DNA from: Psychroflexus maritimus
GTDB taxonomy: Bacteria > Bacteroidota > Bacteroidia > Flavobacteriales > Flavobacteriaceae
NCBI RefSeq assembly: GCF_011089875.1
Contig: NZ_JAANAS010000001.1
Span: forward strand, 124,001 to 188,000
Direction of reading: 5' to 3'
Length of the DNA stretch: 64,000 bases
The position numbers and the translations under genes were made by a program. Below the pieces are notes generated by a model. The model saw only the letters and a list, made by a program, of their open reading frames with translations. It had not been told where the DNA came from and did not search any database. Below, piece after piece: positions 1 to 64,000 of the stretch (positions are counted from its first letter, which is position 1; each line of letters starts with the position of its first letter).

Positions 1-1188
1 TACCAACATAGAATCAAAGAAGGGTGAAATTTTCACCCCTTGGTATATGCTTCCAGCATCTAATCGAATTCCAAAACCAGAAGCACTTCTGTAAGTGGTA
101 ATGGTACCATAATCAGGCTGAAAGTTATTTGTAGGGTCTTCGGTAGTAATTCTGCACTGTACAGCAAACCCATTAAGTTGTAACTTTTCCTGACTTTCAA
201 TAGCTATTTCTGGGCTAGAAAGCTTGTAACCTCCCGCCACATAAAGCTGGGTTTTGATTAAATCTACATTGGTAACTACCTCGGTTACTGTATGTTCAAC
301 TTGAATTCTTGGATTGACTTCAATAAAATAAATACTTCCGTCATCATCCACTAAAAATTCTACCGTTCCAACATTGTTATAATCAACAGCTTTACAAATT
401 TTAACTGCATAGGCATAAAGCTTGTGCTTCACTTCGTCATCAAGCCCGAAGGAAGGAGCAAACTCAATTACTTTTTGGTAACGTCTTTGAACAGAGCAGT
501 CTCTTTCAAAAAGATGAACTACATTACCATGATTATCGGCAACAATCTGAATTTCAATATGTTTTGGGTTTTCAACAAATTTTTCTAAGAAAACGGTTTC
601 ATCACCAAAAGCATTTTTTGCTTCTCTTCTAGATTCATTAAATGCATTTTCTAATTCATTAATAGAGCGTAATACACGCATTCCTCTTCCCCCGCCTCCA
701 GAAGCGGCTTTGAGCATCAAGGGAAAACCAATACGTTCTGCTTCTTCTTTGGCTAAAGCCAATGAGATGAGGTCTTTTTTATTACTTTCAATAATAGGGA
801 CATTTGCTTCAATAGCCACTTTTTTAGCGGTAATTTTATCTCCCAAGGCTTTGAGCACAGCTACATCCGGGCCTACAAAAATAATTCCATGAGCTTGACA
901 AGCTTCTGCAAAGTTGGGGTTTTCAGACAAAAAACCATAACCAGGATGAATGGCATCTACCCCATTTTCTTTAGCCACACGTATAATTTCTTCACTATTT
1001 AAATAAGGCTTTAAAGGTTCATCGTCATTACCAATTTGATAGGATTCATCAGCTTTATAACGGTGTAAAGAATACCGGTCTTCAAAAGTGTAAATTCCAA
1101 CGGTCCGGATGCCCATTTCTGTACAAGCTCTAAATATTCTAATAGCAATTTCTCCTCGGTTAGCGACTAATACTTTATTGATGTTCAT
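1..1188 (-). CDS. pyc: Pyruvate carboxylase, N-terminal biotin carboxylase part (cut by window edge)
   Basis: An open frame of 396 codons runs from an ATG at 1188 to the left edge without a stop, so the gene is incomplete here. It starts MNINKVLVANRGEIAIRI, the classic biotin carboxylase N-terminus. It has the glycine-rich ATP-grasp loop (KAASGGGGRGM, near residue 160) and the EVNPRIQVEHTVTE active-site segment (near 290). FEDRYSLHRYKADE and RSASGFGIRLDAG are typical of pyruvate carboxylase rather than of acetyl-CoA or propionyl-CoA carboxylase subunits. The full enzyme carboxylates pyruvate to oxaloacetate with ATP and biotin in the cytoplasm. The carboxyltransferase and biotin domains should lie to the left of the window. 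The gene diverges from gpsA over a 225-base gap. Confidence 0.9.
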   Translation of the reverse strand, partial: MNINKVLVANRGEIAIRIFRACTEMGIRTVGIYTFEDRYSLHRYKADESYQIGNDDEPLKPYLNSEEIIRVAKENGVDAIHPGYGFLSENPNFAEACQAHGIIFVGPDVAVLKALGDKITAKKVAIEANVPIIESNKKDLISLALAKEEAERIGFPLMLKAASGGGGRGMRVLRSINELENAFNESRREAKNAFGDETVFLEKFVENPKHIEIQIVADNHGNVVHLFERDCSVQRRYQKVIEFAPSFGLDDEVKHKLYAYAVKICKAVDYNNVGTVEFLVDDDGSIYFIEVNPRIQVEHTVTEVVTNVDLIKTQLYVAGGYKLSSPEIAIESQEKLQLNGFAVQCRITTEDPTNNFQPDYGTITTYRSASGFGIRLDAGSIYQGVKISPFFDSMLV

Positions 1189-1413
1189 AATTATTTTGTT
1201 CAATTTTTAATTACTGAAAGTGTTTAAAAATAGAAAAATAATAGCAAGCCTTAAAACAATTTAAGAACTAAAATACTAGCGAAGCTAACAATTATGAATT
1301 TGATTTTAAAGACTAAGTTTTTGATATAGTTTTATATTCTTTTTAAAAAAACTACGAATACGATTGAGATTTGCTAATTTTACTTATTTTCGAACCCAAA
1401 ATAATTGATTAAC

Positions 1414-2418
1414 ATGAACACCACTCAACCTAACTTTTCGGTTATTGGAGGCGGAAGCTGGGCAACTGCTATTGTAAAAATGCTTTCTGAAAATCTTGAT
1501 CAAATAACTTGGTATATGCGAAATAATGAAGCTATTGACCATATACTGATGCATTCTCATAACCCCAATTACATTAGTTCTGTTGAATTTGATACAGATA
1601 AGTTAATTTTAACTAACGATATTAACAAGGCAGTCTTAAACGCTGATGTACTCATTTTTGCCATTCCATCTGCATTTTTAAACGAAGCCTTAAATCAAAT
1701 AAAAGTAAACTTTAAAGACAAAATTATCTTTAGTGCTATAAAAGGAATTGTTCCTGAGAGTTACTTGATTGTAGGTGAGCATTTTAACGAAAAGTACAAA
1801 ATTTCTTACGATAACATTGGTGTAATCACCGGGCCTTGTCACGCAGAAGAAGTTGCGTTAGAACGTCTCTCCTATCTTACAATTGCCTGTGCTAATGAAG
1901 ATAAAGCTAATTTGGTTGCACAATACATGAGTAGTGACTACATTAAATGTAAAATTACTGAAGATGTAATTGGCACTGAATACGCCGCTGTGTTGAAAAA
2001 TATTTATGCCATTGCCGCTGGTATGGCTCATGGTTTGGGCTATGGAGATAATTTTCAGAGTGTTTTGATGAGTAATTCTATTCGTGAAATGAAGCGATTT
2101 ATTAAAAAACGCTACAAAATGAAAAGAAACATTAATGATTCTGCCTATTTAGGTGATTTATTAGTGACCGGCTATTCCGTTTTTAGTAGAAATAGAATGT
2201 TTGGAAACATGATAGGTAAAGGCTACACCGTAAAAAGTGCACAATTAGAAATGAATATGATTGCCGAAGGATATTATGCGGTAAAAAGTGCTTACATCAT
2301 CAACAATTCTTCAAAAAAGAAAACCAAAACACCTATTATTAATGCCGTTCATAAAGTACTTTACGAAAACAAAAATCCAAGAAAAGTTTTCAAGAAATTA
2401 AGTGATAAAATGGATTAA
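1414..2418 (+). CDS. gpsA: NAD(P)H-dependent glycerol-3-phosphate dehydrogenase
   Basis: A 334-residue protein of the usual GpsA length. The N-terminal Rossmann fold carries GGGSWATA (residues about 11-18). The middle has the family segment EYAAVLKNIYAIAAGMAHG with the catalytic lysine, and further on YLGDLLVTGYS and SRNRMFG. It reduces dihydroxyacetone phosphate to sn-glycerol 3-phosphate for phospholipid synthesis. An in-frame TTG lies at 1405, but the ATG at 1414 gives the expected N-terminus and is preferred. The last 108 bases are copied at 14458-14565 with a single mismatch. The base sequence just after the stop resembles the end of uup, the gene beyond that second copy. Confidence 0.92.
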   Translation: MNTTQPNFSVIGGGSWATAIVKMLSENLDQITWYMRNNEAIDHILMHSHNPNYISSVEFDTDKLILTNDINKAVLNADVLIFAIPSAFLNEALNQIKVNFKDKIIFSAIKGIVPESYLIVGEHFNEKYKISYDNIGVITGPCHAEEVALERLSYLTIACANEDKANLVAQYMSSDYIKCKITEDVIGTEYAAVLKNIYAIAAGMAHGLGYGDNFQSVLMSNSIREMKRFIKKRYKMKRNINDSAYLGDLLVTGYSVFSRNRMFGNMIGKGYTVKSAQLEMNMIAEGYYAVKSAYIINNSSKKKTKTPIINAVHKVLYENKNPRKVFKKLSDKMD

Positions 2419-2474
2419 CTTTTTCTTACATTATCATAGATAAATCCCAACATTCGAAAGATTTATCTTTGAAT
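2419..2474 (-). pseudogene. Decayed copy of the uup 3' end
   Basis: Read leftward, this strip encodes a tail like KSFECWDLSMIM followed by a stop. The C-terminus of the uup gene at 14568 is KSDEWLELSMKMEE. Aligned without gaps, the 56 bases after the gpsA stop match the 56 bases after the gpsA-tail copy at 14565 at about 38 positions. The strip sits at the same distance and in the same orientation from a gpsA tail as in the second copy. I read it as a remnant of an ancestral gpsA/uup convergent junction. The similarity is seen directly; the origin is inferred. Confidence 0.6.
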
Positions 2475-2598
2475 TTTAAATTTATCTAAACAAGTTAAGT
2501 GTTATATTTTTTTTTATAGGCTTAGTGCAAAAATAAATCCATGCTTTTTTGTGAAAATAATTATAAGTAGCTTTGAACTTTAAAGTAAATGTAGTTGT

Positions 2599-3606
2599 AT
2601 GAAAATTTTACTAAGTTTAACTAGCGTATTTCTGTTTCTCAACATTGGCTATGGTCAAGTTGATACAGTGAAAGTTAAAAGTGGAGATGTGCTGTATGGA
2701 AAAGTAAAAAAAATAAATTCTGGGGTTTTAGTCCTAAAAACTTCTTACAGTGATAGCGACTTCCGGATTGATTTTGAAGATGTTACCAAAATCCACATTC
2801 AAAAAACCTGCTTTGTCATGTTAAGCCATGGAAGAAGAAGAACAGGAAAAGTGAATTCTGAAGCTGTAAATCAAGTAAGTATTACTTCTGAAACTCATCA
2901 AAAAGAAAGCTTCCAGCTTAGTGAATTAATACGGCTTGAAATACTTGAAGACGTTCTCTGGAAACGTTTTAGTGGTAATTTTGATGTAGGGTACAATTTA
3001 ACGCGGGCAAACAATGCTGCGCAATTAACCTTTTCTGGTGGCTTCTATTACAAAGGACCAAAATGGTACATGAATACCGATTTTAATAGTTTAAGGTCTA
3101 GACAAGATAATATTGATAAAATTGAAAGGACTAACGCTCAAGTAGAAGTAAAAAGAATTTTACTTAAAAAATGGTATTTATTAAGCTCTTTTGGATATTT
3201 ATCAAATACACAACAAGCATTAAACAGCAGGTATCTTTATCGTTTAGGAGCTGGACGCTATTTAGTTACAAACAATAAATTACTTTTAGGGTTATCTATG
3301 GGTGTAAATTACAATATGGAAGATTTTGTGGAAGAGTCTAAAGAATCTACTGAGACTTTTATTAGTGCAAATTTAAATTTATTTAACTTCAAGGATGTTG
3401 AATTGGTAAGTAGAATTGATTTTTTTCCAAGTTTATCTGAAAGCGGAAGAAGGAGATTAGATTATATGATTGATGCTAAATACAAACTGCCTATGGATTT
3501 TTATATAAAAGCAGGGCTTCAATTTAACTATGACAACCAGTCTAAAGTATCTGGTAGCAATTTAGATTACATTTTTACAACTGGATTTGGCTGGGAGTTT
3601 AATTAA
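2599..3606 (+). CDS. DUF481-family outer-membrane protein
   Basis: A 335-residue protein with a signal peptide (MKILLSLTSVFLFLNIGYG, cleaved near 19). A short beta-rich N-terminal region (VKVKSGDVLYGKVKKIN, about residues 24-110) resembles the small barrels that precede DUF481 domains. Residues about 120-335 alternate polar and aromatic strands and end in GFGWEFN with a terminal aromatic-N, as expected of an outer-membrane beta-barrel. Function is unknown for the family. Its stop codon directly abuts the stop of the convergent efflux gene at 3607 with no base between them, so no terminator can fit there. It lies in the accessory block between the two gpsA tails. Confidence 0.75.
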   Translation: MKILLSLTSVFLFLNIGYGQVDTVKVKSGDVLYGKVKKINSGVLVLKTSYSDSDFRIDFEDVTKIHIQKTCFVMLSHGRRRTGKVNSEAVNQVSITSETHQKESFQLSELIRLEILEDVLWKRFSGNFDVGYNLTRANNAAQLTFSGGFYYKGPKWYMNTDFNSLRSRQDNIDKIERTNAQVEVKRILLKKWYLLSSFGYLSNTQQALNSRYLYRLGAGRYLVTNNKLLLGLSMGVNYNMEDFVEESKESTETFISANLNLFNFKDVELVSRIDFFPSLSESGRRRLDYMIDAKYKLPMDFYIKAGLQFNYDNQSKVSGSNLDYIFTTGFGWEFN

Positions 3607-5016
3607 TTATAATTCCCATCCGCCGCCAAGAGCAGCATACAAATTAACATAAGCATTTAATAGTTGTCTCCTTGTTTCTGAATAATTAAGTTCAGACTCA
3701 AAAGCTTGCCGCTGTGATTCTAAATATTCTAAGTAGCTAGTAACCCCCTTATCATAGCGCTCACCAGACAAAAACTGGGCGTTAATAGACGCATCTAAGC
3801 GTTGCTTTCTAGCTTTTAGTTGCTCTTTTAAAGTAGAGATTTCCACCAATGCATCTTCAACCGACCTAAACGCATCTAACACTGTTCGTTCGTAGGCAAG
3901 TAAGGCTTGTCTTGTTTTACTTTCTTCAATATTGACTTGTCTTTGTAAACGACCAAAATTAAAAAGTGGAGCTAAAAGTGAGCCACCAATATTCCATGCT
4001 AAAGGCCCATCTGTAAGCATTGATAACTCGTTAGAAGCTCCTCCTACCAGTCCAGTTAAACTTATATTGGGTAACAAATTAGCTTTAGCAGAACCTGTTA
4101 ATGCATTCTGGGCAATTAAATTTTGCTCAGCGGCAACAATATCCGGGCGTCTTGCCAATAAATCACTTGGTAAGCCTGATGGAATTGTAATGGTGGTATC
4201 AATGGCAAGTAAATTAGTTGATGTAAGAATACGGCCAGGGTTTGCTCCAGTTAATTGGCTAATTCGATGTTCTGTTTGCGCAATAAGCCTTCTCCAAAGC
4301 GGAACAGCTTCAGCTGCAACAGCCCGTTTAATTTCTGCTTGATTTACATCAATTTCTGCAATAATTCCTTTTTCATATCTACTTTCAATAATTTGGAGAA
4401 CACTATCTCGAAGCGCTAAATTACGTTCAGAAATCTCAAGGCGATTTTGGTAATCCAAAAGAAGGAAGTAATTAGTAGCAACAGCCGAAACTAAACTTAA
4501 TTTAGTGGCTCTATAACCTTCTTCGCTTTGAACAACACGAGCCTTTGCTGCTTCGTTTAAGCGTCTAAATTTTCCCCAGAAATCAATTTCCCAATTTGCA
4601 AAGGCAACCGCATAAAAGTTTTTTTGAGTTTGGGGAAGAACAACTCCTTGAAAATTTCCATTTGAAGCACCTGCATCAACACCAATAGAAGGAAGCATAG
4701 CAGAACGCTGAACAACTAAGCCGTCTTGTGATTGAATTATTGTTTCTGCGGCAATATTTAAATCCTGATTATAGACTAAAGATTTTTGGATTAAACTATC
4801 TAAAACAGCATCTTGAAATAAGTTGAAAAAACCAATATTATTGATACTGTCTTCACTTAAATCTTTTGTATTGATAGTATTGAATTCAGGTTGGATTTCT
4901 TCTTCAAAATAAAACTGATTTGGAACTTCTACCTGAGTTCCTTTATAATTCTTTCCAGATTTACAACCAATTACAACAACTGAAGCAAAAATAATATATA
5001 AATACTTACAATTCAT
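3607..5016 (-). CDS. TolC-family outer-membrane efflux lipoprotein (NodT type)
   Basis: Outer-membrane channel of a tripartite drug or solute efflux pump, 469 residues. The ATG at 5016 is preferred over an upstream ATG at 5055. It gives a lipoprotein signal ending VVVIGC (lipobox Cys at residue 18) and starts one base after the stop of the pump gene. The two-fold repeated helical hairpin typical of outer-membrane factors is visible as long heptad-rich stretches, with LPSIGVDAGASNG in the first half and LLPNISLTGLVGGAS in the second. LLARRPDIVAAEQNL is a well-conserved segment of the family. It is the third gene of the adaptor-pump-channel operon, transcribed leftward. Confidence 0.92.
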   Translation of the reverse strand: MNCKYLYIIFASVVVIGCKSGKNYKGTQVEVPNQFYFEEEIQPEFNTINTKDLSEDSINNIGFFNLFQDAVLDSLIQKSLVYNQDLNIAAETIIQSQDGLVVQRSAMLPSIGVDAGASNGNFQGVVLPQTQKNFYAVAFANWEIDFWGKFRRLNEAAKARVVQSEEGYRATKLSLVSAVATNYFLLLDYQNRLEISERNLALRDSVLQIIESRYEKGIIAEIDVNQAEIKRAVAAEAVPLWRRLIAQTEHRISQLTGANPGRILTSTNLLAIDTTITIPSGLPSDLLARRPDIVAAEQNLIAQNALTGSAKANLLPNISLTGLVGGASNELSMLTDGPLAWNIGGSLLAPLFNFGRLQRQVNIEESKTRQALLAYERTVLDAFRSVEDALVEISTLKEQLKARKQRLDASINAQFLSGERYDKGVTSYLEYLESQRQAFESELNYSETRRQLLNAYVNLYAALGGGWEL

Positions 5017-5017
5017 T

Positions 5018-8000
5018 TTATTTGCTTTTAGGTTCAATTTTTCTATCATTTTCAAAACCAGCTAGTTTACCAATAAGAACAAATAACATTGGATACAATA
5101 ACACCCCTATGATTGTAGCTACCCCCATACCACCAAGAAGAGCCACCCCCATTACCTTTCTGGCTTCGGCTCCAGCTCCAGAGGCTAAAATTAAAGGCAA
5201 AACACCTAATAAAAAAGAAAATGTAGTCATTAAAATAGGTCTAAATCTAAGTTTTGCGGCTTCTACTGCTGCATCAAATAAACTTAGTCCTTCATCAAAT
5301 TTAATTTTAGCAAACTCTACTATTAAAATGGCATTTTTGGCCGCCATAGCGATTAGCATGACCAAAGAAATTTGTGCAAATATGTTTGTCATATAGCTAT
5401 CACTAAAGAAACGAGCAATGTATAAAAACATAAAAGCCCCCATCAAAGCAAAAGGAGTTCCTAGAAGAATAGCTAATGGCATACTCCAGCTTTCATATTG
5501 AGCAGCTAGAATTAAAAACACAAACAATAGTGAAAAACTAAATATAATAGATAATTGACCAGAGGACTTTTTTTCTTGATAACTCATGGCATTCCAACTA
5601 TAAGTGAGGTTTGAAGGTAGGCTTAATTCAGCTACTTCTTCTAGCGCATCTAAAGCCTGTTTTGAACTGTAACCTGCAGCAGGTGCACCTGTTACTTCAG
5701 CAGCTCGAAGCATATTAAACCGTACCGTATAATCGGGACCTGCATCAGGAACGACTTTTACAAAATTAGCCAAAGGTATAGAAACCCCTTTTTTATTTTG
5801 CACAAAGAATAAATTTAAGTTATCCTCGTCTTGCCTATATTCTGGTTCTGCTTGGACATAAGCTTTATAGAGACGACCATATTTTGAAAAATCATTGACA
5901 TAAACACCTCCTAAAAATGCTGCAAACGTGTTATAAACATCTCCAATCGCAACATCAGCTTTCAAAATCTTATCATTATCCAAAATAATTCTTCGTTGAG
6001 GTACATTAGCTTGAAAAGTTGTAAAAGCTGAAGCTATTTCAGGACGCTTTTGCGCTTCACTAATAAACTTATAGGTTTCTTCTGCAAGATAAGAAGGTTT
6101 GTTTCCGCTCTTATCCTGTATCATTAAACTAAATCCTGAGCCGTTACCTAATCCAGGAATGGCTGGAGGTCCAAAAGCAAAAGCCTGTGCTTCAATAATT
6201 GTTGAGGTAAGACCTTTATTTGTTCTTTTGATGATATCATTCACCCCTAGCTCACGGTCATCCCAATTTTTTAATTTCACAAACAAAAAAGCACTATTAG
6301 GAATCATGGCTCCAGAAAGTACGCTATAACCAGTAACAGAAGTGACGTAATCTATATCTGCTTCTTGCATGAGTTGGTCCTCAATTTTCTGAACTACAGC
6401 ATCGGTTCTTTGGGTTGATGCTGCATCAGGTAACTGAACATTAACAAAATAGTAGCCTTGATCTTCTTCAGGCAAAAATCCTCCAGGAACTAATTTCCCT
6501 AAGAAACCAGCTGCTACAACTGTTATTAAGAGATAAATAACTCCTCGGGTTAGCTTTTTAGCAATGGCACTTGTTGCATTACCGTATGAACGTGTACTTT
6601 TATCAAAAAATGAATTAAAAGATTTAAAAAAACGACCCAACAGGCCTTTGTTTTCGGTAGGCTTTTTCATTAGCAATGAACATAATGCCGGACTTAAACT
6701 TAAGGCATTGATTGATGAAAAAACAACAGAAACGGCTATTGTTATTGCAAACTGTTGGTATAACTTCCCGGTAATTCCTGCCATTGCAGCTACAGGAATA
6801 AAAACAGCAACCATTACTAAAGTTGTTGCTATAATAGGCCCTGTCACTTCTTTCATCGCTGCTGAAGTTGCTGCTTTGGGGTTCATTCCCTTTTCAATAT
6901 TTACTTGCACTGCTTCAACAACTACAATAGCGTCGTCAACAACAATACCAATAGCCAAAACTAGACCTAAAAGCGACAAGGAATTTATGGTAAAACCCAG
7001 TAAAGGAAAAAACATAAATGCAGCTACTAAAGAAACAGGAATAGCTAATGTAGGAATTAAGGTTGCTCTCCAATCTTGTATAAAAAGATAAACTACTAAA
7101 ATAACAAGTATTAAAGCAATTACTAAAGTTTCAATAATCTCGTTTATTCCAGCTACTATGGGTTCTGTTGCATCTAGAGAAACATCATAAGCTACATCTT
7201 CTGGAAATGATGAGGCTAATTTATCCATAACTTGATTAACCTCTTTTGCTAAAGTTACGGCATTTGTACCAGGAGACTGATAGATAGCTATTGCAGCTGA
7301 TGCTTTTCCATTAGTTCTAGAAAATGAATCATAATTTTCATTCCCTAATTTAATTTCGGCAATGTCTTTCATCCGGATTTGGCTACCATCTTCGGAAGTT
7401 CTAATAACAATATTTTCAAACTCACTTTCATCAATAAGTTGTTCAGGTAGCCTAACGGTGTAAGTAAAATCGGTTCCCTCTGGCGCAGGTTCTGCACCAA
7501 ATTTTCCAGCAGGTGCAACCACATTTTGCTGTTGAATTGCTTTCACAATTTCTGGAACGGCAATATTTAATTTTGCTAAACGATCTGGTTTTACCCAAAT
7601 TCGCATCGAGTAATCGCTTGCTCCTAAAACTTGAACTCTTCCAACACCCTTTATCCTAGCTAACTCATCTTGTATATTAATAAGTGAATAATTCCCCAAA
7701 AAATCTCCATCATAAGTTTCATTAGGTGAAGTAATCGATAATAGCATTAATATACTACTCATTGTTTTTTTAGTAGTAACGCCAATACGTTTTACCTGTT
7801 CTGGTAATTTTGGTGTAGCAGTTGCTACTCTTGCTTGAGAAAAAACTGTATTCATATCTGGGTCGGTACCCAAATCAAAAGTTATTTCAAGACTCATGCT
7901 GCCGTCGTTTGCATTGGTAGATTTCATGTAAAGCATATTCTCTACACCATTTAACTGTTGCTCTAACGGAGTTGCTACAGAAGACTCTACAGTGGTAGAA

Positions 8001-8170
8001 TTTGCCCCAGAAAAAAGCGTACTTACACGAACTACTGGCGGGGTTATGTCTGGGTATTGCTCTACAGCTAGTCCCAAAATGGATGCGCCGCCAACAATTA
8101 CCATAAACAATGAAATAACAATAGCAACAATAGGCCTTCTTACAAAAAATATATCTTTTTGTTCTTTCAT
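5018..8170 (-). CDS. RND multidrug efflux pump, AcrB/MexB-like (HAE1)
   Basis: Inner-membrane proton-driven transporter of 1050 residues, the normal length for AcrB-type pumps. N-terminal FFVRRPIVAIVISLFM is the first transmembrane helix, followed by the QYPDITPPVV porter segment. The proton-relay aspartates are present in GIVVDDAIVVVE (TM4) and the partner lysine in AMAAKNAILIVEFA (TM10). The HAE1 signatures around GFLPEEDQGYYFV and the trimer docking region look complete. The adaptor gene ends three bases upstream and the channel gene begins one base downstream, so the three are almost certainly one transcript. Substrate cannot be told from the sequence. No TetR, MarR or two-component regulator is adjacent. 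Confidence 0.95.
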   Translation of the reverse strand: MKEQKDIFFVRRPIVAIVISLFMVIVGGASILGLAVEQYPDITPPVVRVSTLFSGANSTTVESSVATPLEQQLNGVENMLYMKSTNANDGSMSLEITFDLGTDPDMNTVFSQARVATATPKLPEQVKRIGVTTKKTMSSILMLLSITSPNETYDGDFLGNYSLINIQDELARIKGVGRVQVLGASDYSMRIWVKPDRLAKLNIAVPEIVKAIQQQNVVAPAGKFGAEPAPEGTDFTYTVRLPEQLIDESEFENIVIRTSEDGSQIRMKDIAEIKLGNENYDSFSRTNGKASAAIAIYQSPGTNAVTLAKEVNQVMDKLASSFPEDVAYDVSLDATEPIVAGINEIIETLVIALILVILVVYLFIQDWRATLIPTLAIPVSLVAAFMFFPLLGFTINSLSLLGLVLAIGIVVDDAIVVVEAVQVNIEKGMNPKAATSAAMKEVTGPIIATTLVMVAVFIPVAAMAGITGKLYQQFAITIAVSVVFSSINALSLSPALCSLLMKKPTENKGLLGRFFKSFNSFFDKSTRSYGNATSAIAKKLTRGVIYLLITVVAAGFLGKLVPGGFLPEEDQGYYFVNVQLPDAASTQRTDAVVQKIEDQLMQEADIDYVTSVTGYSVLSGAMIPNSAFLFVKLKNWDDRELGVNDIIKRTNKGLTSTIIEAQAFAFGPPAIPGLGNGSGFSLMIQDKSGNKPSYLAEETYKFISEAQKRPEIASAFTTFQANVPQRRIILDNDKILKADVAIGDVYNTFAAFLGGVYVNDFSKYGRLYKAYVQAEPEYRQDEDNLNLFFVQNKKGVSIPLANFVKVVPDAGPDYTVRFNMLRAAEVTGAPAAGYSSKQALDALEEVAELSLPSNLTYSWNAMSYQEKKSSGQLSIIFSFSLLFVFLILAAQYESWSMPLAILLGTPFALMGAFMFLYIARFFSDSYMTNIFAQISLVMLIAMAAKNAILIVEFAKIKFDEGLSLFDAAVEAAKLRFRPILMTTFSFLLGVLPLILASGAGAEARKVMGVALLGGMGVATIIGVLLYPMLFVLIGKLAGFENDRKIEPKSK

Positions 8171-8172
8171 AA

Positions 8173-9303
8173 TTATTTGGTCAAAAATTGCGACTTAAAC
8201 TCAACAAGTTCTGGATTAACTTTCACGCTATCTTTAACCATTTGCAAGCCTTCATAAAGGATTTTATCTTCTGGTTTTAAATTAGATACCACGTAAAAGT
8301 CTTTGTATTTTTCCTTAATATTAATTCTAGTTTTTTCTGCTCTATTCGCTTGATTTATTTTAAATACACTAAAATTTCCTTGCACTTCACTAACACATCT
8401 TTTGGGAATAAGCAATGCATTTGATAATTCAGAAACGCCTAAACGTGCTCGTGCAAATTGTCCAGGTTTAATCAGGTGCTTTTTATTTGGAAAAATTGCT
8501 TGAACAAGGATTGCTCCAGTAATATTATCTACTTCTCTATTTATGAACTTAATTTTTCCTAATTCTGAAAAAACACTACCATCGCTTAAAACAAGACGTA
8601 AAGGCAATTCTAAGAGCTTTGACTGATTTTCTTGGCTACGTTTAGAAAAAGCTAAATAATCATTTTCTGTAATAAAAAACTCAACACGAATAGAATCGAT
8701 TACAGAAACAGTGGTAAGGATTTTATTATCGGTTGCTCTTCCTATAAACTCCCCAACTTGAACAAGGGTTTTACCTACTACTCCGTCAACTGGCGATTGA
8801 ATACTTGCATAGCTTAATCTCAAGTTACTTATGTTTAAGTTGGCTTTAGAGGAATTAACTAAGGCTTCAAGAGCTTTAGATTCTGCCTTTGCAGCATCCA
8901 ATTCTTTTTGACTTACAGCATTAATTTTTGCTAAAGGTTCTATCCTATTTAAATCGCTAATAGCGCGCTGCAGATTCACTTTGTTTCTTTCGAGTTGATT
9001 TTCTGCTTTTATGACGGCTTCTCTTAAGGGTTCAGCATCAATTTTATAGAGTTGTTGTCCTTTTTTAACAAAACCTCCTTCTTGAAATGTTTGGGCTTCT
9101 AAAAAACCCTCATTTCTAGCTCTAACAGATACATCTCTATAACCATAAACCTGAGCAACAAAGTCTTTTTCTATAATTATATCTTCTTGAATTGGTTGAA
9201 CTACTTTAACCTTTAAATCAGGCTGAGGTTCAGCAGTTTTTTCCTGATCACAACCAATAAAAACAGAAATTAATAAGACTAAACCAATGTATTTTTTTTC
9301 CAT
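8173..9303 (-). CDS. RND efflux periplasmic adaptor (membrane fusion protein), lipoprotein
   Basis: An AcrA/MexA-type adaptor of 376 residues with a lipoprotein signal (VFIGC, lipobox Cys near residue 18). Its domains follow the family order. First come a barrel-sandwich half (VRARNEGFLEAQTFQEGGFV) and a long alpha hairpin (about residues 95-155). The second lipoyl half follows (LSYASIQSPVDGVVGKTLV), then a beta-barrel and a membrane-proximal domain. It bridges the inner-membrane pump and the outer-membrane channel encoded just downstream. It is the first gene of the operon. The upstream gap to the RiPP fragment contains A/T runs but no promoter I would name with confidence. Confidence 0.92.
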   Translation of the reverse strand: MEKKYIGLVLLISVFIGCDQEKTAEPQPDLKVKVVQPIQEDIIIEKDFVAQVYGYRDVSVRARNEGFLEAQTFQEGGFVKKGQQLYKIDAEPLREAVIKAENQLERNKVNLQRAISDLNRIEPLAKINAVSQKELDAAKAESKALEALVNSSKANLNISNLRLSYASIQSPVDGVVGKTLVQVGEFIGRATDNKILTTVSVIDSIRVEFFITENDYLAFSKRSQENQSKLLELPLRLVLSDGSVFSELGKIKFINREVDNITGAILVQAIFPNKKHLIKPGQFARARLGVSELSNALLIPKRCVSEVQGNFSVFKINQANRAEKTRINIKEKYKDFYVVSNLKPEDKILYEGLQMVKDSVKVNPELVEFKSQFLTK

Positions 9304-9408
9304 GATGGATTTAAATCAAAATATTATGTTACAATTTTACAAACTTTATAATAAAGTAAAAAAATAAAATTGAGTATTTTTTTTAAAAATACGCTTAATT
9401 CTAAAAAT

Positions 9409-9804
9409 TTAACAACAAAAACACAATGAGGTTGAATGTTTTTTACTGAAAATCAAATCATTCAACTTTACTTTAGATGGTGTAATTATTGTTTCAGGTA
9501 TCTTTAAGCCAACAGAATTTGCAATATTTAAATAATTTAGTTCATTAGGGTAACGTTTAAAATAATCACCAAAATATTTTTTTGTTTGAGTCTGAAGTGC
9601 TAAAAAAATATAGTTTTTAATTATTATAAGTTCTTTTTCTAGAAATTCAACTTCTTGTGAAGTTTTATCATCTAAATTTTTCAAGTCTATTAAAAGATTA
9701 ATATCCCCTTTTCTGTGAATAAAATATTTCACATCATTGATATTAATGATTTTTTTATTTACAGAAATAGAAAAATATGAATTAGCAATTTCTATATCTA
9801 TCAA
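9409..9804 (-). pseudogene. Truncated ATP-grasp peptide maturase fragment (grasp-with-spasm type)
   Basis: A 131-residue open frame beginning at a TTG, not an ATG. The frame is open a little further upstream, to about 9855, without a usable start. The content matches the N-terminal half of ATP-grasp RiPP maturases: NDVKYFIHRKGDINLLIDL, then a FLEKELIIIKNYIFLALQ helix. Next come KKYFGDYFKRYPNELNYLNIA and GLKIPETIITPSKVKL, the usual lead-in to the ATP-grasp fold. The ATP-binding domain itself is absent; the frame stops after SLCFCC and the next gene is the efflux adaptor. The expected first 50-60 residues are also missing. It is therefore an internal fragment and probably non-functional. Family assignment is from remembered motifs, not a search. 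Confidence 0.6.
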
Positions 9805-9986
9805 GTAAACTTTATCTTCATTTGTAGAGGTATTATAGTATCTGGTGCATGATGTTCAGCAAACCAATATCTTGAGAATCCTAGTATATCAGCTTTCTCT
9901 ACATATGAAAAGCTTTGATTCAAAAGATTTTCAGCTGTTTCATTCTCCAAATCAAAAATACCAAGGTCTAATATTCCAATATTCAT
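9801..9986 (-). pseudogene. 5' fragment of a luciferase-like flavin-dependent oxidoreductase
   Basis: 61 residues with a good N-terminus of LLM-class flavoenzymes: MNIGILDLGIFD, then YVEKADILGFSRYWFAEHH, which is the family's GFxRYWxAEHH block. After HAPD the sequence (TIIPLQMKIKFT) no longer resembles the family, and the frame ends where the ATP-grasp fragment's frame takes over. The remaining 270 or so residues of a normal enzyme are missing, so this is a truncated gene joined to the next fragment. Its start overlaps the stop of the upstream fusion gene by four bases. In RiPP and NRPS clusters such enzymes act as tailoring oxidoreductases; that role is inferred here from neighbours only. 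Confidence 0.6.
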
Positions 9987-11428
9987 AATCTTGTATAAGG
10001 TTTAGTATCCTTGACTATAACCAAAGCATCAAAATCTTCTTCTATAATTGAATCGTAATAATGACCATAAATCCTGCATTTATTTTTATTGTCCATGTTG
10101 GTTAGATGATAAGGATTGTTAGAGTTAAAACTTAAAAAATAAATAGAATCTTTATAAGCATGGTCGTTAAAAGATTCTGTTGCTAGATACTCTAAAGCCT
10201 CTTCTTTAGGTTTTTTAAGCTTCTTGTCGAACCACAAAAACCTTTTCTTCTTTCCATTATATGAGCTATAAGCAATAAAATAATACTCGTTTCCATATCT
10301 CTTATTTAGCTCATCTCCTAGAGAAATTATATTCTTATTTTTGAAATATTTTGATGCATTAGGCTTTTTTCTAAAATGTGTAGAAGAACCCCATAAAACT
10401 ATTTTGCCGTATATAGGACTTAAACTATCTTTTAAAAAACTAATGTTTTTACCCATTTCATAATCTCTTAAATTATTTATGTCGTGGTGCTTGTCTAAAC
10501 TAATTCTTTTTGCATCTGCAATAATATTTTTTAAGGTTTGTGTCAAAATCATTTTTGAAGTGGCTTCCATTTCAACTTTCTCTAAATGATTTACTATTTT
10601 ATTTGTATGGTTGATAATATAATCTTTTTGAATATCATTTTTTAGCTTTAAATGATAAGAACTTTTTGTGACTAACTTTTTCAAATATTCAAAGTAAACT
10701 TCATCATTTATTAAACTTAAATCGATCTCAGGTAATTCAGTTTTCAGGAAATCTTTAAAATTATCTACCGTATTTTCTCCTGAGAATTTGGTTTCAAATC
10801 CAATAATTAGAATAGAGTCTTTTTTTTTGTTCATTTCCTTTACATACTCAAAAAGTTCATATTTTTCTGTGCATGCTAGCATGTTATACATACCTTGAAA
10901 TATTGGATTAGGATTATCTGTAGCTAAAAATTTTCTATACCCATAGTAAACTTCAAATAGATTAGATTCAAAAGCAACTATGCCAAATCCTTTTTGCTGG
11001 TGTAACTCTTTAATTAGATGAATACGTTCTGAGTTGATAGTTCCTTCAAAATGAGTAGGATCTCCTAAAGCTACAATTTTTACTCTATCATCTAATTGCT
11101 TAGCGATTTCAAAATTTATTTGAGAGTTAATCTCAAAGCTGTTTAAAATAAACGTCGAAAAGAATAAAATTAAATATTTGAATAGGTATGGTTTATGGTA
11201 AAATCTTGTTGCTTTACCATAAACCAGTAAATTGTAGAATAATTTAAACGGGTACACAAACGATACCTTTACAGGAGTGTGAACAAGTTTTTTTGACCCA
11301 CAAACAATTAATCTACTGCCTGTTAAAGCTAATTCGTCCTGTGATGCAGAACCTCCATTTATAATTAGCTTTTGTTTGTCGTTTAAGGAAACTATTCTTT
11401 CCCTATTTAATTTGAGTTTTTTTTTCAT
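9983..11428 (-). CDS. RiPP precursor leader/core fused in frame to an erythromycin-esterase-like domain
   Basis: 481 residues of composite look. Residues 1-26 (MKKKLKLNRERIVSLNDKQ, then INGG) match the Bacteroidota GG-type natural-product leader. Residues 27-47 hold Ser, Thr and Cys (LALTGSRLIVCGSKK) like a modifiable core. A hydrophobic segment (about 82-97) follows, and residues about 105-480 resemble erythromycin esterase (PF05139 family). That domain carries GDPTH (122-126), FES (Glu154) and WGSSTH (His351) at the positions of the family's catalytic Glu/His residues, although the first Glu is replaced by Asp. There is no other Met before residue 180. The esterase domain therefore has no ATG of its own, and the fusion looks like a deletion product. 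Activity on macrolides is not implied. Confidence 0.65.
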   Translation of the reverse strand: MKKKLKLNRERIVSLNDKQKLIINGGSASQDELALTGSRLIVCGSKKLVHTPVKVSFVYPFKLFYNLLVYGKATRFYHKPYLFKYLILFFSTFILNSFEINSQINFEIAKQLDDRVKIVALGDPTHFEGTINSERIHLIKELHQQKGFGIVAFESNLFEVYYGYRKFLATDNPNPIFQGMYNMLACTEKYELFEYVKEMNKKKDSILIIGFETKFSGENTVDNFKDFLKTELPEIDLSLINDEVYFEYLKKLVTKSSYHLKLKNDIQKDYIINHTNKIVNHLEKVEMEATSKMILTQTLKNIIADAKRISLDKHHDINNLRDYEMGKNISFLKDSLSPIYGKIVLWGSSTHFRKKPNASKYFKNKNIISLGDELNKRYGNEYYFIAYSSYNGKKKRFLWFDKKLKKPKEEALEYLATESFNDHAYKDSIYFLSFNSNNPYHLTNMDNKNKCRIYGHYYDSIIEEDFDALVIVKDTKPYTRL

Positions 11429-11487
11429 TTGTAAATATTTTGTTTTCCCCTACTCATTCAAGACTTTTCGGTTTACGCCATAAAATA

Positions 11488-12057
11488 TCACATATGTTCA
11501 TTAAGCTCAAGAATATCTATAAGTGCAGACACTTCATCAACTTCTGTATTTTTATTAAAAGGTTTTCCATAGGTCATCCTGTAAAATCTGTTCAAGTAAA
11601 GAAGAAACGAACTTTCTTTAATATCTTGATTGTGATAAGCATTATTCAAATAATTGAAATTTTTTAATCTAGCTTCTTTGCTATCACTATGGTGTATAAT
11701 TAAAAATGGAGTGTAAGCTGCGATTTCACCATAAACAGACTTAGAAGGATAACCGTATTTTTCTAAAAAATATTCGATTTTAAGCAAATTTATAGCATCA
11801 ATTTCATTGTTCTCCCTAATACAATTTTTATGTTCAATAGAATCTAATCCATTAGCTACAATCAATCCTGCACATATTTCTCTTATAGTCTGATCGCTTT
11901 TAAAAATGCTTTCAAGATAGCTTTGCTTTTGGTATTGTGTAGTTAAGTCATCAATTTCTTTTATCTCAGCACCAGTTAATTTAAACTCATCTACTACGTG
12001 ATTACAACTAGCTGTCATCATAAATAAAATCAACAACAATTTAATTTGTTTTTCCAT
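11488..12057 (-). CDS. Lipoprotein resembling DUF6624 proteins
   Basis: A 189-residue lipoprotein starting at the ATG at 12057 (MEKQIKLLLILFMMTASC, lipobox Cys at 18). A TTG-led extension from 12072 adds only five residues and is not preferred. The body has the pattern seen in DUF6624 proteins: an early DQTIRE, a central asparagine/leucine segment (AINLLKIEYFLEKYGYPSKSVYG written in pieces), a FLIIHHSD block and a C-terminal LYLNRFYRMTYGKPF. Function of the family is unknown. It lies 59 bases upstream of the RiPP fusion gene in the same direction and may share its transcript. Confidence 0.5.
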   Translation of the reverse strand: MEKQIKLLLILFMMTASCNHVVDEFKLTGAEIKEIDDLTTQYQKQSYLESIFKSDQTIREICAGLIVANGLDSIEHKNCIRENNEIDAINLLKIEYFLEKYGYPSKSVYGEIAAYTPFLIIHHSDSKEARLKNFNYLNNAYHNQDIKESSFLLYLNRFYRMTYGKPFNKNTEVDEVSALIDILELNEHM

Positions 12058-12451
12058 ATTAATTAATGTCAAAAATTATCACCATCAGTTTAGATTTCAG
12101 TTTCCTTTTTGTTTACATTCCAAAACTAACGTATAAAAGTCATAAAAATAAACTTTTTATTTGCAGATTTTTTGCAGATTTATGCAAGTTTTGTGCAATT
12201 AGTGTTAAAATTTGAGGGGTGGTGGCTTGTTTGGTGTAGGGTGATGGGTGTTTGGTAATTGATGTTGTCCCGTATCGCTTCACTCACGGGATTAATTCAA
12301 TTACGAAATTAAAATTTCTATTTCATTGAAGGTGTTGGGTGACTGTAATTGTGATAAAAAGACATAATCCTAAAGTCATTATACAGAATTATTTGGTTCA
12401 CGTAGAAAAGCATCTGTCGCAAAAAAAACAGTTTCAATACACAAAAATAGG
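12058..12451. other. Non-coding stretch with a CCCGT...ACGGG imperfect palindrome
   Basis: No convincing gene on either strand. Bases 12210-12270 are unusually G/T-rich on the plus strand against an A/T-rich background. They are followed by CCCGT at about 12271 and ACGGG at about 12288, which form a short stem. The same CCCGT...ACGGG bracket occurs in the segment between the two tRNA-Lys tails (about 26401-26450). This may be a dispersed palindromic repeat of the genome; with only two examples this is weak. Confidence 0.35.
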
Positions 12452-12492
12452 TATATTTGTAATTGTAACAGTTACATAGTATAGTTACTATA
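12452..12492 (+). promoter_or_regulatory. Promoter -7 box and palindromic operators of the toxin-antitoxin remnant
   Basis: TATATTTG at 12452-12459 fits the Bacteroidota -7 consensus TAnnTTTG. Immediately downstream lie the perfect palindrome GTAACaGTTAC (12465-12475) and a second one, TATAGttaCTATA (12480-12492). The second overlaps the apparent start codon of the antitoxin. Paired palindromes at this place are expected for an autoregulated toxin-antitoxin operon. Confidence 0.5.
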
Positions 12493-12714
12493 ACTTTAAA
12501 AATTAATGAGGGTTCTGAAAAAGGAAAGACACTACTCGCTTTTTTAAAAGCATTTCATATTGATAAAGATCAAAAGGATGTAAAAATGCTAGAAGAACCA
12601 GAATCCCCTTACAACCCAGAATTTGTGGCTAAAATTAAAAATGCTGAAAAGGAAATTGAAGATGGTGAAACCTTTTTACTTGAAACAGATTCCATATGGG
12701 AAAGTATGAAGTAG
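12481..12714 (+). pseudogene. Antitoxin remnant (DUF2683-like), ATG start lost
   Basis: 77 codons ending in TAG. The sequence includes INEGSEKGKTLLAFLKAF, then EPESPYNPEFVAKIKNAEK and a C-terminus ETDSIWESMK. SPYNPEFVxKI and the trailing Trp-containing tail are typical of small antitoxins paired with YoeB/RelE toxins in Bacteroidota. Upstream of the recognisable part the frame reads ATA GTT ACT ATA ACT TTA, where relatives would be expected to start MVTITL. The first codon here is ATA rather than ATG, and an in-frame stop lies five codons further up. Either ATA or ATT serves as a rare start, or the gene has lost its start. Confidence 0.55.
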
Positions 12715-12782
12715 AAGTCACCAAATCTGCCAAACAAGATTTAAAAAAACATTCATTAAATACAATACCATTTATCAAATGA
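12696..12782 (+). pseudogene. Truncated YoeB/RelE-type toxin
   Basis: It begins with an ATG overlapping the antitoxin's last 19 bases, the usual arrangement of these modules. The first 19 residues (MGKYEVEVTKSAKQDLKKH) are the standard N-terminus of the toxin family. After that the sequence turns to SLNTIPFIK and stops at residue 28, whereas a complete toxin has about 85-100 residues including the catalytic C-terminal part. It cannot be an active ribonuclease. Confidence 0.6.
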
Positions 12783-12973
12783 AATTACGGCAATAAAACG
12801 CCTTTTTTCTTGCTATCTTTTTCATTACAAAAAAAGCATAACTTTGGCTAGGTCTGATTTTTCGAATTTAGATAATTAAAAACCTCCATTTTCTTTTACA
12901 GGAATTTCAAATAATAACTAGTATAAGAAGAATAGTAACACATTTCTAGAAACATTAAATAAGATTGTATGTA
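12783..12973. other. Intergenic gap after the toxin remnant
   Basis: A/T-rich sequence of about 190 bases with no gene that I can support on either strand. No remaining toxin sequence is recognisable in the other frames. Confidence 0.4.
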
Positions 12974-13594
12974 CTAGTTTTTAAATGAATTTAAGCGTCC
13001 ATTAATATAGGATAGAAGTGCACCAAAAGAAACAACACCTGTAAAGATTAAAATCATTGCTAAAAATCTACCTAAATTTGTAACAGGGTAGAGGTCGCCA
13101 TAACCAACAGTACTTATTGTAACCATTGCCCACCAAAGGCAATCCTCGGCAGTGGTAATATTACCAACCTCTTGTTCTAGATACAATACACCAACAGAAG
13201 TTATTAACAAAGAAGAAACAATAAAAAAGATGATGAATCCAAAAAAACTTTGTTTGGGTTTACTTTTAACAAAATCTAATATAGATGCTAAAGAGGTGAT
13301 AGAATTAAGTATTCTAATAATTCTTACAATTCTAAAAATCCTAAAGAATCGAAATTGATACATAACCGGAACAGCTGACAAAAGATCTAACCAACCTACG
13401 GTGAAAAAAAATCGAAATTTATTTTTAGATTCAAAAAACTGCTTTAAGAAATCAAATAAAAAGTACAAGCATAAAATAAAATCATAATACCAAAGTAAAC
13501 GATAAATCTCAGAGTCTGTAGGTAGAAAAAAACTATAGATTAAAATAACAATTCCTAGTAAAGAAAACAAAAGAACAAGCAACTTGTTAATCAT
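12974..13594 (-). CDS. Six-helix voltage-gated-type potassium channel
   Basis: 206 residues with S1-S4 and a pore domain. An arginine-rich S4 helix is seen at about 82-96 (RFFRIFRIVRIIRIL). The pore loop carries the K+ selectivity filter TVGYGD (162-167) after WWAMVTIS. The last helix is followed only by a short tail, so there is no cytoplasmic RCK or cyclic-nucleotide domain. The protein forms a tetrameric inner-membrane channel for K+. It is followed by the lipoprotein gene at 14315 on the same strand but separated by 52 bases, so co-transcription with it (upstream) is possible. Confidence 0.88.
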   Translation of the reverse strand: MINKLLVLLFSLLGIVILIYSFFLPTDSEIYRLLWYYDFILCLYFLFDFLKQFFESKNKFRFFFTVGWLDLLSAVPVMYQFRFFRIFRIVRIIRILNSITSLASILDFVKSKPKQSFFGFIIFFIVSSLLITSVGVLYLEQEVGNITTAEDCLWWAMVTISTVGYGDLYPVTNLGRFLAMILIFTGVVSFGALLSYINGRLNSFKN

Positions 13595-13646
13595 AACTTT
13601 GGCTTTCGTAAAAGTTTAAACACAAAAACTGAATTTTAAATTGGCT

Positions 13647-14315
13647 TTACTTCAAAGATTTAACCAATTTCTTGGCGTAAGTTTTGGCAAATTTATCTAA
13701 ATTATAAGGATCTTCTATAGAAGCGGTTATAACAGCTAACAATTGCTCTCCCTCCTTTTGATTTAAATCGTAAACAACGGTTTCTACTATATAAGTCTTA
13801 TAAGAATAAGTTGTTGAAGAAGGTTCTACATAGGTACCGAAGCTTGAATAAGAAAGTGGATTGTAATAATAAGAAAAGAAACCGGTATAATAATACGGAT
13901 AATACCTTGGCAGGGTTGCTCCTGCGTAATATCCGCCTTCTGTTACTGTCCTGGTTGTTTCTTTTACATCTTTAATAACACTTAAAACCACACCGTCGTA
14001 AGCTTCATTTTTCAAAAAATCACGAAAAGCCATTTTTTGATCTTGACTTAGTTCCTTTTCTACTTTAATTTTTGTAGGAAGTGTTGTAGCACTTGCTGTT
14101 GCTTTAACACCATTTTTTTCTAATTGTTCTTTGAGTTCTCCTTCAAAGGCAAGTCTTGCTTGTGTGTTATCTGTTCTTGCTATTACTAAAACTTTGTTGT
14201 CCTTTATAGCTTCAAATTGTTCAGATTTCCATACGTCAGAGACCTTTATACTTGAACACCCTGTAAGATTAATTATTACCAAAAGTAAAATTGAAAATGA
14301 GATAGATTTTTTCAT
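13647..14315 (-). CDS. Lipoprotein of unknown function with a Tyr-rich insert
   Basis: 222 residues with a lipoprotein signal (VIINLTGC, Cys near 20). The first part (SDVWKSEQFEAIKDNKVLVIA, residues 25-70) and the closing part (ASIEDPYNLDKFAKTYAKKLVKSL) resemble lipoproteins that assemble cell-surface components (DUF4136-like). I am not certain of that family. A stretch around 128-165 is dense in Tyr and Pro (YYAGATLPRYYPYYYTGFF), a low-complexity surface loop. It precedes the K+ channel gene on the same strand. Confidence 0.6.
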   Translation of the reverse strand: MKKSISFSILLLVIINLTGCSSIKVSDVWKSEQFEAIKDNKVLVIARTDNTQARLAFEGELKEQLEKNGVKATASATTLPTKIKVEKELSQDQKMAFRDFLKNEAYDGVVLSVIKDVKETTRTVTEGGYYAGATLPRYYPYYYTGFFSYYYNPLSYSSFGTYVEPSSTTYSYKTYIVETVVYDLNQKEGEQLLAVITASIEDPYNLDKFAKTYAKKLVKSLK

Positions 14316-14457
14316 GTTATTTATTTTAAAACAATAGTATGAAAAAAAATCAAAAATTAAGTCAATTTTTATAAAATGATTTGGTTATTGTTAATAAAAT
14401 TAACTTTGCTATTTTGCCTTAAAAAGCAGCATTAAAATTTTATACAATCAACTATTT

Positions 14458-14565
14458 TTCAAAAAAGAAAACCAAAACACCTATTATTAATGCCGTTCAT
14501 AAAGTACTTTACGAAAACAAAAATCCAAGAAAAGTTTTCAAGAAATTGAGTGATAAAATGGATTA
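14458..14565 (+). repeat. Duplicated 3' end of gpsA
   Basis: This strip copies bases 2310-2417 of gpsA with one mismatch (G at 14548 for A at 2400). It keeps the frame of the last 35 codons and ends in TAG instead of TAA. Weaker similarity continues about 15 bases upstream. It has no start or upstream gpsA sequence and lies two bases before the end of the convergent uup gene. With the uup-like strip at 2419-2474 it forms a pair of flanks around a 12 kb accessory block. Confidence 0.9.
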
Positions 14566-14567
14566 GT

Positions 14568-16436
14568 TTATTCTTCCATTTTCATCGACAACTCCAGCCA
14601 TTCATCAGATTTAGCTTCAATAGACTGGGTAATTTCTTCAAGGTTAATAGAATTTCCCTTAATCTCTTCGGGAGAAAGTTCTTCTAAAAACTTATGCTCT
14701 AGTTGCTTTTTTTTCTTTTCTAAATCCTGTATTTCTTTTTCTAATTTTTTAAATGCTTTTTGTTCGTTATAGGATAAACTTTTAGTTTTATCGGTCTTTG
14801 TGTTTGCTGAAACAGACTTTGTTTCTTGGGGCTTTTCCTCTTTATCATCAGAATTTTTCAAACGCTCTTCTATTTCTCTATAATCTGAATAATTGCCAGG
14901 AAAATCTTTTATTCGATGATCTCCAAAAACAAACAAATGATCAACAATTTTATCCATAAAATAACGATCGTGAGAAACCACTAGCAAGCAACCGGGGTAA
15001 TCTAACAAGAAATTCTCTAACACATTTAGGGTGATAATGTCCAAATCGTTGGTAGGTTCATCTAAAATAAGAAAATTCGGATTTTGAATTAAAACCGTAC
15101 ATAAATAAAGTCGTTTTCGTTCTCCACCACTTAGTTTTTCAACAAAATCGTATTGTTTTTTTCGATCAAACAAGAAACGCTCAAGAAGTTGTTGAGCAGA
15201 AATTTTTCTTCCCTTTTGTAAAGGAATGTACTCGCCAAATTCACGTACAACATCAATTACCTTTTGCCCTTGTTTTACTTGAATTCCGCCTTGGGTATAG
15301 TATCCAAATTGTACGGTTTCACCAATCACAACTTTGCCCGTATCGGGTTGTAGTTTACCGGTTAAAATTTTCAAGAAGGTAGATTTCCCTGAACCATTTT
15401 TTCCAATAATACCAATTCGGTCTCCTTTTTTAATATTGTAATCAAAATCTGTAAATAAATCTTTGCCTTCAAAGGATTTTGAAATTTTATGCATCTCTAC
15501 CACTTTTGTTCCAAGGCGTTGCATATTTATTTCCAATTCAACTTGGTGGTCTTTTCTTCGTTTATGAGCGCGTTCTTTTACGTCACCAAAATCAGAAATT
15601 CTTGATTTTGATTTTGTAGTTCTGGCTTTAGGTTGTCTTCGCATCCAATCCAGCTCCTTTTTGTAAAGCTGTTTTGCTTTGCTAACGGTAGCTGCTTCCG
15701 TTTCTAAGCGTTGCTCTCTTTTTTCTAAGTAATACGAATAATTTCCTTTATACGTATAAAGTTCGCCTTCATCTAATTCAATAATAGAATTACACACACG
15801 CTCAAGGAAATACCGGTCGTGGGTCACCATAAACAAACTCATGTTTTCTGAAGCAAAGAAACTTTCTAACCATTCAATCATCTCTAAATCAAGGTGGTTG
15901 GTAGGTTCGTCTAGAATTAGCAAATCGGGTTGTTGTAGTAACAGAATAGCCAAAGCCAAACGCTTTTCTTGCCCACCCGATAAATCGGCTACTTTTTTAC
16001 TTAAATCATCTAATTTAAGTTTAAATAAGATTTGACGGTATTGGGTTTCAAAATCCCAAGCTTGAAGCTGATCCATTTGATCAAATGCTGCTTGGTAAGT
16101 TTCAGTATCATCTAAATTTTGTAGGGCTTTTTCATATTTACTAATAGCTCTTAAAATCTGATTATCTGAAGCAAAAATAGCTTCTTCAATACTCAAATTG
16201 GGGTCTAAATCAGGTTCTTGATGTAAAATTCCAACTTTTAGCTCTTTGCGATAATTCACTTGACCTTCGTCGGGGGTTTCTTTTCCTGAAAGAATTTTAA
16301 GTAAGGTGGTTTTACCCGAACCATTTTTAGCCACAAACCCAATTTTTTGACCTTGATTTATACCGAAAGAAATCCCTTCAAAAAGAGTTAAAATACCGTA
16401 AGATTTGCTTATATTTTCAACTGAAACGTAATTCAA
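14568..16436 (-). CDS. uup: ABC-F family ATPase, Uup-like
   Basis: 622 residues, two ABC domains and no membrane segment. The first domain has Walker A in AKNGSGKTTLLK (near 37), signature LSGGQEKR and Walker [13 protein letters not shown]. The second has GKNGSGKSTFLK, LSGGERKR and [12 protein letters not shown]. Residues about 540-622 are a charged coiled coil, which marks Uup among ABC-F proteins. ABC-F proteins act on ribosomes, and Uup has also been linked to branched DNA intermediates. The start is a TTG at 16436 that gives MNYVSVENISKSYG, the usual N-terminus; no ATG is available nearby. A promoter lies just upstream. Confidence 0.88.
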   Translation of the reverse strand: MNYVSVENISKSYGILTLFEGISFGINQGQKIGFVAKNGSGKTTLLKILSGKETPDEGQVNYRKELKVGILHQEPDLDPNLSIEEAIFASDNQILRAISKYEKALQNLDDTETYQAAFDQMDQLQAWDFETQYRQILFKLKLDDLSKKVADLSGGQEKRLALAILLLQQPDLLILDEPTNHLDLEMIEWLESFFASENMSLFMVTHDRYFLERVCNSIIELDEGELYTYKGNYSYYLEKREQRLETEAATVSKAKQLYKKELDWMRRQPKARTTKSKSRISDFGDVKERAHKRRKDHQVELEINMQRLGTKVVEMHKISKSFEGKDLFTDFDYNIKKGDRIGIIGKNGSGKSTFLKILTGKLQPDTGKVVIGETVQFGYYTQGGIQVKQGQKVIDVVREFGEYIPLQKGRKISAQQLLERFLFDRKKQYDFVEKLSGGERKRLYLCTVLIQNPNFLILDEPTNDLDIITLNVLENFLLDYPGCLLVVSHDRYFMDKIVDHLFVFGDHRIKDFPGNYSDYREIEERLKNSDDKEEKPQETKSVSANTKTDKTKSLSYNEQKAFKKLEKEIQDLEKKKKQLEHKFLEELSPEEIKGNSINLEEITQSIEAKSDEWLELSMKMEE

Positions 16437-16466
16437 TGTGAGTAAAATTTAGTGATTAATTTGTTG

Positions 16467-16500
16467 CAAAGATAGGCTATAAGTTGAAACCTAAGCAAAA
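16467..16500 (-). promoter_or_regulatory. Promoter of uup
   Basis: Read leftward, TATCTTTG (16474-16467) matches TAnnTTTG, and TTTTG (16500-16496) lies 21 bases upstream of it, close to the usual spacing of 19. The transcript would begin roughly 25 bases before the TTG start, which supports that start. Confidence 0.6.
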
Positions 16501-16639
16501 TAAGCCGTCTAATAGAAAAGCAATGAAATGAAAATCAAGTTTTTTTTAATAAGGGCTTGTAACAAAATCCAACAAAATAGACCAATACAAAAGAACAATA
16601 AAAATAAAACACTTATTTTAGCAATTTAAATTTAAATTA

Positions 16640-17161
16640 ATGGAAAATCAAGTTTCAGTGCAAAAGTTTGGGGTAAATACAGGAGTTATTTACGGAGGAA
16701 TTTCAATTTTAACACTTTTTATAACCTATAGCCAAGGAGAAAACATCAAGACTGTATTATCAATTGTAAGTTTAGTCATCTTAATTGGCTTACTTTATTA
16801 CGCAATTACTGATTTTAAAAAGAAAAATGGCATTCTTACGCTTTCTAACGCTATAAAAATCGGACTTATAACCGGCGTAATTGGAGGTTTGATTTATGCC
16901 GTTTATCAATACTTGCATTATACCGTAATTGACCCAGATTTTATTATAGAAATGAAAGAAACTGCAGTTGAAGAAGTTGAACGAACTTTTGTAGAAAGCA
17001 ATGCTAGTACTGAAGAAAAAGATGCCGCTTACAAAGGACTTGAAATTTTTACTTCGCCTTTCACCCTAGCAACTTTAGCCTTGTTTGGGCAAATGCTGAA
17101 ATCATTCATTATAGGCTTAGTCTTAGGTTTGATTTTCAAAAATAATCAACAAGATTACTAA
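16640..17161 (+). CDS. DUF4199 membrane protein
   Basis: 173 residues with four predicted membrane helices. The first two lie at about 15-65 (GVIYGGISILTLFITYS and VLSIVSLVILIGLLYY). A third is at 80-105 (AIKIGLITGVIGGLIYAVY) and a fourth near the C-terminus (LFGQMLKSFIIGLVLGLIF). A charged loop rich in Glu (about 115-140) separates helices three and four. This is the layout of DUF4199 proteins common in Bacteroidota, which often precede a dolichyl-phosphate-mannose-synthase-like glycosyltransferase as here. The gap to the next gene is two bases. Function unknown; an accessory to the transferase is an inference from linkage. Confidence 0.8.
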   Translation: MENQVSVQKFGVNTGVIYGGISILTLFITYSQGENIKTVLSIVSLVILIGLLYYAITDFKKKNGILTLSNAIKIGLITGVIGGLIYAVYQYLHYTVIDPDFIIEMKETAVEEVERTFVESNASTEEKDAAYKGLEIFTSPFTLATLALFGQMLKSFIIGLVLGLIFKNNQQDY

Positions 17162-17163
17162 CT

Positions 17164-18129
17164 ATGCAAATTTCGGTTGTTATTCCTTTATTTAATGAAG
17201 AAGAATCTATTCAAGAGTTAGTTGAATGGATTTTGAAGGTAATGACTGAACATCAATTTTCATTTGAAATTATTTTTATCAACGACGGAAGTAAAGATGA
17301 ATCTGAAGGAATTTTAAATCAGCTTACGCAAAAATTTGAATTTGTTCACGCTATTCATTTCCTTAAAAACTACGGTAAATCACAAGCTTTAAATGCTGGT
17401 TTTAAAGTAGCCGCTGGCGAAGTTGTAATTACTATGGATGCCGACTTACAGGATAATCCAGATGAAATTCCTGAGTTGTATCAAATGATTATTGAAGAAA
17501 AATTTGATTTAGTTTCTGGATGGAAAAAAGTTAGACACGATGCTGTACTGACTAAAAATATACCTTCTAAGCTTTTTAATAAAGTAGCCAGTTGGACTTC
17601 TGGAATTAAGTTACACGATTTTAATTGTGGGCTTAAAGCCTATAAAAAAGAAGTAATTAAATGCATTGATGTAAAAGGCGAAATGCACAGATACATCCCT
17701 ATTCTAGCAAAAAATGAAGGTTTTGAAAACATTGGAGAAAAGGTAGTAAAACACCAAGCCCGTAAGTATGGAAGCACAAAATTTGGGCCTGAGCGTTTTG
17801 TTCATGGATTTCTAGATTTAATCAGCGTTTGGTTTTTTACCAAATTTGGAAAAAGACCTATGCATTTTTTTGGAGCACTAGGAGGCTTAATGTTTCTCAT
17901 TGGTTTTTTTGCATCAGCATGGATTGGTATTTCCAAAATTTATAAACTTTGGAATGGCTTACCAGCGATTTTAGTGACCAACAATCCATGGTTTTATATC
18001 GCATTAACCGCAATGCTTATTGGCATACTTTTGTTTATAGCGGGGTTTTTAGGCGAATTAATTTTGAAAATTGACCACCAAAGTCAACGCTATCAAATTA
18101 AATCGAGTACAAAAAAAATTGAAAATTAA
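17164..18129 (+). CDS. Family 2 glycosyltransferase, polyprenyl-phosphate type, with two C-terminal helices
   Basis: 321 residues. A GT-A domain (1-225) opens with ISVVIPLFNEEESI and carries FINDGSKDES and the metal-binding MDADLQDNPDEIPEL. It continues with HDFNCGLKAYKKEV, typical of DPM1/GtrB/ArnC-like enzymes. Two helices follow at about 233-255 and 275-300 (FIALTAMLIGILLFIAGFLG in part). The enzyme should move a sugar from a nucleotide donor to undecaprenyl phosphate at the inner membrane, for use in surface glycan synthesis. Donor sugar cannot be told. It is tightly linked with the DUF4199 gene before it and the phosphosugar mutase after it (six-base gap), which may supply a sugar-1-phosphate. 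Confidence 0.88.
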   Translation: MQISVVIPLFNEEESIQELVEWILKVMTEHQFSFEIIFINDGSKDESEGILNQLTQKFEFVHAIHFLKNYGKSQALNAGFKVAAGEVVITMDADLQDNPDEIPELYQMIIEEKFDLVSGWKKVRHDAVLTKNIPSKLFNKVASWTSGIKLHDFNCGLKAYKKEVIKCIDVKGEMHRYIPILAKNEGFENIGEKVVKHQARKYGSTKFGPERFVHGFLDLISVWFFTKFGKRPMHFFGALGGLMFLIGFFASAWIGISKIYKLWNGLPAILVTNNPWFYIALTAMLIGILLFIAGFLGELILKIDHQSQRYQIKSSTKKIEN

Positions 18130-18135
18130 TACATT

Positions 18136-19857
18136 ATGGAAGATATTTTAAAAAAAGCTCAATATTGGATGAGTAGTTTTTTTGATAATGAAACTAAAAA
18201 CAAAGTTCAACTGCTAATCGATCAAAATAAAAAAGAATTAGAAGAGAGCTTTTATCAAAATCTTTCTTTTGGTACGGGAGGAATGCGCGGTGTGATGGGC
18301 GTTGGAACCAACCGAATAAACAAATATACCTTAGGTAAAAACAGCCAAGGAATTTCAAATTACATTCATAAAACTTTGCCCAACCAAGCACATTCTGTAG
18401 CTATAGCTTATGATTGTAGAACCAACAGCAATACCCTTGCTCGTGTTGTAGCTAATGTATTTGCCGCCAATCAAATTAAAGTCTATTTATTTCCAGAATT
18501 ACGTCCTACTCCCCTACTTTCTTACAGCGTAAGAGCCTTAAATTGTACCTGTGGAATTGTGCTTACGGCTAGTCATAATCCTCCTGAATACAATGGGTAT
18601 AAAGTGTATTGGAAAGATGGTGGTCAACTGGTACCTCCACAAGATGAGGAAATAATTCAAGAGATTGAAAACTTAAATTACGAAGAAATTAAGCTTGTTG
18701 GAAATGAAGAGTTAATTGAACTCCTTGATAAAAAAATTGATCAAAAGTATTTTGAAGAAGTAGTTAAAATAGGAACCTTTGATGCCACTCCAGAAGCTAG
18801 AAAAAACCTCAACATCTGCTTTACTTCCTTACACGGCACTGCAATTAAAACGGTTCCTCCTATTTTAGAAAAGGCGGGGTTTAGTCAAGTGCATATTGTG
18901 GATGAACAAGCTACGCCAGATGGACAATTCCCTACGGTAAAATCGCCTAATCCAGAAGAACCTGAAGCTCTTGAAATAGCTATCAAATTAGCTGAAGAAA
19001 AAAACAGCGACTTGGTAATTGGCACCGATCCAGATGGCGACCGATTAGGAATTGCTGTGAGGGATTTAGAGGGGAATATTCAATTATTAAATGGCAATCA
19101 AACCATGGTTTTAATGACTTGGTTTTTACTGGAAAAATGGAAAAAAGCAGGAAAGCTTTCAGGGAAAGAATTTGTTGCTTCTACCATTGTTTCTACACCT
19201 CTAATGAAGGTACTAACTGAAGATTACGGGGTTACTTATAAAGAAGCTTTAACCGGTTTTAAATGGATTGCAAAACTAATTAAAGACCATCCCGAATTAA
19301 CTTATATTGGCGGTGGTGAAGAGAGTTTTGGCTACATGGTTTCTGATGTAGTTAGAGATAAAGATGCTAATTCGGCTATTTTGCTAACCTGTGAAATGGC
19401 CGCTGAATTAAAGGCTGAAGGAAAAACACTTTACCAAAAATTAATTGAGATTTACCAGACGTACGGCTTTTATCAGGAACACTTAGTTTCCTTAGTAAAG
19501 AAAGGTTTAGCTGGCGCTGAAGAAATCAAACAAAAAATGATTGATTTAAGAAAGCAGCCTTTAAGCGAAATTAACGGCGAAAAAGTAGTATTGATAGAAG
19601 ATTATAGCACTTCTGAAGCTAAAGACTTACAAAATAACGAAACTAAATCCATTGCTATTCCTAAGTCAAATGTGTTGATTTACTATACAGAAAATGGAAC
19701 AAAGGTAGCCGCAAGACCAAGTGGCACCGAACCTAAAATAAAATTCTATATAAGTGTAAATGAAGCCTTTTCTAAAGTAGAAGATTTTGGTCAAAAACAA
19801 GAAAAAGCTTTAGAGAAAATCAATGCGATTTTAAAAGAGTTTGGAGTAGAGAAGTAA
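18136..19857 (+). CDS. Phosphosugar mutase (phosphoglucomutase/phosphomannomutase, PgcA-like)
   Basis: 573 residues with all four alpha-D-phosphohexomutase blocks. The active serine lies in LTASHNPPEYNGYKVYW (about 140-155). The metal loop is GTDPDGDRLGIAV, the sugar-binding loop is GGGEESFGY, and the phosphate loop is ARPSGTEPKIKFY near the C-terminus. Early GTGGMRGVMG is also characteristic. Length fits the long PgcA-type bacterial phosphoglucomutases. It interconverts hexose 6- and 1-phosphates in the cytoplasm, providing precursors for nucleotide sugars. It is the last gene of the three-gene rightward unit. Confidence 0.92.
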   Translation: MEDILKKAQYWMSSFFDNETKNKVQLLIDQNKKELEESFYQNLSFGTGGMRGVMGVGTNRINKYTLGKNSQGISNYIHKTLPNQAHSVAIAYDCRTNSNTLARVVANVFAANQIKVYLFPELRPTPLLSYSVRALNCTCGIVLTASHNPPEYNGYKVYWKDGGQLVPPQDEEIIQEIENLNYEEIKLVGNEELIELLDKKIDQKYFEEVVKIGTFDATPEARKNLNICFTSLHGTAIKTVPPILEKAGFSQVHIVDEQATPDGQFPTVKSPNPEEPEALEIAIKLAEEKNSDLVIGTDPDGDRLGIAVRDLEGNIQLLNGNQTMVLMTWFLLEKWKKAGKLSGKEFVASTIVSTPLMKVLTEDYGVTYKEALTGFKWIAKLIKDHPELTYIGGGEESFGYMVSDVVRDKDANSAILLTCEMAAELKAEGKTLYQKLIEIYQTYGFYQEHLVSLVKKGLAGAEEIKQKMIDLRKQPLSEINGEKVVLIEDYSTSEAKDLQNNETKSIAIPKSNVLIYYTENGTKVAARPSGTEPKIKFYISVNEAFSKVEDFGQKQEKALEKINAILKEFGVEK

Positions 19858-19887
19858 ACTGAGTTATTTTACTATATCAATAAATAG

Positions 19888-19905
19888 CCAACTTAAAAAA
19901 GTTGG
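19888..19905 (+). terminator. Possible terminator after the phosphosugar mutase
   Basis: A CCAACTT / AAGTTGG stem with a four-base loop lies 30 bases after the stop, followed by a T-rich but interrupted stretch. It is a weak candidate between two convergent genes. Confidence 0.35.
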
Positions 19906-19909
19906 ATAT

Positions 19910-20518
19910 TTATTCTTCTATTTGTTCCAGTGGATTGGGTTTATCTAAATAAATTTCTGGTTCATTTCTTCCTTGTTTGGTAGGTACCCAGCCTAAGGTA
20001 AAGCTGAATAATCCTCCAAATCCTCCCTGAGTAGCAACCGCATCATAAAACCCAACACCTGCTTCAAGAGTAATATTTAGGCCTTTTGTGCTAGTTCGCT
20101 GAAACCCATAATAACCCCCATAAAACGCCAATGAAAACTTTTTATCACCCTTCAAGTTATGGGTAAGAAGCAAAGGCTCCCAAAAAAACGAAGACGCAGG
20201 ACCAAAGTAATTTGCTGAGTTACCGGTTACTTTTTTAAATGCATCAGTTCGTTCTTTGAAGTTATGGTAGTATCTAATTCTAGTATTAAAAGCTAGTCCA
20301 AACATACTTCCCTGTTCAAGTACACCAAGTGTAGGAGAAAAGCCTGTTGAAATACTTAGGTTTCTAAGTAATCCTAATTCGTAATTAAATCCTGTTCCTA
20401 TGGTAAATTGATGACGTTCAAGATTAACAATCCCACCTATTCCTTCAGATTTTTGCGCTTGAAGTGAAAGCGTAAAGCATAAAAGCAAAATACCAAGTCT
20501 AATCTGTATTGATTTCAT
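19910..20518 (-). CDS. Secreted protein of unknown function, probable small outer-membrane barrel
   Basis: 202 residues with a signal peptide (IRLGILLLCFTLSLQAQ, cleavage near 21). The mature part is glycine- and aromatic-rich with alternating strands (FTIGTGFNYELGLLRNLS, FSLAFYGGYYGFQ, LTLEAGVGFYD-like blocks). It reads as an eight-strand-size beta-barrel. A charged Pro/Glu tail closes it. I do not recognise a named family. It lies downstream of the sigma-factor operon on the same strand, 50 bases after it, and may belong to it. Confidence 0.65.
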   Translation of the reverse strand: MKSIQIRLGILLLCFTLSLQAQKSEGIGGIVNLERHQFTIGTGFNYELGLLRNLSISTGFSPTLGVLEQGSMFGLAFNTRIRYYHNFKERTDAFKKVTGNSANYFGPASSFFWEPLLLTHNLKGDKKFSLAFYGGYYGFQRTSTKGLNITLEAGVGFYDAVATQGGFGGLFSFTLGWVPTKQGRNEPEIYLDKPNPLEQIEE

Positions 20519-20568
20519 TGAAAAAGTATATAAAGTTAAATTTATTTCAACCTTTTTAATCCTTATAA

Positions 20569-20994
20569 TTAGTCTTCTTTTTTACTTCGGTATTGTTTTA
20601 GTAGCTTCTTGTTGAAATTATACTCAGCTTTTTTCAATTTCATTATTTTTTTTGCAGAGATAACACCTTTGAGCTCTTCTATAAAATCTAATCGGTAGAT
20701 GAGACGCTCATCATGATAATTGGTATAATCTTCTAAGAGTTGAATAGATTCTTCATCTGTGAGTTCATCAATTCGGTTAAGTCTGTTTTTTATACTTTTC
20801 CAAATTCCATCTTTAAGCGAATTATACTTTTGCGTATTTCGATTGTAAACCGGCCAAAACCGTTCGGCTTCAGTACTACTCAAGTTTAGTTCAGAGGTAA
20901 AATAAGAGACCTTTAACGCATAAATTTGCTCATCGTCTTGGGCAAAAAAAGAGCTTGTAAAAAATAATCCAATAAGTAATAATAGATTTTTCAT
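20569..20994 (-). CDS. Periplasmic helical protein of the Spy/CpxP kind in an ECF sigma operon
   Basis: 141 residues with a signal peptide (LLLIGLFFTSSFFAQ). The rest is helical and charged, with ELNLSSTEAERFWPVYN at about 34-50. Such LNLT/S...E..FWPVYN segments are seen in periplasmic sensor-like proteins encoded after Bacteroidota sigma/anti-sigma pairs. The long basic C-terminal helix (KKIMKLKKAEYNFNKKLLKQY in pieces) resembles Spy/CpxP. It may detect envelope stress or damp the response; that is inference from context. It starts one base after the anti-sigma stop. Confidence 0.7.
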   Translation of the reverse strand: MKNLLLLIGLFFTSSFFAQDDEQIYALKVSYFTSELNLSSTEAERFWPVYNRNTQKYNSLKDGIWKSIKNRLNRIDELTDEESIQLLEDYTNYHDERLIYRLDFIEELKGVISAKKIMKLKKAEYNFNKKLLKQYRSKKED

Positions 20995-20995
20995 T

Positions 20996-21526
20996 TTATT
21001 TGTTTAAAAAATCAGCATCGTATAAATCTTCTTCAAAATAATTTAATATTTTTTGTTGGTCAACTTCCATCAAATCATGTTCAGCAATATCATTAATTTG
21101 AAATTCGTTGTAAAGATCAAAAGACAAATCATCATAAGGTAAGATGTAATCTTCCACATAAAGATTAATTAACTGTTGGTCTAAATTTTCAATGACTAGC
21201 GTATTAGATGCTTTTGGTTTCACTTTTTTGTTTAAACTAAAAAACCACAAACTTCCCAACACTACCAAAACTGCGGCGGCGGTTTTCATCCAATAGCTTA
21301 AGCTAACTACTTTTGACTGAGAAGCCTTTTCAAATTTTGTTTCTTCAGCAATTTTTGTCTTTATGCGAGGTGTTAAATGGTCAAAATAAGCTTCAGGAAC
21401 TTTAAATCCAGGTATTACTTCATCAGTCCTTTCATCCTTCATTTTTACTTTCAATTTTTGATTAAAATTTTGAAAATAATGAGGAGGTGTTTTAAACCCT
21501 GATTCTATTTCATTTTTATTTTTCAT
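20996..21526 (-). CDS. Probable anti-sigma factor, single-pass membrane protein
   Basis: 176 residues with one membrane helix at about 82-100 (MKTAAAVLVVLGSLWFFSL). The cytoplasmic N-terminus has two repeats of an amphipathic motif (FKTPPHYFQNF and FKVPEAYFDHL), seen in Bacteroidota anti-sigma proteins. The outer part is acidic. It lies 33 bases downstream of the ECF sigma gene and just before the periplasmic helical protein. The three form a sigma, anti-sigma and periplasmic-partner operon. It should hold the sigma factor at the membrane until an envelope signal arrives. Confidence 0.75.
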   Translation of the reverse strand: MKNKNEIESGFKTPPHYFQNFNQKLKVKMKDERTDEVIPGFKVPEAYFDHLTPRIKTKIAEETKFEKASQSKVVSLSYWMKTAAAVLVVLGSLWFFSLNKKVKPKASNTLVIENLDQQLINLYVEDYILPYDDLSFDLYNEFQINDIAEHDLMEVDQQKILNYFEEDLYDADFLNK

Positions 21527-21559
21527 GCTAATTATTAGACGAATATATAGACAAAAAGT

Positions 21560-22099
21560 TTAAACTGATTTTAAAAATTCTTCTATTTTTTTAGTTGCAT
21601 GGTGGTAGCTTGCTTTTAGAGCTCCAACACTCGTATCCAATATTTCTGACATTTCTTTGTATTTTAAATCTTGAAAATATTTCATATTAAAAACTTGTTG
21701 TTGTTTTTGAGGAAGTTGTGCAATAGCTTTTTGTAATTTCAATTGAATTTCACTTCCTTCAAAATACACATCACTTTTTAAGTCATTAATCATTTTAGTA
21801 TGTAATTCCTCATCAGAAATTTGAAGTCGCTTAGCTCGTTTATTTAAAAAGGTGATGCTTTCATTGGTTGCAATTCTATACATCCAAGAGTAAAGTTTAG
21901 AATTCCCTTTAAATTTATCAATATTCTTATAAATTTTAATGAACACATTTTGAAGCACATCATCGGTATCTTCGTGAGATTTAAGCATAGTTCTAATATG
22001 CCAATACAAACGCTCTTTATATTGGTTAAGCAGTTCTTCAAAGGCTTCATTTTTAAAGGCTTTGTCTTTTAACTTCTCAACTAATTCACGTTCTTCCAA
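21560..22099 (-). CDS. ECF-family RNA polymerase sigma factor
   Basis: 179 residues with sigma region 2 (DTDDVLQNVFIKIYKNIDKF, about 45-64, and YSWMYRIATNESITFL). Region 4 follows (LPQKQQQVFNMKYFQDLKYKEMSEI in pieces, about 130-155, then GALKASYHHATKKIEEFL). No region 1 or 3 is present, as in ECF sigma factors. It directs RNA polymerase to a stress regulon; the targets cannot be named. The operon with the anti-sigma gene suggests regulation by release from the membrane anchor and probably autoregulation. Confidence 0.9.
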   Translation of the reverse strand: MEERELVEKLKDKAFKNEAFEELLNQYKERLYWHIRTMLKSHEDTDDVLQNVFIKIYKNIDKFKGNSKLYSWMYRIATNESITFLNKRAKRLQISDEELHTKMINDLKSDVYFEGSEIQLKLQKAIAQLPQKQQQVFNMKYFQDLKYKEMSEILDTSVGALKASYHHATKKIEEFLKSV

Positions 22100-22168
22100 T
22101 GGAAAATAATTTGGGTGCTAATGTAAATGATAAATTGGCAAGTTGTTTCTATTTATGATAGTCTTTAA

Positions 22169-23989
22169 TTATTCAAAAGACTGCATTTCTACCAGTTTTC
22201 TATAGGTTCCATTTTTCAGCATTAACTCGTCATGCGTTCCTTTTTCTACCATTTCGCCTTGATGCATTACAACAATCTGATCTGCTGACTGAATGGTTGA
22301 AAGTCGGTGCGCAATAACTACCGAAGTTCTATTTTTCATCATATTTTCAAGTGCTTTTTGCACTAATTTTTCACTTTCTGTATCCAAGGCTGAAGTAGCT
22401 TCATCCAAAATCATAATAGGTGGATTTTTAAGTACGGCTCTGGCAATCGAAATTCGTTGCTTTTGGCCACCGCTTAATTTTCCGCCGCTATCGCCAATAT
22501 TGGTATCAATTCCTTTGGGTAAACTCATTACAAATTCATAAGCGTTTGCAATTTTTAAAGCTTCTAAAAGTTCTTCTTCAGAAGCGTCTTGTTTGCCTAT
22601 AAGTAAATTTTCTCTAATGGTGTCATTAAATAAAATAGAATCTTGAGTAACTAAGCCCATTAATTGCCGTAAAGAGGCTTGGCTGATTTTTTTAATATTT
22701 TGACCATCAATTTTAATTTCACCTTTTTGAATATCATAAAAACGAGTAAGTAGGTTAGCTATGGTTGATTTTCCACTACCGGATTGACCAACTAAAGCTA
22801 GAGTTTTTCCTTTTTCTACCTGGAGGCTAAAATTCTTCAACACCCACTCTTCCTCATAAGCGAAACTGATATTATCAACTTCGATACGGGCATCAAACAA
22901 AGTTTTATTTATAGCATCAGGAGCGTCTTCAATTTCATTTTCAGTTTCTAAAATTTGAAGGATTCTATCGGCAGCTGCATTTCCTTTCTTCACGCTATAT
23001 GAAGCTTTAGAAATAGCTTTTGCTGGCGTCAATATCTGATAAGAAAGACTCATGTAAACAATAAAAAGTGCGGCATCTAGACTTTTTTCATCCAAAACCA
23101 TTTGTCCTCCATACCAAAGTAAAATAGCAATTACTCCTATTCCTAAAAACTCTGAAGTTGGAGAGGCCAAGTTTTGCCTATTTAAAAGCTTATTTGAGAA
23201 ATTATAATATTGTTTAGTTGAAGCTTGAAATCGTTCATTAAACTTTCTTTCAGCATTAAAGCCTTTAATTATTTTCAATCCACCTAAGGTTTCTTCTAAA
23301 ATTGACAAAAAAAGTCCTTGTTCTTCTTGAACCCGATCTGACTTTTTCTTTAAAGATTTTCCTATCCTGGTTATAATAAAACCAGAAATTGGAATAAAAA
23401 TAAAAACAAAAAGAGTAAGTTTCAAGCTAATTGCAAGCATACCGATTATGGTGAATATAATGGTTAATGGTTCACGAACAATCAATTCTAAAATAGATAG
23501 AAATGAATGCTGAACTTCCAAAACATCACTAGTAATACGAGCAATAGTATCACCTTTTCGCTTTTCTGAATAATGTGAAAGGGGTAATTCAATGGTTTTT
23601 TTATACATTGCATCTCTAATATCTTTTAACACTCCATTTCTTAGGAAGGTAATAAAAAACATGGCTAAATAGTTAAAGAAATTTTTAAGTAAAAACATGC
23701 CAATGATTAAAACCACCATGTAAATTAAAACATCTGCTCCTTCTTCAGCCTTTTGCGTTATAAAAAAATTCAAATAATTTTCTGCATATTTAGTAGCTTC
23801 AGTCAATCCTTGCCAAACAGGTTTTTCATAAATTGGCTCATCATCACCAAATAAAACTTTTAACATAGGAAAAAGCGAAATCATAGCTAGAGTACTAAAC
23901 AAAGCATAAAAAATATTCGCAATAATGTTTAGAATAGCAAAAGTTTTATAAGGTTTCGCAAAGCGAAGAATTTTTCTGAAATACGTCAT
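22169..23989 (-). CDS. MsbA-like ABC exporter (fused membrane and ATPase domains)
   Basis: 606 residues. Six membrane helices occupy about 1-320, including LNIIANIFYALFSTLAMIS and LTLFVFIFIPISGFIITRIG. The ATPase domain follows with Walker A GQSGSGKST, signature LSGGQKQRISIARA, Walker B IMILDEATSALD and the switch histidine in VVIAHRLST. The domain order and length fit MsbA-type homodimeric lipid exporters; other homodimeric exporters look alike, so lipid A is a likely but unproven cargo. It is transcribed leftward and ends 69 bases before the ECF sigma gene start. Confidence 0.85.
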   Translation of the reverse strand: MTYFRKILRFAKPYKTFAILNIIANIFYALFSTLAMISLFPMLKVLFGDDEPIYEKPVWQGLTEATKYAENYLNFFITQKAEEGADVLIYMVVLIIGMFLLKNFFNYLAMFFITFLRNGVLKDIRDAMYKKTIELPLSHYSEKRKGDTIARITSDVLEVQHSFLSILELIVREPLTIIFTIIGMLAISLKLTLFVFIFIPISGFIITRIGKSLKKKSDRVQEEQGLFLSILEETLGGLKIIKGFNAERKFNERFQASTKQYYNFSNKLLNRQNLASPTSEFLGIGVIAILLWYGGQMVLDEKSLDAALFIVYMSLSYQILTPAKAISKASYSVKKGNAAADRILQILETENEIEDAPDAINKTLFDARIEVDNISFAYEEEWVLKNFSLQVEKGKTLALVGQSGSGKSTIANLLTRFYDIQKGEIKIDGQNIKKISQASLRQLMGLVTQDSILFNDTIRENLLIGKQDASEEELLEALKIANAYEFVMSLPKGIDTNIGDSGGKLSGGQKQRISIARAVLKNPPIMILDEATSALDTESEKLVQKALENMMKNRTSVVIAHRLSTIQSADQIVVMHQGEMVEKGTHDELMLKNGTYRKLVEMQSFE

Positions 23990-24154
23990 TAGGTCAAATT
24001 TAGCTCAGCTACAAATTCGTTAATAGTGAGCAAATTTAAACATTAAGTTACAGATGTCAATTAAAAATTCAATATAAGAGCTTACAAAAAGTAAAAAAAT
24101 TAATTATTCTAAAAAATCATGCTTGAATAGATAAATAATAGCGATTTTTACAAC

Positions 24155-24958
24155 GTGATAAGCTATCAAAAACATACGCATTCAAATTCTTCGACTTGGG
24201 TTACTTTTATTCATGGTGCCGGAGGAAGTTCTTCTATTTGGTTTAAGCAAATAAGAGATTTTAAAAAGAAATTTAATGTCTTGCTAATTGACTTAAGAGG
24301 GCACGGAAACTCTAAAAATCATTCTATTCAGTTTAAAGATAGCTTTAAAAACGACTACACTTTTGATTTTATTACAGAAGATATAATTGAAGTAATCGAT
24401 TTTGAGAAAATTGAAAAAAGTCATTTTATAGGTATTTCTCTGGGCACAATTTTAATTAGAAATATTGCCGAGAAGTATCCAGAGCGAGTAGAATCTATGA
24501 TAATGGGTGGTGCAATACTTAAAATGAATGTACGGTCTAGGTTTTTAATGCGAATGGGAAATATTTTTAAATCGGTAATTCCATATTTACTGCTTTATCG
24601 TTTTTTTGCTTTCATTATTATGCCGCGAAAAAATCATAAGCAATCAAGAAGTTTATTTGTAAGAGAAGCTAAAAAATTATACCAAAAGGAATTTATAAAA
24701 TGGTTCAAATTAACTTCAGAAATTAATCCTCTACTCAAGCTTTTTAGGCAAAAAGACATCAATATTCCTTCCTTATATATTATGGGAGAACAAGACCATC
24801 TGTTTTTGCCTAGTGTAAAGAAAATTGCAGAAAAGCATAAAAAAGCCCGACTTTATATTGTTGAAAAATGCGGGCATGTAGTTAATGTTGAATCGCCTAT
24901 TCTATTTAATCAAGAAAGTATCAAGTTTATACAATCACAACCTATAATCAGCACTTAA
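24155..24958 (+). CDS. Alpha/beta hydrolase
   Basis: 267 residues from a GTG start. It has the oxyanion segment FIHGAGGSSSIW (about 18-29) and LLIDLRGHGNS. The nucleophile elbow is GISLGT (Ser near 95). The acid is in GEQDHLFLP and the histidine in EKCGHVVNVE near the C-terminus, so the catalytic triad is complete. Substrate is unknown. The start is not certain because no ATG is available upstream; the GTG gives a normal fold length. Its end overlaps the convergent DUF4197 gene by four bases. Confidence 0.8.
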   Translation: MISYQKHTHSNSSTWVTFIHGAGGSSSIWFKQIRDFKKKFNVLLIDLRGHGNSKNHSIQFKDSFKNDYTFDFITEDIIEVIDFEKIEKSHFIGISLGTILIRNIAEKYPERVESMIMGGAILKMNVRSRFLMRMGNIFKSVIPYLLLYRFFAFIIMPRKNHKQSRSLFVREAKKLYQKEFIKWFKLTSEINPLLKLFRQKDINIPSLYIMGEQDHLFLPSVKKIAEKHKKARLYIVEKCGHVVNVESPILFNQESIKFIQSQPIIST

Positions 24959-25656
24959 TCTTGAAGACTAAATACTCTTCTCAATAAATCCGTTGTTCTA
25001 GCCTGAGCATTGTTTCTGATTTCTTTTTCTTCTTTAGCAATCATTATAAAAACCCCTTGCATAGCTTGTTGAGTGATATAATCAGACAAATCGGTGGTTA
25101 CATTAGAGGTCAACGGAAGGTTATTGTATTTAGAAATCAAATTAGACCAAATCTCATCAGCACCTACTTTTTGAAAAGAATCTTCAACAACAGGATAAAA
25201 GCTTGCATATAGTTCTTCAGAAGTTTGTCTTTCAAGAAACTGGGTTGCAGCATTTTCATTACCCATTAAAACTTTTTGTGCATCTTGAATTGACATATTT
25301 TTTATAGCATTAACAAAAATAGGAGTAGCTTCTTTTACGGCATCTTCAGCAGTCGCATTTAAAGCTATTAATCCTTCATCTGCAAGGTTATTTAAACCTA
25401 CCCTTCTTAGCGCGGTTTCAACTTTTCTCAATTCTTCTGGTAATAAAATTCTAACCTCCTCATTTTGAAAAAACCCACCAGGTGCTGTGAGTTCTTTAAC
25501 TTGACGCTCTACACCTAACTCTAAAGCTTGTTTAAGGCCGCTACTTATTTGTGAATCAGATTGATTGGTTAAAACTGCTTCATTAGCAATTTGTTGAAGT
25601 TCGTCACATGAAGATAATGTAAAAGCTAAACAGAGTAAAAAAAATGTTTTCTTCAT
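24955..25656 (-). CDS. DUF4197 lipoprotein
   Basis: 233 residues with a lipoprotein signal (LCLAFTLSSC, Cys near 17). The body is mostly helical with the family's blocks ISSGLKQALELGVERQV, LLPEELRKVETALR and MSIQDAQKVLMG. It ends with YITQQAMQGVFIMIAKEE. The family is widespread in Gram-negative bacteria and has no known function. The gene begins five bases after the shikimate kinase stop, so the two are probably co-transcribed. Confidence 0.85.
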   Translation of the reverse strand: MKKTFFLLCLAFTLSSCDELQQIANEAVLTNQSDSQISSGLKQALELGVERQVKELTAPGGFFQNEEVRILLPEELRKVETALRRVGLNNLADEGLIALNATAEDAVKEATPIFVNAIKNMSIQDAQKVLMGNENAATQFLERQTSEELYASFYPVVEDSFQKVGADEIWSNLISKYNNLPLTSNVTTDLSDYITQQAMQGVFIMIAKEEKEIRNNAQARTTDLLRRVFSLQD

Positions 25657-25661
25657 TGGTT

Positions 25662-26180
25662 TTAATTTAATTGATTTAATATTTGAGTTATATTGTTTTC
25701 AATACTTTGAGTTTCTACGTTAATAGTAAAATTAGCCAAGAAATAATAATTTTGACGTTCAAAAAGGTGTTTTCTAATGAAATCTTCAAATTCATCTAAA
25801 TGCTTTAAATGCTGAAGCAAAGGTCTAACATTTTTTTCATTGTACAAGCGCTTGCTTAAAAATTGAAAACTAGCCTTCAGATAAAAAGTGTTTTTTGAAT
25901 ACTTATTGATTAACTCCATATTATTGGCATAACAAGGAGTTCCTCCTCCTAATGACAAAACAAATGACGACTCGTGATTTAAAATTTGTTTGAGGTAATT
26001 AGTTTCCTTTTTCCTGAAACTAATTTCAGCCTTGTTTACAAACAAATCACTTATCGATTTACCTTCCTTTTGCTCAATATAGGCATCTAAATCAATAAAA
26101 TTGATTTCTAACTCTTTGGCGAGTGCGTTTCCTAGCGTTGATTTACCAACCCCCATATAGCCTAATAATATTATTTTCAA
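25662..26180 (-). CDS. aroK: Shikimate kinase
   Basis: 172 residues. The P-loop is GYMGVGKSTLGNALA (about 7-21), the shikimate-binding FIDLDAYIEQ follows at 29-38, and the central LSLGGGTPCY matches the Bacteroidota form. A lid Arg lies in NVRPLLQHL. It phosphorylates shikimate with ATP in the path to chorismate, which also feeds PabB encoded at 39546. The start codon is TTG at 26180; it gives MKIILLGYMGVGKS, the expected N-terminus, and no ATG is present upstream. It diverges from the tRNA-Lys promoter. Confidence 0.92.
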   Translation of the reverse strand: MKIILLGYMGVGKSTLGNALAKELEINFIDLDAYIEQKEGKSISDLFVNKAEISFRKKETNYLKQILNHESSFVLSLGGGTPCYANNMELINKYSKNTFYLKASFQFLSKRLYNEKNVRPLLQHLKHLDEFEDFIRKHLFERQNYYFLANFTINVETQSIENNITQILNQLN

Positions 26181-26239
26181 TAGCTTATATTTTATAATGG
26201 ATAAACAATAAATAAAAGCACAAAAATACTTATTATTTT

Positions 26240-26270
26240 ATTGCATATTTAAAAATAGCTAGTATATTTG
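26240..26270 (+). promoter_or_regulatory. Promoter of tRNA-Lys
   Basis: ATTG at 26240-26243, a spacer of 19 bases and TATATTTG at 26263-26270 match the Bacteroidota consensus TTTG-N19-TAnnTTTG nearly perfectly. The tRNA begins 18 bases further on. Confidence 0.8.
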
Positions 26271-26288
26271 CACCCGCATTGAAAAAAT

Positions 26289-26361
26289 GATCTGGTAGCT
26301 CAGTTGGTAGAGCATCTCCCTTTTAAGGAGAGGGTCCTGGGTTCGAGCCCCAGCCAGATCA
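26289..26361 (+). tRNA. tRNA-Lys (anticodon TTT)
   Basis: A 73-base cloverleaf: acceptor GATCTGG pairs with CCAGATC, the D arm is GCTC/GAGC, and the anticodon arm TCTCC-CTTTTAA-GGAGA carries TTT. The T arm is CTGGG-TTCGAGC-CCCAG and the discriminator is A. The CCA end is not encoded. The last 16 bases and the following 14 bases recur at 26452-26481. Confidence 0.95.
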
Positions 26362-26481
26362 CAAAATTTAAGTTCTGAAGTTGATGGGCGAGAAGTTTAT
26401 CCCGTGATAGATTTCAAGGAAACGCAGTGACCGTAGAAATATTATACGGGAAGCCCCAGCCAGATCACAAAATTTAAGTTC
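26346..26481 (+). repeat. Direct repeat of the tRNA-Lys 3' end (30 bp, copies at 26346-26375 and 26452-26481)
   Basis: A 30-base segment starting AGCCCCAGCCAGATCACAAA and ending TTAAGTTC occurs twice, 106 bases apart and without mismatch. The first copy covers the T-arm 3' half, the acceptor strand and the flank of tRNA-Lys. The second copy has no tRNA body. The 76 bases between the copies contain a CCCGT...ACGGG bracket and no gene. The arrangement is like the attL/attR pair left by an element that integrated at the tRNA, or like a short tandem duplication. Confidence 0.85.
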
Positions 26482-26524
26482 ATTTTTTGATGCTTTCAAA
26501 AGCATTTAAAAAACAATAAAACTT

Positions 26525-26550
26525 CCTCTTACTTTTAAGAGGTTTTTTTT
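26525..26550 (+). terminator. Rho-independent terminator after tRNA-Lys
   Basis: CCTCTT (26525-26530) and AAGAGG (26537-26542) form a stem with a six-base loop, followed by an eight-base T run (26543-26550). It lies just before the tRNA-Leu gene. Confidence 0.75.
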
Positions 26551-26565
26551 TATATTTACTTTATT

Positions 26566-26649
26566 GCCCAGGTGCTGGAATTGGTAGACAGGCATGGTTG
26601 AGGGCCATGTGTCCGTAAGGGCGTGCGGGTTCGACTCCCGCTCTGGGCA
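26566..26649 (+). tRNA. tRNA-Leu (anticodon GAG)
   Basis: An 84-base class II tRNA with acceptor GCCCAGG against TCTGGGC (one G-U pair). The anticodon arm is CATGG-TTGAGGG-CCATG with GAG. There is a long variable arm (TGTCCGTAAGGGCG) and a T arm GCGGG-TTCGACT-CCCGC. The discriminator is A, as in leucine tRNAs. Only ten bases before it is TATATTTA, a near match to the -7 box. Confidence 0.94.
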
Positions 26650-26746
26650 CTTTTATAACTATTTAGTATTTTGATAGTTATAGTTTAAAATTAAGTAGGT
26701 GGGATTCCTACTGGGATTATTTTTTAGGACTTTTTCAAGTTTTTAA

Positions 26747-27529
26747 TTATTCTCCTTTAAATACAGGCTTTCTTTTCTCTACAAAAGCGGTTACTCCTTC
26801 TTTGTAATCTAAGGTTTGCGCAGAGGCAATTTGATATTCAGATTCTAAAGCTAATTGCTCTTCTAATGAATTTTGCATAGATTTATTCAGGGCTTTTTTA
26901 GTAAAAGCTAAAGCTTTAGTAGGCATTTGTGCCAATTGTCTAGCCAATTTATCCACTTCTAAATCAAATGTTTCTGAAGAATAATAGGTGTAAATCATTC
27001 CCATTCTTTCAGCTTCAATAGCATCAACTTTATCGCCTAACATAGCTAATGCAGAGGCTCTTTGAAAACCTATTAAGCGAGGTAAAAAAAAGGTTCCTGC
27101 AGAATCTGGAATTAATCCAATTTTTGAAAATGCCTGGATAAAACTTGCTCTTTCTGAAGCAACAACAATATCACACGCCAAAGCAATATTAGCTCCAGCA
27201 CCAGCTGCAACTCCATTTACTGCAGCAATTACTGGTTTTTCAATGTTCCTAATACGAGTTATTATGGGATTGTAATGCTCTTCCAAAATCTTTTTAAAAC
27301 CCGGATTTTGATCTGTATTAGTTACTTCTCCCAAATCCTGTCCTGCACAAAAAGCCTTTCCTTCTCCCATTAAAACAAGCGCCCTTACCTCATCATTTCT
27401 TATACAATCATCTAAAGTTTTCTGTAAAAGCAAAGCCATCTCCCGATTAAAACTATTAAACTTTGCAGGGCGATTTAACTTGATATATGCTACACTATTT
27501 TTTACCTCAATCAATACACTTTTTTCCAT
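26747..27529 (-). CDS. Enoyl-CoA hydratase/isomerase (PaaG-like)
   Basis: 260 residues of the crotonase family. The oxyanion-hole segments are AFCAGQDLGEV (about 60-70) and NGVAAGAGANIALACD (about 105-120). The FCAGQDL form is typical of PaaG, the 1,2-epoxyphenylacetyl-CoA isomerase, rather than of plain enoyl-CoA hydratases, which usually have FCAGAD. IPDSAGTFFLPRLIG, with Asp in place of the usual second Glu, also fits PaaG. It acts in the cytoplasm on a CoA thioester. No other phenylacetate genes are present here, so the physiological substrate is uncertain. Confidence 0.82.
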   Translation of the reverse strand: MEKSVLIEVKNSVAYIKLNRPAKFNSFNREMALLLQKTLDDCIRNDEVRALVLMGEGKAFCAGQDLGEVTNTDQNPGFKKILEEHYNPIITRIRNIEKPVIAAVNGVAAGAGANIALACDIVVASERASFIQAFSKIGLIPDSAGTFFLPRLIGFQRASALAMLGDKVDAIEAERMGMIYTYYSSETFDLEVDKLARQLAQMPTKALAFTKKALNKSMQNSLEEQLALESEYQIASAQTLDYKEGVTAFVEKRKPVFKGE

Positions 27530-27562
27530 AAAACATTTATTTATCTATATTTTCGAAATTTA

Positions 27563-27570
27563 CAAAAATA
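27563..27570 (-). promoter_or_regulatory. -7 box of the enoyl-CoA hydratase promoter
   Basis: Read leftward, TATTTTTG matches TAnnTTTG about 35 bases before the start codon. No clear -33 TTTG is seen at the right distance. Confidence 0.4.
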
Positions 27571-27694
27571 TTAGAATTTGCCTAGGCGATTATACAATAA
27601 GTATTAACTGATAAAAGGAGGGCCTGTTAAATTCTAATTAAGCTATTAAAACTAAAGGGGAAAGTAATCGATAGATTAACTTGTGTACTTGAAT

Positions 27695-27723
27695 TAAAAA
27701 AAGCCTTTCCATTTGGAAAAGCT
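27695..27723 (-). terminator. Second terminator downstream of tRNA-Asp
   Basis: On the minus strand an AGCTTTTCC / GGAAAGGCT stem with loop AAAT is followed by a T run. It is a well-formed intrinsic terminator lying after the one at 27735-27762 in the same direction. Confidence 0.65.
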
Positions 27724-27734
27724 CTTCAACGGTT

Positions 27735-27762
27735 TTAAAAAAACCCGAGTATTTACATACTC
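27735..27762 (-). terminator. Rho-independent terminator of tRNA-Asp
   Basis: On the minus strand GAGTAT-GTAA-ATACTC is followed by GGG and seven or more T. It lies 25 bases after the end of tRNA-Asp. Confidence 0.7.
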
Positions 27763-27786
27763 ACAACACAACTTCATAAAAAAAAG

Positions 27787-27860
27787 CGGTCTGGACGAGA
27801 CTCGAACTCGCGACCCCCTGCGTGACAGGCAGGTATTCTAACCAACTGAACTACCAGACC
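27787..27860 (-). tRNA. tRNA-Asp (anticodon GTC)
   Basis: A 74-base cloverleaf read leftward: acceptor GGTCTGG pairs with CCAGACC, and the anticodon arm CCTGC-CTGTCAC-GCAGG carries GTC. The T arm is CGAG-TTCGAGT-CTCG and the discriminator is G. A consensus promoter lies 18 bases upstream. Confidence 0.95.
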
Positions 27861-27878
27861 GTTGCTTTGTAGCGAGTG

Positions 27879-27909
27879 CAAATATAAAACCATTTTTTGT
27901 TTCAACAAA
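27879..27909 (-). promoter_or_regulatory. Promoter of tRNA-Asp
   Basis: Read leftward, TTTG (27909-27906), a 19-base spacer and TATATTTG (27886-27879) match the Bacteroidota promoter consensus exactly. This is the cleanest promoter in the window. Confidence 0.85.
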
Positions 27910-27977
27910 TCTTTTTATTAGGTTTTTTTAGTTTTTTTTACTTGCCTATTTTAAGTTATTGAGTTCTATATTTTTAA

Positions 27978-28889
27978 TTATTGAACCTCTTCTAAAAAAC
28001 TTTTGATTAAGGAAGTTGTACCTCTGTTCACGTTACAATATTGATAGTTTATTTGGTACTGTTGGCTACTATTTTTAAGTTGATTTTTAAATGCTTTAAT
28101 TTTTTGAACATATTCATCTTTTATTTGTTCTGGAAATACATCTAAGGATTGGTTAGTCTCTAAATCATGAAATCTAATGGGTTTATTTTCAAAATCTAAG
28201 TTTACTTCCTCATCTTCGTTAAAAGTATGAAATATAACCACTTGATGTTTATTAAATTTCAAATGTTGAATAGCTTCCAAAAGTTTTTGATTTTCTACCT
28301 CCGTTTGAAGAAGGTCGGAAAATATAAATATCAAACTTCTTCTGCTCAAAGTTTCAGCCAACTGATGCAAAAAGCTGAAAGTCTTAGTTTTCTTATTTTG
28401 TGGGTTTTCATCTATTAATTCAATCAATTTGTTTTCAAGATTACTAAAATGAGCGTTATTTCCTTTTGCCTTTTGATGGTAAGTAATCTCATCATTATAA
28501 ATGCTAAGGCCAATCGCATCTCTTTGCTTTTGAAAAATTTGCATTAAGCTTAATGAAGCTATAACAGCAAAGTCTATTTTTCTTAATCTATTTTTATTGG
28601 GTTTAAAATACATAGAAGAAGAAGAGTCTATGATTATTTGGCATCTTAGGTTTGTTTCTTCTTCGTATTTTTTGGTATATAGCTTATCGATTTTTGCAAA
28701 GAGTTTCCAATCAATATGTTTTGTGCTTTCTCCCTTGTTATACAGTTTATGTTCTGCAAATTCGGCAGAAAATCCATGAAATGGGCTTTTATGTATTCCA
28801 CTAATATAGCCTTCCATTACTTGGTTAGCAAGAAACTTGAAATGATTAAACTTTTTAGATTCTTTATTTATTTGCTTACTATTCATCAT
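27978..28889 (-). CDS. DUF58 domain protein (vWA-like)
   Basis: 303 residues. N-terminal GISGIHKSPFHGFSAEFAEH with YNKGESTKHIDWKLFAK is the DUF58 signature region. A metal-site-like IIDSSSSMYFKP (about 88-99) resembles the MIDAS of von Willebrand A domains, and FIFSDLLQ lies further on. DUF58 proteins usually act with a MoxR AAA+ ATPase and membrane vWA proteins. None of those partners is adjacent here. Cytoplasmic, function inferred only as a chaperone-like partner. Confidence 0.85.
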   Translation of the reverse strand: MMNSKQINKESKKFNHFKFLANQVMEGYISGIHKSPFHGFSAEFAEHKLYNKGESTKHIDWKLFAKIDKLYTKKYEEETNLRCQIIIDSSSSMYFKPNKNRLRKIDFAVIASLSLMQIFQKQRDAIGLSIYNDEITYHQKAKGNNAHFSNLENKLIELIDENPQNKKTKTFSFLHQLAETLSRRSLIFIFSDLLQTEVENQKLLEAIQHLKFNKHQVVIFHTFNEDEEVNLDFENKPIRFHDLETNQSLDVFPEQIKDEYVQKIKAFKNQLKNSSQQYQINYQYCNVNRGTTSLIKSFLEEVQ

Positions 28890-28910
28890 TACATATAAAG
28901 TATAAATGTA

Positions 28911-28941
28911 AAAAAACCTGAGTGAAGACTCAGGTTTTTTT
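28911..28941 (-). terminator. Bidirectional terminator between thioredoxin and DUF58 genes
   Basis: CCTGAGT-GAAG-ACTCAGG flanked by A and T runs. On the minus strand it ends the thioredoxin transcript 22 bases after its stop codon. Confidence 0.8.
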
Positions 28942-28962
28942 ACATTTTATTTTTTGAATATC

Positions 28963-29280
28963 TTACATAGCTTTTTCAATAGCTTCTGTGTAAGTTTCTT
29001 TAGGCGCAACACCTACTTGACGTTCAATTAATTCGCCGTCTTTAAAAAGTAAGACAGTTGGAATATTTCTAACTCCATACTTTGCTGCAAACTCTTGATT
29101 TGCATCTACGTCAACTTTACCTACAACAGCTTTTCCTTCGTATTCTTTGCTTATTTCGTCAATGATTGGCCCAACCATTCTACATGGTCCACACCAAGCA
29201 GCCCAAAAATCAACAAGTACGGGTTGCTTACTTTTTAAAACAGTTTCTTCAAAACTTTGATCTGTTATTTCTAATGCCAT
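28963..29280 (-). CDS. trxA: Thioredoxin
   Basis: 105 residues, the normal length of thioredoxin 1. The active site is FWAAWCGPCRMVGP (Cys32-Gly-Pro-Cys35 by usual numbering), the cis-proline loop is RNIPTVLLFKDG, and the buried Asp lies before the active site in PVLVDFWA. No signal peptide, so it is the cytoplasmic disulfide reductase that serves ribonucleotide reductase and other enzymes. It is a single-gene transcript with its own promoter box and terminator. Confidence 0.95.
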   Translation of the reverse strand: MALEITDQSFEETVLKSKQPVLVDFWAAWCGPCRMVGPIIDEISKEYEGKAVVGKVDVDANQEFAAKYGVRNIPTVLLFKDGELIERQVGVAPKETYTEAIEKAM

Positions 29281-29295
29281 AATTTTAATTTTTCA

Positions 29296-29303
29296 CAAAA
29301 GTA
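29296..29303 (-). promoter_or_regulatory. -7 box of the trxA promoter
   Basis: Read leftward, TACTTTTG matches TAnnTTTG and ends 15 bases before the ATG at 29280. No clear -33 element is seen. Confidence 0.5.
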
Positions 29304-29385
29304 ATTATATTTTTTAAATAGCTGTGTTATTAAGTTTATAAATCGATATTATTCAACTACTTCATTAACTAAATTACATAAAATT

Positions 29386-29417
29386 AAAAAAGGGGTATTA
29401 ATTCTACCCCTTTTTCT
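29386..29417 (-). terminator. Terminator of the type IX secreted protein gene
   Basis: AAAAAGGGGTA-TTAATTC-TACCCCTTTTT is a strong symmetrical hairpin with an A run before and a T run after it, 20 bases beyond the stop codon at 29437. Confidence 0.8.
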
Positions 29418-29436
29418 ATTAAAAATTTATAAATAC

Positions 29437-32400
29437 TTACTTCTTAATCACTTTAAAGTTTTCGGATTCACCATTAATTTCAACTTTCATGATATAAGTT
29501 CCTGAAGGAATTCCTTCTAAATTTAGTTGGATTTGATTATTATTAGGTGTAAAAGCTTTCACTTTTTTACCAGTTATATCAAAAAGTTGTATATCGTCAA
29601 TAACATTGATTGCGTTTACGTTTAAAATGTTTTCTATTGGGTTTGGATAGTAGCTAAAGTTGTCAGCATCAAAATCGGTTGTGCTGATGTCTGTAGGCGA
29701 GCTAACTTTGAAATCAAATTCTTCAGGAAGCTCTCCCTGACCACCTTGACATGATTGAGCAATATCGGTAATTAAAATCATATAGAAAGCACCTGTTGTA
29801 GATTCGAATTCTAAATCAGTAAGTTCTACTCCATCATCATCTGAATCCCACAATAAATTACCTTCATTGCTAAATCCGTCATAAATCCTTAACACGTCGT
29901 TGGAATTTGCTAAATCTTCAATACTACCAGAATTCCAAGTCATTAATAATCCTTCTTCAATAGGATCTGCAGTTGATAAAAACAACCACTCTTTAAATTC
30001 ATTGTTTCCGTAACAATATACCTCTTCATAAGATTCTCCTGCTCCAATCTCAATAGGGATAATTGGACTTCTAAAGTTGTGAGGACCAACCCAAACGCTA
30101 TAATCTTCAGTTTCTAAATCGCAGACGCCTCTCACCCAAAATCTGTAATTGGTGGTAGATTCTAAATCGTCTAAAATAAGGCTTTCTTGATCAACAAGAA
30201 CTGTTGTATTTCCTTCGTCTCCTTGTTGCGTTGGTGTTAAACCATATTCCACTTCCCATTGAGTTTCATCTCCAAGAGCATCCCAAAATAATTCTATTTC
30301 TGCTGGTCCTGTGATTTGATCACCAAGGTTTCCTGGTCTTGCACAAGATATAAAATCTACCTCTAAGGTGTAATCAATACTTGTATTAAGCCAGTGAGAA
30401 ACTACAATGTAATAATTTTCACCAGCTTCAACAGGAACTTCTATTAAATTAATATCGCTTGAACCATCACCAAAAGCATTTCCAAATCCGTCGAGACAAA
30501 AGTCTCCTATATCGTCACAAGTGTCATAAACAAAAACTCCTGCATAAGTCCCTGAAATGTCTTTTAAAGTAATATCTAGGCCTCCGCTTTCTTCAGCAGT
30601 GTAGCGATATACAACATCGTTTTGGTTTAAGTGTTGAAGTGTGCTTCCACATTCGCTTCCTGGAAGTCCACTATAAATACTAGTATAGTTACTTGTAGAA
30701 TCGGAATCAGAAAAAGGAACTTCATCAATTTCAATAGCAGCTCCACAGGCATCTCCAGTATTGAAAGTACTAAAAACCGCTTGGCGTAAATTGCTTAATC
30801 CATTTTCTGCACCACAATCTGCTTGAATAGTAGCTAAATAATCATTTAATGGCTCTAAGCCTGTAATTTCAAATTCACTAGTACCAGCTTCTGCTATTTC
30901 TGTGAACAAAGGGTCATCTACTTCAATATTTGCTCCAGATTCATAAATATTTATAATAAATCCTTCTGACGCACTAGGCGAATTATTCCAAGTTGCATTT
31001 GCAAAAACGTCTCCTCCTAAAACATCAAATTCTGTAAGATTAAAACAAGAAGGTGCTTCTTGTATAGAAACATTGTCAATAGCCATTTGACTAGCTGAAC
31101 TACTTCCACTTTCGCCTAAAAATCTAAATTCAATAGTTTCGTTTGCAAAATCTGTGATGTCAGCTACAACCTCTTCCCAAAAATCGCCGTTTGATTCTTG
31201 TTGTTGTCCAGAAATACTAAACACTTCAACCCAATCTGTATCACCCAGTGTTCTCGCTTCTAAACTAAGTGTTCCCATATCCTCTCCGTACATGTGATAG
31301 TAAAATGATATGGAGGGCTCCTCTAAGTTTGCTAGGTTTGCTGCGGGTCCTTTAAAAGAAGCTATTTCTCCACTTGATGTAGAATTGGAGCGAAGGTAAA
31401 TATAATTTCCATCTCCATTGAAGTCTTGATTAGGCCCTGTATCTGATGAATTAGTATTTCCTGTTCTAGTTCCCCAAAAGAAACCATCTACAGGTTCATC
31501 ATTTTCCCAACATTCATCCAAGACCATATTATCGTTTGCATCAGTTGTTCCTGTAGCCCATCTTGGACCATCAAAATTTTCAACATAAGGGGTAAATACC
31601 ACCCCACATTCTGTTTCAAATTCAATTAATGATCCACTACTTAAACCATCATCAACACCGCAATCACTTAATAATCTAAGGGTGTAAATTGAGCCCGCTT
31701 GCAAGCCTTCTATAGTTAGTGTGTTTTCAGTAGAACCAACAGTTCCGTCCAAAAACGGGTTTTCATCACTTAGGTTATTTCCAAACTCATAAACTTCCCA
31801 AATGTAACCTTCAGAAGCTTCCGATGCAAGATCCCAAACTAAATCAATTGAGTTAGCATCAGTTGTGATTGCTATATTTTCAGGATCAAAACATGTGGGC
31901 GCTGAACCAACATAAACTTCATCAATGGCCATATTTCCAAGAGAGCCATCGCCGCGTTCACCTAAAAATCTAAATTCTATGTTAGTTGCCGTATCAAAGT
32001 CTGTAAGAGCAACAGTTTCTTGAATCCAGTCGTCTGCTGAAGAAGTTTGTTGTTGTCCTGTTAGACTGAACACTTCTGTCCAATCTGCATCTCCTTCCTC
32101 TCTTACTTCAAGGCTTAAAGTTCCCATATTATCTCCAAACATGTGGTAATAGAAACTGATGATTGGATCGGTTGCAGTCCCTACATTAATTGTTGGTCCT
32201 TGAAGGGTAGCAAGGTCACCATCATTACCTGAGGAGGTTCTCAAATACACATAATTTCCTCCTCCAGACACATCATCACTTGGACCTGTGTTTGACGAGT
32301 TGGTATCACCTGTTCTTGTTCCCCAGAAAAAACCAGAGGTTGGGTTACTTTCCCAACATGGGTCAATTTCGGAACCACTATTAAAAAAACCAGAACCTGC

Positions 32401-32616
32401 TACCCAATTATCACCATCTAAATCATCTAAATAAGGAGCTTCTATCGGGTCACAATCCTCAAATAAATACGCATCTAAGTTACTAGTAATTAAATGATTT
32501 GAAACGCTAGTAAATGGTATATTAAATGGATTTGAATTAGAATAGCTTGAGGCTTTTAAATTGGTAGATATAACCAAACACAAAGCAACAGCTAATAAGG
32601 GTATTATTTTTCTCAT
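29437..32616 (-). CDS. Large secreted multidomain protein with type IX sorting domain
   Basis: 1059 residues with a signal peptide (IIPLLAVALCLVISTNLKA). Two MAM-like units (about 55-240 and 345-520) share ESNP/EN..SGFFWGTRTG, then ISFYYHMFG/YGxxMGTLSLE and MAIDEV/NVS. Each is followed by a fibronectin type III domain. A third part (about 620-750) looks like a bacterial pre-peptidase-type domain, followed by another FN3 and a CUB-like domain (NDVLRIYDGFSNEGNLLW). The C-terminus (FSYYPNPIENILNV to GTYIMKVEINGE) is a type A sorting signal. It is exported through SprA-type translocons and anchored on or shed from the surface. No catalytic domain is recognised, so adhesion is likely. Many acidic residues. 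Confidence 0.88.
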   Translation of the reverse strand: MRKIIPLLAVALCLVISTNLKASSYSNSNPFNIPFTSVSNHLITSNLDAYLFEDCDPIEAPYLDDLDGDNWVAGSGFFNSGSEIDPCWESNPTSGFFWGTRTGDTNSSNTGPSDDVSGGGNYVYLRTSSGNDGDLATLQGPTINVGTATDPIISFYYHMFGDNMGTLSLEVREEGDADWTEVFSLTGQQQTSSADDWIQETVALTDFDTATNIEFRFLGERGDGSLGNMAIDEVYVGSAPTCFDPENIAITTDANSIDLVWDLASEASEGYIWEVYEFGNNLSDENPFLDGTVGSTENTLTIEGLQAGSIYTLRLLSDCGVDDGLSSGSLIEFETECGVVFTPYVENFDGPRWATGTTDANDNMVLDECWENDEPVDGFFWGTRTGNTNSSDTGPNQDFNGDGNYIYLRSNSTSSGEIASFKGPAANLANLEEPSISFYYHMYGEDMGTLSLEARTLGDTDWVEVFSISGQQQESNGDFWEEVVADITDFANETIEFRFLGESGSSSASQMAIDNVSIQEAPSCFNLTEFDVLGGDVFANATWNNSPSASEGFIINIYESGANIEVDDPLFTEIAEAGTSEFEITGLEPLNDYLATIQADCGAENGLSNLRQAVFSTFNTGDACGAAIEIDEVPFSDSDSTSNYTSIYSGLPGSECGSTLQHLNQNDVVYRYTAEESGGLDITLKDISGTYAGVFVYDTCDDIGDFCLDGFGNAFGDGSSDINLIEVPVEAGENYYIVVSHWLNTSIDYTLEVDFISCARPGNLGDQITGPAEIELFWDALGDETQWEVEYGLTPTQQGDEGNTTVLVDQESLILDDLESTTNYRFWVRGVCDLETEDYSVWVGPHNFRSPIIPIEIGAGESYEEVYCYGNNEFKEWLFLSTADPIEEGLLMTWNSGSIEDLANSNDVLRIYDGFSNEGNLLWDSDDDGVELTDLEFESTTGAFYMILITDIAQSCQGGQGELPEEFDFKVSSPTDISTTDFDADNFSYYPNPIENILNVNAINVIDDIQLFDITGKKVKAFTPNNNQIQLNLEGIPSGTYIMKVEINGESENFKVIKK

Positions 32617-32703
32617 ATTAATCTAATTTTAATTTGGGTTTAAATTTATAAATTAATTACAAATTCTTAACGCAATGTTGAATATAATTTTAAAATTAAT
32701 TAT

Positions 32704-33516
32704 TTATTTCTCGAATTTAGCCATTACTTCATCACTAACTCCTGTATTTGAAAACCCACCATCATGAAATAAATTTTGCATGGTTACTTTTTTAGTTAGG
32801 TCTGAAAAAAGTGTAAGCGTGTAGTCTGCGCAATCTGCTGCAGTAGCATTGCCAAGAGGAGACATTTGGTCGGCATAATTTATAAACCCATCAAACCCCT
32901 TAACTCCTTTTCCAGCGGTGGTAGGTGTTGGTGACTGTGAGATTGTGTTAACTCTAACTTTTTTGTCTTTCCCGTAAAAATAGCCAAAACTTCTTGCTAT
33001 TGATTCTAAAAAGGCTTTATTATCTGCCATGTCGTTATAATCAGGAAAAACGCGTTGCGCTGCCATATAAGTAAGTGCAACTATACTTCCCCACTCGTTC
33101 ATTGCATCTTTCTTATGTAATGTTTGCATTAATTTATGAAAAGACATCGCAGAAACATCTAAGCCTTTATGTGTCCAATCATAATTTTGATTTGTATAGT
33201 GTTTTCCTTTTCTTACATTTATTGACATTCCAATAGAGTGAAGTACGAAATCTAATTTTCCGCCTAAAATTTCAATAGATTCGTCAATAAGCTTTTCTAA
33301 ATCTTCTACATTTGTAGCATCTGCAGGAATAATTTTGGCATTGGTTTTTTCAGCCAATTTTTTTATGCTTCCCATACGCATAGCAATAGGAGCATTGGTT
33401 AATACAATCTCTCCTCCTTCTTCAACTACACGCTCTGCAGTTTTCCAAGCAATGGAGTTTTCGTCTAAAGCTCCAAAAATAATTCCTTTTTTTCCTTTTA
33501 ATAAGTTATAGGCCAT
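32704..33516 (-). CDS. fabI: Enoyl-[acyl-carrier-protein] reductase (NADH), FabI
   Basis: 270 residues of the short-chain dehydrogenase fold. It starts LLKGKKGIIFGALDENSIAW, the FabI form of the nucleotide-binding loop. It has VLHSIGMS and the catalytic DYNDMADNK, where Tyr and Lys are six residues apart as in FabI. The substrate loop follows (ISQSPTPTTAGKGVKGFD in part). It performs the last reduction in each round of type II fatty acid synthesis in the cytoplasm. It lies 34 bases downstream of recN on the same strand. Confidence 0.93.
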   Translation of the reverse strand: MAYNLLKGKKGIIFGALDENSIAWKTAERVVEEGGEIVLTNAPIAMRMGSIKKLAEKTNAKIIPADATNVEDLEKLIDESIEILGGKLDFVLHSIGMSINVRKGKHYTNQNYDWTHKGLDVSAMSFHKLMQTLHKKDAMNEWGSIVALTYMAAQRVFPDYNDMADNKAFLESIARSFGYFYGKDKKVRVNTISQSPTPTTAGKGVKGFDGFINYADQMSPLGNATAADCADYTLTLFSDLTKKVTMQNLFHDGGFSNTGVSDEVMAKFEK

Positions 33517-33550
33517 AGTGTCTATTTTTAATTGCGTAAATATAATGTTT

Positions 33551-35206
33551 TTATCTGTTTAACAAAGATTTTGCATGTTCTACTGCAGAAAAAGTTTCTA
33601 AATTAGCACCTAACATACTAACTATTTCTTCCACTCGCTCGTGCTTATTTAAGCTTTTAATTTTTGTGGAAGTATTGTCTTTTCCTTCAGTTTTGTAAAC
33701 CTTAAAATGGTTTTTTGCTAATGCTGCTAACTGTGGTAAATGGCTAATTGAAATCACTTGCATTTGTTCGCCCATTTCTTTTAATACCTCACCTATTTTA
33801 CTTCCAACATCTCCTGAAACCCCGGAGTCTATTTCGTCAAAAATTATACTTGGTAATTTGCTGTTTTTAGCTAAGATTCTCTTTATTGCTAAAGTAATTC
33901 TTGACAATTCTCCACCTGAGGCTACTTTTTCTACCGGTTTAGGTTGGCTACCTTTATTGGCAGAAAACTTCCAAATCAATTCATCTATACCAAAACTAGA
34001 TAAGGTGTCTAGTTTATTGAGCTCTAGTTGGAATGTAGCTGAAGGCATGCCTATTTTTGATAGAATTTGTTGTAGTGCGTTTTCTAGCTGAGGAATAGCT
34101 TTTTTTCTTCCTTCAAACAAATCTTCCGCCTTTTTGCGAAGCATTTTTCTATACTCAAGTAGTTGCTTTTCTGTTTCTTCTATTTCGTCTTTTAGTTGAT
34201 CTTTCTGAAGTATTTGATCGGCCAAACGACGATTAATTTCTAATAATTCATCTACATTATCTACTTGATGTTTTTTTTGAAGTTGATAGATAGTATTGAG
34301 CTTTGCATTAGTTGCTTCAAGTAGATTAGGGTTGTCTTCTACCTGATCTATTTGTCTATTAAGCTCTATCACAATATCCTCAAGTTCAAGTTGAATGCTT
34401 TTTAAGCGTTCAGAAAGTTCTTGGTAAATAGGCTTTATGTCATTTAGTAAATAAAGCGAATTATAAGTTTCTTTAAGTTGATCTAACGTACCTATTTCAT
34501 CATTTTCTGAAAGCTGTATAGCTTTAGAAAGTTGTTCTTTTAATAATTCTACATTACTTAAGGCTTGTTGCTCCTCTTCTAATTGCTCTTGCACCCCCTT
34601 AGAGAGTTCTGCTTCATCTAATTCTTTAAGTAAAAACAAATTATAATCATGCGCTTGATTGCTTGCTTTTTGCTTATCTATTAAATCTTGTAAAAGTTTT
34701 TTAAGGTGGTTAAATTCAGAAAAATTTGATTGAAAATCAGCTAGCTTGTCTTGATGTTTTGCAAAGTGATCTACACATTTATACTGCACTTCCTTTTTAC
34801 CAATAGCTAAAGTTTGATGTTGAGAATGAATATCGATTAAATGTTGCCCTAATTTCTTTAAACCCTGAAGCTTAACTGGAGAATCATTAACAAAGGCTCT
34901 CGATTTTCCAGATGGAAGAATTTCTCTTCTTATAATAGTCTCATCTTCATAATCAAAATCAAGTTTTTTAAAAATAGATTGTAACTTGTAGTTTTGAATT
35001 TGAAAATTGACCTCAATAACGCACTTTTTAGTTTGGTCTTTAATCGCTTCTAAATCTGCCCTTTCTCCTAATACCAAACCAAGAGCCCCCAATAATATTG
35101 ATTTTCCTGAACCAGTTTCTCCTGTAATTACCGTGAAATTATCACGGATTGGGATGGAAATATCATCAATTAGAGCAAAATTTTTAATGCTAATATGTGT
35201 AATCAA
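33551..35206 (-). CDS. recN: DNA repair protein RecN
   Basis: 551 residues with the SMC-like layout. The N-terminal Walker A is TGETGSGKSILLGALGLVLG (about 29-48), coiled coils occupy about 150-360, and the C-terminal half has VASGGELSRITLAIK (signature) and IIFDEIDSGVSGDVG (Walker B). ISHLPQLAALA follows. RecN is a cohesin-like ATPase acting at DNA double-strand breaks during recombinational repair. Length and motif order are normal. Confidence 0.95.
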   Translation of the reverse strand: MITHISIKNFALIDDISIPIRDNFTVITGETGSGKSILLGALGLVLGERADLEAIKDQTKKCVIEVNFQIQNYKLQSIFKKLDFDYEDETIIRREILPSGKSRAFVNDSPVKLQGLKKLGQHLIDIHSQHQTLAIGKKEVQYKCVDHFAKHQDKLADFQSNFSEFNHLKKLLQDLIDKQKASNQAHDYNLFLLKELDEAELSKGVQEQLEEEQQALSNVELLKEQLSKAIQLSENDEIGTLDQLKETYNSLYLLNDIKPIYQELSERLKSIQLELEDIVIELNRQIDQVEDNPNLLEATNAKLNTIYQLQKKHQVDNVDELLEINRRLADQILQKDQLKDEIEETEKQLLEYRKMLRKKAEDLFEGRKKAIPQLENALQQILSKIGMPSATFQLELNKLDTLSSFGIDELIWKFSANKGSQPKPVEKVASGGELSRITLAIKRILAKNSKLPSIIFDEIDSGVSGDVGSKIGEVLKEMGEQMQVISISHLPQLAALAKNHFKVYKTEGKDNTSTKIKSLNKHERVEEIVSMLGANLETFSAVEHAKSLLNR

Positions 35207-35465
35207 GGCTTAGTTTTTTAATATTACAATTGGATTCAAAGTTACTAAATTATTTAAAGCTATAACTATATCTTAACTTGATAATTCTTCCTACACATTT
35301 ATCAACTTTAGATTTTGCTATACTAAAGTTATTTATTAAAAAACAGTTTTACCTTATCTCTATTTTCTAAAATTGGAATTATTTTGCTTTTGTGAATTAA
35401 ATGTATAAAAGCTTGAGTAAATTATCTTATTTTAGAACTTGCTAAACTATAAACAGGATTACTCT

Positions 35466-35915
35466 ATGAACTCAACAAAAATCAACTTTTTTCTTTTCTT
35501 TAAACTCCCGTCTGCTTGGTGGAGTGGAGTTCGTTTGACTCATCTTTCATCAACCTCAGCAAAAAGTAAAGTAAAACATAAATGGTTTAATCAAAACCCG
35601 TTTAGAAGCATGTATTTTGCTGTTCAAGCAATGGCTGCTGAATTAACTACAGGCGCTTTAGTGATGCAAGAAATAAACAGGAATCCCCAAAATTTTTCGA
35701 TGCTTGTTCTTGAAAATCAATCTTTTTTTCACAAAAAAGCCACAGGAGTGATTCGCTTTGAATGTAATCAAGGAGAATTGGTTAGGGAAACTATTGAACG
35801 TTGCAAATCAACTAAAGAAGGCCAAACGTTAAACTTGAAATCTTTAGGTTATAATGAAAAAAATGAATTAGTTTCTCATTTTCAGTTTATTTGGACTATT
35901 AAATTAAAAAAATAA
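35466..35915 (+). CDS. DUF4442 hotdog-fold protein
   Basis: 149 residues from the ATG at 35466; a TTG-type extension to 35439 is not needed. LPSAWWSGVRLTHLSSTSAK near the N-terminus and FRSMYFAVQAMAAELTTGAL at about 50-70 match DUF4442 proteins. These have a hotdog fold and are related to acyl-CoA thioesterases. No catalytic residue can be assigned with certainty. It is a single gene; the preceding 250 bases hold no other feature I can support. Confidence 0.75.
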   Translation: MNSTKINFFLFFKLPSAWWSGVRLTHLSSTSAKSKVKHKWFNQNPFRSMYFAVQAMAAELTTGALVMQEINRNPQNFSMLVLENQSFFHKKATGVIRFECNQGELVRETIERCKSTKEGQTLNLKSLGYNEKNELVSHFQFIWTIKLKK

Positions 35916-36051
35916 GTATGTTAAAATTGAGGATTCCGTTTTTTGATAACAATTCGTTAACATTGTTTAGCTAGTCTTTTCACTAATTTAGACAAAAATT
36001 TATAACGAATTATATGATTAAAAACTACTTAACCTAATTATATTTTCAATT

Positions 36052-36249
36052 ATGGCTAGAGCTATGTTTGAATACACAAAAGAAGTGCTTAGAAAAGTAA
36101 GTTTTGATACTACTCTCTTTACTAAAGAAGTAAAAAAAGCAGTTAAACATCTTTTACCTTACGAGATTGAAGAATTAAAACTCTTTATAATTTCCTTATT
36201 AAGTTTTAATCCAGATTTACAAAAATCTTTGATTTATTTAGAGGGTTAG
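36052..36249 (+). CDS. Small conserved flavobacterial protein of unknown function
   Basis: 65 residues: MARAMFEYTKEVLRKVSFD, then a helical LLPYEIEELKLFIISLL. The pattern (start xRAMFEYTKxVLxKVSFD, end LLPYEIEELK) is one I recall from short unnamed proteins shared across Flavobacteriia. No signal or membrane helix is convincing. A strong terminator follows at 36363. Cytoplasmic; role unknown. Confidence 0.7.
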   Translation: MARAMFEYTKEVLRKVSFDTTLFTKEVKKAVKHLLPYEIEELKLFIISLLSFNPDLQKSLIYLEG

Positions 36250-36362
36250 CACTTTATTCCATAAACAATTACTGATTTTGTAGTTGAATTAAATTTCGTG
36301 AGAGCTCATGTTATTTTTTAAACAAGATTAAATTCTCGTATAAAAAATAGTTAACAAAAAAA

Positions 36363-36392
36363 TGCTTTGGAGTTTATCCAAAGCGTTTTTTT
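36363..36392. terminator. Bidirectional terminator before fumC
   Basis: GCTTTGG-AGTTTAT-CCAAAGC, preceded by A7 and followed by a T run, serves the rightward small gene and the leftward fumC transcript, whose stop is at 36417. Confidence 0.75.
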
Positions 36393-36416
36393 GATTATTG
36401 CAGGTTTTTATGATTA

Positions 36417-37808
36417 CTAATTTCCAATCATATCTTCTGGCCTTACCCATTGTTCAAATTCTTCTTCAGAAGTATAGCCTAATCTAACGGCTTCTTCTTT
36501 TAAAGTCGTTCCATTTTGGTGAGCTGTATTTGCAATTTCAGCAGCTTTGTAATATCCAATTTTTGTGTTTAATGCAGTTACTAACATTAATGAGTTTTTC
36601 AAAAGCTCATCAATTCTAGCTTGGTTTGGTTCAATTCCTGCAACACAATTTTCATCAAAAGAAACGCAAGCATCGCCCAGTAATTGTGCTGATTCTAGTA
36701 AATTAGCTGCCATTACTGGTTTAAAAACATTTAATTCAAATTGACCTTGCATACCTCCCGTAGTTACAGCAACATCGTTACCTATTACTTGAGTACAGAC
36801 CATGGTTAATGCTTCGCATTGGGTTGGATTAACTTTACCAGGCATAATAGAAGAACCTGGTTCATTGGCAGGAATAGTAATTTCTCCTATTCCGCTTCGA
36901 GGACCGGAAGATAACATTCTAATGTCGTTTCCTATTTTGTTTAAAGCAACGGCAAGCTGTTTGAGGGCACCATGTGTTTCAACAAGGGCATCGTGGGCTG
37001 CTAAAGCTTCAAATTTATTAGCAGCACTTTCAAAAGGATAACCTGTAAATTCAGCAATATATTCAGCAACTTTTAATGCGTAGCCTTTAGGGGTGTTCAA
37101 TCCTGTTCCTACGGCGGTACCTCCTAAAGCTAGTTCTAACAAATGGGGCAACGTATTTTCTAAGGCGTTTAATCCATGATCTAATTGAGAAACGTAACCA
37201 CTAAATTCCTGACCTAAGGTAAGTGGTGTGGCGTCCATAAAATGAGTTCTTCCAATTTTTACAACATCCTTAAAGGCTTTTGATTTTTCGTCTAACCGAT
37301 TTCTAAGCTGTTTGATTCCTGGTATGGCCACCTCCACAATTTTTTTATAAATGGCTATGTGCATTCCGGTAGGAAAAGTATCGTTTGAAGACTGCGATTT
37401 GTTTACGTCATCGTTAGGCGAAATTTTACGTTCTCCTTTCCCTAATTCATTTCCTTCAATTTGATGAACTCGATTAGCTATAACTTCATTTACATTCATA
37501 TTAGATTGAGTGCCAGAACCTGTTTGCCAAATAACAAGTGGAAATTGATGATCGTGTTTACCTGCCAAAATTTCATCACAAACTTGAGCAATTAATTTTT
37601 TCTTATCCTCTTCCAATACTCCTAATTCTGCGTTGGTGTAGGCGGCTGCTTTTTTTAAATAAGCAAAGCCGTAAATTATTTCTAAAGGCATCGATGCTGA
37701 GGGACCAATTTTGAAGTTGTTTCTTGAACGTTCGGTCTGTGCACCCCATAATTTATCTGCGGGTACTTTAACTTCACCAATGGTGTCTTTTTCTATTCTG
37801 TATTCCAT
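36417..37808 (-). CDS. fumC: Fumarate hydratase class II
   Basis: 463 residues from the ATG at 37808 ([19 protein letters not shown]). A longer frame to 37892 exists but would add 28 residues unlike the family and run through the promoter. Signature [15 protein letters not shown], substrate-site [14 protein letters not shown] and [16 protein letters not shown] are all present. It hydrates fumarate to malate in the TCA cycle, without an iron-sulfur cluster, in the cytoplasm. A -7 box lies 27 bases upstream of the chosen start. Confidence 0.94.
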
Positions 37809-37834
37809 TATTTTGTGTGTTTTTTTAATCGTTT

Positions 37835-37842
37835 CAAAAATA
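37835..37842 (-). promoter_or_regulatory. -7 box of the fumC promoter
   Basis: Read leftward, TATTTTTG matches TAnnTTTG. Its place decides in favour of the ATG at 37808 over the longer frame. Confidence 0.5.
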
Positions 37843-37899
37843 CAATTTTTTAAAGAAGCTTTCACTGATATTATTTTCAATTTTTGAAGCAAATTTGGT

Positions 37900-38634
37900 T
37901 TATAAACTTAAATCATACTCCTCTTCTTTGTAACTTTCAGCTACGTCTTTTATTTGTTTAAAAGTTAAGTCCATCATTGGGTAGCGTTGCCACCTTGCAT
38001 GATCATAATGCCACCACTCATTAGGGTGTACATCAAATTTAAAATGTTTCATTACATTTATTAGTAACATTTTGTTTTCAATAATATGGGGTGGTAAATC
38101 ATCAAAATTTGGGTGTGCTTCTTTTGTAAAAACATCAAATTTGGTTGGCATTTCTAAGTCTTCTCCAGTTTTTCTATCAACCAAAGTAACATCTACCGTA
38201 GTGCCTCTATTGTGTCTTGAGCCTACCATTGGATTAGCCACAAAATCTCCATCAGGATAAATTTCATAAAATTTTATTGTTGCGCTATAAGGCCTGTAGG
38301 CATCTAAAATTTTTAATTGGTAGCCTAATTTCATTAAGGAATCATTAGCTTTCTTTAAGTCCTCAGCAATATACTTCCTTAAAAAAGCATCATTAGAAGG
38401 GTAAATTTTTTCTCCTGTAAAGTTATTTTTTGTAGCATACCTAATATCAAAAATAAAATCAGTAGCAACTTCTTTTAAATCTACCATTAATTTATAATCG
38501 TTTTTTTCTACTTGAAAGGCATATTTTTCTTTGGTATTAACCACTCCTAATTGCCTGGAATAATCATTTAAATTACATGAAACAAGCGATCCTATTAACA
38601 GGATAAAAAACAACAGAATAGTTTTATTTTTCAT
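37900..38634 (-). CDS. D-Ala-D-Ala dipeptidase (VanX/DdpX family) lipoprotein
   Basis: 244 residues from the ATG at 38634 with a lipoprotein signal ([11 protein letters not shown], Cys near 20). Peptidase M15D motifs are complete. [14 protein letters not shown] holds the conserved Arg, [14 protein letters not shown] the SxHxxGxxxD zinc motif, and EWWHYDH the catalytic Glu and third zinc His. It cleaves D-alanyl-D-alanine in the periplasm. Since it stands alone, without vanHA-like genes, cell-wall dipeptide recycling is more likely than glycopeptide resistance. Confidence 0.9.
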
Positions 38635-39012
38635 TATACGTATCGTCAAAATTATGCGCTACAAATATAGTTTTTTTAATTGAGCCTTTTGGGTTTATTA
38701 GGTTGGTATAAGGAACCTTATTCCTGCCTTCTGTTCTTCCATTTTTTGCCTAATATAAAACAAATGCAAACTTAGATTGGTATAAGCTATCTTTTAACAG
38801 CCCTTTAAATGAACAGAATTCAACAAAAAACAGTGAACTTAAGCGTGGAACAATAAATTGATGTCTGTAAAACAACTTGAAATGATTGCTTTTTTTTGAG
38901 TAAATAGCTGCATTTATTGGTTTCATTGTTGTTGGTAAAATCAAACTTTTACACGCAAAAAATTTATTTTTTTATTTCTAAGTCAATTTTTACCTTAGCT
39001 GAAAAAAGAACA
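38635..39012. other. Intergenic stretch without a supported gene
   Basis: About 380 bases between two genes pointing away from each other. I see no RNA gene or coding frame of good quality. The ten-mer TTGGTATAAG occurs twice (about 38703 and 38779), and an imperfect inverted pattern GGTATAAGGAA / TTATTCC lies at about 38704-38724. Both are weak. Confidence 0.3.
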
Positions 39013-39546
39013 ATGAATATAATCGCTTTCTCTGGGTCTAATTCTAGCTCTTCAATCAATCAAAAATTAGTTACATTTATTGCCTCTCGGCTTTCTGCTG
39101 AAGTAGAAGTTTTTCAATTAACAGAATACAATCTTCCTATGTACTCTGAAGATTTTGAAAAAGATAACGGAATACCTATTGAAGCCTATCAATTAAAAAA
39201 CAAAATTGATCAAGCCAAGGCCTTAATTGTTTCAGTTAACGAACACAATAGTATGGTTTCAGCTTTTTTCAAAAATCAGATGGATTGGCTTTCAAGAATT
39301 GATGCTCAATTTTTAGCCGAAAAAAAAGTTTTACTTACAAGTACTTCACCAGGACAACGAGGTGCAAAATCTGCCTTGAATTTTGTTAAGGATCATTACT
39401 TTAAGCGCTTCGGTGCTGCTGTTATTGAAGCCTTTAGTTTCCCTTCATTTACCACTAATTTTGATGAACAAAAGCAAGAAATTACAGATGAAATTTTAGC
39501 TTTAGGGTTTCAAGATGTAATTACTAACTTTGAGCAACAAATATAA
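39013..39546 (+). CDS. NADPH-dependent FMN reductase family protein
   Basis: 177 residues from the ATG at 39013. The flavodoxin-like phosphate loop is FSGSNSSSSINQKLV (about 5-19). Further blocks are YNLPMYSEDFE and LIVSVNEHNSMVSAFFKNQMDWLSR, where relatives usually have PEYN(G/H). The STSPGQRGAKSALNFV segment completes the family pattern. It probably reduces FMN or quinone-like substrates with NAD(P)H in the cytoplasm. Its stop codon overlaps the pabB start by one base, so the two are translationally coupled. Confidence 0.82.
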   Translation: MNIIAFSGSNSSSSINQKLVTFIASRLSAEVEVFQLTEYNLPMYSEDFEKDNGIPIEAYQLKNKIDQAKALIVSVNEHNSMVSAFFKNQMDWLSRIDAQFLAEKKVLLTSTSPGQRGAKSALNFVKDHYFKRFGAAVIEAFSFPSFTTNFDEQKQEITDEILALGFQDVITNFEQQI

Positions 39547-40832
39547 TGCGGAAGCAAGCTAAATTTGAACTAAAACAGGTCTTGAAGTTTAAGGAAAATC
39601 TACTTCATTGGGCAAATCAAGATGAATATTGTGTTTTTTTAGATAGCAATCTACAAAAGGACACCTATACAACTGCAGACAGCATTGTAGGTATTGGCGC
39701 CTTTACTGCTCTGAAAGTCAAGGAAGGTAATGCTTTTAAGCAATTGGAGGAGTATCAAAAATTTTCTAACGACTGGCTTTTTGGTTATTTTTCCTACGAT
39801 TTAAAAAACGAAATTGAGAACCTACAGTCTAATAATCAAGACGAGGTAAATTTTCCAAACTTATACTTTGTTCAACCAATAAAAGTGATTGAATTAAAAG
39901 GGAATACAGTTACTTTCCATTACTTAACTAGCGTTGAAGAAGAAATAGAATCCGATTTTAGAGTGATTTTAGATTATCAAATTCCTGCTCTTCAACCCTC
40001 TAAGCCCATCCAATTAACCCCAAGAATTAGTCGTTCAGGATATATTGAATCAGTTAAAAAAACACTCGCTCATATTGCTAGAGGAGACATATATGAAGCT
40101 AATTTTTGCATGGATTTTTACGCTACTAATGTAGTGCTAAATCCATTACACACTTACCTCAAACTAAATGCAATTTCAAGCCCTCCGCAAGCTGCTTATT
40201 TAAAATTTGAACATTACTCTGCGCTATGTGCAAGTCCTGAGCGTTACTTGAAACACCATCAACAAAAATTGATTTCTCAACCCATTAAAGGTACAGCCAA
40301 ACGTGGACAAACAAAAAAAGAAGACCTTGCCTTGAAAAAAGCTTTAGAGAACGACCCTAAAGAAAAATCTGAAAATATCATGATCGTAGATTTGGTGAGA
40401 AATGACCTCTCTAAAACTGCTCAAAAAGCTTCGGTTAAAGTTGAAGAACTGTGTAAAGTGTATAGTTTTAAACAAGTACATCAATTGATTTCAACAGTAA
40501 CTTCGCAACCCAAAACTACTTTTTCACCTGTAAGTTTAATTCAGAGTACTTTTCCTATGGGAAGTATGACAGGCGCTCCAAAAGTATCTGCAATGCAATT
40601 AATGGAAAAACTAGAATCATTTAGACGCGGATTATACAGCGGAAGTATTGGTTATTTTACACCTAACGGAAATTTCGATTTTAATGTGGTAATTAGAAGT
40701 ATTTTGTATAATTCAGCTAATCAAAACATTAGTTATGCTGTAGGTAGCGCAATTACCTCTGCCTCCATCCCTGAGAAAGAATACCAGGAATGCCTTATCA
40801 AAGCTAAAGCCATGAAAGAGGTTTTGAGCTAA
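39546..40832 (+). CDS. pabB: Aminodeoxychorismate synthase component I
   Basis: 428 residues of the chorismate-binding family. The PIKGTAKRG segment has Lys in the place where PabB, but not anthranilate synthase TrpE (PIAGT), has it. Others are GDIYEANFCMDF, MIVDLVRNDLS, FPMGSMTGAPKVSAM and SGSIGYF. It converts chorismate with ammonia to 4-amino-4-deoxychorismate for folate synthesis. The glutaminase partner PabA is not in the window. Confidence 0.88.
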   Translation: MRKQAKFELKQVLKFKENLLHWANQDEYCVFLDSNLQKDTYTTADSIVGIGAFTALKVKEGNAFKQLEEYQKFSNDWLFGYFSYDLKNEIENLQSNNQDEVNFPNLYFVQPIKVIELKGNTVTFHYLTSVEEEIESDFRVILDYQIPALQPSKPIQLTPRISRSGYIESVKKTLAHIARGDIYEANFCMDFYATNVVLNPLHTYLKLNAISSPPQAAYLKFEHYSALCASPERYLKHHQQKLISQPIKGTAKRGQTKKEDLALKKALENDPKEKSENIMIVDLVRNDLSKTAQKASVKVEELCKVYSFKQVHQLISTVTSQPKTTFSPVSLIQSTFPMGSMTGAPKVSAMQLMEKLESFRRGLYSGSIGYFTPNGNFDFNVVIRSILYNSANQNISYAVGSAITSASIPEKEYQECLIKAKAMKEVLS

Positions 40833-40890
40833 GCTTTAAAACATAGTTTCTGTGATTTATAGTTCATTACCTATTTAAATCAATAAAATG

Positions 40891-40898
40891 TATATTTG
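40891..40898 (+). promoter_or_regulatory. -7 box of the tilS promoter
   Basis: TATATTTG matches the consensus and ends 15 bases before the ATG, so the leader would be very short. Confidence 0.5.
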
Positions 40899-40913
40899 AA
40901 CAAACTTTTTTGA

Positions 40914-42236
40914 ATGCAAGACCAGTTTCATCAATTTGTGGCTAACTATCAGCTTCAGGAAAAATCACTTTTGATTGCCGTAAGTGGTGGTGTTGATAGC
41001 ATGGTGTTAGCCAACTTATGCCGTTTAAACAAATTAAAATTTGTGGTAGCACACTGTAATTTTCAGTTGAGAAATAAGGAAAGTGATTTAGATGAAGTCT
41101 TGGTAAGTGATTGGTGTAAACAATACAAAATTCCTTGTTTTGTTCAGAAAATGAAAACAAAAGCTTATGCCCTTCAACATAAAACTTCTACACAAGTTGC
41201 CGCAAGAGAATTAAGGTATAATTGGTTTGAAGAGCTTCGTGAACAAGAAAAATTAGATTATATCCTTACGGCTCATCACGGTGACGACGATGCTGAAACT
41301 TTCCTGATTAATTTTATTAGAGGCACAGGACTAAAGGGACTTACTGGAATTCCTCAAAAAAATGATAAGGTATTACGTCCATTATTAAAGGTGCCTAAAA
41401 ATGAGATTATTGATTGGGCAAAAGCACATCAAGTTGATTGGAGAGAAGACGCTTCAAACGCATCTCTGAATTATTTAAGAAATAGAGTTAGAAACCAAAT
41501 TATTCCTCTAATAAAAAAAGAAAACCCAAACTTTTTAGCGAGCTTTCAGCAAACTCATCAACACCTAAATGAAGCTCAAAATTTGATTGAAGATTACATT
41601 CATACAGTTGCCAATCAAGTGGTTAAAAAAGAAGCTGGAACCGTGTTTATAAATCTTAAGAAGCTTCAAGAATTTCCTAATCAAACAGCAATTTTATATC
41701 AGCTCCTTAACCAATACCAATTTACTGCCTGGCAAGACATAGCGCATTTAATTAATGCAGCGAATGGAAAAAAAGTTTCTGCACCTAATTATTGGTTGAT
41801 GAAAGATGGTGATTTTTTAGTCTTAACTGAAAAAAATCACATTTTGAAAGAAATAGATGAAATTCAAATTCATAATTCTAATGAATTAGTTAACTTTGAC
41901 AATTTTATTTTAAAGTTATCCGAATATAAAGGAAAAATAAAAAAAGAAAAGCAATATGCTTATTTTTTGAAAGCCGACTTAGCCTTTCCTCTTCAACTTA
42001 GAAAATGGAAACAAACGGATTTTTTTGTTCCCTTTGGAATGAATGGCAAAAAGAAAGTAAGTGATTTTTTAAACGATGAAAAAGTACCCAAACATCTAAA
42101 AAGTGAGGTTTGGGTTTTACTAAATAAAAATGAAATCATCTGGGTGGTGGGTTACCGCACCTCTCAAAATTATAAAATTAAAACCGAAGACCAAAAATGT
42201 ATTCAATTCAAGTTAAGTTCAAGCAATTCTTACTAA
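40914..42236 (+). CDS. tilS: tRNA(Ile)-lysidine synthetase
   Basis: 440 residues. The PP-loop is LIAVSGGVDSMVL (about 21-33), followed by AHCNFQLR and a central TAHHGDDDAETFLINFIRG, which is the lysidine synthetase form. The C-terminal substrate domain is present (LQLRKWKQTDFFVPFGMNGKKKVSDF in pieces). It modifies C34 of the AUA-reading tRNA-Ile to lysidine with ATP. The end overlaps the dsbD start by 40 bases, so the two are likely co-transcribed. This is of interest because an ATA appears as an apparent start codon at 12481. Confidence 0.93.
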   Translation: MQDQFHQFVANYQLQEKSLLIAVSGGVDSMVLANLCRLNKLKFVVAHCNFQLRNKESDLDEVLVSDWCKQYKIPCFVQKMKTKAYALQHKTSTQVAARELRYNWFEELREQEKLDYILTAHHGDDDAETFLINFIRGTGLKGLTGIPQKNDKVLRPLLKVPKNEIIDWAKAHQVDWREDASNASLNYLRNRVRNQIIPLIKKENPNFLASFQQTHQHLNEAQNLIEDYIHTVANQVVKKEAGTVFINLKKLQEFPNQTAILYQLLNQYQFTAWQDIAHLINAANGKKVSAPNYWLMKDGDFLVLTEKNHILKEIDEIQIHNSNELVNFDNFILKLSEYKGKIKKEKQYAYFLKADLAFPLQLRKWKQTDFFVPFGMNGKKKVSDFLNDEKVPKHLKSEVWVLLNKNEIIWVVGYRTSQNYKIKTEDQKCIQFKLSSSNSY

Positions 42237-44239
42237 GTTTATTTTTATTAGTTAGTTTTTTAGTTCAAGCACAATTTGAACAAAATCAAGAAGAGGAAAA
42301 TCAAATGGAAAGCCATTTAGATTTTGATTTAGCAATTGATTTTCAAGAAGAAGGAGAGATTAACTTAAAAGTAATTGCTACTATAGACAAAGGTTGGAAA
42401 TTACCCTCTATGCGTGAGATTCCAGAAGGAGAAGACGGCCCCATTCCTACCGATATCAGCTTTGAGTTTGAAGAAAATGCTTTTGAAATTCTAGGAGAAA
42501 CTACAGAATCTGAAGGCATTGAAGCTATGGATCCTATTTTCAATTCCTTCTTAAAACATTTTAAAAAAGAAGCTATTTTTGAACAAAAAATAAAGGTCAA
42601 TGATGAGCAAGCTTTACTAGGAATAGAGATTTACTTCATGATATGTAATGATGTAAAATGCTTAGCTCCGGATATTAATTTTATACAGGTCCAATTAGAT
42701 ATGAAAAACCAAAGTTTTGCTTTAGTAGAACAGGAAGTTGAATTATCTGAAGAAGACCAAGCCTTAACAGAATCCTTAAAAATTGACTTAAAAGGTGATG
42801 CTTCTACTCAACTAGAAGATGAGGAAGAAGATAAATCCTATGCTACTATTTTTTTCTTGGGCTTTATAGGAGGCTTAATTGCCTTACTTACTCCTTGTGT
42901 TTTTCCAATGATTCCATTAACGGTTTCATTTTTTACTAAAGGAGCAAGAACCCGAAAAATAGGACTTATTAACGCTGTAATGTATGCGGTTTTTATCCTA
43001 GCCATTTACTTATTGTTAAGTATTCCGTTTCACTTATTAGATTCTGTAAACCCAGAAATTTTAAATAATATTTCTACCAATACCGTCTTAAATATTGTTT
43101 TCTTTACAATATTTTTAGTCTTTGCTATTTCCTTTTTTGGTTATTTTGAAATTACTTTACCTAACTCATGGAGCAATCGATTAGATCAAAAAGCAAGTAG
43201 TGTAGGTGGTGTGTTAGGGATATTTTTTATGGCCTTAACTTTAGCTTTAGTCTCTTTTTCTTGTACTGGGCCAATTTTAGGTTCTTTACTAGGAGGCTCA
43301 CTAACTTCCGACGGGGGGGCTACACAACTCAGTTTTGGAATGGGTGGTTTTGGATTAGCCTTAGCTTTACCCTTTGGTTTATTTGCCTTGTTTCCTAATT
43401 GGCTCAATTCTTTGCCTAAATCTGGTGGCTGGATGAATACCTTAAAGGTGGTACTTGGTTTCTTAGAACTCGGGTTAGCCTTTAAATTCTTGTCTAATGC
43501 AGATTTAGTAGAACATTGGGGGCTTTTACCTAGAGAAGTATTTATTGGAATCTGGATTATCATTGGTGCAGCTATGGCGCTGTACTTGTTTGGAATAATT
43601 CGTTTTCCGCATGATGGACCAAAAACAAAACTTGGTAAACCAAGAATAGGGTTTGGAATTATTACAATAGCCTTTGTTATTTACTTAATTCCAGGGTTAA
43701 CTAACACAGAACATGCTAATTTAAAATTGTTAAGTGGTTTCCCTCCTCCTCTTTTTTATAGTGTTTATGAAAAAGATAGTTCAGGACCACTAGGCTTAAA
43801 GGCTTATAAGGATTTTGATGAAGGCGTGGCGGCTGCAAAACAATCTGGCCTACCTATACTTTTAGATTTTACCGGCTGGGCTTGTGTAAATTGTAGGAAA
43901 ATGGAAGAGCAAGTTTGGAGCATTCCCGAGGTTTATCAAGTTATTCAAGACGATTATATTTTAATTTCGCTTTACGTAGATGACCGTGAGAAACTTCCTG
44001 AAGAGCTTCAGTTTAATTTTGAACGACCAAAAGGTGGAGTAAAAAGAATAGAAACTATTGGTGATAAATGGGCTACTTTTCAAACGGTTAACTTCCAAAA
44101 TAATTCGCAGCCTTATTACGTTTTAATGAATAGTAATTTTGAACTACTAAATAGTCCCGTAGGCTATACACCAAACGCTAATAATTTTTTAAGTTGGCTA
44201 ATACAAGGTACCGAAAAATTTGAATCAATAGATGAATAA
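42197..44239 (+). CDS. dsbD: DsbD-type thiol:disulfide interchange protein
   Basis: 680 residues in three parts. A signal peptide (LLSLFLLVSFLVQAQ) leads into a periplasmic DsbD-alpha-like domain (about 30-180) with a Cys pair around MICNDVKCLAP. A membrane domain of eight or nine helices (about 210-510) begins GGLIALLTPCVFPMIPLTVSF and later has SFSCTGPILGSLL, giving the two membrane cysteines. A thioredoxin-like C-terminal domain carries WACVNCRK near 560. It carries electrons from cytoplasmic thioredoxin to periplasmic proteins, for example in cytochrome biogenesis. Confidence 0.92.
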   Translation: MYSIQVKFKQFLLSLFLLVSFLVQAQFEQNQEEENQMESHLDFDLAIDFQEEGEINLKVIATIDKGWKLPSMREIPEGEDGPIPTDISFEFEENAFEILGETTESEGIEAMDPIFNSFLKHFKKEAIFEQKIKVNDEQALLGIEIYFMICNDVKCLAPDINFIQVQLDMKNQSFALVEQEVELSEEDQALTESLKIDLKGDASTQLEDEEEDKSYATIFFLGFIGGLIALLTPCVFPMIPLTVSFFTKGARTRKIGLINAVMYAVFILAIYLLLSIPFHLLDSVNPEILNNISTNTVLNIVFFTIFLVFAISFFGYFEITLPNSWSNRLDQKASSVGGVLGIFFMALTLALVSFSCTGPILGSLLGGSLTSDGGATQLSFGMGGFGLALALPFGLFALFPNWLNSLPKSGGWMNTLKVVLGFLELGLAFKFLSNADLVEHWGLLPREVFIGIWIIIGAAMALYLFGIIRFPHDGPKTKLGKPRIGFGIITIAFVIYLIPGLTNTEHANLKLLSGFPPPLFYSVYEKDSSGPLGLKAYKDFDEGVAAAKQSGLPILLDFTGWACVNCRKMEEQVWSIPEVYQVIQDDYILISLYVDDREKLPEELQFNFERPKGGVKRIETIGDKWATFQTVNFQNNSQPYYVLMNSNFELLNSPVGYTPNANNFLSWLIQGTEKFESIDE

Positions 44240-44256
44240 GTTTGGTTTTAAGCATT

Positions 44257-44299
44257 AAAAAAGCATCCTTTTTTCAAACAAAAAAAGGATGCTTTTTTT
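44257..44299. terminator. Bidirectional terminator between dsbD and the ABC-F gene
   Basis: AAAAAAGCATCCTTTTTT and AAAAAAAGGATGCTTTTTTT form a very long hairpin with a CAAAC loop. It lies between two convergent genes and can serve both. Confidence 0.85.
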
Positions 44300-44317
44300 A
44301 AATAGTTGATATTCTTT

Positions 44318-45988
<1,671 letters not shown>

Positions 45989-46055
45989 TTAATGAAATGC
46001 ATTTGGTGTGTTATCTTTTAACGAGCGATTAACAAGTACACTAATAAAGCCTCTC

Positions 46056-46063
46056 TATATTTG
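46056..46063 (+). promoter_or_regulatory. -7 box before the thioredoxin-fold lipoprotein gene
   Basis: TATATTTG matches TAnnTTTG and ends 16 bases before the ATG at 46080, supporting that start over the longer frame from 46008. Confidence 0.5.
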
Positions 46064-46079
46064 TTTTAAACCTTTAGTA

Positions 46080-49521
<3,442 letters not shown>

Positions 49522-49604
49522 ATCATTTAATAAAATCGACTCATACCTACTTTTTAATGATTAATCGATCACTATTTAATTCTTTCGAATTTTAATTAAA
49601 GTAA

Positions 49605-51185
49605 CTACTTCGTATATTGTTTAAGGTCTATATCGTTTCCTAATAAAATTTCATTTTCATTAAGGCGGTTCTTAGGCGATTCGTTTTCAAGTTTCAATAC
49701 GCCTCTTGGACAAACCGAAGCACAGATACCACAACCAACACAAGAAGAACGCACAATGTTTTCTCCTTTTTGTGCATAAGCTCTTACATCTATTCCCATT
49801 TCACAATAGACGGAGCAGTTTCCACAAGAAATGCACTGACCGCCATTAGTGGTTATTCTAAATTTTGAGAAAAGCCGCTGCTGAAACCCTAAAATAGCAG
49901 CCATCGGGCAGCCAAATCTACACCAAACACGATTACCTAAAATAGGATAGAAACCCGTACCAATTACTCCTGAGAAAATACTGCCAATTAAAAATCCATA
50001 AGAAGAACGCAAAGGTTCTGCTTCAATAAAAAATAAATTTTGTGTCCAGCCAAGTAAATGTAATCCTACCAAAATAAGTATAGCTAATAAAAAACCACCT
50101 CCAGCAAGCAGAGCATCTTTGTTAAAAGAATCTTTTCTATAAATAAGTACCCAAGCGTAAATCAAAATTAACAAAACTGAACTACCAACTAAAAAAACAG
50201 GTTGAGATAACCAGTATTTTTCTGACTCATATCCTAAGTAAGAAGAGACAACAGCCATGGTCATTATCACCACAAAAACCGTCACTAAGTGTACCATCCA
50301 ACGTTCAATTTTCCAAGATTTTATTGATTTATCACTGAGATGTCTAAACGAATCTCCTGCCGTTTCTGCTAATCCACCGCAACCACAAACCCAAGAACAA
50401 TACCAACGCTTGCCGTACTTATAAGTAAGGAATGGAGTAATAACTAAAATTGAAAGAACTCCAAAAACAAGAAGCGCAACCCCTACTCCACCTGCACTTA
50501 TAAACTCATCAACACGATACTGCTCAAAATTGTAATAATTTAAAGGCCAAATATTCTTTAAATCATAATAAGGTAAAGCAAACTTATCTGAGTTTAACCT
50601 TGCCATGAATTCTGGAATTAAAAAAGCAAAACCAAGCTGAAAAAATAGTACAGAAAAGGTTCTAATACGTTGGTATTTATTGTTTTTATACTTCCACAAA
50701 AATTTAATACCAAAGAGCAAAACGGCTAAGGTGTAAAAAACACCATAAACAAACCACTGGCTAGCTGGGTTTCCACTTAACCAATTACTTAATGGGTCAA
50801 AAAAGGCGATTAACCCTGTATTTTCTGTATTATCGTTTAAACCTAAATAAGCTGGATAAAAGTACAAGACTACATAAAATCCCGTAAGAAAAATACCTAA
50901 AGCATAAGCCCAAATACCCCGATTTGTTAGCGATTTAAAAAAAACATTATCATTTTTAATTCCTGGCTCCTTAGCTTTATACAATTCTCTTGCATAACCA
51001 ATTATACCAAGACTCATTAACGCAATTGAAAGCAACATCCAACCAAGGGTATTATTTTCCAACTGATTAAACACACTAATTAAAGCGAGAAAAAGGCCTA
51101 AAAAACCAATAAATAAAAAAGCTTTTTGTTGAAGCGAAAAGCTTTCTGGACTTCTTCCTGTAACTGAAATGTTTTCGATAGCCAT
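49605..51185 (-). CDS. Membrane polyferredoxin with two 4Fe-4S clusters (NapH/NosR-like)
   Basis: 526 residues with about ten membrane helices. Between helices there are CSWVCGCGG and WCRFGCPMAA, the cysteine pairs seen in NapH/NosR/YccM-type membrane proteins. The C-terminus holds two ferredoxin motifs (CISCGNCSVYCEMG and SCVGCGICASVCPRG). It should pass electrons across or at the inner membrane. It begins two bases after the stop of the FAD oxidoreductase gene, so the pair probably form one electron-transfer unit. The acceptor is not evident, as no nos, nap or nir genes are nearby. Confidence 0.82.
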   Translation of the reverse strand: MAIENISVTGRSPESFSLQQKAFLFIGFLGLFLALISVFNQLENNTLGWMLLSIALMSLGIIGYARELYKAKEPGIKNDNVFFKSLTNRGIWAYALGIFLTGFYVVLYFYPAYLGLNDNTENTGLIAFFDPLSNWLSGNPASQWFVYGVFYTLAVLLFGIKFLWKYKNNKYQRIRTFSVLFFQLGFAFLIPEFMARLNSDKFALPYYDLKNIWPLNYYNFEQYRVDEFISAGGVGVALLVFGVLSILVITPFLTYKYGKRWYCSWVCGCGGLAETAGDSFRHLSDKSIKSWKIERWMVHLVTVFVVIMTMAVVSSYLGYESEKYWLSQPVFLVGSSVLLILIYAWVLIYRKDSFNKDALLAGGGFLLAILILVGLHLLGWTQNLFFIEAEPLRSSYGFLIGSIFSGVIGTGFYPILGNRVWCRFGCPMAAILGFQQRLFSKFRITTNGGQCISCGNCSVYCEMGIDVRAYAQKGENIVRSSCVGCGICASVCPRGVLKLENESPKNRLNENEILLGNDIDLKQYTK

Positions 51186-51187
51186 AA

Positions 51188-52501
51188 TTAATTTGTGTGT
51201 AAGTTAGAATCTTGCTGCCATTTTTTTTGTATCTGATTTTCATACGAAGCAAAAAACTCAGGGTCAAAGTTTGCTTTACTTAAATGTTGAATAACATAAT
51301 CGGCTGTTCTATTTTTGTTCAAAACTTCATTAAAAAATTCGTGCCTCAAGCGTATGCCAAAAGTATTTATTCCTAAGAATTTCCCCGTAGATTGTTCATA
51401 TTCTATTTCTATAGCTTTCTCTTCATTTTCGTGTTTCCAATAGAAGTGAACATTTCCTTTTTTTGGAGTAGAAAAGACCCAACCATAAGTTTGGTATTCA
51501 ATAGCAAAAAACTTAGCCGAATTAAACCAATGTCCTGGAGTGTAGGTGGTTGGGTTTCCACACAAGGTTTGGGCTAAGGTTTCACCCATAATTCTGCCAG
51601 TGTACCAAACCGACTCAACTTTTGGCCGATAACCTAATGAATAGTTACGTTCAGCGCAATCTCCTATGGCATAAACATTAGACACATTCGTTTTGAAATA
51701 AGCATCAATTAAAATTCCGGTATCGGTTTCAATCTTAGACGGTTTCACAAATTCAATATTTGGCTGAACGCCGGTTGTTAAACCAACTAAGTCGCATTTA
51801 ATTTCTTCTTCCTGGTCTTTGGTAAGAATAGATTTTACCCTATTTTGACTTGATGGTAGAATACTTTTTAATTCGGTAGAGCGTTTTAAATCAATTCCGT
51901 GATTTAGAATGTGATTAGTAATTAAAGAAGCAGAATGTTCGGGCAAAATAGTATTCCAAAACTGTTTTTCCCGTACCAAAAAGGTAACTGGTATATTTCG
52001 TGAATGTAACATTTCAGCAAGTTCAACCCCAATTAGCCCTCCACCAACAATTACTGCTCTTTTACATACCTGATTGCTAGGAGCCTGTTGTTCTAAAAGT
52101 TCTAAATCCTGTTTTGAATATAAGCCTTGAACTCCTCTAAGTTCTTGACCTGGCCATCCAAATTTCTTAGGAATTGAGCCTGTTGCCAAGACTAATTGAT
52201 TATAAGTTATGCTGGTTTGATCTTGAAAAATAAGCCTATTAGAATCTGTTTCAACAGCCCTAACACGCTTCTGAATTAATTCGATCTTATTTTTTTTCCA
52301 AAAAGAGGCTTCGTAGGGCTGTAAATGTTTCCATTTCATGTGCCCCATATACACATACATAAGCGCCGTCCTAGAAAAAAAGTAAGGAGATTCATCAGAA
52401 ATAAGACTAATTTTCTTATTAGAATTCTTTCGCAAATGCCTTGCTAAGGTTGTTCCAGCAATTCCATTTCCTATAATAACAATATGCTCTTGAGCCCTCA
52501 T
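51188..52501 (-). CDS. FAD/NAD(P)-dependent oxidoreductase
   Basis: 437 residues. The FAD-binding loop is IIGNGIAGTTLARHLR (about 8-23). NAD-binding AVIVGGGLIGVELAEML lies at about 148-164, and the second FAD motif VYAIGDCAE at about 275. The order is that of rubredoxin/ferredoxin reductases and of the small-domain nitrite reductase partners. The C-terminal 100 residues are distinct (WFNSAKFFAIEYQTYGW). It is probably the NAD(P)H-side partner of the membrane polyferredoxin encoded directly after it. Confidence 0.83.
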   Translation of the reverse strand: MRAQEHIVIIGNGIAGTTLARHLRKNSNKKISLISDESPYFFSRTALMYVYMGHMKWKHLQPYEASFWKKNKIELIQKRVRAVETDSNRLIFQDQTSITYNQLVLATGSIPKKFGWPGQELRGVQGLYSKQDLELLEQQAPSNQVCKRAVIVGGGLIGVELAEMLHSRNIPVTFLVREKQFWNTILPEHSASLITNHILNHGIDLKRSTELKSILPSSQNRVKSILTKDQEEEIKCDLVGLTTGVQPNIEFVKPSKIETDTGILIDAYFKTNVSNVYAIGDCAERNYSLGYRPKVESVWYTGRIMGETLAQTLCGNPTTYTPGHWFNSAKFFAIEYQTYGWVFSTPKKGNVHFYWKHENEEKAIEIEYEQSTGKFLGINTFGIRLRHEFFNEVLNKNRTADYVIQHLSKANFDPEFFASYENQIQKKWQQDSNLHTN

Positions 52502-52519
52502 AAATCCTATAATAAAAGA

Positions 52520-52609
52520 CTAAGTTAAGAAACTTCTTCTGACTTCCTCATCCAATTCTTCCTTTTTTTCTTTGGCGTTTAAACGGGCTGTTCGCTTTAG
52601 TTGGTTCAT
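52520..52609 (-). CDS. Possible 29-residue protein upstream of the oxidoreductase
   Basis: ATG at 52609 to TAG at 52520: MNQLKRTARLNAKEKKEEL, followed by a short acidic end. It is highly charged and helical, and its stop lies 18 bases before the oxidoreductase start in the same direction. The start has an A-rich leader. It could be a small protein or a translated leader; without comparison I cannot separate it from a chance frame. Confidence 0.3.
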   Translation of the reverse strand: MNQLKRTARLNAKEKKEELDEEVRRSFLT

Positions 52610-52764
52610 AAAAATAAGTTTTTAGTTAGCCTTGCCAAGAGCTTCTAAGGTCGCTTTGGCAAAGCTCTAAAAACACTATTTTTAACTTACCAAGCTGCCG
52701 CTTCCATCCCTAACGCTGTGTTATTAAATTAAGATTAATCAGTTGAATTTTAAAAACTATAGCA

Positions 52765-53676
52765 TCAAGTTTTTTTAAGCGCCTTCCTCTTTTGAGCTGG
52801 ATTTTTAGAAACCATGAACACCCCAACAAAGACCAAACTTGCAGCTACAACTTTAAGTAAGTCAAGCTGATCAATACCAGCATAAATAGCGTAAACAATA
52901 GCAATAACCGGTTGTAAATAAACAAAAACACCAAGGGTTGATGCCGAAAGTTGTTTTAAAGCATAGATATTTAGCAAATAAGTTAAGAAGGTGGTTCCAA
53001 TCACCACAAAGCTCATACGCCATAGGGCATCAAAAGGTAAATTGATCCAATCTACCTGCTTAAATTCAGTAAAACAAATAGGAAGGTTAATTATGCTTGC
53101 AATTAAAAATAAATATTTCATTAAAGTGATGGAGGAATATTTTTTAGTAAGCGGTCTTACCAAAATTAAATAAATTCCGTAAGAAGTTGCATTGATAAGA
53201 ATCAACGTATTTCCTACTGGGATGTTTGGCGCATCAGAAGTAATTTGAGGGCCAAAAAAAACTAAACTCAAACCACCTAATAATCCTAATATTGCTCCGG
53301 AGGCCTTAAGCCAAGTTATTTTTTCACGAATTAAAATGGCTGATAAAATAAAGACTAAAATAGGCGAAATGGTAACTATTACAGAAGAATTAATTGGTGT
53401 AGATAAGCTTAGTCCTTTAAAAAACATAAGCATATTAATTACCATTCCAAAAACAGCTGCTGCAAAAATTCGTTTCCAATCTTTGCGCTCAATTGTTTGG
53501 CTAGGAACAAAAAAACTAATTATTAAAAATAACAGAAAAGCACCTGTAACGCGCAACAAAATCAAACCAAAAGGTTCAATATAAGTAGGCATTAAAGATT
53601 TAGCAACCGTATGATTTACACCGTAAATTGAGGTTGCGCCTAAAGCGGCTAAGACTGCCCACCAACGTTTAGTCAT
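52765..53676 (-). CDS. EamA-family (DMT) transporter
   Basis: 303 residues with ten membrane helices and two EamA repeats (about 8-140 and 150-290). Blocks include ALGATSIYGVNHTVAKSLM, VTISPILVFILSAILI and VFVYLQPVIAIVYAIYAG. It is an inner-membrane exporter or permease for small metabolites; substrate unknown. A basic tail ends the protein. Its start overlaps the ArsC-like gene by eight bases, so they share a transcript. Confidence 0.87.
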   Translation of the reverse strand: MTKRWWAVLAALGATSIYGVNHTVAKSLMPTYIEPFGLILLRVTGAFLLFLIISFFVPSQTIERKDWKRIFAAAVFGMVINMLMFFKGLSLSTPINSSVIVTISPILVFILSAILIREKITWLKASGAILGLLGGLSLVFFGPQITSDAPNIPVGNTLILINATSYGIYLILVRPLTKKYSSITLMKYLFLIASIINLPICFTEFKQVDWINLPFDALWRMSFVVIGTTFLTYLLNIYALKQLSASTLGVFVYLQPVIAIVYAIYAGIDQLDLLKVVAASLVFVGVFMVSKNPAQKRKALKKT

Positions 53677-54022
53677 CTAAATACGACTTGAGTTCTTGGA
53701 GGTTTTTTTTAGCATTACCAACAAAAATTTGGTCTTGAAAGAGAAAAACTGGACGTTTCAAGAAGGTATAATGTTCTAAAAGTAAGTTTTTATAATCTTC
53801 TTCAGAAAGGTTTTTTGATTTCAAATCGCGTTGTTTATATAGCTGTGCACGTTTATTAAACAGGGCTTCGTAAGTACCTTCTAGGGCGTACATTTTAGCT
53901 AAATCTTCAGCTGAAATTGGGTTGCTTTTTACATCAACTAATTTATGTTCAGCGGGTAATTCAACTTCAGAAAGAATGCGTTTACATGTAGAACAAGTAG
54001 ATAGGTAAAATACGTTAAGCAT
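53669..54022 (-). CDS. ArsC/Spx-family thioredoxin-fold protein
   Basis: 117 residues. The N-terminal STCSTCKRIL (Cys-x-x-Cys, about 9-12) is in the Spx position, followed by KLVDVKSNPISAEDLAKMY. The C-terminal LKRPVFLFQDQIFVGN matches the arsenate-reductase-family RP motif. Such proteins are often called arsenate reductase-like, but a detoxifying role cannot be assumed. It lies five bases downstream of the respiratory assembly unit and may be its penultimate gene. Confidence 0.82.
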   Translation of the reverse strand: MLNVFYLSTCSTCKRILSEVELPAEHKLVDVKSNPISAEDLAKMYALEGTYEALFNKRAQLYKQRDLKSKNLSEEDYKNLLLEHYTFLKRPVFLFQDQIFVGNAKKNLQELKSYLDD

Positions 54023-54027
54023 AGTAA

Positions 54028-54261
54028 CTAACTTTTAGAGCTATAATTTTTATAAATATAATAACCTAGTCCTCCAATAAGAAGGTAAGGGAAGGCCATT
54101 AAAAATAAAATTCCATTATTAATTCCTTCTGCAGTAGATTGATCTGCTTCAGATTCTAACACCGCCCTACACATTGAACATTGTGCAAAGCCTTGGTTAG
54201 AGGCTACTAATAAAATTAGTACAAAGCCTAGTAATTGGTATATTTGTTTTTTTCTATACAT
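54028..54261 (-). CDS. Small membrane protein with a periplasmic CxxC
   Basis: 77 residues. An N-terminal signal or helix (LLGFVLILLVASNQGFAQ) is followed by CSMCRAVLESEA, then a helix (GILFLMAFPYLLIGGLGYYIY) and a short basic tail. I recall such proteins next to SCO and cytochrome oxidase genes in Bacteroidota. The CxxC and location suggest a role in copper or thiol handling during oxidase assembly; this is inference. It overlaps the DUF420 gene end by eight bases. Confidence 0.7.
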   Translation of the reverse strand: MYRKKQIYQLLGFVLILLVASNQGFAQCSMCRAVLESEADQSTAEGINNGILFLMAFPYLLIGGLGYYIYKNYSSKS

Positions 54262-54781
54262 AATAAGGAGATATCATAAAATAAACTATAACGCCAGTAA
54301 TAGCAACATATAACCAGATAGGAAAAGTTATTCTAGCAAGTTTTTTATGTGCTTCAAAGTTTTTTGTAATTGCTTTTAGATAAGTAAAAAGGACTAGAGG
54401 AATGATGCAAACCGACAACAAAATGTGAGAAACTAAGATAAAATAATAGATGTATTTTATTGAGCCTTCTCCTCCAAATGTCGTTGAATCTGAGGTCATG
54501 TGATAAGCTACATACATAACAAGGAAAAGAACTGATAAAGCGATTGATGTTTTCATCAAGTTTTCATGTAACTTAAATTTTTTCTTCTTAACAGCTACTA
54601 AAGCGAGTATTAATAATAAAGCAGTTAATGCGTTAATACTTGCATAAGTAGGTGGCAAAAAACCTAATCTTTCTACGTTTGGAATTCTCACTGTAAAAAG
54701 AACAGCTACAGCAATGGGTATAATGATTGAAAGTACCCAGATTAATTTAGTATATTTTTTTTCTGCTAGTTTATTCATCAT
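54254..54781 (-). CDS. DUF420 membrane protein (CtaM-like)
   Basis: 175 residues with four or five membrane helices. Blocks are LPPTYASINALTALLLILALVAV, HENLMKTSIALSVLFLVMYVAYH and FILVSHILLSVCIIPLVLF (in pieces). HKKLARITFPIWLYVAITGVIVYFM closes it, with histidines in the typical DUF420 places. Members are found next to SCO and heme-copper oxidase genes and are needed for oxidase assembly in some bacteria. It overlaps the SCO gene stop by four bases. Confidence 0.85.
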   Translation of the reverse strand: MMNKLAEKKYTKLIWVLSIIIPIAVAVLFTVRIPNVERLGFLPPTYASINALTALLLILALVAVKKKKFKLHENLMKTSIALSVLFLVMYVAYHMTSDSTTFGGEGSIKYIYYFILVSHILLSVCIIPLVLFTYLKAITKNFEAHKKLARITFPIWLYVAITGVIVYFMISPYYV

Positions 54782-55461
54782 AATAATTTTTTAATATCCT
54801 CAATTAAAATACTTATTTGCTCTTCGTCTCCAGGATTACTATCGCCCTTAAGCGGAACTGCACCTTGATAATAAAGAATAGGATTTCCATGCTCATCATG
54901 TCGAGATCTTAAATAACCTTTTTTATCTACTAAGGCAAAAAAACCTGAATGTTCAAATCCACCAGGAGCATTTTTATCTTCAGCTGCATAAGCATTAAAT
55001 CCATTTCGGGCTAATTCATAAATTTGGTTTCTATCACCTGTTAGAAGGTGCCAATGAGGATGTTGTATTCCGTATTTTTCGCGGTATTTATTAAGAACTT
55101 CAGGGGTGTCGTGTTCTGGATTGATTGTAAAAGAAGCAATACCAAAATTCATATTACCGTAAAACTCATTTTGTACTTCTACTAAATTTTCATTCATGAT
55201 AGGACAAATTGTTGGACAGGTAGCAAAAAAGAATTCTACTACATAAACTTTGTCCTGATAATCTTCATGGGTAATTGTTTCTCCTTTATGATTGGTGAAG
55301 CTAAATTCAGGAACTTTCCTTTTAACCTCATTGCCTTCATCATCTTGTACAGTTAAATAAGCTAACTCATTAGCACTTGCTCGGTTACTAAATTCATTAA
55401 CCGCCCATATTCCGAAAACTAAAACAATAAATGAAATTCCTATGTACGAATAATTTTTCAT
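54778..55461 (-). CDS. SCO1/SenC copper chaperone
   Basis: 227 residues anchored by an N-terminal helix (YIGISFIVLVFGIWAV). The copper-site motif is ATCPTICPIMN (Cys82 and Cys86), and the third ligand His lies in GGFEHSGFFALVDKKG. The fold is thioredoxin-like with FTINPEHDTPEVL. It delivers copper to the CuA site of cytochrome c oxidase subunit II, facing the periplasm. It is followed by DUF420 and preceded by a related protein without cysteines. Confidence 0.92.
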   Translation of the reverse strand: MKNYSYIGISFIVLVFGIWAVNEFSNRASANELAYLTVQDDEGNEVKRKVPEFSFTNHKGETITHEDYQDKVYVVEFFFATCPTICPIMNENLVEVQNEFYGNMNFGIASFTINPEHDTPEVLNKYREKYGIQHPHWHLLTGDRNQIYELARNGFNAYAAEDKNAPGGFEHSGFFALVDKKGYLRSRHDEHGNPILYYQGAVPLKGDSNPGDEEQISILIEDIKKLL

Positions 55462-55462
55462 G

Positions 55463-56122
55463 TCAATCTTCTGTTTTCTCTTCTTTATATTTCTTTAGTT
55501 CTAGTCGATATTCAGCAAGTATTACCTTCATATCATCTACCATTTTATTGTTTAATTCGGCTACCGATTTTGTATTGTAGCTTTTCTTTAAGCCTTCGTC
55601 TTCGTCATCTAATCTTCCTCTAAGATTACCTTTTTTGTCGATTATAAAAGCTTCAGCAGAAGAAAAATTAGTATCTAATTCATGCTTAGAATTGAGTTTA
55701 TTAAACTGCTTTGTGAGTTCGTTTTGTGATAAAACAATAATCTTCCACGCGTAAGCTTCTGAGGTTTTGTTTATTTCATCAATAAAGCGCTTGGCTTCTT
55801 CAAGTTGGTTTTCCAAAATAAAACTAACTACCTGAAAATCTTGAAATTCTCTATTTTTATCATAAATTTTTTCCTTCAGGTTAAATGCGAATACAGATTT
55901 TACTTCAACATCACCTCCTAAAAAGGTAAAAATATTAATTTTATCTTCTAGAGCAATTGGTTGATTAGTAACTTGATCTGTAGAAGATTTAATTAGCAGC
56001 ACATTTTCCTCTAGTACAGGTAAACGTCCAAAATTATTAACCCCACTTGAAAAAAACAAGTAAGCTACAAGTGGCAGAACAAAAAGGACAGCTAATACCG
56101 TAAATTTTTTAAATTTTTTCAT
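55463..56122 (-). CDS. Membrane-anchored SCO/thioredoxin-like protein without cysteines
   Basis: 219 residues with an N-terminal helix (FTVLAVLFVLPLVAYLFF). The strand order (KINIFTFLGGDVEVK, FQVVSFILEN, AWKIIVLSQNE, AFIIDKKGNLRGRLDD) follows the thioredoxin/SCO pattern, and DKKGNLRGR parallels DKKGYLRSR of the SCO protein encoded next. There is no cysteine where SCO has CxxxC, nor anywhere else. It is probably a duplicated, non-metal-binding partner. First gene of its unit; the -7 box ends only four bases before the ATG. Confidence 0.6.
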   Translation of the reverse strand: MKKFKKFTVLAVLFVLPLVAYLFFSSGVNNFGRLPVLEENVLLIKSSTDQVTNQPIALEDKINIFTFLGGDVEVKSVFAFNLKEKIYDKNREFQDFQVVSFILENQLEEAKRFIDEINKTSEAYAWKIIVLSQNELTKQFNKLNSKHELDTNFSSAEAFIIDKKGNLRGRLDDEDEGLKKSYNTKSVAELNNKMVDDMKVILAEYRLELKKYKEEKTED

Positions 56123-56126
56123 GTTG

Positions 56127-56134
56127 CAAAAATA
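56127..56134 (-). promoter_or_regulatory. -7 box of the SCO unit, almost touching the start codon
   Basis: Read leftward, TATTTTTG matches TAnnTTTG and is separated from the ATG (56122-56120) by only four bases. The transcript would be nearly leaderless. The box lies directly against the terminator hairpin of the upstream oxidase unit. Confidence 0.5.
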
Positions 56135-56164
56135 AAAAAAGGCAGTTGTTCAACTGCCTTTTTT
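56134..56164 (-). terminator. Terminator of the ctaB-oxidase unit
   Basis: GGCAGTTG-TT-CAACTGCC with A7 on one side and T6 on the other. It lies 28 bases after the subunit IV stop and separates the oxidase unit from the SCO unit. Confidence 0.85.
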
Positions 56165-56192
56165 ATGTAAGTTTTATGTAGTGTTTTAGAAA

Positions 56193-56555
56193 TTAAAAAT
56201 CCCAAGTCATAAATTCATTGGTATATACATCATGAATATAATTCCCTTCAATTAGCAAAATTGCAATTAGGTAACAAATCAAGAAAACGCCTGTCCAAAC
56301 AACTGTTCTTCTAAGTCCAGGTGATTCGTGTTCCATGTGCATAAAAGCCCAAGTAATAAAATAAGCTTTGTAAATAGTAAGAATAATAAATATCCAGTTA
56401 AGTAAAGACATGGAAACCACCTCTGTAAAAACCAGAAAATGAGGTTTAAATATACCTAATACTACTTCTACTATAGTTAGGACAGAAAGGATTATAAATA
56501 CAGACCATATTCTTTTGGTTGTTCCTTCGTGATGAGTTGATGCGTCTTGTGCCAT
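56193..56555 (-). CDS. Cytochrome c oxidase subunit IV (small membrane subunit)
   Basis: 120 residues with three membrane helices: VFIILSVLTIVEVVLGIF, LNWIFIILTIYKAYFITWAFM and VVWTGVFLICYLIAILLI. HMEHESPGLRRT after helix two is typical of the caa3/bo3-like subunit IV family. The N-terminus is His-rich and acidic. It is a stabilising small subunit. Follows subunit III by 24 bases. Confidence 0.85.
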   Translation of the reverse strand: MAQDASTHHEGTTKRIWSVFIILSVLTIVEVVLGIFKPHFLVFTEVVSMSLLNWIFIILTIYKAYFITWAFMHMEHESPGLRRTVVWTGVFLICYLIAILLIEGNYIHDVYTNEFMTWDF

Positions 56556-56579
56556 AAGCTAAAAAATATTTTTATAAAA

Positions 56580-57563
56580 TTAAACCAAGTAAAAGAAAGT
56601 GAATACAAATACCCAAACTAAATCTACAAAGTGCCAATAAAGTCCAACTTTTTCTACCATTTCATAACTTTTTCTTTTTTCATAGGTACCAATTAGAACA
56701 TTAAAGAATGTAATGATTAGTAAAACTACCCCAGAAAAGACGTGAAAACCATGAAAACCTGTAATAAAGAAAAAGAATCCACCAAATAACGGAGCTCCAT
56801 ATTCATTTTTACTCATATTTGCTCCAAAGATGAGGTCAACACCTCTATCTTCAAGATATTTAAGCGATTCTTGTCTATTCAAAACTGTTTTCTCTTTTTG
56901 CTCATTAAGTTGCATTGTACGCACTAAGAGGTTTTCTTCATTTTTAAAAGCCTCTTTTACATCATCAATGTGGTATTGAGGAATACTACTTTCGCTTATG
57001 TACCAGGCACCTTTATTTCCTTTATGCTGCTCTCTGTAAGATTCGTGCTGTGGAGCAAAGTCCTGTATAGCAACGCGTTTGCCATCATTATCTACAAACT
57101 GCAATATTTTTCCTGATTTAGTTTCAACAGCTCCATATTCTCCGTTAATAAAATTTTTCCATTCCCAGGCTTGAGAGCCTAAGAAAACGGCACCACCTAA
57201 TATGGTAAGCGCCATATAAAAAGTAACTTTTGATTTTTGCAATTTATGGCCTGCATCTACTGCTAAAACCATAGTTACTGAAGAAAAAATCAAAATAAAA
57301 GTCATTAAAGCTACGTAGTACATGGGTGCGTCAATTCCGTGGAGGAAAGGGAAGTGATTAAACACTTCATCTGCTATAGGCCATTCGTCTATAAATTTAA
57401 ATCTTGTAAAGCCATAAGCGGCCAAAAAGCCTGAAAATGTTAATGCATCTGAAGTAATAAAAAACCACATCATTAACTTTCCATAACTGGCTTTTAGAGG
57501 TTGATTTCCACCTCCCCAGTTTTTTCCTTCTGTACCAGTCTGTTCAACAGCAGTAGAATCCAT
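56580..57563 (-). CDS. Cytochrome c oxidase subunit III, long form with an inserted loop
   Basis: 327 residues. Helices with MMWFFITSDALTFSGFLAAY, LGGAVFLGSQAWEWKNFI and ITGFHGFHVFSGVVLLII are those of subunit III, including the GFHGFHV pattern, and the end LYWHFVDLVWVFVFTFFYL is standard. Between the helices ending WEWKNFI and beginning APLFGG there is an extra charged region of about 100 residues (about 140-240). Subunit III supports proton uptake and stability of the heme-copper oxidase. It is the second of two adjacent subunit III genes. Confidence 0.9.
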   Translation of the reverse strand: MDSTAVEQTGTEGKNWGGGNQPLKASYGKLMMWFFITSDALTFSGFLAAYGFTRFKFIDEWPIADEVFNHFPFLHGIDAPMYYVALMTFILIFSSVTMVLAVDAGHKLQKSKVTFYMALTILGGAVFLGSQAWEWKNFINGEYGAVETKSGKILQFVDNDGKRVAIQDFAPQHESYREQHKGNKGAWYISESSIPQYHIDDVKEAFKNEENLLVRTMQLNEQKEKTVLNRQESLKYLEDRGVDLIFGANMSKNEYGAPLFGGFFFFITGFHGFHVFSGVVLLIITFFNVLIGTYEKRKSYEMVEKVGLYWHFVDLVWVFVFTFFYLV

Positions 57564-57608
57564 AAATTTTTAATTTAAGTTAGCGCAAAAATAATTAATT
57601 ATTTCTTC

Positions 57609-58196
57609 TTAAAAAATATAAAAATAGGAAAAAAACAAAAATAATAACAACCAGAGTACATCAACAAAATGCCAGAATGTGGCACCAATCTCAAAACCAA
57701 GTCTATGCTCTTTGGTGTACCTCCCTTTAAACTGCTTAAAAATCATTACACTAAGCACTACTAAGCCTGACAAAATATGTACCAAGTGCAAAAACACAAT
57801 TAAATATATATAGGACGCTGTAACATTACTTGCAGCCCCTGTAAATCGGTATCCTAATTCAATGATAGCATTAAACCCAATGAATTGTAAAATCACAAAA
57901 ATCAGTCCTAGCACAAAAGTGACTAATAGAGATAAATTGGCTTGTGATTTTTTCCCTGCTTTAATCTGCTTTTTAGCAAACATGAGTGTTATGCTACTCA
58001 ATATAATGATAGCTGTACTCCAAAAAAACTCATCAGGTAATCTAAAATCATCATCCCAATCTGGTCTTGCACTACTTACAATAAAGGCCGACATTAAGCC
58101 TGCAAAGGTCATGGATAAACTAATTATACCAAACCACAACATCATCTTTCTTGACCTTTCAAATTTTTCTTTGTACGGTCTGTTTTCTATACCCAT
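57609..58196 (-). CDS. Cytochrome c oxidase subunit III, short form
   Basis: 195 residues with five helices: MMLWFGIISLSMTFAGLMSAF, STAIIILSSITLMFA, LVTFVLGLIFVILQFIG and VFLHLVHILSGLVVLSVM. It ends in ATFWHFVDVLWLLLFLFFSYFY, the subunit III signature. It starts ten bases inside the ctaB end, which points to coupled translation. Two unlike subunit III genes in a row are a usual arrangement in Flavobacteriia. Subunits I and II are not in this window. Confidence 0.88.
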   Translation of the reverse strand: MGIENRPYKEKFERSRKMMLWFGIISLSMTFAGLMSAFIVSSARPDWDDDFRLPDEFFWSTAIIILSSITLMFAKKQIKAGKKSQANLSLLVTFVLGLIFVILQFIGFNAIIELGYRFTGAASNVTASYIYLIVFLHLVHILSGLVVLSVMIFKQFKGRYTKEHRLGFEIGATFWHFVDVLWLLLFLFFSYFYIF

Positions 58197-59107
58197 TCGC
58201 TTATAAATTTATCTGCAACGTAAACAATTTGAATTAAAGTTATGTATGAAACACTGGCTAGCATTAACTTTTTGGCTGCTTTTTCTGTTCTTTTTTGGTA
58301 GAGTTGTACAGCGTGGTACAACATAACTAAACCAAGTAATAGTACTAAAGCAGCTCCTATATAAGACAATTCTAATTTACCTGTAAGCCCAGTAACAGGA
58401 ATCAAGGTAACAATTAACGTCCAAATGGTATAAAGAACAATTTGGAGCGCAGTTGAAGTATCTCGTTTACCTGTGGGCAACATAAAGAAACCGCCTTTCT
58501 TATAATCATCATACAACCACCAGCCTAAAGCCCAAAAATGCGGAAACTGCCAAAAAAACTGAATCATAAAAAGTGTTCCTGCTTCTATGCTAAATTCACC
58601 TGTAGCAGCTACCCATCCTAACATGAAAGGAATTGCTCCAGGAAATGCACCAACAAAAACTGAAAGTGGAGTTTTGGTTTTTAAGGGGGTATAAATACTC
58701 ACATAAATAAAAATAGAGATAGCGCCAAATAGTGCCGTTTTTGGATTAATTATAAAAAGTAAAATTAATCCTAAAACCGTTAAAAAACTTGCTATAGCAA
58801 AACTTTGATTAACCGTAAAACGACCAGCGGGAATAGGTCTGTTTTTTGTTCGATTCATTTTCTTATCTAAATCGCGCTCAATAATTTGGTTGTATGCATT
58901 GGAAGCACCTACCATAGCATATCCTCCAGCGGCTAAAAGAAAGATATTCAGTAGCGAAAATTGATCTGCTCCTAAGAAATAGCCAGCAATAGACGAAAAA
59001 ACTACACTAATAGCTAAACGCATTTTAGTGAGCTCTTTAAAATCTGATAAAAAAGTAATATTACTTGCTAAGGCCAAATCTCTAGACAACGATTTATTTT
59101 TTTGCAA
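58187..59107 (-). CDS. ctaB: Protoheme IX farnesyltransferase (heme O synthase)
   Basis: Up to 306 residues, UbiA-type prenyltransferase with about eight helices. The prenyl-binding motif is NAYNQIIERDLDKKMNRTK (about 92-110) and the second aspartate motif is WWLYDDYKKGGFFMLP. It makes heme O from heme B for the oxidase encoded downstream. The start is unsure. The TTG at 59107 lies inside a -7 box, so translation more likely begins at the TTG at 59089 or at the ATG at 59023 (MRLAISVVFSSI). Confidence 0.92.
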   Translation of the reverse strand: MQKNKSLSRDLALASNITFLSDFKELTKMRLAISVVFSSIAGYFLGADQFSLLNIFLLAAGGYAMVGASNAYNQIIERDLDKKMNRTKNRPIPAGRFTVNQSFAIASFLTVLGLILLFIINPKTALFGAISIFIYVSIYTPLKTKTPLSVFVGAFPGAIPFMLGWVAATGEFSIEAGTLFMIQFFWQFPHFWALGWWLYDDYKKGGFFMLPTGKRDTSTALQIVLYTIWTLIVTLIPVTGLTGKLELSYIGAALVLLLGLVMLYHAVQLYQKRTEKAAKKLMLASVSYITLIQIVYVADKFISEWV

Positions 59108-59112
59108 AGATA
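59105..59112 (-). promoter_or_regulatory. -7 box of the ctaB-oxidase unit
   Basis: Read leftward, TATCTTTG followed by CAAAA is an exact TAnnTTTG box. It overlaps the first possible TTG start and so argues for a start further downstream. No -33 TTTG is seen at the right distance. Confidence 0.55.
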
Positions 59113-59382
59113 CTTTTTAATAGCTTTTTTAATTAGAAAAATTGGTTAATATTTAGTCTATAAATTAATTTTTAGGCAAGTATTTATTCTTAGATTAGAT
59201 TTAAGTTGAACCAAGTTTTTTGAAAACTAATGAAAAACCAACCAAAAAATTTAGATTATTGTTTCACCAATAGAATTTAATCAAATAGATGAATTTATTT
59301 AAGACTAAAGATGAAGCACTTGAACCAACAAATTATACTTCGTATAAATGCTTACTTTTAGTTCTTAATTTAAGAAAAGTAA
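59108..59382. other. Intergenic stretch upstream of ctaB
   Basis: 275 A/T-rich bases. Besides the -7 box at its left end I see only a 33-codon rightward frame (59289-59390) that overlaps the end of the neighbouring gene and is not convincing. Confidence 0.35.
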
Positions 59383-59880
59383 TTAATTAACTTGAAAGCT
59401 TTCAGCAGCTTCTTCATCATATTGAAAGTTTAAATCTATGTTTATTTCAAGCGCGTTTTTAGCCTTAATCTGTGTTCTTTCAAGATGAATCTCTATTTTA
59501 AATTTCAATTCTATAGGTCTGCCTAGCGCATTTAAAGCTGGTTTAACTTTTGGTAAATCCACTATTGCATTTTGGAAAGGAACAAAAATTTGACTTTCTG
59601 CGGTAGAAAAACCTGAAACTGAAAACTGCCCTTTTCGGTTAACTTTAACCAAGGCTTCAAAATTTTTATTATAAATTTGGTCATAGGCAAGCTCTTCTGA
59701 ATGGTAGCTTTTTTTTAATAATTTGATAAACTCTAATTTAAAACAAGCATTTGAATCACGTTGGTCGCTTTCACAAATTTCAAACTTTGGCAATTCATGT
59801 ATTTGATTACGCTCGTTAACTTGAGCTTGTACTTGGATAAAAAAAAGACCTATTAAGGTCAATAAAATTAATCTTCTCAT
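59383..59880 (-). CDS. Secreted TonB C-terminal-domain-like protein without membrane anchor
   Basis: 165 residues with a signal peptide (LILLTLIGLFFIQVQAQ). LPKFEICESDQRDSNACF parallels the PVFPGCEKEK...KQC element of the neighbouring TonB. NFEALVKVNRKGQFSVSG and IVDLPKVKPALNALGRPIEL follow the strands of the TonB C-terminal domain (VYISFVIDQNGNIV and VVSKLPDMKPGKQRGRAV). There is no N-terminal anchor helix or proline-rich spacer. It is probably a diverged relative of the two TonB genes after it in the sequence; role unknown. Confidence 0.6.
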   Translation of the reverse strand: MRRLILLTLIGLFFIQVQAQVNERNQIHELPKFEICESDQRDSNACFKLEFIKLLKKSYHSEELAYDQIYNKNFEALVKVNRKGQFSVSGFSTAESQIFVPFQNAIVDLPKVKPALNALGRPIELKFKIEIHLERTQIKAKNALEINIDLNFQYDEEAAESFQVN

Positions 59881-59896
59881 TGTATAAGGGGAATTT

Positions 59897-59929
59897 AAAA
59901 AAACCCGAGGTTGATTATCTCGGGTTTTT
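59897..59929 (-). terminator. Terminator between tonB and the TonB-like secreted protein
   Basis: AACCCGAG-GTTGATTAT-CTCGGGTT with flanking A and T runs, lying 15 bases after the tonB stop codon. Confidence 0.8.
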
Positions 59930-59943
59930 AGGTATATTTATAA

Positions 59944-60669
59944 TTAATCTTGTATTTGAAAAACAATTGGGAGATTATAAGAAACTCTTACTGCTCTTCC
60001 TCTTTGTTTACCGGGCTTCATATCAGGCAACTTGCTAACCACTCGCTCACCTTCTTTGGTAAGTCTTGGGTGCTGAGATCTACCACGTACATTCACAATA
60101 TTTCCATTTTGGTCTATCACAAAAGAAATATATACACGGTTAATGCCAGAAAGACCTAAATCTCTACCAATACTAGTATCAAACTTTTTGCTCACATAGT
60201 CTTGAATTTTTTGTTGCATACATTGTTTTCTAGCTTCGTTTGTCTTTTCTTTTTCACATCCAGGAAAAACAGGCACATCAGAAATACTAGAAAAAGGAAC
60301 TTCTTCAATTACATCATCAGAACCTATATCTGCTACTTCATCAACTTCTACAATTTCATCTTCAAGATCAACTTCAGTTTCTTCAATCTCAACCTCCTCT
60401 TCTTCAGAATCATCTTCAATAATTTCAATAATTTCTGGTGCTGGTGGCGGTGGTGGAGGTGGTGGTGGAGCTTGAATCATTTCCGTAATAGGCACTTCTT
60501 CATCGTCTAAGAGGTTCATCTCAACAATCTCCTCTTGGTACTCTGTCTTATCGTAAGTTTTCCACTCTATCATAACATAAGAGAGCGCTAACATAAAAAC
60601 TAGACCTAATTGGAAGAATAAAAAACTCTTTTTACCAATATTTGCTTTTTCCGATTTTTTTGGTTTCAT
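59944..60669 (-). CDS. tonB: TonB energy transducer
   Basis: 241 residues. There is an N-terminal anchor helix (FLFFQLGLVFMLALSYVMI, about 15-33). A proline run (QAPPPPPPPPPAPEI, about 65-80) and a strongly acidic stretch (80-115) follow. The C-terminal TonB domain runs from PVFPGCEKEKTNEARKQC to YNLPIVFQI, with two Cys, VYISFVIDQNGNIV and LPDMKPGKQRG. It links the ExbB/ExbD motor to TonB-dependent outer-membrane receptors. It is the middle one of three related genes in a row; exbB and exbD are not in the window. Confidence 0.9.
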   Translation of the reverse strand: MKPKKSEKANIGKKSFLFFQLGLVFMLALSYVMIEWKTYDKTEYQEEIVEMNLLDDEEVPITEMIQAPPPPPPPPPAPEIIEIIEDDSEEEEVEIEETEVDLEDEIVEVDEVADIGSDDVIEEVPFSSISDVPVFPGCEKEKTNEARKQCMQQKIQDYVSKKFDTSIGRDLGLSGINRVYISFVIDQNGNIVNVRGRSQHPRLTKEGERVVSKLPDMKPGKQRGRAVRVSYNLPIVFQIQD

Positions 60670-60752
60670 ATTTATCTTTTTTCAAGCGTTAAAATTACTA
60701 TTTTTTTTGGGAATTGAAAGTTTTGAACACAAAAATTGATTTTAAGTTTTAG

Positions 60753-61481
60753 TTAATTCACTTTAATTATAATAGGCAAAGAATAAATTACCTTAACATT
60801 TTCTTGATTATGAACAGCTGGAGTGAATTCAGGTAAGTTTTGAATAATTGATTTTGCTTTTAAGTTGAGCTTCTCTGAAATAGAGTTTGTAAATACATCA
60901 ATAACTTTACCGTCATGGTTTACCGTAAATTGCACATAAATCTTAACTCCATTGTCTTCTTTTGATAGATAAGGACGTAATTTTTTTGAAATTATTTGTG
61001 CAATTTTTTGATGCATACAATTTTTTTGATCTACAGAACTGGTAAATTGTTCACAACCGCGAAAAACAGGCGCTTTACTCACGCTAGCATAAGGTAAGGT
61101 TTCTATTATTTCGGTTTTGGGAAGGTCGTCTATATCGTCTATATGAGCAATGTTGTCGTCTAAATTCAAATCAAACAATGAGCTTTCAACATCATCAGGG
61201 TCAGGTCTTTTTTGAGTTAAATCCTCCTCTACAAGAGGTGGCTGATTTAAAACTTCAGGCTTGCTTTGCTTAGGCATTTTCACCTCCTTTTTAACGCTTG
61301 ACATTGCAGGTTCATCTGCTATACTTTTATTGATCTGAAAATACTCATCTTCAGGAAATTCTTTTACATAGTAAGTTTTGTTTTCAATAAGAATAAGGCT
61401 AATAAATAGCACAAAACAAAGACTCACTAAAAAATACAATTTTGATTTTGCGTTTAAGTTTTCTTTCTTTTTAAGTTTCAT
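60753..61481 (-). CDS. TonB-family protein, second copy
   Basis: 242 residues with an anchor helix (LYFLVSLCFVLFISLILI, about 15-33). A spacer without a long proline run follows (KQSKPEVLNQPPLVEEDL). The C-terminal domain parallels that of the next gene: APVFRGCEQF...KNCMHQKIAQIISKKL, IYVQFTVNHDGKVIDVF, LPEFTPAVHNQENVKVIY. Energy transducer by family. The missing poly-proline suggests it may serve another receptor set or not span the periplasm in the same way. Probably a tandem duplicate of tonB. Confidence 0.85.
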   Translation of the reverse strand: MKLKKKENLNAKSKLYFLVSLCFVLFISLILIENKTYYVKEFPEDEYFQINKSIADEPAMSSVKKEVKMPKQSKPEVLNQPPLVEEDLTQKRPDPDDVESSLFDLNLDDNIAHIDDIDDLPKTEIIETLPYASVSKAPVFRGCEQFTSSVDQKNCMHQKIAQIISKKLRPYLSKEDNGVKIYVQFTVNHDGKVIDVFTNSISEKLNLKAKSIIQNLPEFTPAVHNQENVKVIYSLPIIIKVN

Positions 61482-61518
61482 TAGATAAGGAATTTTAGGT
61501 TATTAAAATTGACCTTAA

Positions 61519-61923
61519 CTACTTACCGGGTTTCTTTTTAGAAATAGTATAAAGAATAAAGAGAACTATTCCAGAAAATAAAGCTCCAAGGCTATTAAAC
61601 AAAATATCTCCATAATCAAAACTACGGTGAGTAGTTAATCTGTCTTGAAGTATTTCAATTATAATGCCAAAAAAAACTGAAATCAGAAAGGAAAAAATAA
61701 AAGTATGATAAAACGACTTTCTTAAAGCGAAGTAAAAATACATGAACCAACTTGCAAAAAATACAGCATATTCAATGAAATGGACGTATTTATCGATATA
61801 AGGAATGGAAACCGAGGGAAGTTTATCGGTTTCCATCAAAGATAAATAAATTATTGACAAGCTAATTATTAAGCTAAAAACTATCCAAAAAATTTTATCC
61901 GTCAATATGTGTTTTATACGCAT
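61519..61923 (-). CDS. VanZ-like membrane protein
   Basis: 134 residues with four helices. After helix one comes [30 protein letters not shown], which contains the VanZ pattern (DKxxHFxxYxxL). Later there are [32 protein letters not shown] (in pieces), with the family's ExxQ and DxxDxxxNxxG. VanZ family members are inner-membrane proteins; only the type member is tied to teicoplanin resistance. The start overlaps the gcvH end by 29 bases. Confidence 0.85.
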
Positions 61924-62275
61924 CTGCGTCTAGTAAATCGTTAGCTTCATCTGCATTTGAAAGTTTAATCTTGATGATCCAGCCTTCCTGATAAGGGTCT
62001 TCATTCACAACTTCAGGTTCCTCCTCAAGTCCTTCATTAAACTCAATAACTTCACCAGACAAAGGCATAAACAAGTCGGAAACTGTTTTTACAGCTTCTA
62101 CTGTTCCAAAAACCTCATCTTTAACTATGGTTTCGTCTAAAGTTTCTACTTCAACATAGACAATATCGCCCAATTCTCCCTGAGCAAAATCGGTAATTCC
62201 AACTGTTGCAATGTCTCCATCAATTTTCACCCATTCGTGATCTTTTGTGTACTTTAAATCCTGTGGTATATTCAT
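61895..62275 (-). CDS. gcvH: Glycine cleavage system H protein
   Basis: 126 residues, normal for GcvH. The N-terminus [18 protein letters not shown] and the lipoylation loop [17 protein letters not shown] (Lys near 63) are both present, then [24 protein letters not shown]. It carries the aminomethyl group between the P, T and L proteins of the glycine cleavage system via lipoate. It lies 15 bases after the sprA stop, so it may be read from the sprA transcript. Confidence 0.96.
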
Positions 62276-62290
62276 TTTATAAGTGTTATA

Positions 62291-64000
62291 TTAATTTCCA
62301 AAGTTGTAAGTTAATGTCAATCCAGATCTAATTGTTGTTTGTGGAAAAATAGTAGAAATTGCGTTTTCCGTAAAAATGTGATCATAAAAGAAAATAACTG
62401 TCAATTGTTTAGACAGCATATAGTCTGCTGTAAAATTAATTTGCCAAATATTCTGTCCAGACACAGTTCTATTATTATCAACATCCAGCGCTCTAATTAA
62501 GGTTTCATTTTGCCTTAATGCTAAATCTAATTTCAAATTTAGGTCTCCACTTAACACCCTTCTGTTTCCTTCAAATTGAGTTACTATTCGTAAGTCTTTA
62601 ATTCGATAACCTAAACCTACTACGTATTCTTGTCCTTGCATTTCGGTTAAAAGGTTGTTATCAAAACTCAATGACAAAGAACGATCTCTTCTAATTTCAG
62701 TAAGTACGCTCACTGAATTCTTCATTTCAAAATCTAATCGAATTAATGGTGAAAACAACTCGGTTAAATTTACGTTCGCAATATACAATTCATTTCTGAA
62801 GTTTCCATTAGAGTCTTTATTGAATTGACCAAAAGGGTCTCTTCTATCATACTGCAAATTGGATTGGAACATATTCATGGTGTACATAGATTGGTAACCA
62901 TGCTGAACAGAAAAACGATTAAACCTATCCTTAAACCACTTTACTTTCATCAAACCGGTGTACTTTAAGTTCCAATTCGGTAAAGGGGTTTCTCTAAAAG
63001 CACCAAGACTTACAGATTCGGGATTTTCTCCCATATAAGCAGCCAAAAATGCGGGTAAAAGCACCGATTGACTTGATCTACCAAAACCATTTGGGTAACC
63101 GTTTTCATCTAAATTTTCTGGATTATTTGGATTAATCCCAGCATTTTCTGCTAATCTTCTTGCTATTACCAATCTATTGTCTCTAAACTCTTGGAAAACA
63201 GGCGAATTTGTTCTAGTACTTTCAGAAAAAGCAGTTTTAATCAACATGGTTGAGATACTATAATTCCCAAAGGTATTAGGAGTAAGCGATTGGTATTGAA
63301 GGCTTTCTCTATCTACTCTAAAGTTTTCTGTATAGGTGTCTGAATACATGCGGTTAGCCATAACATCTATAGTTAAGCCTTGCATAGGTTTTAAGCCTGC
63401 ATTAAAATCTAGTTGTTTGTTTAGAGTTCTATTGTATTGCTCGTTAAAACCTTGAAATTCTGTTAATTGACCATTCAATGCCGCTCTATTTCTAATATCC
63501 CGCTGACTTCCAAAAGTAAATAGTGGTGAAGGCTGCAACGTTCCAAAACCTATATCGTGGGTAAACCCTGGTAAGAACATACCTCTTGTTTCAGACATAT
63601 TGAGCTGAAGCCTTTCTATCATCGTAATAAGGCTAACTCCTAAATTATAAAAGTGGTCTCCAAAATTCAATTTGTCTTTTAAATTATTATCATCCTTTTT
63701 TGGATTATCGCTTACCTTAGCAGAGACTGATGCTCTTCTTCGGTCTCCTCCTCTTCGGTTCAATTGTTGTTGACGTTGCCCCTGACCTTTGTCAACCTTT
63801 CGTTTTTTTAAGTTTAAATAATTATACAAACTTGCCATATTCAAGTTTGTGTTTAATTGATGCACCTGAGAATTCTGAATAGTGTTTCCAATGTTTGGAA
63901 TTCCTTCTAAGTTTCTTAAAATCTCTGAACCTCGTTGCCATTGAAATGTTCCTGTGTATGAATAATCTGCTTGAATAAATTCTAACGCAGGAATTTTATC
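62291..64000 (-). CDS. sprA: SprA, outer-membrane translocon of type IX secretion (C-terminal part, cut by window edge)
   Basis: The frame runs open from the stop at 62291 to the right edge: 569 residues of a protein normally above 2000. The sequence has FIQADYSYTGTFQWQRGSE, GNTIQNSQVHQLNTNLNM and TRGMFLPGFTHDIGFG. It also has NRMYSDTYTENFRVD and the final barrel strands LTVIFFYDHIFTENAIS and FPQTTIRSGLTLTYNFGN. These are features of SprA/SOV. It forms the giant barrel through which CTD-bearing proteins leave the cell, such as the one encoded at 29437. The order sprA-gcvH-vanZ is one I recall from other Flavobacteriia. Confidence 0.93.
   Translation of the reverse strand, partial: DKIPALEFIQADYSYTGTFQWQRGSEILRNLEGIPNIGNTIQNSQVHQLNTNLNMASLYNYLNLKKRKVDKGQGQRQQQLNRRGGDRRRASVSAKVSDNPKKDDNNLKDKLNFGDHFYNLGVSLITMIERLQLNMSETRGMFLPGFTHDIGFGTLQPSPLFTFGSQRDIRNRAALNGQLTEFQGFNEQYNRTLNKQLDFNAGLKPMQGLTIDVMANRMYSDTYTENFRVDRESLQYQSLTPNTFGNYSISTMLIKTAFSESTRTNSPVFQEFRDNRLVIARRLAENAGINPNNPENLDENGYPNGFGRSSQSVLLPAFLAAYMGENPESVSLGAFRETPLPNWNLKYTGLMKVKWFKDRFNRFSVQHGYQSMYTMNMFQSNLQYDRRDPFGQFNKDSNGNFRNELYIANVNLTELFSPLIRLDFEMKNSVSVLTEIRRDRSLSLSFDNNLLTEMQGQEYVVGLGYRIKDLRIVTQFEGNRRVLSGDLNLKLDLALRQNETLIRALDVDNNRTVSGQNIWQINFTADYMLSKQLTVIFFYDHIFTENAISTIFPQTTIRSGLTLTYNFGN

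Follow-up and report, generated by a model that had tools for sequence, protein, structure and literature searches.

The window (the whole 64,000-nt stretch analyzed, from contig NZ_JAANAS010000001.1 of Psychroflexus maritimus) carries on its minus strand a single 481-codon frame with an ATG start, which the ORF listing places at 9983–11428. It opens with a GG leader and a short core-like stretch, passes through a hydrophobic stretch resembling a signal peptide, and closes with a complete PF05139 domain; a hairpin lies inside the reading frame:

11351–11428, minus strand: putative GG leader, residues 1–26, ending in NGG and carrying an L-x-L-x-R-x5-L pattern (NF038153 match near the cut-off)
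11255–11350, minus strand: probable former core peptide and precursor C-terminus, residues 27 to about 58 (from codon usage over residues 27–45; the end estimated from the stop-to-hairpin distance in relatives)
11189–11226, minus strand: perfect hairpin within the reading frame, 14-bp stem and 10-nt loop, codons 68 to 80 (read as a former intergenic element)
11120–11188, minus strand: hydrophobic, signal-peptide-like stretch of the esterase, residues 81–103 (by eye)
9986–11119, minus strand: esterase-like domain, residues 104–481, with the PF05139 match at 143–475 (Pfam profile)

An earlier, sequence-only reading had described these coordinates as one continuous frame without a new ATG. This is confirmed: codon 1 is the sole ATG among the first 120 codons, where the only in-frame GTG, TTG, or CTG codons are GTG58 and CTG68. 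Its Ser/Thr/Cys-bearing stretch after the GG is present as regards Ser and Thr, but a single Cys precedes the signal-like stretch.

The N-terminus resembles a class I lanthipeptide leader. NF038153 (NCBIfam, class I lanthipeptide leader L1a) matched residues 1–26 at 20.4 bits with the whole protein as query, below the cut-off of 22, at 24.2 bits with residues 1–103 alone, and at 25.1 bits in the genome search; a custom profile built from 14 leaders scored the same stretch at 14.3 bits (E 0.008 among 3908 frames). The match was thus obtained repeatedly, but it is borderline, with NF038153 scores lying on both sides of the cut-off. According to PMC7268733, a number of Bacteroidetes class I LanA peptides have an LxLxKx5L leader pattern; many of these have a GG end and are often accompanied by a C39 peptidase. 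The window leader fits this pattern with Arg replacing Lys, and shares the GG end and the NF038153 match with those clusters.

A leader on a protein of this size is singular in our samples. NF038153 profile searches placed at least 86 leaders in 397 genomes of the family and at least 76 in 395 genomes of the class, counts that are lower bounds in leader-rich genomes (19 candidates were scored there). Both samples include the window and have no other place in common, which leaves 160 other places. All 160 sit in open frames of 46–145 aa; the window's open frame is 488 aa. A LanA gene is short and ends soon after its core, and the 481-codon frame does not. The sequence-only reading had called for a search for other proteins joining a GG leader to a PF05139 domain. 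Scanning 3908 stop-to-stop frames of at least 25 aa from 50 esterase loci with the 14-leader profile (some loci overlap, and three are copies of the fusion itself) yielded no leader on any other esterase frame.

The remainder of the frame is a full-length esterase-like domain. PF05139 aligns from profile position 1 to 358 of 358 on residues 143–475 (E 9.7e-16; 58.8 bits against a cut-off of 26.4), and most near-invariant residues are kept, among them H126, E154, G210, R321, D322, and H351. The earlier description of a complete domain with its His and Glu motifs thus stands for profile coverage and for H126, E154, and H351, but the window has Asp (D123) in place of the GE..H Glu, at a position where 45 of the 47 aligned letters are E. 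Asp212 is likewise replaced by Glu. Both changes, E123 to D and D212 to E, affect near-invariant positions and are confined, among 48 aligned rows, to the window and its second copy (described below). A 14-sequence profile (the window domain plus 13 relatives) matched the solved structures 2rad/3b55 and 2qgm, which carry the name succinoglycan biosynthesis protein, and EreC (6xcq/6xcs). The sole PDB match obtained with the single sequence was weak (E 0.43) and was taken as chance. The window protein differs from the PF05139 family of these structures in the two substitutions and in its 103-residue N-terminal extension with the RiPP leader. Several separate esterase relatives begin with a hydrophobic stretch like residues 81–103 of the fused frame.

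Two gene fragments adjoin the frame, both downstream of it:

9801–9986, minus strand: truncated LLM-class oxidoreductase gene, 61 aa, whose ATG overlaps the stop codon of the fusion (TIGR03558, E 1.8e-8, profile 3–48 of 325)
9409–9834, minus strand: fragment of a grasp-with-spasm ATP-grasp maturase, profile 35–154 of 318 (TIGR04192, E 1.1e-9, 38 bits where the full-length cut-off is 230)

Against PF00296, the truncated oxidoreductase scored 20.2 bits, below the cut-off of 27.9. GC content is 27.3% over 9409–12072 vs. 32.8% over the window. The lipoprotein and efflux genes on either side of this region adjoin each other at the corresponding place in a further genome (G012), and another (G011) has other genes there. 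The interval from efflux operon to lipoprotein gene (9409–12072) is thus a variable site: In two other species of the genus (L086 and L087), it is occupied by other genes or by none. The stretch looks like an island with the remains of a RiPP cluster.

The fused frame recurs intact in a second species of the genus, a Flavobacteriaceae MAG (G002, contig PXFS01000044.1), at 99% protein identity. The two loci share one segment:

9820–11485, no strand assigned: segment common to the window and the G002 locus (L017) by DNA alignment, 98.98% identical, with different flanking DNA at both ends

The fumC genes of the two genomes are only 81% identical (19% different), so the segment moved recently, either from one to the other or from a third source. 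An IS3-like transposase lies beside the G002 copy; the element occupies L017 1780–2995, after the truncated oxidoreductase, where the window copy goes on into the maturase fragment. In the same two loci, 40 bp at window positions 12259–12298, which include a short palindrome (CCCG...CGGG), recur at L017 3296–3335 with 95% identity and are perhaps a dispersed repeat. A 38-aa fragment upstream of the fusion (L017 1–120) resembles, by eye, the start of an ATP-grasp maturase, but we do not assign it as one: It had no NCBIfam match, and its only Pfam match was weak and unrelated.

Because a second species carries the same frame, the fusion can hardly be an assembly error. Each source is a draft genome of many contigs, but two genomes that share the frame, differ in seven codons, and have different flanks leave an assembly or sequencing artefact a negligible probability. 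Five of the seven codon differences are nonsynonymous and two synonymous (about 1166 and 277 sites), and none falls in the first 113 codons; these changes are too few to show or exclude selection.

Beyond this pair, relatives are distant. The G002 contig was the only close relative in a search of the genome collection that reaches close relatives only, and protein matches besides the window and G002 showed 19–37% identity among 395 class genomes and 149 relatives. The ancestor of the fusion is not seen among them, since the nearest relatives of the fused protein are about 22–24% identical. A plasmid search returned eight records; identity stayed below 60% in all of them, and in no record did a single place cover 80% of the query. 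The viral contigs searched showed no relative.

The two halves exist as separate neighboring genes elsewhere. At four loci from three other Bacteroidota genomes, an NF038153 precursor lies immediately upstream of, and on the same strand as, a PF05139 gene (L079, L084, L067, and L085, from G736, G799, and G813, the last 62% complete). L085 has two precursors, and all five precursors pass the NF038153 cut-off. These pairs account for 4 of the 24 non-window esterase places in the 395 class genomes; a fifth place, L063, lies between LanC and LanB, and the remaining 19 showed no leader, LanC, or LanB by profile within about 1.5 kb on each side. Two of the loci extend into clusters in the order precursor, esterase, LanC, LanB, C39-transporter:

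L088 2540–10240: cluster around L079
L089 2410–10107: cluster around L084

In both, the ORF after the C39-transporter appears HlyD-like by eye. At L067, LanC follows the esterase, with no LanB visible by eye beyond LanC (L090); no LanC was found beside L085 in the flanking DNA examined.

This association has a limited distribution. Six class genomes other than the window's have both a leader and an esterase match; the two are adjacent in G736, G799, and G813 and not in G533, G662, and G721. Within the window's own family, 30 of the 86 leader places were inspected as loci (L018–L047), and only the window's own had an esterase in the flanking DNA examined. Four other family genomes have both a leader and an esterase (397 and 299 genomes searched), far apart or on different contigs. 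PF05139 genes are therefore recurrent but not general in Bacteroidota GG-leader lanthipeptide clusters, as adjacency occurs in some class genomes but was unseen within the window's family. Esterase-like genes of PF05139 beside GG-leader precursors, or between LanC and LanB, occur at loci of several Bacteroidota families. Elsewhere, an esterase gene is preceded by a short peptide (L004 2575–2742) whose leader-like N-terminus ends in NGG; the peptide matches no known leader family.

A FastTree tree of the 48 aligned rows—those left once window-frame duplicates (L030, L058, L017), identical sequences, and partial matches weaker than E 1e-50 had been removed—joins the window pair to L079 as its sister (support 0.80), and the window branch is long. 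Esterases from lanthipeptide loci are not gathered in a single clade: L063 stands apart from L079 plus the window, as does the group L067/L084/L085. Because these branch elsewhere, cluster membership of the esterases has arisen or been lost more than once.

The hairpin in the linker suggests how the two genes were joined. Perfect stems of at least 13 bp with a loop of 3–12 nt number four in the 64-kb window, and the three besides the linker hairpin lie between ORFs of at least 130 aa. Folding of the linker region gave a z of −2.21, with 2 of 200 shuffles as good. In L079, the closest tree relative, a 16-bp hairpin, the sole perfect stem of at least 11 bp at that locus, starts 15 nt past the precursor stop and precedes the esterase; the GG-to-hairpin distance is 122 nt there vs. 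124 nt in the window. At L084, a stem of 9 bp lies 23 nt past the precursor stop, before the esterase, and the first precursor of L085 is followed soon past its stop by a 13-bp stem, before the second precursor. Between precursor and esterase at L067, and between the second L085 precursor and its esterase, there is no perfect stem of at least 8 bp, although folding, done without shuffles, gives imperfect stems in these spacers.

The L079 spacer also indicates how small the step may have been. Its esterase frame is free of stops from nt 1300, before the precursor stop, to the esterase ATG at 1381, hairpin included; because an L079-type spacer is already open in the esterase frame, one small change would suffice for fusion. 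Judged from these sequences, the simplest reading of the join is that the precursor stop was lost, through a point change or a small frameshift, while the spacer stayed in place and no large deletion occurred. The sequence-only reading had suggested that a deletion joined a precursor gene to a neighboring esterase gene. Its neighboring genes are found, separate and adjacent, at four loci in three relatives; its deletion is set aside because the spacer hairpin remains. Of the evidence that it had named against its own reading, separate genes in relatives were found and a clear deletion point was not. A larger deletion that brought a precursor next to a distant esterase gene is quite improbable: The neighborhood is rearranged, with truncated genes and an insertion element by the G002 copy, but both genes are adjacent in some relatives, and the hairpin is kept at the L079 distance.

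Codon usage, scored against 18 window genes, lends this fusion account weak support. Frame 0 is favored over residues 27–45 (0.54 bits per codon) and in the PF05139 domain (0.31 to 0.62 bits per codon). Over residues 46–103, frame 0 is near zero and other frames are equal or higher in part. The leader itself scores 0.12 bits per codon only, and in hydrophobic stretches low scores have causes of their own.

The esterase might alternatively be translated alone from an internal start, in which case the continuous frame with the precursor would give no product. Between codon 1 and the signal-like stretch, GTG58, upstream of the hairpin, is the sole in-frame ATG, GTG, or TTG; the esterases of separate relatives start just ahead of their hydrophobic stretch. 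A start at GTG58 would nevertheless precede the hairpin, unlike those of L079 and L084, and nothing separates this codon from translation entering from codon 1; we consider such a start unlikely.

The machinery that would act on a leader was sought in both fusion-bearing genomes, G000 (99.97% complete) and G002 (90% complete). Neither of the two matched C39 peptidase, which was matched in all five other genomes of the same search, and neither matched LanC (PF05147), found in four of those five. LanB (PF04738) was likewise matched in neither, a weak absence given that no control genome matched it. The genome search for a complete grasp-with-spasm maturase (TIGR04192) returned none; this absence is weak too, as the same search missed the window's known fragment. 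L088 and L089 show the precursor–esterase order together with LanC, LanB, and a C39 transporter. In the window genome, by contrast, the searches turned up neither LanC nor C39 and, less surely, no LanB.

These results bear on the idea, also raised by the sequence-only reading, that the leader serves as a working recognition or export tag, such that a maturase or transporter recognizes, modifies, or cleaves the N-terminus of a large protein. In favor of a tag, the two genomes have the same leader pattern and GG, and the seven codon differences all fall beyond codon 113. Against it, the adjoining maturase-like genes are fragments, and a signal-like stretch intervenes between leader and domain. 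With C39 and LanC found in neither genome, the tag is unsupported, and we set it aside as very improbable.

The frame is probably a relic fusion of neighboring lanthipeptide-cluster genes, a GG-leader precursor and a following secreted PF05139 esterase-like gene. Under this relic account, the precursor would have lost its stop, or shifted frame just ahead of it; the spacer and hairpin would now be read through into the esterase, whose own ATG vanished. With the surrounding cluster broken and no maturation partners found in the genome, the fused leader has no known partner. If expressed, the product would be an esterase-like protein with a long N-terminal extension before an internal signal-like stretch, and cleavage there would discard leader and core. 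The kind of mutation, and the expression, export, and activity of the fused frame, are points we infer. A stop-free 481-codon frame, kept residues, and near-identity in two species are features that a plain relic need not show. The frame could instead be a selected gene, in which a mobile segment spreads the esterase together with the former leader and core in equal amounts, parted by signal peptidase, and in which the core remnant or the esterase would serve as immunity or defense against neighbors' lanthipeptides; we regard this as quite unlikely.

In the borosin OphMA, a RiPP precursor is fused to its own enzyme, and the core is the substrate of the fused methyltransferase. The window frame resembles such proteins in holding precursor and enzyme in one chain, but its esterase is not seen acting on its own N-terminus. 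The window differs from Bacteroidetes class I lanthipeptide clusters in having precursor and esterase in a single frame. A parallel in gene content comes from gammaproteobacterial graspetide loci, for which PMC8939145 mentions an erythromycin esterase relative whose function is called unclear, with modification or resistance guessed. An esterase homologue lies beside RiPP genes in those loci as in the window, which keeps an ATP-grasp maturase fragment. Unlike the window, the loci named in PMC8939145 are gammaproteobacterial, and precursor, ATP-grasp enzyme, peptidase, and esterase homologue are separate parts.

The literature searched holds no description of PF05139 esterases in Bacteroidota lanthipeptide clusters. 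PF05139 and lantibiotic occur together in no paper of that search, and erythromycin esterase, lanthipeptide, and Bacteroidetes occur together only in PMC8939145. No word beginning with "esterase" occurs in PMC7268733 or PMC10352776.

For genome mining, the locus illustrates that a leader-bearing large protein can arise without a new leader use, through a short spacer already open in the frame of the next gene, and it is a caution for those who meet leaders on large proteins. The wider finding is that PF05139 esterase-like proteins are recurrent members of some Bacteroidota GG-leader lanthipeptide clusters. The question that graspetide loci raised about the role of the esterase now also stands for these clusters, and in those of the L088/L089 type a role of PF05139 in modification, immunity, or processing is directly testable.
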